DNA of 33,743 nucleotides from contig CACYPS010000035.1 of assembly GCA_902776305.1 (NCBI GenBank), positions 1 through 33,743 on the forward strand, written 5' to 3'. Origin of the DNA: an uncultured Lachnospiraceae bacterium. Lineage in GTDB: Bacteria > Bacillota > Clostridia > Lachnospirales > Lachnospiraceae. A model generated the notes under the pieces. That model was not told where the DNA came from and did no database searches. It saw only the letters and a list, made by a program, of their open reading frames with translations. Below are positions 1-33,743 of this stretch, piece by piece. The stretch's first letter is position 1. Each line of letters starts with the position of its first letter. The position numbers and the translations under genes were made by a program.

Positions 1-1
1 A

Positions 2-1387
2 ACTGCGACCGGAACCATAACGGACGCAGATACTACTGATAATACCTATGAAATCAATTGGGGTACGGCGAAAGCAGACAATTATAAAATCACGGAGGAT
101 ATCGGTACGCTTAAAGTGAATCCGCTTAAAGTGACCTTTGAGCTTTACTGTACGGAAGTGGAATATGATGGATACATTATCCTTCCCGAATGCTTCGACG
201 GCTATTATCCGGACGATACATCTGTTGACTGCGAAGAAGACGGATATATTTACGACGATGTTGATATCGCGACGGCAATTTACGGAATCTACAACCTCAC
301 CGGCGGCGGAAAACTCCGCCTTCAGGCCAGAGGCTACAAGGATGTGGGCACCTACACAATCGTACCTGAAGCTGCCTTCAGCAGCGGAAAAGCAGAGAAC
401 TATGACATAACCTATAAATCCAACACCATGGTCATCGCTCCTGCCACTGCAATTGTATGGACCGGTTCTGATCGCAAGGTATATGACGGGGAACCGCTCA
501 CATGTGCTGATGCAGGAATAGATGACACCGTCGGCGAAGACCACGACAAAATCACAGTCACAGCAACAGGAACGATCACAGACCCGGGTACCACTGATAA
601 TACGTATACGATTGACTGGGGTTCGGTTAATTCGGATAACTATGTTCTTTCGGAGGATCTCGGAACACTGACTGTTCTGGAAGCTTACGAAGCCCCGGTC
701 GTCCTGACGGCAGCTTCCGCAGAGAAAACCTACGATGGGACTGCCCTTGAGGACAGTACCGTCACGGCATCCGGTCTGGACGACGGTTTTACATATGAAG
801 CAACTGTGGAAGGAAGTCAGACGGATGCGGGCAGCAGTGAGAATGAGATCACCGGCTATAAGATACTGAAGGATGGCGAGGATGTCACAGAGCAGTTCAC
901 GAACGTTACACTGAAGAAGGGAACGCTCACGGTATCGAAAGCAGCGGCAAAGGTAGAGACAGGTTCGGCAGAGAAGGATTATGACGGCACGGCTCTGACT
1001 AACGCAACCGCTACAATCACAGGCTTAGTATCCGGTGAGACGGCAACTGTGACAGCTACGGGTTCCGTAACGGACGCAGGCTTTATTGATAATACCTACG
1101 AGATTGCGTGGGGCACCGCAAAAGCGGACAATTATGAAATCACGGAGAAGCTCGGAAAACTTACAGTATCGAAAGCAGTAGCGAAGGTAGAGACAGGTTC
1201 GGCAGAGAAGGATTATGACGGCACGGCTCTGACTAACGAGGCAGCCACAATCACAGGCTTAGTTTCCGGTGAGACGGCAACCGTAACTGCGACCGGAACC
1301 ATAACGGACGCAGATACTACTGATAATACCTATGAAATCAATTGGGGTACGGCGAAAGCAGACAATTATAAAATCAGACAATTATAA
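2..1387 (+). CDS. MBG/YDG-repeat surface protein, 5'-partial, ends at a frameshift
   Basis: The frame is open from base 2, so the true start lies upstream of the window. The product is a string of Ig-like repeats of the MBG/YDG type. Each carries a Y-D-G-x-x-L core (for example EKDYDGTALTN), a G-T-I-T-D turn and an N-Y-x-I-x-E-x-L-G-T-L-T-V ending. Such repeats form stalk-like extracellular proteins or adhesins in Firmicutes. The frame stops at 1387 only because 16 bp are duplicated at 1360-1391. Removing one copy joins it to the frame that continues to 3506, so this and the next entry are one broken gene. No signal peptide is visible, being outside the window. Family assignment is confident; the ligand is unknown. 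The break could be real, phase-variable, or an assembly error. Confidence 0.8.
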   Translation, partial: TATGTITDADTTDNTYEINWGTAKADNYKITEDIGTLKVNPLKVTFELYCTEVEYDGYIILPECFDGYYPDDTSVDCEEDGYIYDDVDIATAIYGIYNLTGGGKLRLQARGYKDVGTYTIVPEAAFSSGKAENYDITYKSNTMVIAPATAIVWTGSDRKVYDGEPLTCADAGIDDTVGEDHDKITVTATGTITDPGTTDNTYTIDWGSVNSDNYVLSEDLGTLTVLEAYEAPVVLTAASAEKTYDGTALEDSTVTASGLDDGFTYEATVEGSQTDAGSSENEITGYKILKDGEDVTEQFTNVTLKKGTLTVSKAAAKVETGSAEKDYDGTALTNATATITGLVSGETATVTATGSVTDAGFIDNTYEIAWGTAKADNYEITEKLGKLTVSKAVAKVETGSAEKDYDGTALTNEAATITGLVSGETATVTATGTITDADTTDNTYEINWGTAKADNYKIRQL

Positions 1388-2455
1388 AATCACGGAGGAA
1401 CTCGGCACCCTGACAGTGAATCCGCTTAAAGTGACCTTTGAGCTGTACTGTACGGAAGTGGAATATGATGGATACATTATCCTTCCAGAATGCTTCGACG
1501 GCTATTATCCGGACGAAACATCTGTTGACTGCGAGGAAGACGGATATATTTACGACGGTGTTGATATTGCGACAGCAATCTACGGAATCTATAACCTCAC
1601 CGGCGGCGGAAAACTGCGCCTTCAGGCTGGAGGATATAAAGATGCGGGCACCTACACAATCACGCCTGAAGCCACCTTCAGCAGCGGAAAAGCAGAGAAT
1701 TATGACATAACCTATAAATCCAACACCATGGTCATCGCTCCTGCCACTGCAATTGTATGGACCGGTTCTGATCGCAAGGTATATGACGGGGAACCGCTTA
1801 CATGTGCCGATGCAGGAATTGATGACACCGTAGGTGAAGACCACGACAAGATTACAGTCACAGCGACAGGAACGATCACAGACCCGGGTACTGCTGATAA
1901 TACGTATACGATTGACTGGGGTTCGGTTAATTCGGATAACTATGTTCTTTCGGAGGATCTCGGAACACTGACAGTCCTGGAAGCTTACGATACCCCGGTC
2001 GTGCTCACTGCAGCTTCCGCAGATAAAACCTACGACGGGACTGTCCTTGAGGATAGCACCGTTACAGCAACCGGCCTCGGTGAGGACTTCACAATAGAAG
2101 CAACTGTGGAAGGAAGCCGGACGGATGCGGGCAGCAGTGAGAATGAGATCACCGGCTATAAAATACTGAAGGATGGCGAGGATGTCACAGAGCAGTTCAC
2201 GAACGTTACGCTGAAGAAGGGAACTCTCACGGTATCGAAAGCAGCGGCAAAGGTAGAGACAGGTTCGGCAGAGAAGGATTATGACGGTACAGCCCTGACC
2301 AACGCAACCGCTACAATCACAGGCTTAGTTTCCGGTGAGACGGCAACCGTAACTGCGACCGGCACCATAACGGACGCAGATACTACTGATAATATCTATG
2401 AAATCGAATGGGGCACGGCGAAAGCAGATAATTATGAAATTACGGAGGAACTCGG
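76..2455 (+). repeat. Two large direct copies (about 1.1 kb, offset 1300 bp) in the MBG gene
   Basis: Sequence from 76 to about 1155 recurs from 1376 to about 2455 at a constant offset of 1300 bp with scattered substitutions. For example, the L-K-V-T-F-E-L segment begins at about 124 and again at about 1424, and the E-K-D-Y-D-G segment at 961 recurs at 2261. Copy one is followed by an extra MBG unit (1186-1375) that copy two lacks. A third, more diverged copy of the L-x-V-T-F unit starts near 2476. The arrangement points to growth by segmental tandem duplication. Confidence 0.8.
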
Positions 2456-3506
2456 CACCCTGACTGTGAATCCGTTGCAGGTAACTTTTAATCTGTGTTG
2501 TCCTGAGGAGTCAGTGGAATACCAGGGATTCAGGCACGTACCTGAGTGGATTAAAGGCTATTATAAGGATGGTAATGATGTCGGGGAAGGGACAATCGAT
2601 CATATTTATGACAGCAACGATAGAGTAATGGCTATATTTGGTGAGTTCACACTCAGAGGCGGCGCATCTCTCAGCCTGTATGCAGATGGTTGTACAGACG
2701 TGGGCACCTACACAATCGTACCTGAAGCTAGCTTCAGCAAAGGAAAAGCCGAGAACTATGACATAACCTATGAATTCAATGAAATGACCATCTATCCGTT
2801 TAGTTTTACAGTGGTAACCGGTTCCGATGAGAAGGTCTATGATGGGGAGCCTTTGACTTGTCCCGATGTGAAGATTGTGGATTCGCATGGAGACACTCGC
2901 CCCGAAACTGACTGGAATCCTATAGACATTGAACTCGGCAGCATTACGATAACGGCGACAGGAACTATTACAGACCCGGGAGATGTGCCCAACTTCTATT
3001 CGATTGACTGGGGTTCGGCGAACCCGGACAACTACTCTGTGTCAGATGACATTGGCACTCTGTCTGTCTACCCCAACGATCCTATAGAACCCCTTGTCGG
3101 TATGCAGGAAGACGATGACCGGTTGATTGCCGAACCGGATGATGATGAATCTTTTGTCGGTATGCAGGAAGACGATGACCAGTCGATTGTTGAATCGGAC
3201 GATGATGAATCTTTCGCCGATATGCAGGAAGACGAAGACCGGTTGACTGTTGAATCGGACAATGATGAATCTTTCGCCGATATGCAGGAAGACGAAGACC
3301 AGTTGACTGTTGAATCGGACAATGGTGAATCTTTCGCCGATATGCAGGGAGACGAAGATCAGTTGATTGCCGAACCGGACGATGATGAATCTTTCACCGG
3401 TATGATAGATGAAAATGATGCTTCGCCTCCCGAATCGGATGATGTTCCGGAGGAAATCGCCATGATCCCGGAAGAAATATCGGATTATGAAGAGGTTGAT
3501 CCATGA
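1332..3506 (+). CDS. MBG/YDG-repeat surface protein, C-terminal part after the frameshift
   Basis: This is the continuation of the upstream MBG-repeat protein in the frame used after the 16-bp duplication. The genuine homologous reading begins near 1392; the ATG at 1332 lies in the wrong frame for that stretch and has no clear ribosome binding site. It carries further MBG/YDG repeats to about 3075. From 3096 come five 20-residue acidic repeats with core G-M-Q-E-D-D-D and D-D-D-E-S-F, then a Glu/Asp-rich end. There is no LPXTG motif and no C-terminal membrane helix, so the mode of surface attachment is not evident. The stop codon overlaps the start of the CHASE2-SpoIIE gene (ATGA), implying translational coupling. 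One product per gene pair, surface protein plus receptor phosphatase, is an inference. Confidence 0.78.
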   Translation: MKSIGVRRKQTIIKSDNYKITEELGTLTVNPLKVTFELYCTEVEYDGYIILPECFDGYYPDETSVDCEEDGYIYDGVDIATAIYGIYNLTGGGKLRLQAGGYKDAGTYTITPEATFSSGKAENYDITYKSNTMVIAPATAIVWTGSDRKVYDGEPLTCADAGIDDTVGEDHDKITVTATGTITDPGTADNTYTIDWGSVNSDNYVLSEDLGTLTVLEAYDTPVVLTAASADKTYDGTVLEDSTVTATGLGEDFTIEATVEGSRTDAGSSENEITGYKILKDGEDVTEQFTNVTLKKGTLTVSKAAAKVETGSAEKDYDGTALTNATATITGLVSGETATVTATGTITDADTTDNIYEIEWGTAKADNYEITEELGTLTVNPLQVTFNLCCPEESVEYQGFRHVPEWIKGYYKDGNDVGEGTIDHIYDSNDRVMAIFGEFTLRGGASLSLYADGCTDVGTYTIVPEASFSKGKAENYDITYEFNEMTIYPFSFTVVTGSDEKVYDGEPLTCPDVKIVDSHGDTRPETDWNPIDIELGSITITATGTITDPGDVPNFYSIDWGSANPDNYSVSDDIGTLSVYPNDPIEPLVGMQEDDDRLIAEPDDDESFVGMQEDDDQSIVESDDDESFADMQEDEDRLTVESDNDESFADMQEDEDQLTVESDNGESFADMQGDEDQLIAEPDDDESFTGMIDENDASPPESDDVPEEIAMIPEEISDYEEVDP
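1360..1391 (+). repeat. 16-bp tandem duplication that causes a frameshift
   Basis: The 16-mer AGACAATTATAAAATC occurs at 1360-1375 and again at 1376-1391 with no gap. The same 16-mer occurs singly at 76-91, where the frame continues normally. Because 16 is not a multiple of three, the extra copy moves the ribosome into a frame that stops at 1387. Deleting one copy restores an open frame from base 2 to 3506. The event is consistent with slipped-strand replication or recombination between MBG repeats, but misassembly in a repetitive gene is also possible. Confidence 0.9.
3096..3420 (+). repeat. 60-bp coding minisatellite, five copies plus a partial
   Basis: Units begin at 3096, 3156, 3216, 3276 and 3336, with a partial unit at 3396, all at an exact 60-bp period. 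Each encodes a 20-residue acidic repeat (G-M-Q-E-D-D-D near the start, D-D-D-E-S-F near the end). The period keeps the frame, so copy number can change without breaking the protein. It forms the C-terminal tail of the MBG-repeat protein. Confidence 0.9.
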
Positions 3507-5410
3507 AAGTTAGCAGGAAAAACTTATTATATTCGTTTGCTGCATCTGCGCTGATTACTATCATAATCAGCGCAGGTTTTCTGCAGCGCGTAGACAGGTG
3601 GACCCAGGACTGGCTGTTCCAGATTCCCGGGACGGCCTCTACTGATATTGTCATCGTCGGCATCGATGAGACTGCATTTCAAGAGATCGGTCCCTATAAT
3701 ACCTGGGACAGAAATGTCATCGCCTCCGCATTGGATGTGCTGGCTTCAGACCCGGATCACAAACCTGCCGTAACTGCCATTGATGTTCTTTACGCCGGAC
3801 ACACTTCGGAGCAGGCGGACAGGCATCTTGCCGACGCAGCTAAGAAACTTGGAAATGTAGTTGTCGCTTCGATTGCTGAATTCGGTCAGGAAATCAAATG
3901 GAAAGACGGGCACGCGGTTTCCGTTGACACATCGGCTGTCGTGAACTATGAATCTCCGTATGAGGAGCTCGCCGAATCCGCAACAATTGGTCACATTAAT
4001 GCAGTATCCGATATAGACAGTGTCATGCGGCATGCATTGCTTTATATTTCTCCCGAAGACCGGGAACGTGTGTATTCCCTCAGCTGTGAAACGGCCCGAT
4101 TATATCTGGAGTCAAAGGGAGAAGAGCTGCGTCTTCCGCCGGTCAATAAAAGCGGTTATTTCTATATCCCGTTTACTGCAGGACAGGGCTGCTACTATGA
4201 CGGAATATCGGTTGCAGATCTTATCAATAATAAAATACCGTCAGAATTCTGGGAAGGGAAAATTGTTCTGATCGCTCCTTATGCACCTGCATTTCAGGAC
4301 CAGTACTTCACGCCGATAGATAAAGGCGTGCAAATGTACGGTGTCGAAATACATGCCAATCTGATCCAGTGCATATTGGAAGGAAGGTACAAGTCGGAAG
4401 TTTCGGATATTCTTCAGGCGATTCTTTTATTTGCCATTTGCATGGCTGCCATGATGTTCTTCCTGAAGAAAAGTGTCCGTATAGGCGGTGCTATACTTGC
4501 CGGATTAGTCATTATAGGGGCGTTAGGGACCATGCTATTGTATAAGGGAGGCCTGATTACGCATCCGCTGTGGCTGCCGGCGGGGGTATGTGCATGCTTC
4601 ATCATCTCGCTGGCTGTCCATTATATCCGGGCGGCAAAGGAGCGCCAGAAGCTTGCGCTGGAGAAGGAGCGGATCACGGCGGAACTGGAACTGGCCACGC
4701 GCATTCAGGTCAGTGCGCTTCCAAAGGAAATTCCAAATGAAAAAGAGTTCGTTCTGTATGCCTGCATGGTTCCCGCAAAGGAAGTCGGCGGAGATTTCTA
4801 TGATTATTACCCGATTGATGATGATCACTGGCTGTTCGTGATTGCCGACGTGTCAGGAAAAGGTGTGCCGGGAGCCCTGTTCATGATGGTAACGTCTGCG
4901 CTGATACACCATGTTGCTGTGTCCGCGTCGGAGACCGATCCTGCCTTGATCCTGCAAAAGGTCAATAATGAGATATGTCTGCGAAACCCGGCAGATATGT
5001 TCATCACGGTATGGCTGGGGATTCTGGAGCTTTCGACGGGAAAACTGACTGCTGCAAATGCCGGTCATGAATACCCGATCATTAAGAAAGCCGGGAAAGA
5101 GTTTGAATTGCTGAAAGATATACATGGCCTGGTCGTCGGAGCGATGGAAGGCGTGCAGTATAAAGCATACGAGATTCAGTTAGAGCCGGGTGCAAAGTTT
5201 TTCGTATATACGGACGGTATCGCGGAAGCTACGAACGCGAACAATGAATTGTACGGTTCGGAACGGCTTGTTCGGGTGCTGAAGAAACATGGGGAAGCGG
5301 CTCCGGCAGAAATTCTGCGTGAGGTGGATGCGGCGGTGAATGAATTTGTAGGAGAAGCTCCGCAGTTCGATGACATGACAATGCTTTGTCTGGAATATAG
5401 AGGAAAATAA
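3503..5410 (+). CDS. CHASE2 sensor / SpoIIE (RsbU-type) PP2C serine phosphatase
   Basis: This 635-residue membrane receptor has an N-terminal helix (about 8-26), an extracellular CHASE2 domain (about 30-295), three helices (about 303-374), a coiled linker and a cytoplasmic SpoIIE/PP2C domain (about 400-632). All metal-binding signatures are present: GGDFYDY (429-435), DVSGKG (449-454), YTDGIAE (569-575) and FDDMT (622-626). Known relatives dephosphorylate anti-sigma-factor antagonists in partner-switching pathways. No RsbV or RsbW gene is in the window, so the substrate must be elsewhere. The ATG overlaps the stop of the MBG-protein gene by 4 nt, suggesting that the surface protein is its signal source or partner (inference). 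Its catalytic domain closely resembles that of the phosphatase at 28441-30366, while the sensor is unrelated. Confidence 0.92.
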   Translation: MKVSRKNLLYSFAASALITIIISAGFLQRVDRWTQDWLFQIPGTASTDIVIVGIDETAFQEIGPYNTWDRNVIASALDVLASDPDHKPAVTAIDVLYAGHTSEQADRHLADAAKKLGNVVVASIAEFGQEIKWKDGHAVSVDTSAVVNYESPYEELAESATIGHINAVSDIDSVMRHALLYISPEDRERVYSLSCETARLYLESKGEELRLPPVNKSGYFYIPFTAGQGCYYDGISVADLINNKIPSEFWEGKIVLIAPYAPAFQDQYFTPIDKGVQMYGVEIHANLIQCILEGRYKSEVSDILQAILLFAICMAAMMFFLKKSVRIGGAILAGLVIIGALGTMLLYKGGLITHPLWLPAGVCACFIISLAVHYIRAAKERQKLALEKERITAELELATRIQVSALPKEIPNEKEFVLYACMVPAKEVGGDFYDYYPIDDDHWLFVIADVSGKGVPGALFMMVTSALIHHVAVSASETDPALILQKVNNEICLRNPADMFITVWLGILELSTGKLTAANAGHEYPIIKKAGKEFELLKDIHGLVVGAMEGVQYKAYEIQLEPGAKFFVYTDGIAEATNANNELYGSERLVRVLKKHGEAAPAEILREVDAAVNEFVGEAPQFDDMTMLCLEYRGK

Positions 5411-5414
5411 TTGA

Positions 5415-5528
5415 AAAAGTGAGATAGGGCGGTCGCATTTAGCGCCCGCCTTAAAAGTGAGATAGAGCGGTCACATTTAGTTGCCGCCTTAAAAGTGAGA
5501 TAGGGCGGTCGCATTTTGCGCCCGCCTT
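5415..5528 (+). repeat. Three tandem 38-bp palindromic repeats (REP-like)
   Basis: Units lie at 5415-5452, 5453-5490 and 5491-5528. Each begins AAAAGTGAGATAG and ends with CCGCCTT. Within each, GGCGG and CCGCC can pair as a hairpin. They sit between two convergent genes and the third unit supplies part of the stop codon of the minus-strand ferredoxin gene (5527-5529). No run of T follows, so a simple rho-independent terminator is unlikely. A related, interrupted sequence (GAGATAGGGC, then GGCGACATTTAG) appears at 13990-14027, suggesting a dispersed element. Confidence 0.85.
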
Positions 5529-6345
5529 ATTTGAGCGCACCCTTGGGACAATTCTTCACGCACTCCATACAAAGGATACATTCCGTTCCATTTTCCCTCT
5601 TTCGAGAATTGTCAGTGACATCCACATCCATGGGACATACCCGCTTGCATTTTCCGCATGAAACGCACTTATCCGTGTCACACCTCACCCTCAGGCGGGC
5701 GTAATAACTCATGGGTTTCAGAAACACTGTGATGGGACAAATGTACTTGCAGAACGCCCGGTTATCCTTAAGCACAAACGCGAGAATGATTCCGACCGCA
5801 TAATACAGAACATTTCCGATGATAAATGCCCGGAACATGATTCCCTCGATATCTGCGACGTGGGCTAAGAACAGGGAGGCAACAAATACCAGCGACAGGG
5901 TGAAGGTGACATACCGGATCCAGCCCCATCTCTTCCGGGGGTGTGTCGGAGCTTTATAAGGAAGAAAATCAAGTATCATCGCCGTCCAGCATGCGTAGCC
6001 GCACCATCCCCGTCCGAAGAGGAGAGGTCCGAATATCTTTGCCACTGCGTAATGAATCGTTGCTGCCTCGAAGACGCCTGAAAAGAGATAATACCAAAAG
6101 CCCTCGATCTGCATATTTTCGCGTGAGATCAGGCCGAGGTAGATCAGCATATAAAGTCCGACAAGCAGCTGAACGATTCGCCGGGCATACTTGTAGTTTT
6201 TTATATACAGAAAGAGTCCCAACGCAATCGAGCATCCGATGTAACTGAAGTTGAGAAGATAGAAAATATTATCTTTCGTCAGCCACAGTATGACGGCTAT
6301 GGCTTCAAAGACTGCCAGCATGACAATAGGGGCGGTATATTTCAT
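5527..6345 (-). CDS. Membrane 4Fe-4S polyferredoxin, NapH/YccM-like
   Basis: A 272-residue protein with about five or six membrane segments in the first 200 residues, including W-C-G-Y-A-C-W in a loop, and a C-terminal cytoplasmic ferredoxin domain. That domain has two cluster motifs, CVSCGKCKRVCP and CILCMECVKNCP, each ready to hold a 4Fe-4S cluster. NapH-type proteins pass electrons from the quinone pool or membrane to soluble reductases. No partner reductase is nearby, so its electron acceptor is unknown. The start is supported by AAGGAG nine bases before the ATG. It converges on the CHASE2-SpoIIE gene across the 38-bp repeats. Confidence 0.85.
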   Translation of the reverse strand: MKYTAPIVMLAVFEAIAVILWLTKDNIFYLLNFSYIGCSIALGLFLYIKNYKYARRIVQLLVGLYMLIYLGLISRENMQIEGFWYYLFSGVFEAATIHYAVAKIFGPLLFGRGWCGYACWTAMILDFLPYKAPTHPRKRWGWIRYVTFTLSLVFVASLFLAHVADIEGIMFRAFIIGNVLYYAVGIILAFVLKDNRAFCKYICPITVFLKPMSYYARLRVRCDTDKCVSCGKCKRVCPMDVDVTDNSRKRENGTECILCMECVKNCPKGALK

Positions 6346-6456
6346 CAGTGTCTACTCCTTGTTCGTATGTGCTATTCCCTTTTACGAGTAGTTTATCTCC
6401 GGAAGCCTTATATTGCATTCCTGCCTTACGCTTTTTATTGCTATTTCATCCGAATT

Positions 6457-6504
6457 ATTATACTCCGGTATCCAATCCTTAATCATGTCTATTATACTCC
6501 GGTA
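6457..6504 (-). promoter_or_regulatory. Duplicated TATAAT-containing element upstream of the polyferredoxin gene
   Basis: On the minus strand, TACCGGAGTATAATA appears twice, with TATAAT at plus positions 6496-6491 and 6462-6457, 34 bp apart. TATAAT is a consensus -10 box. The matching -35 boxes are weak (TTCATG and TGATTA at 17 bp). The repeated flank TACCGGAG could be an activator or repressor site. The element lies about 110 bp before the ferredoxin start. Confidence 0.4.
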
Positions 6505-6559
6505 AATAGCACACATGAAAGACCTCCATAAAATTACGCAACCCCAAAAGAAATGTCTT

Positions 6560-7141
6560 TTAGTTTAGAAACAGCAAAGCCCCGATAATCATGACACTCC
6601 CGATCATGCCTGCCGGCGTCATAGCCTCATGCAGGAACAGAGCCGAAAGCAGAACTGCCGTCACCGGATCGATATAACTGAAGAGGGCAGCGGTCTGTAC
6701 AGGGAGATGCTCCACCGAGCTGAAGTAAAGGGCGTAAGCAATCCCTGTGTGAAGGATTCCCACAGCAATAAGAAGGATCAGCTGGATGCTTTTCAGCTCG
6801 TAGGTATGAAGCGCACCGTGAAGCAGCATATAAGGAATGAGTGATATCGATGCGGAGAGCAACTGTACGATGGTTTTCTCATAGACGGGTACACCCACGA
6901 TTTTTTTGTTGAGTAAAACGACTGCAGCGTACAAGGCAGCAGCCCCGAGTCCGAGAAGCACGCCTTTTGTATTTCCGACGCCTTGTACTGTATCTGAGGG
7001 ACTCATAATACCGGAGACGAGCATCATTCCAAAGAGAGCGACGACCACGCAAGCAATTTTGCGCAGCGTGATAGATTCTCTGAAAAGAATCGGGGATACT
7101 AACAGCACGATTACCGGCTGCATGTAGCTGCAGGATAATTT
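6560..7141 (-). pseudogene. DMT-superfamily (EamA) transporter, 5'-truncated
   Basis: The product is the C-terminal two thirds of a drug/metabolite transporter. It reads S-Y-M-Q-P-V-I-V-L-L then F-R-E-S, the usual end of the first EamA repeat, followed by a complete second EamA repeat with about five hydrophobic helices. Only about 187-193 residues remain against a usual 290-300. The homologous frame runs to 7141 and is cut by a TGA at 7144-7142. Beyond that point the DNA belongs to an mtnN gene on the other strand. The first four or five helices are therefore missing and transport function is unlikely. An ATG at 7121-7123 might still start a short protein. Confidence 0.75.
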
Positions 7142-7337
7142 TCATGCAATCGCCTGCGAGATGGAAGGAGCGGCCGTCGCGGTGGTGTGCTCGGAGTATG
7201 AGATGCCATTTGTCGTTATAAGGGCGATGTCTGATAAAGCAGACGGCCTCGCTCATGACACCTACGAGGATATGGGTGACAGAGCTGCCGACAATTCCAG
7301 CAAGATCGTTATGCAGATGCTGGAGAGTATGGAATAA
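7128..7337 (+). pseudogene. mtnN: 5'-methylthioadenosine/S-adenosylhomocysteine nucleosidase, C-terminal fragment
   Basis: About 69 codons read as the end of MTA/SAH nucleosidase (Pfs). They include the substrate-binding C-E-M-E-G-A-A motif, P-F-V-V-I-R-A and the catalytic S-D-K-A-D segment, and end at a normal stop (7335-7337). The full enzyme has about 230 residues; the first 160 or so are absent. The fragment meets the truncated DMT gene at about 7128-7141. A single deletion that removed the 5' ends of two divergent genes and their shared promoter region explains both remnants. Its own terminator survives just downstream. There is no usable start, so it is almost certainly non-functional. 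Confidence 0.8.
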
Positions 7338-7344
7338 AGATGAA

Positions 7345-7389
7345 AAAAGACAGGTATCTGAACAGCAAGTTGTTTAGAGCCTGTCTTTT
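7345..7389 (+). terminator. Rho-independent terminator of the lost mtnN gene
   Basis: AAAAGACAGG (7345-7354) pairs perfectly with CCTGTCTTTT (7380-7389). Inside, CTGAACA and TGTTTAG extend the stem with one G-U pair. The stem starts eight bases after the mtnN stop and ends in TTTT. The mirror A-run lets it work for minus-strand transcripts as well. Confidence 0.8.
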
Positions 7390-7527
7390 CACTATCAGAT
7401 GGAAATAATCCGTCAGAAAACTCATGGACGTATCGCCTGTAGCTGCCTCCAAGCTGTCCTCGGCCAGATTCAGCCACACAAAATCGTCTCTGGTCAGATT
7501 AATTCCGAACAAATGATGTGACGCCGG
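7390..7527 (-). other. Unrecognised short open stretch, possible gene remnant
   Basis: On the minus strand, 7527 back to about 7390 is open, with the text L-F-G-I-N-L-T-R-D-D-F-V-W-L-N-L-A-E-D and on to F-L-T-D-Y-F-H-L-I. It then runs into the terminator stem. It reads like normal protein but has no clear ribosome binding site, only a TTG start option at 7512, and I do not recognise the family. It may be a remnant or non-coding sequence. Confidence 0.2.
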
Positions 7528-7530
7528 TCA

Positions 7531-9372
7531 TTACGGTTTTTTCAGTAGTATTTCCACATCCTTTTTCCGGAAAGCCACCCCGTATTGGAAAATATTTTTG
7601 ATTCCCTGGGACAGCATCTCTGTTTCATAGCGGTTCTGCTCGATTTGTAAGAGGGCATCTTCAGCCAATTTGCGCAAATCAGCATTTTCGTCCTTTGACA
7701 CTTTGAGCTCCATCAGGATTCCCGGCAGGCTGTTGTTTTTCGGGATCAGCTGAATATCAAATCTGCCTTCCCCGGATTCTCTGTTGGAACGCACAAAATA
7801 GCGGTTATTTAAAATGGCGATAAAACCAAGAACGAGTCCCTGATAAAAAATCTCATCTGTAGTGTCAAAGAAGCTCACAGTCTGCCGGAGATATTCTTCA
7901 ATGCACTTCGCAAGCTTAGCCTCATCCTGCTCATAAAAGGCCTGCTGTATGCGGGCAGCGGTAGATTCTGTTTCCGGAATGCCCCACCGCGTAAGGATCT
8001 CTTTCTCATATACGTAGGATATCTCTCTGTTCGGGATAGAGACATTACAGATATAATTCCCGTCGCTTTGCGGAGATATACCATCATTTTTAAGGTAGCC
8101 TGTCATTAAAAGGAAGCTGTATATGCTTGACGGATTGTGAAGGATCTCCGGATAAATCACACCGGTATCAACGTAAGTGGTGACCTGCCCTCCTTGAAGG
8201 AGCTTCTTCAGGGATTCTATGGTTTCGGGGGTTGCTGTCTTCAGAATATCGCCGATGATTGCATTGCTCCCGGTGGATTGCCAGAATGTTTTCGGGAAAA
8301 AGTGTTCATCGGCATAATTGATGATAGACCAGGGATTGAATACATCGCTGTTTCCGAAGCGGTATCCGTCATACCATGATTTTGCTTCCGGCATTTTTTC
8401 GGGACAGCCATAGTAGGCCAGCATTTCTTCGACTTCGTTTTCAGTAAATCCGAAGTAGGCGCTGAAGCGGTCATCCATGATCGTATTGACCTTCAGGTTA
8501 TTCATGTCGCTGAAAATGCTTTCCTTAGCCACACGAAGAATGCCGGTAAGGAAACCATATGCCAGGTGAGGGTTGTCCTTAAATGCCCCGGAAAAAAGAT
8601 TCCGGATAAATCCGATGACTTCTTTATAATATCCTGCTTCATGTCCCTGCTGGATCGGCGTATCGTACTCGTCAATGATGATGACGGCCGGCATGCCTGA
8701 ATGTTTATGCAGCATGGCGGAGAGAACGGAGAGTGACCTTGCCAGTTCCACTTCTTCAGCATCCCCTGATATGATTTTTGCGTAGAAGGATTTTTCATAC
8801 TCTGTGCATTTTCCGCTTTCGCGAAGTTCAGCGTGCCTTGAATATTCCATGCGGATGATTTCGGAGATATCGGAAAGCGCATTTTCCCAGGTAGAGTATT
8901 TTACATCCTTGAACGTCAGGAAAATGACCGGGTAGCGGCCTTGGTGTTTCCGGTATGCTTCCCCGCACGACCAGATCTTTTTATCCTTGAACCAACAGGA
9001 AGTATCCTCCTCTGTCTTCTCAAAGAAAACCCGGAGCATATCCATGTTCAGTGTTTTGCCGAATCGGCGCGGTCTTGTGAACAGAGATACCTTGGGAAGC
9101 GTGTCGACAAAATCCCTGATCAGGAGCGTCTTATCTACATAATAGTAGTTCGATACCGCCTCAACATAGCTGGATATGCCGACGGGGAGCGGCAGCAGGG
9201 CTCGGGATGTTTTCAAAGTCTTTCGGACCGGCTGCTGCACGTCTTCCGGCAAGACCCAGGAACGGCCCTCTTTCACGGCCCCCGGTATTTCGCCGGACTT
9301 GCACATCTGCTGTACTCGCCGGACAGAGATATTCCATTTCCGGGCGGCTTCATCTGCGGATATATAAAGCAT
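7531..9372 (-). CDS. HTH-fused AAA-ATPase with C-terminal PD-(D/E)XK nuclease-like domain
   Basis: A 613-residue protein. Residues 1-47 look like an excisionase/MerR-type helix-turn-helix (ISADEAARKWNISVRRVQQM, then G-R-S-W-V-L-P). A long AAA-ATPase-like domain follows, with a P-loop-like TRPRRFGKTL at 99-108 and Walker B AVIIIDEYDTP near 229-238. The last 80 residues match PDDEXK_9: G-R-F-D-I-Q-L-I-P then L-M-E-L-K-V, giving the D and E-x-K of a nuclease core. Such proteins are abundant in gut Clostridia and Bacteroidetes; their role, perhaps in defence or mobile-element control, is not settled. The start has AGGAGGGG four to five bases before the ATG. The promoter holds two perfect palindromes, so autoregulation through the N-terminal HTH is plausible (inference). 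Confidence 0.88.
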   Translation of the reverse strand: MLYISADEAARKWNISVRRVQQMCKSGEIPGAVKEGRSWVLPEDVQQPVRKTLKTSRALLPLPVGISSYVEAVSNYYYVDKTLLIRDFVDTLPKVSLFTRPRRFGKTLNMDMLRVFFEKTEEDTSCWFKDKKIWSCGEAYRKHQGRYPVIFLTFKDVKYSTWENALSDISEIIRMEYSRHAELRESGKCTEYEKSFYAKIISGDAEEVELARSLSVLSAMLHKHSGMPAVIIIDEYDTPIQQGHEAGYYKEVIGFIRNLFSGAFKDNPHLAYGFLTGILRVAKESIFSDMNNLKVNTIMDDRFSAYFGFTENEVEEMLAYYGCPEKMPEAKSWYDGYRFGNSDVFNPWSIINYADEHFFPKTFWQSTGSNAIIGDILKTATPETIESLKKLLQGGQVTTYVDTGVIYPEILHNPSSIYSFLLMTGYLKNDGISPQSDGNYICNVSIPNREISYVYEKEILTRWGIPETESTAARIQQAFYEQDEAKLAKCIEEYLRQTVSFFDTTDEIFYQGLVLGFIAILNNRYFVRSNRESGEGRFDIQLIPKNNSLPGILMELKVSKDENADLRKLAEDALLQIEQNRYETEMLSQGIKNIFQYGVAFRKKDVEILLKKP

Positions 9373-9405
9373 GATGCCCCTCCTCTTTCTTGCGTTTTAA
9401 CTAAT

Positions 9406-9447
9406 TATTTCGCGAAATATCGTATCATATTTCGCGAAATAAAGCAA
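9406..9447 (-). promoter_or_regulatory. Promoter with two identical palindromic operators
   Basis: On the minus strand, TTGCTT (9447-9442) and TACGAT (9424-9419) are separated by exactly 17 bp, a good sigma-A promoter. The perfect 14-bp palindrome TATTTCGCGAAATA fills the spacer (9428-9441). A second identical copy (9406-9419) begins at the last base of the -10 box and covers the expected start site. The centres are 22 bp apart, about two helical turns, so two dimers would bind the same face. This geometry predicts repression, probably of and by the HTH-AAA-nuclease gene. Confidence 0.75.
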
Positions 9448-9781
9448 TACTGATGGCGAAATGCCGGATTATATTCGTCAAACCTTAGATATATGCTATT
9501 CATCTGTCAGATGAACGTATTGCATGGTACAATAGAATTATCGTAATTGCCTGAAAATTGTTAGTATCGTAGTTGTTAAGAGGAGAGTTCCGGAACCTTA
9601 AACTTTTGCATTTTAAAGCTCATTTGTGAAAATCTTTAGATCCGGTTTGCGAGAAAGACGAGAATTGATGTCGATCTACAGACATTATCAGCCGATTTAG
9701 AAGACCGGCAATCTATGTGATCTGTCTGTAAGGTTTCTGAAAATGTATACAACACAACTCTCATATGATAAGGAGCACATC
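9448..9781 (+). promoter_or_regulatory. Long upstream region of the 9782 gene, structured leader
   Basis: No gene was found in this stretch. A palindrome TCATCTG-T-CAGATGA lies at 9500-9514. TACAAT at 9528-9533 could be a -10 box, but the -35 at 17 bp (TGTCAG) is poor. Further down, TACAGACA (9677-9684) pairs with TGTCTGTA (9723-9730), enclosing GCCG/CGGC (9691-9694 with 9706-9709), so the leader can fold. It does not match a riboswitch or T-box that I recognise. Confidence 0.35.
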
Positions 9782-10039
9782 ATGGACCTGCAAATATATG
9801 ACGAAAAACACATCCGGGTAACGGACATTTACGGTGAGACACACACAGGCGTCGCGGAGTATTACAATTCCGACCACTGCCTGCACGAATACGGGGAAAA
9901 TGAGGAAGGCATCAAAGTCGAAGACTTTCTCATTTACAAGCCGCAGACTGCTTCAATCGAGGAGGTCGAAGTTCACGGCACAGCGGAGCTTCGGACAGAA
10001 CGCCTTGTCCTGCTAAGTCAGCCAATAATTTACGGCTGA
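9782..10039 (+). CDS. Small protein: SH3/LSM-like domain plus stub of a GNAT acetyltransferase
   Basis: The ATG at 9782 is preceded by AAGGAG seven bases upstream, better than the earlier in-frame start at 9743. The 85-residue product begins M-D-L-Q-I-Y-D-E-K-H-I-R-V and looks like a small beta-rich domain. Near its end it reads ELRTERLVL, the typical first strand of RimJ-type GNAT acetyltransferases, then changes to L-S-Q-P-I-I-Y-G and stops inside a terminator stem. The simplest reading is a fusion protein of this small domain with a GNAT enzyme whose acetyltransferase part was deleted down to the terminator. It may still produce the small domain. Alternative: a complete small protein of unknown role. 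Confidence 0.55.
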   Translation: MDLQIYDEKHIRVTDIYGETHTGVAEYYNSDHCLHEYGENEEGIKVEDFLIYKPQTASIEEVEVHGTAELRTERLVLLSQPIIYG

Positions 10040-10042
10040 CTT
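10015..10042 (+). terminator. Hairpin terminator between convergent genes
   Basis: AAGTCAGCC (10015-10023) pairs perfectly with GGCTGACTT (10034-10042) around a 10-base loop, followed by ATCTTCTTTC. It overlaps the stop of the 9782 gene and lies between it and the convergent gene ending at 10051. It could serve both. Confidence 0.65.
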
Positions 10043-10050
10043 ATCTTCTT

Positions 10051-11880
10051 TCACCCCGCTTCAATTACTCCTGAATCTGCAACCATCTTCACATCCTCCC
10101 CGAACAGCAGCCTGTCCGGTCTCGACGACAGCAAGAAGTAAGGATTCCCGTTCTCCGAGGTATTCTTCCGTGCAAATATCCCCTCGCTTTCTTCATCGAT
10201 TTTCTCTGCCGTTCCGTTCGAGATATCGATTACATTCGTGGTATTAGTTCCATCGACAAATGTCAGATCTACCATTATCAGCGTCTTACCCCCGGACTTG
10301 CAGAGATAGAATCTGGATTTTTCAAATCCTGCTGTATTCTCTTCGTAAATCTCGTCATTATTTATAAAAATTCTGTATGAAGTATATGTATTCCAATCGC
10401 TGCCATCACTGGAATAGAGCATCTCAATCTCTTCAACGCTGCCGTCATTATTATAGTCATCTAAGATCCAGAACGAAGACTCAGAGGGAAGATATACAAC
10501 ATACTCACTCTGTGTCTCACAGTAAGTTGGATTGAACAGCTCAGGATGTTCTGAGAATTTTATCAATACATTCTGCTGTCCCGACGCATAATCAGCAACA
10601 GAGTATATCGGAAAGTAGAAGAGTATTCCTTCGGGCATGAGAACCCAGCAGTCATTATTTGAAGGAGTTACAAAACTATCCTGAACTTTCCGGTGTAGCT
10701 CATCTCGCCCGGACATAAATATATCGGGGTTGCTATCGTATAAGGTGTTAGTGACAATATCTGCCATCACTACCGTATCGTTACAAATATCTCCCAGCGA
10801 CAGTCTTGCGCCGCTCTTTGCGTCAAATGTTGCCCCGGTATTTTGGTAGGAACCATGCGCTCCGCCTCTATAGTCCGAATAGCCGATATTCACGCTAAAA
10901 ACCTTTTCATCAGAACGTCCCAATGCGAACGACTGGTAGACCATCAAATCATCCGCTATTTCATCCGCAGTTTCTACAAGCTCTTGATACGCCTTCTCAA
11001 TCGCTGACGCACATTCATCACTGAACGAAACCAGTGCTGCATTAAGCTCGGGGTATAGCACATCCGTCCCGTCTCCGAGGGAAAGACGTTCATAACGCAT
11101 GTCACAGTCACCGGCATCATTTTGCTGATATATCTCCTCGAGCTTCAGGACAGGTATCTTTGATCCGGCATTCTTCTCTTCAGATGCGGCGATATTTTCA
11201 TTTTTTTCTTCAGGATTGGCAGTATTTTCAGAAGTGCCGGCATTCGCCTCACTCTCCACGGCTGACTCTGGGCTGGATGATTCCCGCAGGTCATCCAGCT
11301 TTATCTGAATCTCGTCCCCGTTATCCGGGGCAAGCTCGATGGCACGCTCATAATCCGCTATCGCGAGGTCGTACTCCTGCATATATGAATAAGCGTCAGC
11401 ACGTCCTTCGTACGCTTGTGATCTCTTCGGTTCTATATCGATTGCTTTCGTGAAAGCATTGACAGCCTCAGAGTATTTAAGCTCCGATAAATACCTATTA
11501 CCGAGATCCATATAATGTTGGTAACTATTTTGATTATGTCGGAAGAAAAATACGATGAAAACAGTACAGAAAAATATGAGCAGACCAGCCAGGACAATGG
11601 CCACCGTTTTCTTTCCGTTTGTTCTCTTCTTGTTCTGAACAGTCGGATGAACGTAAGGTTGATTATAGTCTTGAAACGCGGGTCGGACATGTTCCGAATG
11701 TTGCCGGTTATGTACATCCTGCGGCAATCGATTATAGCTGCTATTTTCATCCCGCTTGAAGACGCTCTGTTGAGATTGGAAGGAGCTGGCATTTTCACCA
11801 ATGTGTATTACTTTTGCACCGCAGTGAGTGCAATATTTTGCATTATCATCAAGTTGCTTGCCACAATTCGAGCAAAACAT
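10051..11880 (-). CDS. Zinc-ribbon, membrane-anchored TPR protein with DUF3298-like domain
   Basis: A 609-residue protein. The N-terminus is a zinc ribbon with C3-x2-C6 and C17-x2-C20 (FCSNCG, then YCTHCG). A polar linker leads to one membrane helix (about 91-113). Two TPR-like helical repeats follow (about 115-195), then a low-complexity Glu/Asn/Ala stretch. The region of about 245-440 contains Y-R-G-G-A-H-G and F-D-A-K-S-G-A, as in DUF3298/RsiV-type sensor domains. The last 165 residues hold a D-D-Y-N-N-D-G-S-V-E-E-I-E segment like a VCBS or calcium-binding loop. The topology suggests a cytoplasmic zinc ribbon and extracellular C-terminus. AAAGGAG lies ten bases before the ATG. A possible promoter is TTGCAT-17-TATTGT upstream. 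It stands alone; a cell-envelope sensing role is a guess. Confidence 0.72.
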   Translation of the reverse strand: MFCSNCGKQLDDNAKYCTHCGAKVIHIGENASSFQSQQSVFKRDENSSYNRLPQDVHNRQHSEHVRPAFQDYNQPYVHPTVQNKKRTNGKKTVAIVLAGLLIFFCTVFIVFFFRHNQNSYQHYMDLGNRYLSELKYSEAVNAFTKAIDIEPKRSQAYEGRADAYSYMQEYDLAIADYERAIELAPDNGDEIQIKLDDLRESSSPESAVESEANAGTSENTANPEEKNENIAASEEKNAGSKIPVLKLEEIYQQNDAGDCDMRYERLSLGDGTDVLYPELNAALVSFSDECASAIEKAYQELVETADEIADDLMVYQSFALGRSDEKVFSVNIGYSDYRGGAHGSYQNTGATFDAKSGARLSLGDICNDTVVMADIVTNTLYDSNPDIFMSGRDELHRKVQDSFVTPSNNDCWVLMPEGILFYFPIYSVADYASGQQNVLIKFSEHPELFNPTYCETQSEYVVYLPSESSFWILDDYNNDGSVEEIEMLYSSDGSDWNTYTSYRIFINNDEIYEENTAGFEKSRFYLCKSGGKTLIMVDLTFVDGTNTTNVIDISNGTAEKIDEESEGIFARKNTSENGNPYFLLSSRPDRLLFGEDVKMVADSGVIEAG

Positions 11881-12117
11881 AACAGAATGCTCCTTTCGTT
11901 TCGGAATTAATACTGTTACGGTTTATGTGAGGGCTGCCATCGCATAATTAGATACAATAAAATTTTACTATCCGCTATGCAATTAATCAAGTTGTATGCC
12001 TGTCGTAACAGGAGAAGGATATGTTAAGAAACCTATTCTTGCAGAAGCAAAGTCTACTTGGTATGCTTTATTAAGGAGAAATGTCTGTCGTATTGGCGTT
12101 GTATCAGGAGTATGACA

Positions 12118-13647
12118 ATGGGTAGAATAAGTAAAAGTGAACTTGAAAATATCTTTTTAAGCAGGCCTTTTAAGACTCGCAATGCAGACGAATTCGATCT
12201 GGAAAATATCTTAGATTTATTCGTCGATCCGACGGATGGCCTGATTGGACCATTTGATTTTACGAATGCAATTATAAAAGGAAAAATGGGTTCGGGGAAA
12301 ACAATGTATCTGCGAGCGAACTATGCGTATCATTTGTATACATTAGTCCCGTGCCTTAACGAGGGGAGCCAGATCATACTACCCGTATATATTAAACTGA
12401 GTGACTTCCAGAATATCAGGGATCCTGAGGAAATTTATAATGCAATTATCATCAAATTGCTTAAGGAAATTGTCGGAGTCATTGATCACTTGCGATCAGC
12501 CGAGATCCTCGCCCGCCTGCACTTAGGTGCGATGTCACTGAACGAATCCTGGTCAACAAATAAGGATCTCAATGATATTGTTGAGGATCTGAAGAGACTT
12601 AACGCTGCCCAATATGTTCAGACTGTAAAGAAAAGCCTGGAGGAAAGAGGTACAATTACACACCAGTTTTTCAATGTTTACAGAAATACCGGAAGAGAAG
12701 TCCAGACACAGATTCAGCATAATACAAAGCCCTCATTTGAGATGATCACGAACGCCTGTAAAAAGCTTCTTACTCCGTTTAATGGGAAATTGTTGATCCT
12801 ATTAGATGAAATCGGTTCAACATCAAAGAGCTTCTTCAAGGGAACTGAGGAGGCGGATTCCTATTTCGAAACGCTCATGAATCAGCTCAGAACGCTCAGC
12901 AATGTCAGGACAAAGCTGGCTGTATATCCAAACTCTGCGTCCGACATCCTTAAGGAGACTCGCTATGGTGATGTTATCTCATTGGAATGCGACATGATAA
13001 ATCACCCCGAACAATATGATGAATATGCAATTACAATAGCATCACTGGTCGAACGGTATATCGGGAAGGAGAGTAGGCAGGCTATTCGTCCCGAAGATGT
13101 GTTTGAGGTATCTACGAAAAGGCAGGAGATATATGAGCACTTGATTAACGCATCTTCCGGGAATATGCGCAGACTTGTTCATCTGCTCGATTTGTCTATG
13201 AATGAGGCATACAGAAGGGGGCACGGATATGAGCGTGTCTCCGAGAGAGACGTGTTGGAAGCTTTGAAAACACAAGGCTCAAAAATGATCGATCTTTATA
13301 AGCCGGATGAAATTGAACTGATCAGAGCGTTGGCACAGCTATGCAAGAACAGGTCAACGTACCGCTTTTCGTATCCGAACAATACGCAGGCCATCATGAA
13401 GTATACAAATCGATCGGAAGAATATAATATCATCAACATACTTCAGGTTGACACGGAAAAGAACAGGAACACTTACTATTTTGACTATGCTTTTTGTATC
13501 TTCCGCGACTTGCCGACACATTATTTAAAAGGCACCCGAAAAATAGACAAGAAGAGGAGCAGGGCTACAGGCGAGCCGATTCGAAGGGTTGCACAGTTGT
13601 CTGATGAGCAGATACTTAGCGTTACGAATGGAGATGGTTCTCAGTAA
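12118..13647 (+). CDS. Orc1/Cdc6-like AAA ATPase with C-terminal winged helix
   Basis: I chose the ATG at 12118 because AGGAG (12106-12110) is seven bases upstream; the frame is open from a TTG at 12058. The 509-residue product has Walker A GKMGSGKT (55-62), Walker B KLLILLDE (224-231), a sensor-like region around L-A-V-Y-P-N-S-A, and a lid helix S-S-G-N-M-R-R-L-V-H-L-L. About 110 C-terminal residues resemble a winged helix. This is the plan of Orc/Cdc6-type and related STAND-like ATPases that bind DNA or switch state with ATP. A small acidic protein gene follows 50 bp downstream, probably in the same transcript, which ends at the 14105 terminator. A defence or replication role is possible but not shown. 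Confidence 0.7.
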   Translation: MGRISKSELENIFLSRPFKTRNADEFDLENILDLFVDPTDGLIGPFDFTNAIIKGKMGSGKTMYLRANYAYHLYTLVPCLNEGSQIILPVYIKLSDFQNIRDPEEIYNAIIIKLLKEIVGVIDHLRSAEILARLHLGAMSLNESWSTNKDLNDIVEDLKRLNAAQYVQTVKKSLEERGTITHQFFNVYRNTGREVQTQIQHNTKPSFEMITNACKKLLTPFNGKLLILLDEIGSTSKSFFKGTEEADSYFETLMNQLRTLSNVRTKLAVYPNSASDILKETRYGDVISLECDMINHPEQYDEYAITIASLVERYIGKESRQAIRPEDVFEVSTKRQEIYEHLINASSGNMRRLVHLLDLSMNEAYRRGHGYERVSERDVLEALKTQGSKMIDLYKPDEIELIRALAQLCKNRSTYRFSYPNNTQAIMKYTNRSEEYNIINILQVDTEKNRNTYYFDYAFCIFRDLPTHYLKGTRKIDKKRSRATGEPIRRVAQLSDEQILSVTNGDGSQ

Positions 13648-13697
13648 AGAATTTAGTTAAAAGAGTTTAGAGCGTTAAGCAAAAAGAAAGGATACAT

Positions 13698-13985
13698 ATG
13701 CATCGGTCAACATTACCCAAGCTTCTTGCCTTGTACGACACAAACTCCGACGATACCGGCACTTCCGGCAATAATGACACAAACTCCGACGATTCCGAGA
13801 CCTACGGTGAACAGAATTCTTCTTTGAATACTATTGTCAAGAAGGTGTCATTTGCACATTTATACTATGATGATGTAAACAATCCCGCTTATGATGAACT
13901 CCGAAAAGAGTTGGACGAGATCTTCCGAAACGCGCAGCTGCAGGATATTCCAGAAATTTTGAGGGGTGGGGTAGAAATGGAGTGA
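13698..13985 (+). CDS. Small acidic protein, partner of the upstream ATPase
   Basis: A 95-residue protein with AAAGGA about seven bases before its ATG. The first half is disordered and has two copies of D-T-N-S-D-D (tandem 30-bp-scale repeats near 13739 and 13778). The second half (about 50-95) is likely helical, with Y-D-D-V-N-N-P-A-Y-D-E-L-R-K-E-L. I do not recognise the family. It lies 50 bp after the ATPase gene and just before a strong terminator, so a regulatory or adaptor role for that ATPase is a reasonable guess. Confidence 0.6.
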   Translation: MHRSTLPKLLALYDTNSDDTGTSGNNDTNSDDSETYGEQNSSLNTIVKKVSFAHLYYDDVNNPAYDELRKELDEIFRNAQLQDIPEILRGGVEME

Positions 13986-14104
13986 GCCCGAGATAGGGCA
14001 TTGACACACCACCTCGGCGACATTTAGAAGGCAGCTGGACTCTACCGTAGAAATGGCTTTAGCCCGATATAAGTCCGGAATTAGTTTTAGCGCGAAGAAA
14101 AAAC
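13986..14104 (+). repeat. Intergenic imperfect direct repeats and REP-like sequence
   Basis: GTAGAAATGG followed by AGCCCGA occurs at 13971-13991 (covering the gene's end) and again at 14047-14067. In between, GCCC-GAGATA-GGGC (13986-13999) can form a hairpin. GAGATAGGGC with GGCGACATTTAG (14016-14027) recalls the 38-bp repeats at 5415. No gene was seen here. Confidence 0.4.
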
Positions 14105-14148
14105 AAGAACACAGTGCCCCCGACAGAGTGTCGATGCACTGTGTTCTT
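14105..14148 (+). terminator. Strong hairpin terminator
   Basis: AAGAACACAGTGC (14105-14117) pairs perfectly over 13 bp with GCACTGTGTTCTT (14136-14148). The loop holds a second short stem, CGACA/TGTCG. TCTTA follows. It closes the ATPase/small-protein unit. Confidence 0.8.
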
Positions 14149-14298
14149 TCTTATCAAAATTGCAAGTATTGTAATGATACTGGTTATTAATATTTTGGAA
14201 AATTGAGATATCTGTGCCAACAAAGCCAACACCCAATCAAAATCTTACTCACGAATCACTTTGGTATCCTCAGGATATGGCTGGGCTCATTAGTAAGA

Positions 14299-14340
14299 GC
14301 TCCCCGCGAATCGTGCTGTAAAACAGCGATATCGGGGAGC
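14299..14340 (-). terminator. Hairpin, likely end of the minus-strand envelope operon
   Basis: GCTCCCCG (14299-14306) pairs with CGGGGAGC (14333-14340), and GCTGT with ACAGC forms an inner stem. On the minus strand it follows the stop of the 14389 gene by about 50 bp and is followed by TCTTACT, a weak U-tract. The rest of 14149-14388 shows no gene. Confidence 0.5.
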
Positions 14341-14388
14341 CCTTGAATTAATCTTTCAGTATTCTGTTTAGTAAATTGTATCGATTTT

Positions 14389-14772
14389 TTATTTTATCGG
14401 TGTCACATCAGATTCGTTGTCTTTCTTTTTTCCGGTTGTAATTGCTACGACAGCAAGTATTGCATTCAATAAGCACCATCCAGACCAAATAACCAAGTCA
14501 CCATAGCTTCCATGACTTGCGAATCCGATTAATGCAGCCAAACCAAAAAGGATGATTAATGCAATATTACCACCTTTTTTCGATGATTTTCTCGTAGCAA
14601 TGGAAACTATTCCGCCAGCAAGCATTAAAAATGCAACAATAATACCAGCTGAACCAGAAACCTCTCCATTTTCTTGCAATGCATTTGATAAACCGGCTGC
14701 ACAGGACTGAAAAGCAACTAAAACAAATAGAACGATGGACAGAATACCTGAAACAAGTTTCCAAGTCTTCAT
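14389..14772 (-). CDS. Small four-helix membrane protein of unknown function
   Basis: A 127-residue hydrophobic protein with four predicted membrane segments: about 6-27, 42-60, 70-87 and 92-110. The tail is polar (K-K-K-D-N-E-S-D). AAGGAGG lies ten bases before the ATG. It is the last gene of a minus-strand set of three and lies 15 bp after the 14788 gene. I do not recognise a named family. Clostridia commonly encode this kind of small membrane protein beside secreted proteins, so it may assist or anchor its neighbour. Confidence 0.65.
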   Translation of the reverse strand: MKTWKLVSGILSIVLFVLVAFQSCAAGLSNALQENGEVSGSAGIIVAFLMLAGGIVSIATRKSSKKGGNIALIILFGLAALIGFASHGSYGDLVIWSGWCLLNAILAVVAITTGKKKDNESDVTPIK

Positions 14773-14787
14773 CAGTGATTTACCTCC

Positions 14788-15732
14788 TTATTTTGCAGAA
14801 AATGTAATGGGTTCTGTATCTGCAATTGTTTCATATGTATCCGAGCTATAAATATGGAATTTCAACTCGACATTATCAATGGATTCAATTCCGTTCTCTT
14901 CCAACTGATTCGACAGAATTGTAATATCCTCCAGGGCTTTCTTGCCATCGTATACCGTTGTTGAAAAATAAGGAGTAATCATAAAACCGTTGATTGACAT
15001 ATCATCAACATTGATTCCTACGGACTTTCCTGAGTTGTTTTCGATATAAAGCAAAATAGCGGATCCCCAGAATGAATTTTCATCAACGGTCTTACCTACA
15101 ATACGAATTCCGTCTGCACTATAAAGCTCTGTTCCGGCATCATTAGGTGTTGTATCCATGTTATCGTATTCTGATGTATGAATTTCAGCATATTCATTTT
15201 TGAATACCATGTTGTATTGAGCATCAGATGCATGGAAATACATTTCAACTTTACCTACAGATTCTATACCAGCTGCTTTCAGTCCGGTAGAGGAGAGATA
15301 CATAGTTTCGTTGGCATTTTTCCCTGCAGCAACTTTTGACGAGAATAAGTCAGTAATCATGTAATCATTTACAATAAGAGCATCACACCCCACTGTGTAA
15401 TCTGTGTCAGAGCTATTCTCTATTAACAGTTTGATTCCGTCACCCCAGATCTTATCAGTGAGATACTCTTTTGCTGTGATTTTAATCCCGTTTGTATCTA
15501 TTAAGACCTGTTCCTCTATCGTAGGAACAGATGATGTATTTGCATCATTGTCTGTATTTGATTTTTCCTCTGTATCAGCAGTAGATGGATCGTTGGCAGG
15601 ATTGGTGCCTGAATCGGTTGAAGAAACAACATCCTTCTTATTGCCTGAATCAGAAGACCCGCTTCCTATTGCAATTGCTGCAAATAGAGTAAAACATAAC
15701 ACCAGCGCCACACATTTCTTTTTGTTTTTCAT
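14788..15732 (-). CDS. Secreted protein with two tandem Ig-like domains
   Basis: A 314-residue protein with a signal peptide (M-K-N-K-K-K, then a hydrophobic stretch to about residue 24) and a Ser/Asp/Thr-rich linker (about 25-75). Two homologous domains of about 110 residues follow. Both read G-I-x-I then W-G-x-x-I-L-L-x-I-E-N and continue with M-I-T-x-x-F-S-x-x-V and G-I-E-S-x-x-x-x-x-x-F-H. They arose by internal duplication. The sequence after the hydrophobic core resembles a lipobox region (I-G-S-G-S-S-D-S-G), but the expected cysteine is absent, so lipid anchoring is unlikely. The ATG overlaps the stop of the upstream gene (ATGA). Confidence 0.7.
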   Translation of the reverse strand: MKNKKKCVALVLCFTLFAAIAIGSGSSDSGNKKDVVSSTDSGTNPANDPSTADTEEKSNTDNDANTSSVPTIEEQVLIDTNGIKITAKEYLTDKIWGDGIKLLIENSSDTDYTVGCDALIVNDYMITDLFSSKVAAGKNANETMYLSSTGLKAAGIESVGKVEMYFHASDAQYNMVFKNEYAEIHTSEYDNMDTTPNDAGTELYSADGIRIVGKTVDENSFWGSAILLYIENNSGKSVGINVDDMSINGFMITPYFSTTVYDGKKALEDITILSNQLEENGIESIDNVELKFHIYSSDTYETIADTEPITFSAK

Positions 15733-16148
15733 GTTTCTGAAGCCTCCTCATATTTTTTTATAATAATTACTGCAAGCATCTCAGCAACCCCTTCAACAAA
15801 GATATCAAGCAAATCAAATGTACCTGGTATCATTGGAAATAATTGAAGAAGTTCTAAAGCTATTGAGAATACTAATACATAAAAGAGCATCCTCATGCTT
15901 GCCGCATTATTATCTATTATCATGTACACTGCAAAAACAAGTGAGTATCCCCAGAGCATATCAGGTATATAGTTCCTTAGAATAGGCCAGAACCATATAT
16001 GTGGATTCATAAGCTCTGATGCTATAACAATCCGAAGTTTAAGATATTTAAGGAAAATAACATTTGGAGAAGAAAAAATATACAAACTTGCCCCCGCTAA
16101 TAGGGGAAGCAAAATGTTTGATAGCATGAACACTCTTTTATTCTGCAT
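15729..16148 (-). CDS. VanZ-like small membrane protein
   Basis: A 139-residue protein with about four membrane helices. It has D-M-L-W-G-Y-S-L-V-F-A, then A-L-E-L-L-Q-L-F-P and G-T-F-D-L-L-D-I-F-V-E-G-V-A-E, resembling VanZ-family proteins: a conserved acidic residue before the second helix, E-x-x-Q, and F-D-x-x-D near the last. It is the first gene of the minus-strand trio and overlaps the next by 4 nt. No clear ribosome binding site precedes its ATG. VanZ homologues are linked to cell-wall or glycopeptide stress, but this one could have another role. Confidence 0.6.
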   Translation of the reverse strand: MQNKRVFMLSNILLPLLAGASLYIFSSPNVIFLKYLKLRIVIASELMNPHIWFWPILRNYIPDMLWGYSLVFAVYMIIDNNAASMRMLFYVLVFSIALELLQLFPMIPGTFDLLDIFVEGVAEMLAVIIIKKYEEASET

Positions 16149-16440
16149 TTAACAAATTTCAGACTAATTCACATGATTCAGAGTTAATGATGAAAGCGTC
16201 TATTTCTCGTTGCATTATATCATTAAGTTCCTCTTCGCGTTGCCACCATAGAAGTGGCAACTTTAATGGGTGTTTCAGAATAATAGGATTTATACATGTC
16301 GGTAGATAGTGCCAAGCCAAACTATCCTATAGATTAAGGTTTGTTAATCTATAAGTTTTGAAGTATACTTTATTTATCCTTAAGTACTTTTTCTCAATGA
16401 TTATCTACTGCAAAGCAAGAAATACTGTCGAATATAAAAC
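16149..16440 (+). promoter_or_regulatory. Divergent intergenic region: hairpin, promoter and inverted repeat
   Basis: GTTGCCAC (16239-16246) pairs with GTGGCAAC (16254-16261), a compact hairpin followed by TTTAA. Further on, TTGTTA (16341-16346) and TATACT (16364-16369) are 17 bp apart, a good promoter for the helicase gene. A perfect 10-bp inverted repeat, TATAGATTAA (16328-16337) and TTAATCTATA (16344-16353), overlaps its -35 box and could be an operator. The leader would be about 65 nt, with no obvious ribosome binding site before the ATG. Confidence 0.55.
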
Positions 16441-18933
16441 ATGGATAACACGTTAACCGTCGCCAATCAAAATTACACATTGGTCGAGACCATCGCTTAC
16501 CCCAACGGTGGTACCAGCGGCTTTTACATCCATGACCATGATGTCATCATTCTCGATGATGGCATCTGCAACCGAGATGCTTCCAACATTGCATTTCCAT
16601 ATGTCCTCATCACAGACAAGCAAAATTATTATATGAAGAATTATGAGCGGGTATACAGATTCCTGATTGAAGATAAGGACACAATCAGTGATTTTCTGTC
16701 GAATCCGATTGAGTGCTATGCTTCCGACTATACGATAGTCGCGAACAGAGAGGATGGCACGGATTCGTCACCGCTCGAATTTTATTTTGAGAGGATGTTC
16801 TCGAATGTTTATGGAACAAATGCACTGAAGTATCTCCGCAAGGAATACAGCATAACAGGGAGACATGGTCGCAACTATTTTCTCGATTATTTAGTGAGAA
16901 CAACCTATGGAGATATAGCGGTTGAGGAGAACGGTGTTACATTTCATCATCCGCAGATCATAGGTAAGGAGAAATATCGCCGTCAGCTCGAGAAGCAGAA
17001 TACCTGCACGAAATGGGGTATACGGCTCTTTCGATTCTCCACGGAGGATTGCCGATTCGAGGAGCGTGTGGGAGATGACATCATTTCATTTTTCGGAAAT
17101 GACGCAGACGCTTTCATAGAAGATGGGATGATGGCTGACCGAGAAGTTCGTCTCTATGACCATCAGATTCTGACCCTCGAGGAAATAAAGGAGCGCAGAA
17201 GACAGGGTATTCATACTTTTCTTGCTGTGTTTCCGACGGCGAGCGGAAAGTCCAGAATTGTGGAGGAGGATTTGCAGGAATATCTTGCGGTGAATCCAGA
17301 CGCGCGTGTACTCATCATGGCACCGAACACAAATATTGTGAATGATTGGAAGGCACGAATAGCCGTTTCACTCATCCAATTTACAAATCGTATCGATGTG
17401 CACACGAATGCCTATATGGCAATTCATTATCACAACATTCGCCCGGACTATTACGCATACGTTGTGATCGACGAAGCTCATCATGCTGTCGCGCCGACCG
17501 CGAAGCGTGTTATACAGCATTTTACACCGGACTTCCTCATCGGACTGACAGCTACCGATGAACGGATGGACAAAAAGCGCCTCGAGACGGTATTTGGTTC
17601 ATATAAAACAACACTGACGCTCAGGGAGGCGATGGAGAAGAAGATAGTAGCTGAGGCAAATGTTTTCAGAATTGAAACAAACCTTGATTTGAGCAAAGTG
17701 CGCTTTAACGGTAAGGACTATGTGAATGCAGATCTTGAAAAGAGCATTCGCGTAACTTCTAGAAACGAGCTGATAGCGGAAGTACTCAAAGATTATTTCT
17801 GTGCAAATGGCATGGAAAATCTCCAGGGCATTGTCTTCTGCGTGAATGTTAAGCATTGTCAGGAGATGGAGAAGGTTCTGAAAAGAGCCGGTATCAGTGC
17901 TGCCGCATATACCGGTCAGCAGGCAAATACCGGAATCATGGACGATTTTAAACAGAAGAAGATTCGTTTCCTTTGTGCCTGCAACATGATTTCTGAAGGA
18001 TGGGATTACCCGGAGCTTGGAATTCTTGTTATGGCAAGACCAACTATGTCGAAAGTACTCTATCTGCAGCAGATCGGAAGAGGACTTCGGAGGACTGAAT
18101 CAAAGGATCATATGTTTGTCGTTGATGTCGTGGACGAGTATGGGGCGGTAGTGAAGCCATGTTCCATGCACTCAATTTTTTCATGCAATGCATATGTTCC
18201 GTTCGGCAGTATTCTGAAGCGTGACTATCAGATAGGTGATATTATTGAGGTCGATGGACTTGTAGAGAGAGTTGAGCGGATTATACCGGTTGATACGGAG
18301 ACATTCGAAGAAAAATATGGAAATTATCTGAATCAGGAACAGGTAGCAAGAGAATTCTTCATGAGTACCGGCAGCATTATAAGCTGGGTGAAAAAAGGGA
18401 GGATTCAGCCAGATCAGACGCTTAATTTCGGAAGTAAGAAGATATATCTGTTCAGTCCTGAGCATGTTGCTGAGATAAAGGCTGAAAATAATATTCCGGA
18501 TCATAATGATGATACTATCCGAAAAGATTTCTTTGATTTTCTGGCGGAGCGCGACTACAGTCTTTCATATAAGATGCCGTTCCTACTGGCATTTATCAAA
18601 AACCTGAATTCGGTCGGCGATGCATCAATCGATTCGGTTCTTAAAGACTATGTTGCATTTTATCAAGATAGGGTTGAAAAGGGATTGACGGTCGACAGGA
18701 AGACTTGTCCGTATACCGAGGAGACCCTCAAGGATGACAAGTTCATAAAGCGAAATATGTTGACGAATCCTTTTGAGAAGTTCGAACGAAAGCGGTTTAT
18801 GTACTATTCCAAAGAACTGGGTACGCTCTCGATGAATCATGCTTTGTTTGGCGCACTGAGTGAGGAGGATTTTGAGGCGGTGAGGATACAGATGAGAGAG
18901 GATCTGGACGATTATTATAGAAAATTATCATAG
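16441..18933 (+). CDS. Superfamily 2 DEAH helicase with N-terminal nuclease-like domain
   Basis: An 830-residue protein. Residues about 113-205 resemble Vsr/DUF559-type PD-(D/E)XK nucleases: F-L-D-Y-L-V, then I-A-V-E-E-N-G-V-T-F-H-H, a Lys/Arg-rich helix, and W-G-I-R-L-F-R-F. The helicase core follows: Walker A PTASGKS (265-271), DEAH (344-347), G-L-T-A-T (368-372), C-N-M-I-S-E-G-W-D (514-522) and QIGRGLRR (544-551). After about 600 comes an HTH-like segment (E-Q-V-A-R-E-F-F-M-S-T-G-S-I) and a helical tail. It is probably a stand-alone DNA-cutting motor as found in restriction or defence loci. It has its own promoter at 16341-16369. The next gene encodes another nuclease-type protein. No ribosome binding site is evident, so the start is less certain. 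Confidence 0.85.
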   Translation: MDNTLTVANQNYTLVETIAYPNGGTSGFYIHDHDVIILDDGICNRDASNIAFPYVLITDKQNYYMKNYERVYRFLIEDKDTISDFLSNPIECYASDYTIVANREDGTDSSPLEFYFERMFSNVYGTNALKYLRKEYSITGRHGRNYFLDYLVRTTYGDIAVEENGVTFHHPQIIGKEKYRRQLEKQNTCTKWGIRLFRFSTEDCRFEERVGDDIISFFGNDADAFIEDGMMADREVRLYDHQILTLEEIKERRRQGIHTFLAVFPTASGKSRIVEEDLQEYLAVNPDARVLIMAPNTNIVNDWKARIAVSLIQFTNRIDVHTNAYMAIHYHNIRPDYYAYVVIDEAHHAVAPTAKRVIQHFTPDFLIGLTATDERMDKKRLETVFGSYKTTLTLREAMEKKIVAEANVFRIETNLDLSKVRFNGKDYVNADLEKSIRVTSRNELIAEVLKDYFCANGMENLQGIVFCVNVKHCQEMEKVLKRAGISAAAYTGQQANTGIMDDFKQKKIRFLCACNMISEGWDYPELGILVMARPTMSKVLYLQQIGRGLRRTESKDHMFVVDVVDEYGAVVKPCSMHSIFSCNAYVPFGSILKRDYQIGDIIEVDGLVERVERIIPVDTETFEEKYGNYLNQEQVAREFFMSTGSIISWVKKGRIQPDQTLNFGSKKIYLFSPEHVAEIKAENNIPDHNDDTIRKDFFDFLAERDYSLSYKMPFLLAFIKNLNSVGDASIDSVLKDYVAFYQDRVEKGLTVDRKTCPYTEETLKDDKFIKRNMLTNPFEKFERKRFMYYSKELGTLSMNHALFGALSEEDFEAVRIQMREDLDDYYRKLS

Positions 18934-18989
18934 TTTTTGGGTGTGGACTATGAAAGATTGATTAGAAAGAGATTTGGTGCTTAGATCAG

Positions 18990-19016
18990 AACTGATATAC
19001 TCTTATCAGTTATAAT
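18990..19016 (+). promoter_or_regulatory. Inverted repeat overlapping a -10 box
   Basis: AACTGATA (18990-18997) and TATCAGTT (19004-19011) form a perfect 8-bp inverted repeat. TATAAT (19011-19016) starts at its last base and would serve the 19061 gene. The -35 is weak. The repeat could be an operator or, followed by AT-rich sequence, an attenuating hairpin after the helicase gene. Confidence 0.45.
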
Positions 19017-19060
19017 AAAGTTTTAGGTACGGTGAATAGTCAGAGGACACTGGGAATACT

Positions 19061-20581
19061 ATGATAAATAGGTATGTATGGGAATTGTATCTCAAATCAG
19101 GCGGAGAGCAAACTGTTAGTTTTTTTCGTGATAATCTATATGAACATTATTCTTCTGATTATGCTTTAGGAATAAGAAGGATGCAGGAGTATTATTGTGT
19201 CTCGAAAGGCATTATCGATGACACGGAATGGCAGCTTCAAGCATTGGATTCTGTAATTTCTGAAGGGGCACCAGATGAATGGCAACCCGAAGATGAGGAA
19301 CTGTCAGATGATGAATTAGTAGTGCAAGCTATTAAGGATATAGATGAAATTTTTGAGAACGAATATAATTATATTCTGAGCGAGGAGAAAAGTGATAAGA
19401 GTGCATTTCAATATTGTTCTTATAACTTGCCTGGCTTAAGTACACTATTCTCTTTCAATCACCCCGATATTTTTGTTCCGTATTATTTTTGCTGTAACTA
19501 TAATATTCTAAATATGATTGCCGAAACATTTGACATAGAACTGCCGGAATTGCCTAAAAAAGCTGATTATCGGGCACGTACATGGCATTATGCTAATCTG
19601 TGTAAGGCATTTTATAAGTTTCGGGTGGAAAATAATCTAACTTATTGCGAATTCTGTGCTTTTCTTTATGACTTTGCTCCTCATTACATTGGTGGAGTTG
19701 ATAGCTATATCATTGAGGATCTTCCTGAGCCAAAAGCAGCTTACTTCGTCGGAGGTGGAGGCGATAATGCTGATGCTGAGGCTGAAAACTATGTGGGAGA
19801 GAAAATGTATTGGCAATGCAATCCGGCTACAAGGGCAGGGGACATGATTGTGATGTATTTAAGAACCCCGATTAGTGCAATTTCGTCTGTATGGAGGAGT
19901 ATGTCCATTGGATTTATAGATCCCTTCTTTTATTATTACAGATGTACATATATTGGTATGCCTAAAAAACTATCACGTATACCGATTGCTGAAATAAAGA
20001 GTGATCCGATTTTAAGTAAAATGCCAATCGTCGCTAAGAATATGCTAGGAATAAACGGAGTTGAGCTTAAACCATCAGAGTATAATTATATAGTAAGTAA
20101 AGCAGGTAAGGATCTACCAAGGCTTGAAAATGCATTGTCAGAGAATGAAGGACAATTTGCAAACGAAAAAGACGTAGAAGAAAAGTTGGTTAAACCTTTG
20201 CTGACTAAACTGGGATTCGATGAAAAAGATTACGTGCAGCAGATGTATATTGAAATCGGTAACCATAATTATGCTTTAATTCCAGATTTTGTAATAAATC
20301 CGATCAGCACGAATGGACATTATTCCGGTTATACAACTATCGAAGTAAAGCGAAGCATCACAAGTGAGAAACAGCTCAAACAGGTCAAAGTGCAGGCAAG
20401 GAGCTATGCAAAAATACTGGGAGCCAAGTATTCTGTTATTGCTTCCATGGAAAAGGTTTGGATAACAGGCTATGAAGATGATTATGAAAGCTGTGTTTTT
20501 GAAGAAACATGGGAGAGTTTATCTGATACGGACATTTTCTACAAATTGGAAAAATTAATTGGAAAAAGGCAGATAAGATGA
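19061..20581 (+). CDS. EVE-like domain protein with PD-(D/E)XK nuclease domain
   Basis: A 506-residue protein in three parts. Residues about 1-215 contain F-N-H-P-D-I-F-V-P-Y-Y-F, resembling the N-terminal domain of McrB-like proteins. Residues about 226-348 read like an EVE/PUA-fold domain (M-Y-W-Q-C-N, then G-D-M-I-V-M-Y, then S-E-Y-N-Y-I), a fold that reads modified bases. Residues about 365-500 are a PD-(D/E)XK nuclease of the HsdR-N type, with I-P-D-F (D409) and I-E-V-K (E428, K430). Together these suggest a modification-dependent endonuclease. The ribosome binding site is weak. The next gene encodes a McrB-type N-domain, which supports a restriction context. The EVE call is by eye only. 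Confidence 0.68.
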   Translation: MINRYVWELYLKSGGEQTVSFFRDNLYEHYSSDYALGIRRMQEYYCVSKGIIDDTEWQLQALDSVISEGAPDEWQPEDEELSDDELVVQAIKDIDEIFENEYNYILSEEKSDKSAFQYCSYNLPGLSTLFSFNHPDIFVPYYFCCNYNILNMIAETFDIELPELPKKADYRARTWHYANLCKAFYKFRVENNLTYCEFCAFLYDFAPHYIGGVDSYIIEDLPEPKAAYFVGGGGDNADAEAENYVGEKMYWQCNPATRAGDMIVMYLRTPISAISSVWRSMSIGFIDPFFYYYRCTYIGMPKKLSRIPIAEIKSDPILSKMPIVAKNMLGINGVELKPSEYNYIVSKAGKDLPRLENALSENEGQFANEKDVEEKLVKPLLTKLGFDEKDYVQQMYIEIGNHNYALIPDFVINPISTNGHYSGYTTIEVKRSITSEKQLKQVKVQARSYAKILGAKYSVIASMEKVWITGYEDDYESCVFEETWESLSDTDIFYKLEKLIGKRQIR

Positions 20582-20670
20582 CGAGGTTTCTTTAAAAGGA
20601 TGACCGTACTCTATGTCATTGTAGAGTCTAAAGAGTAGGAATTATTAGCTTAAATTTGAAGGAGGTTGTT

Positions 20671-21402
20671 TTGGAGAAACTCAATTTCAAATTAAATGAA
20701 TATTATCATCAGTTTCCTCTTCGATGGGAAGAACAGAAATACCTGTGGAAAAGTGTCCGGACATTTCAAGAGAACTGGAATTTGGATGCTGCTGACATGG
20801 CAGGAATGATTGACAGAGCAACCTCTGACGCAGATTACTTAATAGAGAGTAAGGGATATTATCCCCGTAAAATATTTCGTAGTTTGATCGAAGTAGATCG
20901 TAAGAGAGTAAGAGAAATATTTGAAAACCTTTTTGATGAAAGTCAGGATATTACTAAACGATACGGTGCTTTTGAAAGTATGGTAGAGGACTTACGTCTT
21001 GGACATGAATATAAACCGTATTTATCTCGCAAGGAGTCTTCGGCGTATCCTGTTATTGCTAGCACATTCCTGTGGCTTATGTATCCGGATCGGTATTATT
21101 TTTACAAATACAGTGTTGCCAAGAAAGTAGCGTCCACGACAGGCATCCGCTTTATAGACGACACAGATAGTGGCCATAAAATGGCAAGCTGGTTCAAATT
21201 TTTAGACAGGGTGAGTAGATCACTTTTAGAGGATATCAGATATAGACAGCTGCTTGATGATAGACTTGATGAGACGATGTACAGGGATGAGAAGATGCAT
21301 TGTATGGCTATCGATTTTGCATTTTATTTAAGACCATTGTATGAAGGCCGTAAAGGTGGCTCTAAAGCAAAGATTTCCGGAAACAGTATTGTCAGTATGT
21401 GA
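20671..21402 (+). pseudogene. McrB-type N-terminal domain protein, apparently lacking its AAA motor
   Basis: Start chosen at TTG 20671 because AAGGAGG (20659-20665) is five bases upstream. The product has 243 residues. Its centre reads S-A-Y-P-V-I-A-S-T-F-L-W-L-M-Y-P-D-R-Y-Y-F-Y-K-Y, typical of the N-terminal region of McrB-like restriction ATPases. In those proteins a GTPase/AAA domain with Walker motifs follows. Here the frame ends at G-N-S-I-V-S-M soon after the domain, and nothing downstream encodes a P-loop. It is therefore probably the front part of a truncated mcrB-like gene, though a stand-alone specificity protein cannot be excluded. Spacing of about 90 bp from the EVE-nuclease gene suggests a common transcript. 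Confidence 0.55.
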
Positions 21403-21536
21403 AGTCGAAGAATATACATATAATATTGGCGGTAATTGAAAAGTTCAGGCATAATATTGGAGCCATTTTCATAATAAGGATAACCGGATATAGAAATGAT
21501 AAGTATATAGATTTACAAAGAAAAGAGGAAACCACC

Positions 21537-22079
21537 ATGAATATACTACAAACCATCGCAACCCGCCGCTCCCACCGTGCCTACAAGACCGAGCAGATCT
21601 CAGAGACCGAACTGAATCAAATCCTCACCGCCGCACTGCAGTCTCCAAGTGCCAGAAATCATCAGCCATGGCACTTTTCTGTAGTTCAGGATCCGGATTT
21701 AATTCAGGAAGTTCATGATGAAGCAGCCAAGGTGCTGGAGAAGGATGGAGGCCGACATTTTAACGATCCCGATTTCCAGATCTTTTATCATGCTCCGACA
21801 GTTGTTTTCATCTTTGGGGAGAAGGATTTTTCATGGACACAGGTCGACTGTGGGATTGCTGTTCAGACCATGGCCCTCGCCGCTGAAGGGCTTGGCATCG
21901 GAAGCGTGATTTTGGGTCTGCCTAAGGCTGCATTCAAAGGTGATAAAGCTGACGAGCTGAGGAAAAAGCTGCAGTGTCCGGAGGGATATGATTTTGTGAT
22001 CGCGCTCTCGCTCGGGTATAGCACGGATATGAAGGAGCCGCATGATCTGCGTGAAGAAAAGATAAGCAGAATCGAATAA
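21537..22079 (+). CDS. Nitroreductase-family flavoprotein
   Basis: The ATG at 21537 follows GAGGAAACCACC and begins M-N-I-L-Q-T-I-A-T-R-R-S-H-R-A-Y, the FMN-phosphate binding R-R-S-x-R motif of the family; earlier starts add unrelated residues. The 180-residue length is normal. Other features are S-A-R-N-H-Q-P-W-H-F and the late G-L-G-I-G-S-V-I-L-G segment. Members are FMN-dependent NAD(P)H oxidoreductases acting as dimers in the cytoplasm on quinones, nitro compounds or unknown substrates. It is probably a single-gene unit. Its codon use is richer in C-ending codons at the start than the AT-rich gene upstream, consistent with a boundary of an imported segment near 21403-21536. Confidence 0.88.
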   Translation: MNILQTIATRRSHRAYKTEQISETELNQILTAALQSPSARNHQPWHFSVVQDPDLIQEVHDEAAKVLEKDGGRHFNDPDFQIFYHAPTVVFIFGEKDFSWTQVDCGIAVQTMALAAEGLGIGSVILGLPKAAFKGDKADELRKKLQCPEGYDFVIALSLGYSTDMKEPHDLREEKISRIE

Positions 22080-22202
22080 GAAGAAACGTGTAGCGAAGAA
22101 ACAATCCGTTAAAGATTTCTGGTGACCTTATCACAGTATTGAAACATCCGTAGAAATACATGAAAAACCAAAGAATCTATTCTACAGAAAAAGGAGTCTT
22201 AT

Positions 22203-22730
22203 ATGATATACGGGAATGTAAACAATGAGTTTTTTGATCAGCAGGCCGCTCTCCTCCCGGCACCCCTTTGCGCCGCCCTTCACTTCTTAAAGGATACAGA
22301 TCTGGCCTCCCATGAACCCGGTAGATTTGACATCGAACTTGATGGCGTACCGATGATTCTGCAGGTACTTGATCTTGAGACATCTCCGAGGGAAGCCTTA
22401 AGACCCGAGATTCACAGAAAATATATTGACGTACAGTTCCTGGCCGCCGGAGGACCGGAGGATGCAGGTTACTACAATGATGACGGCAGCGGGATCGTCG
22501 ATGAAGACCTGCTTGCAACGCAGCGGGACATTCTGTTTTATAAGAACCGTCCGGCGTCCGAGCGTGAAGGCAGGATCGCATTGGAGGTCGGAACGTATGC
22601 GGTTTATCTGCCATGGGATGTGCATATTCCAGCCGTACAGGTAAATGAGACATCCTGTCCGATCAGAAAGATCGTCCTCAAGGTTCCGATGGCTGCATGT
22701 CTTCCGGATGGAATGTGGGAATGGAAATAA
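22203..22730 (+). CDS. YhcH/YjgK/YiaL (EbgC/TabA-like) family protein
   Basis: A 175-residue cupin-like protein, the normal length. It shows E-I-H-R-K-Y-I-D-V-Q-F (the H-x-x-x-x-D metal site), an early G-R-F-D-I-E-L-D segment and W-D-V-H-I-P-A-V-Q near the end. Relatives include EbgC, the small beta-galactosidase subunit, and the biofilm protein TabA. Their shared role appears to be on sugar-acid or anomeric intermediates. AAAGGAG precedes the ATG by seven bases. Its last bases overlap the start of the patatin-GTPase gene, so the two are likely co-transcribed, an odd pairing with no obvious pathway link. Confidence 0.87.
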   Translation: MIYGNVNNEFFDQQAALLPAPLCAALHFLKDTDLASHEPGRFDIELDGVPMILQVLDLETSPREALRPEIHRKYIDVQFLAAGGPEDAGYYNDDGSGIVDEDLLATQRDILFYKNRPASEREGRIALEVGTYAVYLPWDVHIPAVQVNETSCPIRKIVLKVPMAACLPDGMWEWK

Positions 22731-25207
22731 AGAAGCGCGACCTCGCCAATATAGATACCCTCTCCGCAAAAGACCTCGATGAATTCTGCCTGTACTGGAA
22801 CTCCGGTCCGGGACGGGATGTGGAGAAAGACAAGGCCAAAGCCCTTAAACTCGGCAGTGAACCCGATTATCCGAGAGGGCTTTATAAATGCTGCGAGCTT
22901 TCCTGCGGCTGGACCTTCTGTGACCACAGATATGAGAATACCTGCCTTCTGTGCGATGAGGAGGATACTGTCCGGCTGAAGGGAAACTCGATAGAAATCG
23001 TAGGTCTTCTTCTGAATATCGCGATCAGGGAACGGACCCTCGCTCAGATCAGGGAGAGGGAATACGGTCTGGTGCTTTCGGGAGGAGGGGCGAAAGGCGC
23101 ATTTGAAATAGGCGTCTGGAGATGGCTGGAGAGGACAGGTCTTATTCATAAGATAACTGGTATCTCCGGCGCGTCGGTAGGTGCGCTGAACAGCGTTTTG
23201 ATCTCATGTGCCTCGATTGAGGAGGCCGAAGATATATGGCTGTCAATCAGGCAGGATGACCTTACGCCCGTGAATTGGGAGGCGCTGAGAAAAGGTGCGG
23301 AGACGCTTTTGCGCATGGCGGCAGGCACCGCCGCTCTTCCGGTCAATGCAGTGATGATGGCTAAGGAGCTTTCCGCATTAGCGGGAGGATCTGTCTTTAC
23401 GCAGGGGAAGCTCTCTGAGATTGTAAAGCGGGTGCTTGAGCGGAAGATACCGAATCACAGAATTGTATTTTCCTGTCTGGCCCGGCAGAGTCTTCAGAAG
23501 CAGGCGGACCCGCCCACGGAGCTTTTGATAGGGGAGTTTCATAATGCGGATTATTATTGCCTGAATTACAGAAATTCCTGGGATGTTGAGAGAATTGTGA
23601 TGGCTTCGGCGGCGCTGCCGCTGGTGTATGATCCGATTAATATACATCATTTTCTGTACAGGGACGGCGGATGCAGGGACAACACGCCGTATATGCCTCT
23701 GGTGAAGGCCGGGTTCAAAAAGCTGATCGTCGTGCATCTTACGGAACGTACCGTGAATCAGCCGGCAGTTGAGATGGTGGAAAATGCAATCCTGTACCAT
23801 GTATATCCCACGCTGCAGGCAAAGCATGTCATCGATACGCTTCGGATCACGAAGGAGATGACGGAGAATTGGATCAACAACGGTGAGCAGGCTGCAACGG
23901 CGCAGTTGGGTCCGTATCTTAAAAACGGAGAACTCATGATTCCTGAATGCACGCATTATCTTAGTGACAGGGAGACGAATATGGAAAAATTTGATTATGA
24001 AAATTTTGACTTCGACGATGCATTTGAGAAGGTACAGAGCGAGGTGAAAAAGCCGAATATTCTGATATGCGGCGCGACGGGCGTGGGGAAGAGTACGCTG
24101 ATAAGGGACATTTTCCAAATGGGCGATGCGGAAGGTCCTGAGATCGGAAACCAGGGAAGGTCCAAGACCAGCGGTATCCATGCGTACAGCCCTGAAGGAG
24201 CCTTCATCACTCTGTATGACAGCCAGGGTTATAATATCGGAACGGATGAAAATAAGTTCATGAAAGATGTGCTCGGCACCATCGGAAAGAAGGTCAGTGA
24301 CAACCCGGAAGATATGTCCGGCCATATTCATGAGGTGTGGTATTGCGTGGCCGCGGCAAATAACCGGTTCTTCGAAGCCGACGAAAAGATGATCCGGGAG
24401 ATCCGGAAGAAATATGCGATTCCCGTCATGATCATTCTGACGAAGGTGGATTGCGTGGATGAGGAGGCGATCAATCATCTGAAGAGGGCCATATTGGAGA
24501 GAATACCGGATATCTCGATCTTCACTTACGCATGTGACGAGAGGACCGTCGGCTGGGATGAAGAGATAAAAAGAAAGTACGTGCAGAAAGATGAGATAAC
24601 GCAGTGGGCGCTTATGCATCTGGATGAATCCCTGAGGGCGGGATTTATTCCGGCCATAAAGAAGTCTCTGCAAATGAAGCGCAAGTATATCTCAGGGAAG
24701 GTCATACCTAAGTATGCAACCCTTGCGGGAGGTACGGTGGTGGCGACATCTTTCATCAGTGTGCCGTTTACCGATTCGGTTCCGCTTATGGGTCTGCAGC
24801 TGAAGATGTGCTTTGAGATCATTAACGGATACGGCATCCGCACCGAGAAGAAGCAGCTGCTGGCGGATCTTCTCGGGACTTCGGCGGTCTCGGTTCTCGG
24901 GAGAACGCTTGCATCCAGTCTTGTGAAGGTGATTCCGCTGGCTGGGAACGCCATTAATGCGACGGTGAACACGGCGGTTGCGTCCAGTGTGACGGCGGCT
25001 CTGGGATTTGCGATCGCTATTGTGTGCGAGCAGTATCTGGCGGCGTGCGTTGATAATAACGGAGCGCAGAATCTTCCGTTTGCTCAATTCATGAACAGTG
25101 AGAGATTGAAAGAAGCTTTCAAGTATGTGAATGCGCACAAGGATGAATTCAATATCCAGGAGATTACGAACATCGCGGTGAAGAACAGCAAGAAAGTTGA
25201 GGAATGA
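22721..25207 (+). CDS. Patatin-like phospholipase fused to a GTPase with DUF697-like tail
   Basis: I use ATG 22721; ATG 22697 is also in frame and neither has a strong ribosome binding site. From 22721 the protein has 828 residues. Residues 57-78 hold six cysteines (C57, C58, C62, C67, C75, C78), possibly zinc-binding. The patatin domain (about 115-345) has the oxyanion loop GGGAKG (121-126), nucleophile S152 in G-A-S-V-G and the Asp of D-G-G (315-317), so it should be an active lipid hydrolase. From M421 a G domain begins with G1 GATGVGKST (451-459), G3 D500-S-Q-G and G4 T-K-V-D. The C-terminal quarter has Gly/Ala-rich hydrophobic helices like DUF697. M421 has GGGAGA upstream and could be an internal start. 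A second GTPase gene follows. Membrane attack or remodelling, perhaps in defence, is inferred. Confidence 0.85.
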   Translation: MEIKKRDLANIDTLSAKDLDEFCLYWNSGPGRDVEKDKAKALKLGSEPDYPRGLYKCCELSCGWTFCDHRYENTCLLCDEEDTVRLKGNSIEIVGLLLNIAIRERTLAQIREREYGLVLSGGGAKGAFEIGVWRWLERTGLIHKITGISGASVGALNSVLISCASIEEAEDIWLSIRQDDLTPVNWEALRKGAETLLRMAAGTAALPVNAVMMAKELSALAGGSVFTQGKLSEIVKRVLERKIPNHRIVFSCLARQSLQKQADPPTELLIGEFHNADYYCLNYRNSWDVERIVMASAALPLVYDPINIHHFLYRDGGCRDNTPYMPLVKAGFKKLIVVHLTERTVNQPAVEMVENAILYHVYPTLQAKHVIDTLRITKEMTENWINNGEQAATAQLGPYLKNGELMIPECTHYLSDRETNMEKFDYENFDFDDAFEKVQSEVKKPNILICGATGVGKSTLIRDIFQMGDAEGPEIGNQGRSKTSGIHAYSPEGAFITLYDSQGYNIGTDENKFMKDVLGTIGKKVSDNPEDMSGHIHEVWYCVAAANNRFFEADEKMIREIRKKYAIPVMIILTKVDCVDEEAINHLKRAILERIPDISIFTYACDERTVGWDEEIKRKYVQKDEITQWALMHLDESLRAGFIPAIKKSLQMKRKYISGKVIPKYATLAGGTVVATSFISVPFTDSVPLMGLQLKMCFEIINGYGIRTEKKQLLADLLGTSAVSVLGRTLASSLVKVIPLAGNAINATVNTAVASSVTAALGFAIAIVCEQYLAACVDNNGAQNLPFAQFMNSERLKEAFKYVNAHKDEFNIQEITNIAVKNSKKVEE

Positions 25208-25268
25208 TCGAATTTCAGGGAATTGCGAACATTGCGGTGAAGAACAGCAGGAAAGTTGAGGAATGATC
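25163..25268 (+). repeat. Tandem duplication of the patatin-GTPase gene's 3' end
   Basis: The 47 bp at 25163-25209, covering the last codons and the TGA, recur at 25222-25268 with three substitutions (offset 59). The copy lies between the stop and the next gene's TTG start at 25273. It carries GAGGAA, which serves as that gene's ribosome binding site. The duplication may thus have created or replaced the translation signal of the second GTPase. Confidence 0.9.
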
Positions 25269-25272
25269 ACAT

Positions 25273-26490
25273 TTGAGCGAGAGTCTTAATAAAGAGAGTA
25301 CAAATGTATTAATAATCGGAAAGTCCGGCGTCGGAAAAAGCTCCCTTCTGAACTATATGTTCGGGAGGGAGATTCAGCAGGTCGGAGTCGGCGCTCCGGT
25401 CACGAAGATGGAAATCAAAGAGTTCACGTATAAGTACGATGAACATTTTGAGATGCATATTTACGATACCTGGGGACTGGAGCCGAGTGCGCAGAGGGCG
25501 GAGGAGTGGAAGAGCACCATTTTCAAAGAAATCGAGCGTCACGATTCGAAGAAAATCAGCGACTGGTTCAACACGATCATCTTCTGTCTCAATGCGAAGT
25601 CTGCGCGCGTCGAGGATTTCGAGCTTGATATAATGGAGGAGCTGCTGCGTGAGAAGAATCATGTAACCATAGCCCTGACTCACTGCAACTCGAAAAGCGA
25701 CTCTGACGGTATTGTGCTCAGAGATTCCGTGAAAGAGGAACTTGAAAAGCGCGGCATCGATTCGCTTGATGACCGGAATTTTGTGTTCGTGAGTAACGTC
25801 AGGAAAGTGCTGTTGGGCGGGACGGTCGAGCAGTTCGGGAAGGAAGAGATCTTCATTTCCATTATCAGAAATGTATGGGCTTCCTTAAAGAGCAAGGTGC
25901 CGTATCAGGCCAGGAAGCATTTTGAGAGCCTCTTTGCTTTGAAGAAGGAGGAGCTCCTGAAAAAGCCCGACAGATTAAGATGGATGGCTCCGCTTATGCG
26001 AAAGAATCAGATAAAGGCGTTGGAACTGGAGATAAACAGAAATTGCAGTTCCTTCGTCAATGAGCTGGTTGCGGAAATCAATGCGATGTACAACGATGCT
26101 GTCGTGTATTATACGGAGCTCTCCAAGAAGTACGCCATGATCGGATTTCAGATGGATTCGGACGATTACGTGACGTCGGCGGAGATACATTTTGACGCGA
26201 CGCAGACGATCAGGGAGCAGGTCACTGCCGATCTGGAGCTGCTGAAGGAGAGAATGCAGTTTCTGGATGATATTTTGAAAGATAACAGGGTGGAATCCAG
26301 AATTCGGGACACGATAGTGAATATCAGGATTTTTATGAAAGACAGCAAGAAGGTACGGCAGGACCTGAAAAGTGAGCTTGAGAGGTACATGGATGAGGTG
26401 TATCGGTATCTTGATGCTCATCTGAAGAAGATTGAGGAAAATCTGGATTTGCTGGAAATAGATGATTTGTATGTGTTCCAGACGAACTGA
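25273..26490 (+). CDS. Stand-alone GTPase (TRAFAC type) with C-terminal coiled coils
   Basis: A 405-residue protein starting at TTG 25273, with GAGGAA from the duplicated upstream sequence as ribosome binding site. G1 is GKSGVGKS (16-23), G3 is D65-T-W-G, and T-H-C-N-S-K-S-D (136-143) replaces a canonical N-K-x-D G4. Residues about 215-400 are charged and helical, with long heptad-like stretches (for example E-E-N-L-D-L-L-E), as in dynamin-like or GIMAP/septin-like GTPases. It has no membrane segment. It lies 65 bp after the patatin-GTPase gene and is surely its operon partner. The two G domains may pair with each other (inference). Confidence 0.8.
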   Translation: MSESLNKESTNVLIIGKSGVGKSSLLNYMFGREIQQVGVGAPVTKMEIKEFTYKYDEHFEMHIYDTWGLEPSAQRAEEWKSTIFKEIERHDSKKISDWFNTIIFCLNAKSARVEDFELDIMEELLREKNHVTIALTHCNSKSDSDGIVLRDSVKEELEKRGIDSLDDRNFVFVSNVRKVLLGGTVEQFGKEEIFISIIRNVWASLKSKVPYQARKHFESLFALKKEELLKKPDRLRWMAPLMRKNQIKALELEINRNCSSFVNELVAEINAMYNDAVVYYTELSKKYAMIGFQMDSDDYVTSAEIHFDATQTIREQVTADLELLKERMQFLDDILKDNRVESRIRDTIVNIRIFMKDSKKVRQDLKSELERYMDEVYRYLDAHLKKIEENLDLLEIDDLYVFQTN

Positions 26491-26569
26491 TGATGATAAA
26501 ATGGTATCAGAATAATAATCGGTAAGTTAAGACCAATAACTTGAATGCCGCGTGAGAGGATGAATTGTT

Positions 26570-28444
26570 TTGAAAAGATTTCTGTCTTTCCTGTTAACTA
26601 TATTGCTGCTTCTGCAGCTGCCATGTTCTGCCGCCGCAGAAGGATCTGATGCGTCGAAGGACCGCATCGTCCTGACGATTGGGGACGTTTCCACACGTTC
26701 CGGCAACCGCTATAATGAAAATATGGGCATGTGGCAGTATCTGGCGGATAAGGTGGGAGTAGAGATAAAGTATGAGTACATGGAACCGGTGTCGTACAAC
26801 GCCCGGTTGGCCAGCGGTGACCTGCCGGACATTGTTGCCACGCAGAACAACCTCTCCACGATCCTCGAGAACGGTGTTGCTTTGGATGCTGACCCGTATC
26901 TGGAGAAATATGTTCCGAATCTCCTGAAGGGGGACGCCCGGTTGACGTATGACGTGTTCAAACAACTCAGAGGAGATGAGGGCGGATTCTATTTCTTCCC
27001 GGCCAAAATCGGGTACAACGGCATTGGATTTGATAACGAAGCAAGCATCCGCGGTTATATTGTCCGCTGGGATTATTACAAAGAACTGGGATATCCGGCC
27101 ATCAATAATGAGGATGATTATCTGAATGTTCTCAAGCAGATGCATGAGAAACATCCTTTCACGGAGGAAGGTTATCCCACTTACCTGTACGGTACGGACA
27201 ATTTTTCCGGCTATGATACGGCTTTTCGCTCAGAACTCAGCGTTGATTTTTGGGTCGCACACAAGTATCAGAACAATATCTTTACAAATGAGATCTATGA
27301 CGGATACACTGATCCGGCTCATTCTATGTGGTGGTCCGTTATGGAGTGGCAGAACAAACTTTATCGTGCCGGAAAAGAGGACGGTTCCTACGATATGGAT
27401 CTGTTCACCCAATCCGTGGAACAGTTCGAAGCAAAATGCAAGCGCGGTCAATATCTGGGAATTCACTCCGTCAAAAAAATGCTTTACGAAGACAAGATCA
27501 AGAAAGATCCGGATACGCTTGCGGGATATTATATGGTACCGACTGCCGCTACCAATTATTATACTAACGTCTATCAGCTGCTGGGCAACGGTTCCGGCTA
27601 TATGTGGTTCATTTCAAAGAACACCCGGCATAAGGAAGAAGCTCTGAAGCTTTTCAATTATATGAGCGATCCCGATTTTGTGCGGGAACTTACACTCGGA
27701 CGTCGGGGAGAGACCTGGGACTACGATGAGGACGGCGTTCCCAAAATGAATGAGTACGGCCAGGAGCAGCTGTATGCATACAAGTCAGGATCCAAAGACC
27801 CGGAAAATTATTTTGTCAAATGGGGCAGTTTTGATAAAATGCCGAGTAACTGGCCGATCCTTCGTGATAATATGATGCATCCGGATGGGTATCCGGTGGA
27901 CTTTGCCACGATCACCCGTGAATACAAAGAGAAGACCATGTCCAACAACATATCCCGGGATGTATGTGAGCATTACGGAGTGGATCTGCCTACTGACGCT
28001 TTCTACAAAGCAGGCGGGATGGATTTCCGAAATGACTGCGGTGAGGCAATCTCGTCCTGTATGAGCAGCCTCAAACGGGACCAGCTCAACATTCTCTCTG
28101 AAGCAGAATGGATCCTTCAGAATGCTCAGGTGGATCTGATCCTTTCGGAAACGGATGAAGAGTGGGAAGCAATCCGGGATGAGACGATACAAGAACTGGT
28201 CGAACTGGGCGAACCGGAAGTCTTTACGGCGTATCAGAAAATGTGGAACGATGCCGCAGCCGTTATTGTTCCTCTCGTTCAGCAGGCTCAGATCAAGAAC
28301 GGGGTAGATTCCTATACGCCGGAAGAATATGCAGATCGTACGGGAGCGGGAACGGAGGTACAGGATGCAGATCGTACGGGAGCGGGAACGGAGGTACAGG
28401 ATGCAGAACGTGCGGGAGCAGGAACGGAGGTACAGGAGCCATGA
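26570..28444 (+). CDS. Secreted extracellular solute-binding protein (ABC sugar-binding type)
   Basis: Starts at TTG 26570 with GAGAGGA upstream. The 624-residue protein has a signal peptide ending near A-A-A (about residue 23). The cysteine in L-P-C-S does not fit a lipobox, so it is probably released or otherwise held. The rest matches family 1 solute-binding proteins: G-D-L-P-D-I-V-A near residue 83, then W-D-Y-Y-K-E-L-G-Y-P and F-A-T-I-T-R-E-Y. The final 36 residues are three 12-residue repeats (A-D-R-T-G-A-G-T-E-V-Q-D). No permease or ATPase genes are nearby. Instead its stop overlaps (ATGA) the start of a dCache-like sensor phosphatase. This suggests ligand sensing rather than uptake. 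Confidence 0.85.
   Translation: MKRFLSFLLTILLLLQLPCSAAAEGSDASKDRIVLTIGDVSTRSGNRYNENMGMWQYLADKVGVEIKYEYMEPVSYNARLASGDLPDIVATQNNLSTILENGVALDADPYLEKYVPNLLKGDARLTYDVFKQLRGDEGGFYFFPAKIGYNGIGFDNEASIRGYIVRWDYYKELGYPAINNEDDYLNVLKQMHEKHPFTEEGYPTYLYGTDNFSGYDTAFRSELSVDFWVAHKYQNNIFTNEIYDGYTDPAHSMWWSVMEWQNKLYRAGKEDGSYDMDLFTQSVEQFEAKCKRGQYLGIHSVKKMLYEDKIKKDPDTLAGYYMVPTAATNYYTNVYQLLGNGSGYMWFISKNTRHKEEALKLFNYMSDPDFVRELTLGRRGETWDYDEDGVPKMNEYGQEQLYAYKSGSKDPENYFVKWGSFDKMPSNWPILRDNMMHPDGYPVDFATITREYKEKTMSNNISRDVCEHYGVDLPTDAFYKAGGMDFRNDCGEAISSCMSSLKRDQLNILSEAEWILQNAQVDLILSETDEEWEAIRDETIQELVELGEPEVFTAYQKMWNDAAAVIVPLVQQAQIKNGVDSYTPEEYADRTGAGTEVQDADRTGAGTEVQDAERAGAGTEVQEP
28331..28438 (+). repeat. Three 36-bp tandem coding repeats
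   Basis: Units at 28331-28366, 28367-28402 and 28403-28438, in frame, encode the 12-residue tail repeats of the solute-binding protein. The third unit differs slightly and contains GGAGG (28426-28430), which acts as the ribosome binding site for the phosphatase starting at 28441. Confidence 0.92.
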
Positions 28445-30366
28445 AGGAAAAACTGAAATCACTCCGTGTACACATGCTGCTACCGGTGATATCAATGACT
28501 CTGTTCATTGTCATAATGCTGACCACATTTTTTTCCCGCGCTTTTATCAACTTGATACTGACGCAGGAGCAGCAAGTTAACGCCGCGGGGTTTGAGTCAA
28601 TCTCACAATCCCTTGTTTCGCTCGTTAGTACAGCCGTCATTGACGTGCGAAGGATTATGTCCGATGACAGAGTGGCGGAATATGCCGGACTGGAGTATTC
28701 CTCCAAGAAGGAGTTGATTCAAGCGAGAATCGATTGCCGGGATTATATGCGTTCAGAGATCGCGCAGAGCGATAAGATCTACGGTCTTCTTATCATGCGG
28801 AAGGACGGGAGTCTGTTCGGCACACTTCCGGAGGGAAACTTTTTTCTGGACGACCCCTCGGAAAACCCGTTTCCGGAAGCCATGAGAACACAGATATTGA
28901 ATGCATCTCTCGGAGAGACAGTCTGGATCGGACCGGTTTCGGGAGCTTTCCTGTACGGTTTTGAAAATGCGAACACGCCGAAGAGAATCATGATAGCCGC
29001 CTCGAAATCGGTGGATGTGAGGTATGGCGAATGTTATGGGCTGCTACTGATAGATGAGTCGATATTTGAAAAAATATTCACGTCAATACAGAACGGAACA
29101 AGCAACTGGTATTTATTTACACCCAGGCAGACAGAAATCTATCACACGGGTGAGGAGTCATGTATGCATCCGGACAGGCTCATAAACGAGAGCAACACCG
29201 GAAAAATATTTGACGATGATGACGGGAATCCTGTGTGTACATTTTCAATGACATTGACCTCTCCCCCCTGGACAATGCTGCGTAAGGTCGATATGGAAGA
29301 TTATGAGCTGCTGGTCCGGGTAATCCGCAGGGTGATCTTCATAATAGCCGGAGTGATTCAACTCATTGCCCTGGCAATCTACCATTTCTGGCTGAAAAAG
29401 TTTATGTTTCAGTTCAATACGCTGCTTCACGGAATCATCCGAATGGGCGAAGGTGATCTGCAGCCCGCCGAACCCGCTTCCTTCACGATCGGGGAATTCG
29501 AGACAATGCAGAAGGAAATCGACCGTACCACCGTTGCCCTGAGTGATCAGATGGATACGATTCGCCGGATGGAACGGGAAAAGATGGAACAGGAGAATTT
29601 GATCAGAGAGCAGAAACATTTGCAGGAGGAGTTAAGTACAGCCAGACAGATTCAGACGAGCGTGCTTCCGCACATTTTCCCGCCGTTCCCGGAACGGAAA
29701 GAGATTGAACTGTTCGCGTCCATGGATCCGGCAAAGGATGTAGGCGGGGATTTTTACGATTTCTACTTTATCGACGAAGATCATCTGTGTCTGGTCATAG
29801 CAGACGTGAGCGGCAAGGGGATACCCGGCGCTCTGTTCATGATGTTCTCCAAAAGAATTATTATGGATTATGCGAAAATTGAACACAGTGTGAGCGAGAT
29901 CCTGATTAAAGCAAATGAAGTGCTCTGCGACAACAACACGGCGGATATGTTCGTGACCGTCTGGCTCGGAATTCTGGAAATCTCTACCGGTAAACTGACG
30001 ACCGCAAATGCGGGACACGAGTATCCGGCGATTCGAAAGGCTGACGGAAAATTTGTCCTTCATAAGGATAAGCACGGTTTTGTCATCGGCGGAATTCCAA
30101 ACGTCCGTTATAAGGAGTTTACATTGCAGATGGAGCCGGGGGACAAGATATTTGTCTATACCGACGGCGTTCCGGAGGCGACCGCGGCAAGCGGAGAGAT
30201 GTTCGGCCTGGAGCGCATGACGGACGCGCTGAATACTTGCGCGGACGGCAGTCCCGATGAGATTCTCCGGACGGTGAAGAGTGCGGTGGATGAGTTTGTC
30301 GGGGACGCGGAGCCGTTTGATGATATGACGATGATGTGTCTGGAATATAAGGGGGTTATGGGATAG
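28441..30366 (+). CDS. dCache-like sensor / HAMP-like / SpoIIE PP2C serine phosphatase
   Basis: The ATG at 28441 follows GGAGG and overlaps the upstream stop; longer readings in this frame cover the repeat region and are unlikely. The 641-residue protein has a helix at about 11-33, an extracellular dCache-like region (about 40-285), a second helix (about 295-315), a HAMP-like segment, a coiled coil (about 355-400) and a SpoIIE domain. The catalytic motifs are VGGDFYDF (434-441), DVSGKG (455-460), YTDGVPE (573-579) and FDDMT (626-630). It would dephosphorylate an anti-sigma antagonist or similar protein at the membrane. Its catalytic domain is closely similar to that of 3503-5410 (shared A-D-M-F, T-V-W-L-G-I-L-E and T-A-N-A-G-H-E-Y-P), so the two are paralogues with swapped sensors. 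Confidence 0.92.
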   Translation: MKEKLKSLRVHMLLPVISMTLFIVIMLTTFFSRAFINLILTQEQQVNAAGFESISQSLVSLVSTAVIDVRRIMSDDRVAEYAGLEYSSKKELIQARIDCRDYMRSEIAQSDKIYGLLIMRKDGSLFGTLPEGNFFLDDPSENPFPEAMRTQILNASLGETVWIGPVSGAFLYGFENANTPKRIMIAASKSVDVRYGECYGLLLIDESIFEKIFTSIQNGTSNWYLFTPRQTEIYHTGEESCMHPDRLINESNTGKIFDDDDGNPVCTFSMTLTSPPWTMLRKVDMEDYELLVRVIRRVIFIIAGVIQLIALAIYHFWLKKFMFQFNTLLHGIIRMGEGDLQPAEPASFTIGEFETMQKEIDRTTVALSDQMDTIRRMEREKMEQENLIREQKHLQEELSTARQIQTSVLPHIFPPFPERKEIELFASMDPAKDVGGDFYDFYFIDEDHLCLVIADVSGKGIPGALFMMFSKRIIMDYAKIEHSVSEILIKANEVLCDNNTADMFVTVWLGILEISTGKLTTANAGHEYPAIRKADGKFVLHKDKHGFVIGGIPNVRYKEFTLQMEPGDKIFVYTDGVPEATAASGEMFGLERMTDALNTCADGSPDEILRTVKSAVDEFVGDAEPFDDMTMMCLEYKGVMG

Positions 30367-30528
30367 GCGTTGAAGATGCTGCTTCTTTATGGGATGCTGT
30401 GGCTTTTTATGGGATGCATCGGCTTCTTAAGAGAGGCGGCGGTGTGATAAGGAGGGGCATCGTTTTATTACGTATGAGGGTGAGGATTATCCGTTTTGAG
30501 GAGGGGGGTCGCCTGACCCCGGAGGAGC
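30367..30528 (+). other. Non-coding stretch before the 73-bp array
   Basis: No gene was found. T-T-A-T-G-G-G-A-T-G-C occurs twice near the start (about 30388 and 30407), a short direct repeat. GGGGTC (30505-30510) and GACCCC (30515-30520) form a tight hairpin that could end transcription of the phosphatase gene, though no T-run follows. Confidence 0.4.
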
Positions 30529-30867
30529 AAATTACGGAGTAGGAAGAAAATCTCGATTATTTCCGTAAATTGGTTCAGCCGGCATTCAAGTAAGGACAGA
30601 AATTACCGAAGTAAAAGCAAGAATGCCGATTACTTCGGTAAATTGGCTCGGCCGGCATTCAAGTAAGGACAGAAATTACCGAAGTAAAAGCAAGAATGCC
30701 GATTACTTCGGTAAATTGGCTCAGCCGGCATTCAAGTAAGGACAGAAATTACCGAAGTAAAAGCAAGAATGCCGATTACTTCGGTAAATTGGCTCAGCCG
30801 GCATTCAAGCAAGGACAGAAATTACCGAAGTAAAAGCAAAAATGCCGATTACTTCGGTAAATTGGAC
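30529..30867 (+). repeat. 73-bp tandem array with interleaved inverted repeats
   Basis: Units start at 30600, 30673, 30746 and 30819 (period exactly 73), preceded by a diverged 71-bp unit at 30529. The last unit is cut after about 49 bp. In the first full unit, arm A1 TTACCGAAGTA (30603-30613) pairs with A2 TACTTCGGTAA (30631-30641), and B1 GAATGCCG (30621-30628) pairs with B2 CGGCATTC (30653-30660). The order A1-B1-A2-B2 is that of an H-type pseudoknot. In the diverged unit, TTACGGA and TCCGTAA keep stem A by a paired change. The period is not a multiple of three, so the array is not coding. It differs from CRISPR because no variable spacers are present. Confidence 0.9.
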
Positions 30868-30929
30868 TACTCATCCCGGAGAAGCTAAAAGGATCTTACG
30901 GAAACGGAAAACCCAGTTGGAGAAAATAT

Positions 30930-31271
30930 ATGAATATACAGATATTTGGCACGAAAAAATCCAAAGACTCGCAGAAAGCTGAGCGCTTTTTCAAGGAGCG
31001 GGGCATCAAGTTCCAGTATGTGGACATGAAGATGAAGGGACTTTCAAAAGGCGAGTTCGAGAGTGTCCTCAAGGCCGTCGGAGGTCTTGAGGCTATGATC
31101 GACCGGAATTGTAAGGACAAGGATCTGCTGGCGCTGGTTACCTACATAGCTGAGGAAGACCGGGCGGAGAAGGTGTTGGAAAATCAGTCGGTCCTGCTGC
31201 TCCCGATTGTTAGGAACGGGAAGCAGGCGACGGTGGGTTATCAGCCGGAGGTGTGGAAGAAGTGGGAATGA
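30930..31271 (+). CDS. ArsC/Spx-family thioredoxin-fold protein lacking the catalytic cysteine
   Basis: A 113-residue protein of normal family length, with TTGGAG before the ATG. It reads M-N-I-Q-I-F-G-T-K-K-S-K-D-S-Q-K-A-E-R-F-F-K-E-R-G, the ArsC/Spx/YffB fold. In relatives the residue after G-T-K-K is the active cysteine; here it is serine (S11). The only cysteine is in R-N-C-K-D, far from the active loop. L-L-L-P-I-V-R-N-G-K near the end is the cis-proline region. It is therefore unlikely to be an arsenate reductase. A regulatory, Spx-like or degenerate role is possible. The 3' end is duplicated just downstream. Confidence 0.8.
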   Translation: MNIQIFGTKKSKDSQKAERFFKERGIKFQYVDMKMKGLSKGEFESVLKAVGGLEAMIDRNCKDKDLLALVTYIAEEDRAEKVLENQSVLLLPIVRNGKQATVGYQPEVWKKWE

Positions 31272-31331
31272 GGAAGTGAAACGGTGGGTTATCAGCCGGA
31301 GATGTGGAAGAAGTGGGAATGAGGAAATGAA
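31230..31331 (+). repeat. Tandem duplication of the ArsC-like gene's 3' end
   Basis: The 51 bp at 31230-31280, covering the last 14 codons and the stop, are repeated at 31281-31331 with only two differences. The copy is in a non-coding position. This is the second case in the window of a gene's end, including its stop codon, being copied in tandem. Confidence 0.92.
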
Positions 31332-31363
31332 GCGGTTGCTCTGTAAAAAAAATACGGGGCAAC

Positions 31364-31392
31364 TTGAATTATTTTACGGGATTGGTTATACT
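31364..31392 (+). promoter_or_regulatory. Promoter of the AAA-ATPase/TOPRIM pair
   Basis: TTGAAT (31364-31369) and TATACT (31387-31392) are separated by exactly 17 bp, a good sigma-A promoter. The expected start site near 31399 gives a leader of about 22 nt before the ATG at 31421. The pair is thus transcribed independently of the ArsC-like gene. Confidence 0.65.
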
Positions 31393-31420
31393 AAAGAAAA
31401 AGTCATGGAGTGTGATTATT

Positions 31421-32527
31421 ATGCTAAAGCGGTTCAGTGTAGAAAACTTCAAAGGTTTTAAGGACAAGATCACTTTTGATATTGGATCACCCAGCAATTA
31501 TGGATTCCATTCGGAGATTATCGAAGGAGGTTGTATAACCAAGGGTATAATTTATGGCATCAACGGAAGTGGGAAGTCAAACCTGGGTCTTGCAATCTTT
31601 GATGTTATTTTACATTTGACAGAAAAACAGAAACTTCTTCAGAGCTATGATTTTTATCTTAACATGAGTGGCCGAAAGTCATTTGCGGAATTTGAGTATA
31701 CCTTTATTTTTGACGGTCATGAGTTGGTTTACAGATATTCTAAGACCAATGTTGATGCTTTCAGGGAAGAAAGTCTTTCTATTGATGGTGAAGAGGTCAT
31801 ATATTACGATTTCCAGGCTAAAGACGGGTTTACTTCGCTGGAAGGTTCTGACACCCTAAATGTATCAATTAAGAACGAAAGCCCAATATCACGCGTAAAA
31901 TATGTGAATAGCAACTCAATTCTTGTAGATAATGTACAGAATCAAGTATTCAAAAAGTTCATTGATTTTGTAGACCGAATGCTTTTGTTCTATTCCCTGG
32001 ACAGCAGGGGCTATGAGGGTTTCATGAATGGGAGCGAAGGTATTGCCGAAGGAATTGTCAATGCCGGTAAGGTGCAGGATTTCCAGGAGTTCCTGAAGGA
32101 AAATGATATAGATTATAGCCTGTACGAATGTGAAGTGGATGGACGCAAGGCAATCTATTGTCACTTTGATAATAAGGATGCTGACTTCTTTAAGATTGCA
32201 TCTACGGGAACGAGATCACTGGCGCTATTTTACTATTGGTATATTCGGATGAAGAAGGCGTCATTCGTCTTCATAGATGAATTTGACGCTTTTTATCATT
32301 TTGAATTGTCTGAGGCAGTTCAGAAAAGAGTGAATGAAATATCTGGTGTGCAGGTATTTACAACAACGCATAATACAGATCTTATGAATAATGACCTTCT
32401 TAGACCGGATTGCTATTTTCTATTGAAGGGTAACAAGATCAAAGCGCTTTCTGAGCGGACAGCGAAGGAATTGCGTCAGGCACATAATCTTCAAAAAATG
32501 TATAAGGCAGGTGCATTTAATGGCTGA
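31421..32527 (+). CDS. ABC/OLD-type AAA ATPase of a TOPRIM-linked pair
   Basis: I chose ATG 31421 (M-L-K-R-F-S-V-E-N-F-K-G-F-K-D), the usual beginning of the AAA_15/AAA_21 family; the frame opens earlier at TTG 31364, which is inside the promoter. The 368-residue protein has Walker A GINGSGKS (46-53), a signature-like S-T-G-T-R-S-L, Walker B F-V-F-I-D-E-F-D and the H-loop region T-T-H-N-T-D-L. Such SMC-like ATPases dimerise in the cytoplasm. It overlaps by 8 nt a gene for a TOPRIM-like protein. Known ATPase/TOPRIM pairs such as PARIS, AbiL and RloAB act against phage, so a defence role is likely, but I cannot say which type this is. Confidence 0.85.
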   Translation: MLKRFSVENFKGFKDKITFDIGSPSNYGFHSEIIEGGCITKGIIYGINGSGKSNLGLAIFDVILHLTEKQKLLQSYDFYLNMSGRKSFAEFEYTFIFDGHELVYRYSKTNVDAFREESLSIDGEEVIYYDFQAKDGFTSLEGSDTLNVSIKNESPISRVKYVNSNSILVDNVQNQVFKKFIDFVDRMLLFYSLDSRGYEGFMNGSEGIAEGIVNAGKVQDFQEFLKENDIDYSLYECEVDGRKAIYCHFDNKDADFFKIASTGTRSLALFYYWYIRMKKASFVFIDEFDAFYHFELSEAVQKRVNEISGVQVFTTTHNTDLMNNDLLRPDCYFLLKGNKIKALSERTAKELRQAHNLQKMYKAGAFNG

Positions 32528-33311
32528 TAAAGACTATAAGGCGTTTATAGTCGAGGGAGAGGCCAGAGAACCGCAGATTATTGATAATATCTCGAAGGTA
32601 TTCTTTGCTCATAATAATTTTAAGATTATAACTCTTCCGGCTGGTGAGAATATCTATATGCTCTGGAAAAAACTGAAAGAGGATGACTTCGAGACTGATA
32701 TCATAGAAGTTCTTAGAGAGAGTCATGATTATATCGCGGAACAGCTGACCGGTCTGTCAAGAGATGATTTCTCGGAAATATATCTTTTCTTTGACTATGA
32801 CACGCATCAGACTAATATGGGCAAAGAGGATGATGAAGATGCTGTTGCTAAGATGCTGAAAAGTTTTGATAACGAGACTGAAAGCGGCAAGTTATATATC
32901 AGTTATCCTATGGTGGAAGCTCTAAGAGATTATAAACCCGGGATATGTGGAGAAAAGGAAGAATGCTATGTTGCAGTTGGGGATATGATTCATTATAAGA
33001 ATATGTCCTCGGACCGATCGGCTAATCCTCAATTCAAGAGTTATCACTATGAGATTTGGAAAGATATCATAAATGTTTTTGCGATGAAAGTATCATGTCT
33101 TTTTGGCATGGTTGATACGATGGAATATGGAAAATACTCTGAAATTGTAAATCCATACGAGATTTATGTGTTAGAAGAAATGGAATCAGAAAAAGACCGG
33201 GTTTTTGTGCTGAGTGCATTTCCAGAGTTCCTTGTAGACTATTATGGTGTGAAGCTGTGGAAAACATGTGCGAAGCAAAAAAGGAATCTACGGGAAATCC
33301 AAGGCTGTTAA
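32520..33311 (+). CDS. TOPRIM-like (RloB/AbiLii/DUF4435-like) effector
   Basis: Start chosen at ATG 32520 with GGCAGG eight bases upstream; a GTG at 32511 is also in frame. The 263-residue product begins with F-I-V-E-G-E-A-R-E-P-Q-I-I, matching the TOPRIM acidic strand (E12, E14), followed by Y-L-F-F-D-Y-D-T-H (D92, D94) and S-Y-P-M-V-E-A-L. This arrangement fits TOPRIM nuclease-like proteins encoded beside OLD/AAA ATPases. The gene overlaps its ATPase partner, pointing to tight stoichiometry. In known systems the ATPase senses phage and the TOPRIM protein cuts RNA, tRNA or DNA; here that is inference. Confidence 0.75.
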   Translation: MADKDYKAFIVEGEAREPQIIDNISKVFFAHNNFKIITLPAGENIYMLWKKLKEDDFETDIIEVLRESHDYIAEQLTGLSRDDFSEIYLFFDYDTHQTNMGKEDDEDAVAKMLKSFDNETESGKLYISYPMVEALRDYKPGICGEKEECYVAVGDMIHYKNMSSDRSANPQFKSYHYEIWKDIINVFAMKVSCLFGMVDTMEYGKYSEIVNPYEIYVLEEMESEKDRVFVLSAFPEFLVDYYGVKLWKTCAKQKRNLREIQGC

Positions 33312-33592
33312 TGTTGAAAAATAGCCGGCGCATTCTCGTGTTTTCAAACATGAGTCAGCCGACTGGTTCCTCAGCCTGCTTTTTCATCCTTTGTTCTCAA
33401 GGGATTTTCCATATGTCTGTCCAATGGGCACAATCTCCTCTTTCTTTTTCATATTCTGCTGGTCTGCGGGGAAGGTCATATACTGGTACGGCCGATATTG
33501 ATTCGTGTGCTTAGTCCTGATTAGTGATTGGTGTGGACCTGGTTTCCGGGATCCTGTATAACAGCAGGAAAGAACATTTGTTCTGATTTTTA
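33312..33592 (+). other. Intergenic region before the IS element
   Basis: No convincing gene was found; the open frames here have no ribosome binding sites and no recognisable text. CTCGTGTTT (33335-33343) pairs with AAACATGAG (33346-33354) and may end the ATPase/TOPRIM transcript. TCCTG/CAGGA (near 33551-33569) forms a small hairpin that could belong to the left end of the IS200/IS605 element, whose exact end I cannot place. Confidence 0.35.
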
Positions 33593-33621
33593 TTGACACT
33601 CGGGGATTCATATGGTACAAT
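33593..33621 (+). promoter_or_regulatory. Near-consensus promoter of the transposase gene
   Basis: TTGACA (33593-33598) and TACAAT (33616-33621) are exactly 17 bp apart. The expected transcription start at about 33628 coincides with the transposase ATG, so the message would be almost leaderless. Confidence 0.75.
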
Positions 33622-33627
33622 AATGAT

Positions 33628-33743
33628 ATGGAAAAAGACAATAAATTTACTTTACAAAATGAGCTTACATATGGTCGGGGATATGTCTACTCACTGCAGT
33701 ACCATCTCGTGTGGTGCACGAAATACAGGAAGAAGGTGCTGCG
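33628..33743 (+). mobile_element. tnpA: IS200/IS605-family TnpA transposase, 5' part only
   Basis: Thirty-eight codons run to the window edge. After a short lead (M-E-K-D-N-K-F) the text is Y-G-R-G-Y-V-Y-S-L-Q-Y-H-L-V-W-C-T-K-Y-R-K-K-V-L. This is the conserved first strand and helix of Y1 HUH transposases of the IS200/IS605 family. The HUH motif and catalytic tyrosine lie beyond the window. TnpA moves single-stranded DNA between hairpin ends without target duplication. A TnpB gene may follow but cannot be seen. Confidence 0.85.

Follow-up and report, generated by a model that had tools for sequence, protein, structure and literature searches.

Tandem repeats with proposed pseudoknots are found in type III toxin-antitoxin RNAs, in which the unit length is about 35 to 45. 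REPINs and REP/BIME elements are extragenic, occur in high copy and consist of short inverted doublets that form a hairpin unit, sometimes in tandem with their flanks (Bertels and Rainey 2011, PMC3116915; Nunvar et al. 2010, PMC2817692). The GTAG and CGTC REP superfamilies are small palindromic repeats in high copy as well (PMC3733652), and the main text of that study contains no word beginning with Clostridi, Firmicutes or Lachno. Among titles and the openings of abstracts, we found no work describing arrays of the kind analyzed here. These arrays occur in the 4.07-Mb genome of an uncultured Lachnospiraceae bacterium (G000) and in a close species of the same genus (G022), and one of them lies in the window, by which we mean the whole stretch of 33,743 nucleotides of G000 that was analyzed.

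The dyad family resembles REPINs and REP elements in being high copy (267 exact and 293 relaxed units), extragenic and built on an inverted doublet. It differs in that its units do not lie beside a Y1 transposase gene and three carrier genomes have no Y1 match, in that its arrays keep a regular 73/74-bp period with gaps that are near random between arrays, and in that most units, all from Lachnospiraceae, carry no GTAG tag. The small palindromic repeat and the high copy number are likewise shared with the GTAG and CGTC superfamilies (PMC3733652), whereas the dyad half-sites mostly end TTAC/GTAA and the dyad arrays are regular. A search for the Y1 family in nine genomes gave five matches in G000, three in G022 and none in the more distant carriers G066 to G068. 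No unit was found at any of these eight loci in G000 and G022, and L221 alone among them has half-sites, two in number and each without a partner. A Y1 gene may have been missed in G022, which is 76% complete. Mobility by a RAYT/REPIN mechanism was rejected on this count. Most half-sites begin TTAC rather than with a GTAG or CGTC tag; in G066 to G068, 20 of 86 half-sites begin CTAC, i.e., end GTAG. The unit is a REPIN-like variant of extragenic palindrome and is not called a REPIN, because it lacks both the transposase association and the tag.

CRISPR arrays are similar to the dyad arrays in period and in the size of the palindromic part (39 plus 34/35 bp), but the would-be spacers of one array in G000 and G022 are alike (mean identity, 0.74 over 47 arrays), and the would-be repeat has a variable core, with loops that vary between arrays, and occurs at dozens of unrelated loci; identical repeats combined with unique spacers were not seen in the dyad arrays. 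Type III toxin-antitoxin repeats share with the window array the tandem arrangement and a proposed pseudoknot, but the dyad unit measures 73 bp, its stem B is unsupported, and neither a ToxN-like toxin nor any other toxin-family match adjoins the window array. The neighbors are a SpoIIE-domain protein upstream and, downstream, an ArsC-like protein and a PDC-M12 candidate defense pair.

The features of the window array, and of three arrays of G025 discussed below, are given in the table.

Table. Coordinates of the window array, its parts and the arrays of G025 (locus handles precede the positions for G025)
Feature	Position	Strand	Basis
Whole array: diverged unit 1 followed by four nearly identical 73-bp units	30532..30860	+	strand named from loop motif GCAAGAAT
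Diverged unit 1, TTACGGAGTA ... TATTTCCGTAA; compensated stem A change, B1 absent	30532..30568	+	by eye
34-bp gap after unit 1, containing B2 CGGCATTC at 30580-30587	30569..30602	.	read from sequence
Dyad unit 2, TTACCGAAGTA - 17 bp - TACTTCGGTAA	30603..30641	+	half-site distances
B1 GAATGCCG inside the loop of unit 2; pairing with B2 unsupported across the family	30621..30628	.	
Dyad unit 3	30676..30714	+	half-site distances
Dyad unit 4	30749..30787	+	half-site distances
Dyad unit 5, last dyad	30822..30860	+	half-site distances
Further 34-bp gaps	30642-30675, 30715-30748, 30788-30821	.	read from sequence
AGGCARC-arm arrays of G025	L288:503-1104, L288:14373-15212, L294:845-1273		

The 73-bp tandem array reported in the initial annotation was confirmed both by half-site spacing and by TRF, which returned a 73-bp repeat of 4.3 copies with 97% matches (30554-30865). 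In each unit, two 11-bp arms in inverted orientation enclose a 17-bp loop, and a gap of 34 bp follows. The order A1-B1-A2-B2, the connectors of 7, 2 and 11 nt, the 8-nt B1 and B2 segments and the 11-bp stem A had all been read correctly; stem A is 11 bp in the units as defined here, and an alternative detection gives 15 nt at 93%. Unit 1 was also as claimed: B1 is lost, and both sides of stem A are altered with pairing kept. Here ACCGA/TCGGT has been replaced by ACGGA/TCCGT, so that a C-G pair becomes G-C, a compensated change; A1 of this unit is shorter by one base. The location is intergenic, as proposed, in that the array overlaps no open reading frame (ORF) of at least 100 amino acids by more than 60 bp. 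Folded as RNA, the 371-nt region reached -115.2 kcal/mol (z = -7.58 against 100 shuffles), and a single unit folded as hairpin A without B (z = -2.97) in a program that draws no pseudoknots. No terminator-like site was found at the window array. Nothing in the window matched Rfam at gathering score. The initial annotation was made without the rest of the genome, where the REPIN-like character of the unit and its hundreds of copies come to light.

With the 372-bp region as query, 52 matches were obtained in its own genome. The family unit is a 39-bp dyad, TTACSGAAGTA-N17-TACTTCSGTAA, with the half-site also written TTACSGAAGYR. The exact pattern TACSGAAGYR-N17-YRCTTCSGTA was found 267 times in G000 and 112 times in G022 (backward-pattern control, 0) and not once in the other 40 genomes of the genus, and with up to 2 mismatches there were about 293 units in G000 and 126 in G022 (backward-pattern controls, 4 and 3). 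Related copies, whose absence elsewhere the initial annotation would have held against its reading, thus exist in both genomes. An exact 37-base pattern had no match in genome contigs, and a looser tandem pattern matched three of 392 genomes of the order, a draw that did not include G022 or G066 to G068: G000, with 209 forward matches, and two others with one or two dissimilar places each. From sampled stretches, rather than all of either genome, we collected 65 arrays of 2 to 12 units, 44 in G000 (222 units) and 21 in G022 (87 units). They are scattered over dozens of unrelated loci, chiefly in intergenic spacers whose flanking genes are unrelated; 53 of the 65 have no overlap of more than 60 bp with any ORF of at least 100 amino acids, and 12 overlap some such ORF. 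Over eight array loci searched against Rfam at E values up to 1, nothing reached gathering score over an array, and the matches obtained were a tRNA (L187:686-765) and two subthreshold microRNA matches in L021, one of which (5615-5691) adjoins the array.

Spacing within the arrays was far more constant than the sequence between the dyads. Measured on half-sites with up to 2 mismatches and without assuming a loop length, the distance from the start of A1 to that of A2 was 28 bp in 241 of 245 cases and that from A2 to the next A1 was 45 or 46 bp in 192 of 215. Over the whole of G000, 190 forward matches were followed by another half-site at this fixed spacing, compared with none for the backward control. 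A length of 34 or 35 bp was shared by 221 of 244 gaps, and 24 of the 65 arrays contained both lengths; the mean period is about 73.5 bp, or seven turns at 10.5 bp per turn. Mean identity between arrays was 0.88 for arms (a value that, like the 17-bp loop, is partly set by the way units were collected), 0.42 for loops, 0.35 for 34-bp gaps and 0.31 for 35-bp gaps. A preference for 73 or 74 bp was not seen among tandem repeats without TACSGAAGYR arms at the sampled G000 loci (2 of 31). Of 20 rarer intervals, G066 to G068 included, 14 were whole turns and 6 were not. The 12 gaps outside 32 to 36 bp in G000 and G022 comprised six of 45 bp (period, 84 bp or 8.0 turns) in two arrays, five in L030 and one in L034, and six that were off phase and count against phasing (19, 29 twice, 50, 53 and 62 bp, for periods of 58, 68 twice, 89, 92 and 101 bp), at least two of the latter in arrays with stray half-sites.

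We favor, with a probability that we put at a little under one half, the reading that the arrays are REP/REPIN-like extragenic palindromes that have been amplified locally and are held in register for the cooperative binding of a putative protein to phased double-stranded DNA sites. The window array is one member of a genome-wide repetitive extragenic palindrome family in which each unit presents two inverted TTACSGAAGYR half-sites with 17 bp of loosely constrained sequence between them. Selection would maintain half-sites and spacing alike and thereby keep neighboring dyads, about 73.5 bp or seven helical turns apart, on the same side of the DNA, and a putative sequence-specific protein would most likely bind these sites cooperatively, as a chromosome-organizing or local regulatory platform. 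Support for phased sites comes from gaps that are 31 to 35% identical between arrays yet near constant in length. Counting against a protein-site reading, no Pfam family was found in two members of any of three groups of neighbors (71 proteins beside G000 arrays, among the 25 families listed per group); Aminotran_1_2 and Alpha-amylase each occurred once in each of two neighbor groups. If the phasing is true, these bacteria would mark dozens of intergenic sites with a fixed-pitch protein-binding lattice; the conserved half-site would be a direct bait for the putative protein, and the presence or absence of a given array among close species would supply natural controls.

The half-site core and its spacing recurred in three further Lachnospiraceae metagenome-assembled genomes, RUG12349 (G066), SRR873597_bin.113 (G067) and RGIG6931 (G068), with 16, 17 and 8 matches, respectively, at up to 2 mismatches. 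Their core, TACGGAA-N23-TTCCGTA, had a period of 73 to 75 bp in 19 of 27 intervals, and the other 8 measured 64, 83, 84, 85 or 137 bp and were counted as whole-turn alternatives. Gap identity was 0.44 inside arrays (16 pairs, one of 0.97 in L190) versus 0.35 between arrays. Upstream of a GyrB-like gene, named from its translation, there was one unit in G066 and a four-unit array in each of G067 and G068, and T-runs of terminator-like appearance followed several of the units in the three genomes. By eye, dyad pairs 137 bp (13 turns) apart at L187, L188 and L191 of G066 flank a -35-like sequence, TTGACATAAC, with an overlap between the second dyad and the expected start region, as in a looped operator pair.

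In a sister species, G025, three arrays of 73/74-bp period were built on different arms, AGGCARC/GYTGCCT. Their dyads measure 39 or 40 bp and their gaps 34 bp, and they were the only ones with this period among 17 arrays over 675 kb. One spacer of G011 holds CACTGTATC-N18-GATACAGTG with a period of 74 bp, which is a weak case of a dialect because GATACAGTG arms occur at a single site in 42 genomes at up to 1 mismatch. No 73/74-bp array occurred in 200-kb samples of both G026 and G027 or in a 61-kb sample of G035, and the G026 sample contained one 75-bp array without clear arms. These data suggest that the arms may vary between species while the geometry is constant. A bolder proposition, that hundreds of dyads in dozens of arrays form a platform of an undescribed kind, with a pitch of seven turns held by selection, a putative protein and arms that differ between sister species, seems to us rather unlikely at present. 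Separately, L282:797-965 of G025 carries a repeat with a 68-bp period and a CRISPR-like look, which we take to resemble a type I-C CRISPR repeat.

Pairing in stem A was assessed in 309 units, in which positions 2 to 4 and 6 to 9 were Watson-Crick in at least 298 units each; since units were collected by their arms (up to 5 mismatches in 22), this conservation is partly built in. Position 1 was non-Watson-Crick in 116 of the 309, and position 5 was C-G in 166, G-C in 99, G-G in 31 and C-C in 9. Among the consensuses of the 65 arrays, position 5 was C-G in 30 and G-C in 26, so that 56 were Watson-Crick, compared with about 32 expected if the arms were independent, and mismatches stood at position 1 in 18 and at position 5 in 9. 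A covariation sample was formed from 38 of 44 units whose gap is 34 bp long (excluded were L046_2078, L050_2951, L117_3334, L152_3099, L154_867 and L154_6760). Here, position 5 was G-C in 17 and C-G in 15, stem A was 94.5% paired (91.1% in shuffles), and its covariation of 0.118 (0.075 in shuffles) was matched by 0 of 500 shuffles. The paired change noticed in the initial annotation is therefore real and recurrent.

This covariation also fits an RNA or single-stranded hairpin, and the arrays might be transcribed as stem-loops without a pseudoknot in untranslated or intercistronic mRNA, with a role in stability, in attenuation or as a sponge. Between same-strand genes, 25 of 34 arrays point the same way as the genes (one-sided binomial P = 0.0045, with orthologous pairs not independent), which hints at transcription, the orientation being taken from the loop motif, a weak guide for some arrays. 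One array lies within the carA-carB spacer, and the T-runs in G066 to G068 would suit such RNAs as well. The fixed 34/35-bp gap of near-random sequence, however, is unnecessary for RNA hairpins, mid-stem mismatches predominate in 9 of 65 arrays, 8 of 65 arrays lie between divergent genes, and the window array has no terminator-like site. The excess of G-U over A-C that RNA pairing would leave is weak: wobble changes in the 34 arrays between same-strand genes were 65 G-U versus 46 A-C. With arrays oriented by the loop motif instead, there were 92 G-U versus 57 A-C at positions 10 and 11 of the arms; counted by array in this orientation, G-U exceeded A-C in 28 and the reverse was seen in 17. Among 43 distinct units of G066 to G068, arm position 9 paired in 31 (21.7 expected) and inner positions hardly or not at all, the largest value being 19 versus 15.8 at position 15. 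We hold the DNA reading to be about twice as likely as the RNA reading and regard transcribed hairpins as an unlikely account of the family. The initial annotation had named a protein-binding array as its alternative, and this fits better because gap length is conserved without gap sequence and the wobble strand bias is weak.

Unit number differs between the two species, as would be expected of a selfish or neutral repeat, a REPIN- or MITE-like mobile palindrome that spreads between spacers and expands by slippage without host function. At four arrays whose flanking proteins both match between G000 and G022 (76.6 to 99.3% identical), the units numbered 12 and 2, 8 and 2, 6 and 2, and 5 and 2, and at one array with a single matching flank they numbered 9 and 5. 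The carA-carB spacer holds two units in 171 nt in G000 and none in 49 nt in G022, despite 99% identity over the first 300 amino acids of carB, which would reflect either gain in G000 or loss in G022. In 23 genomes of the genus with a readable spacer, its length ranges from -29 to 190 nt; most members have fewer than 60 nt, and long spacers were noted in L233 (G004; 190 nt) and L236 (G025; 106 nt). The patchy distribution of the dyads, the other minisatellites of the G000 genome and the off-phase half of the unusual gaps also speak for a neutral repeat. On the other hand, drift alone would not hold gaps at 34/35 bp with a gap identity of about 33%, the half-site core and spacing are common to other Lachnospiraceae, and Y1 matches are without an adjacent unit in G000 and G022 and absent from G066 to G068. 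This account is in our view also improbable, and we rank it after the transcribed hairpins.

The H-type pseudoknot RNA put forward in the initial annotation is very improbable, and we rejected it because stem B was neither array specific over 64 arrays nor covarying over 38 units. Arms and connectors are sterically suitable in the window and B complementarity is good in some other arrays, but complementarity to the own partner averaged 13.61, as did that to other arrays (permutation P = 0.49; 64 of the 65 arrays, the gaps of the remaining one being of unsuitable length), and four foreign gaps outscored that of the window array with its own loop. In the 38 units, stem B was 47.7% paired compared with 45.4% in shuffles (75 of 500 as high), with a covariation of 0.176 versus 0.177 (260 of 500 as high). 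Taken together, the two helices did exceed the shuffles, of which 1 of 500 was as high in paired cells and 16 of 500 were as high in covariation, a signal that comes from stem A and not from B. The 47.7% does exceed slid versions (21 to 39%) of a structure taken from the window's own units, which means that the semiconserved loop (GCAAGAATGCCG) and gap (GCCGGCATT) look complementary on average. The B complementarity is without array specificity and is a by-product of the semiconserved loop and gap; a second stem is not supported. Complementary segments in one tandem array are thus weak evidence of RNA structure until the family is compared, and the interpretation given in the initial annotation is, overall, partly supported.

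Candidate relatives on phages and plasmids were rejected. Fourteen stretches of viral contigs and several matches in genomes of Lachnospiraceae and other Clostridia share TTACGGAAGTA-N17-TACTTCCGTAA, but what they contain is a site of another type, namely 18-bp palindromes similar to TATACTTACGGAAGTATA within promoter-like sequence. Such 18-bp palindromes are repeated in phage- or plasmid-like elements and in genome contigs (L093 to L106, L055, L059, L070 and L090), several of them near ParA/ParB-like genes named by eye. Singletons in Chitinophagaceae, Oceanospirillaceae and Deltaproteobacteria, which are unrelated phyla, were taken as chance.

The ArsC-like gene beside the window array has matches in 11 of 42 genomes of the genus, its own included, and not in G022, and at 12 further loci, some of them cut by contig ends, TRF found no 73/74-bp array. 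A 51-bp tandem duplication covers the 3' end and the stop codon of the window's ArsC-like gene (31230-31336). The defense-like pair placed near the array in the initial annotation corresponds to a two-gene PADLOC candidate system (31421-33311) in which an AAA ATPase and its partner match PDC-M12A (9e-146) and PDC-M12B (8.7e-73). Elsewhere in the window, another array (38 bp, 3.0 copies) lies at 5415-5529 beside a gene whose product has a C terminus that, by eye, resembles the SpoIIE-domain protein. An 836-amino-acid protein encoded at 22697-25207 joins a patatin-like phospholipase domain to a GTPase-like region and is followed by a second GTPase-like gene at 25273-26490.
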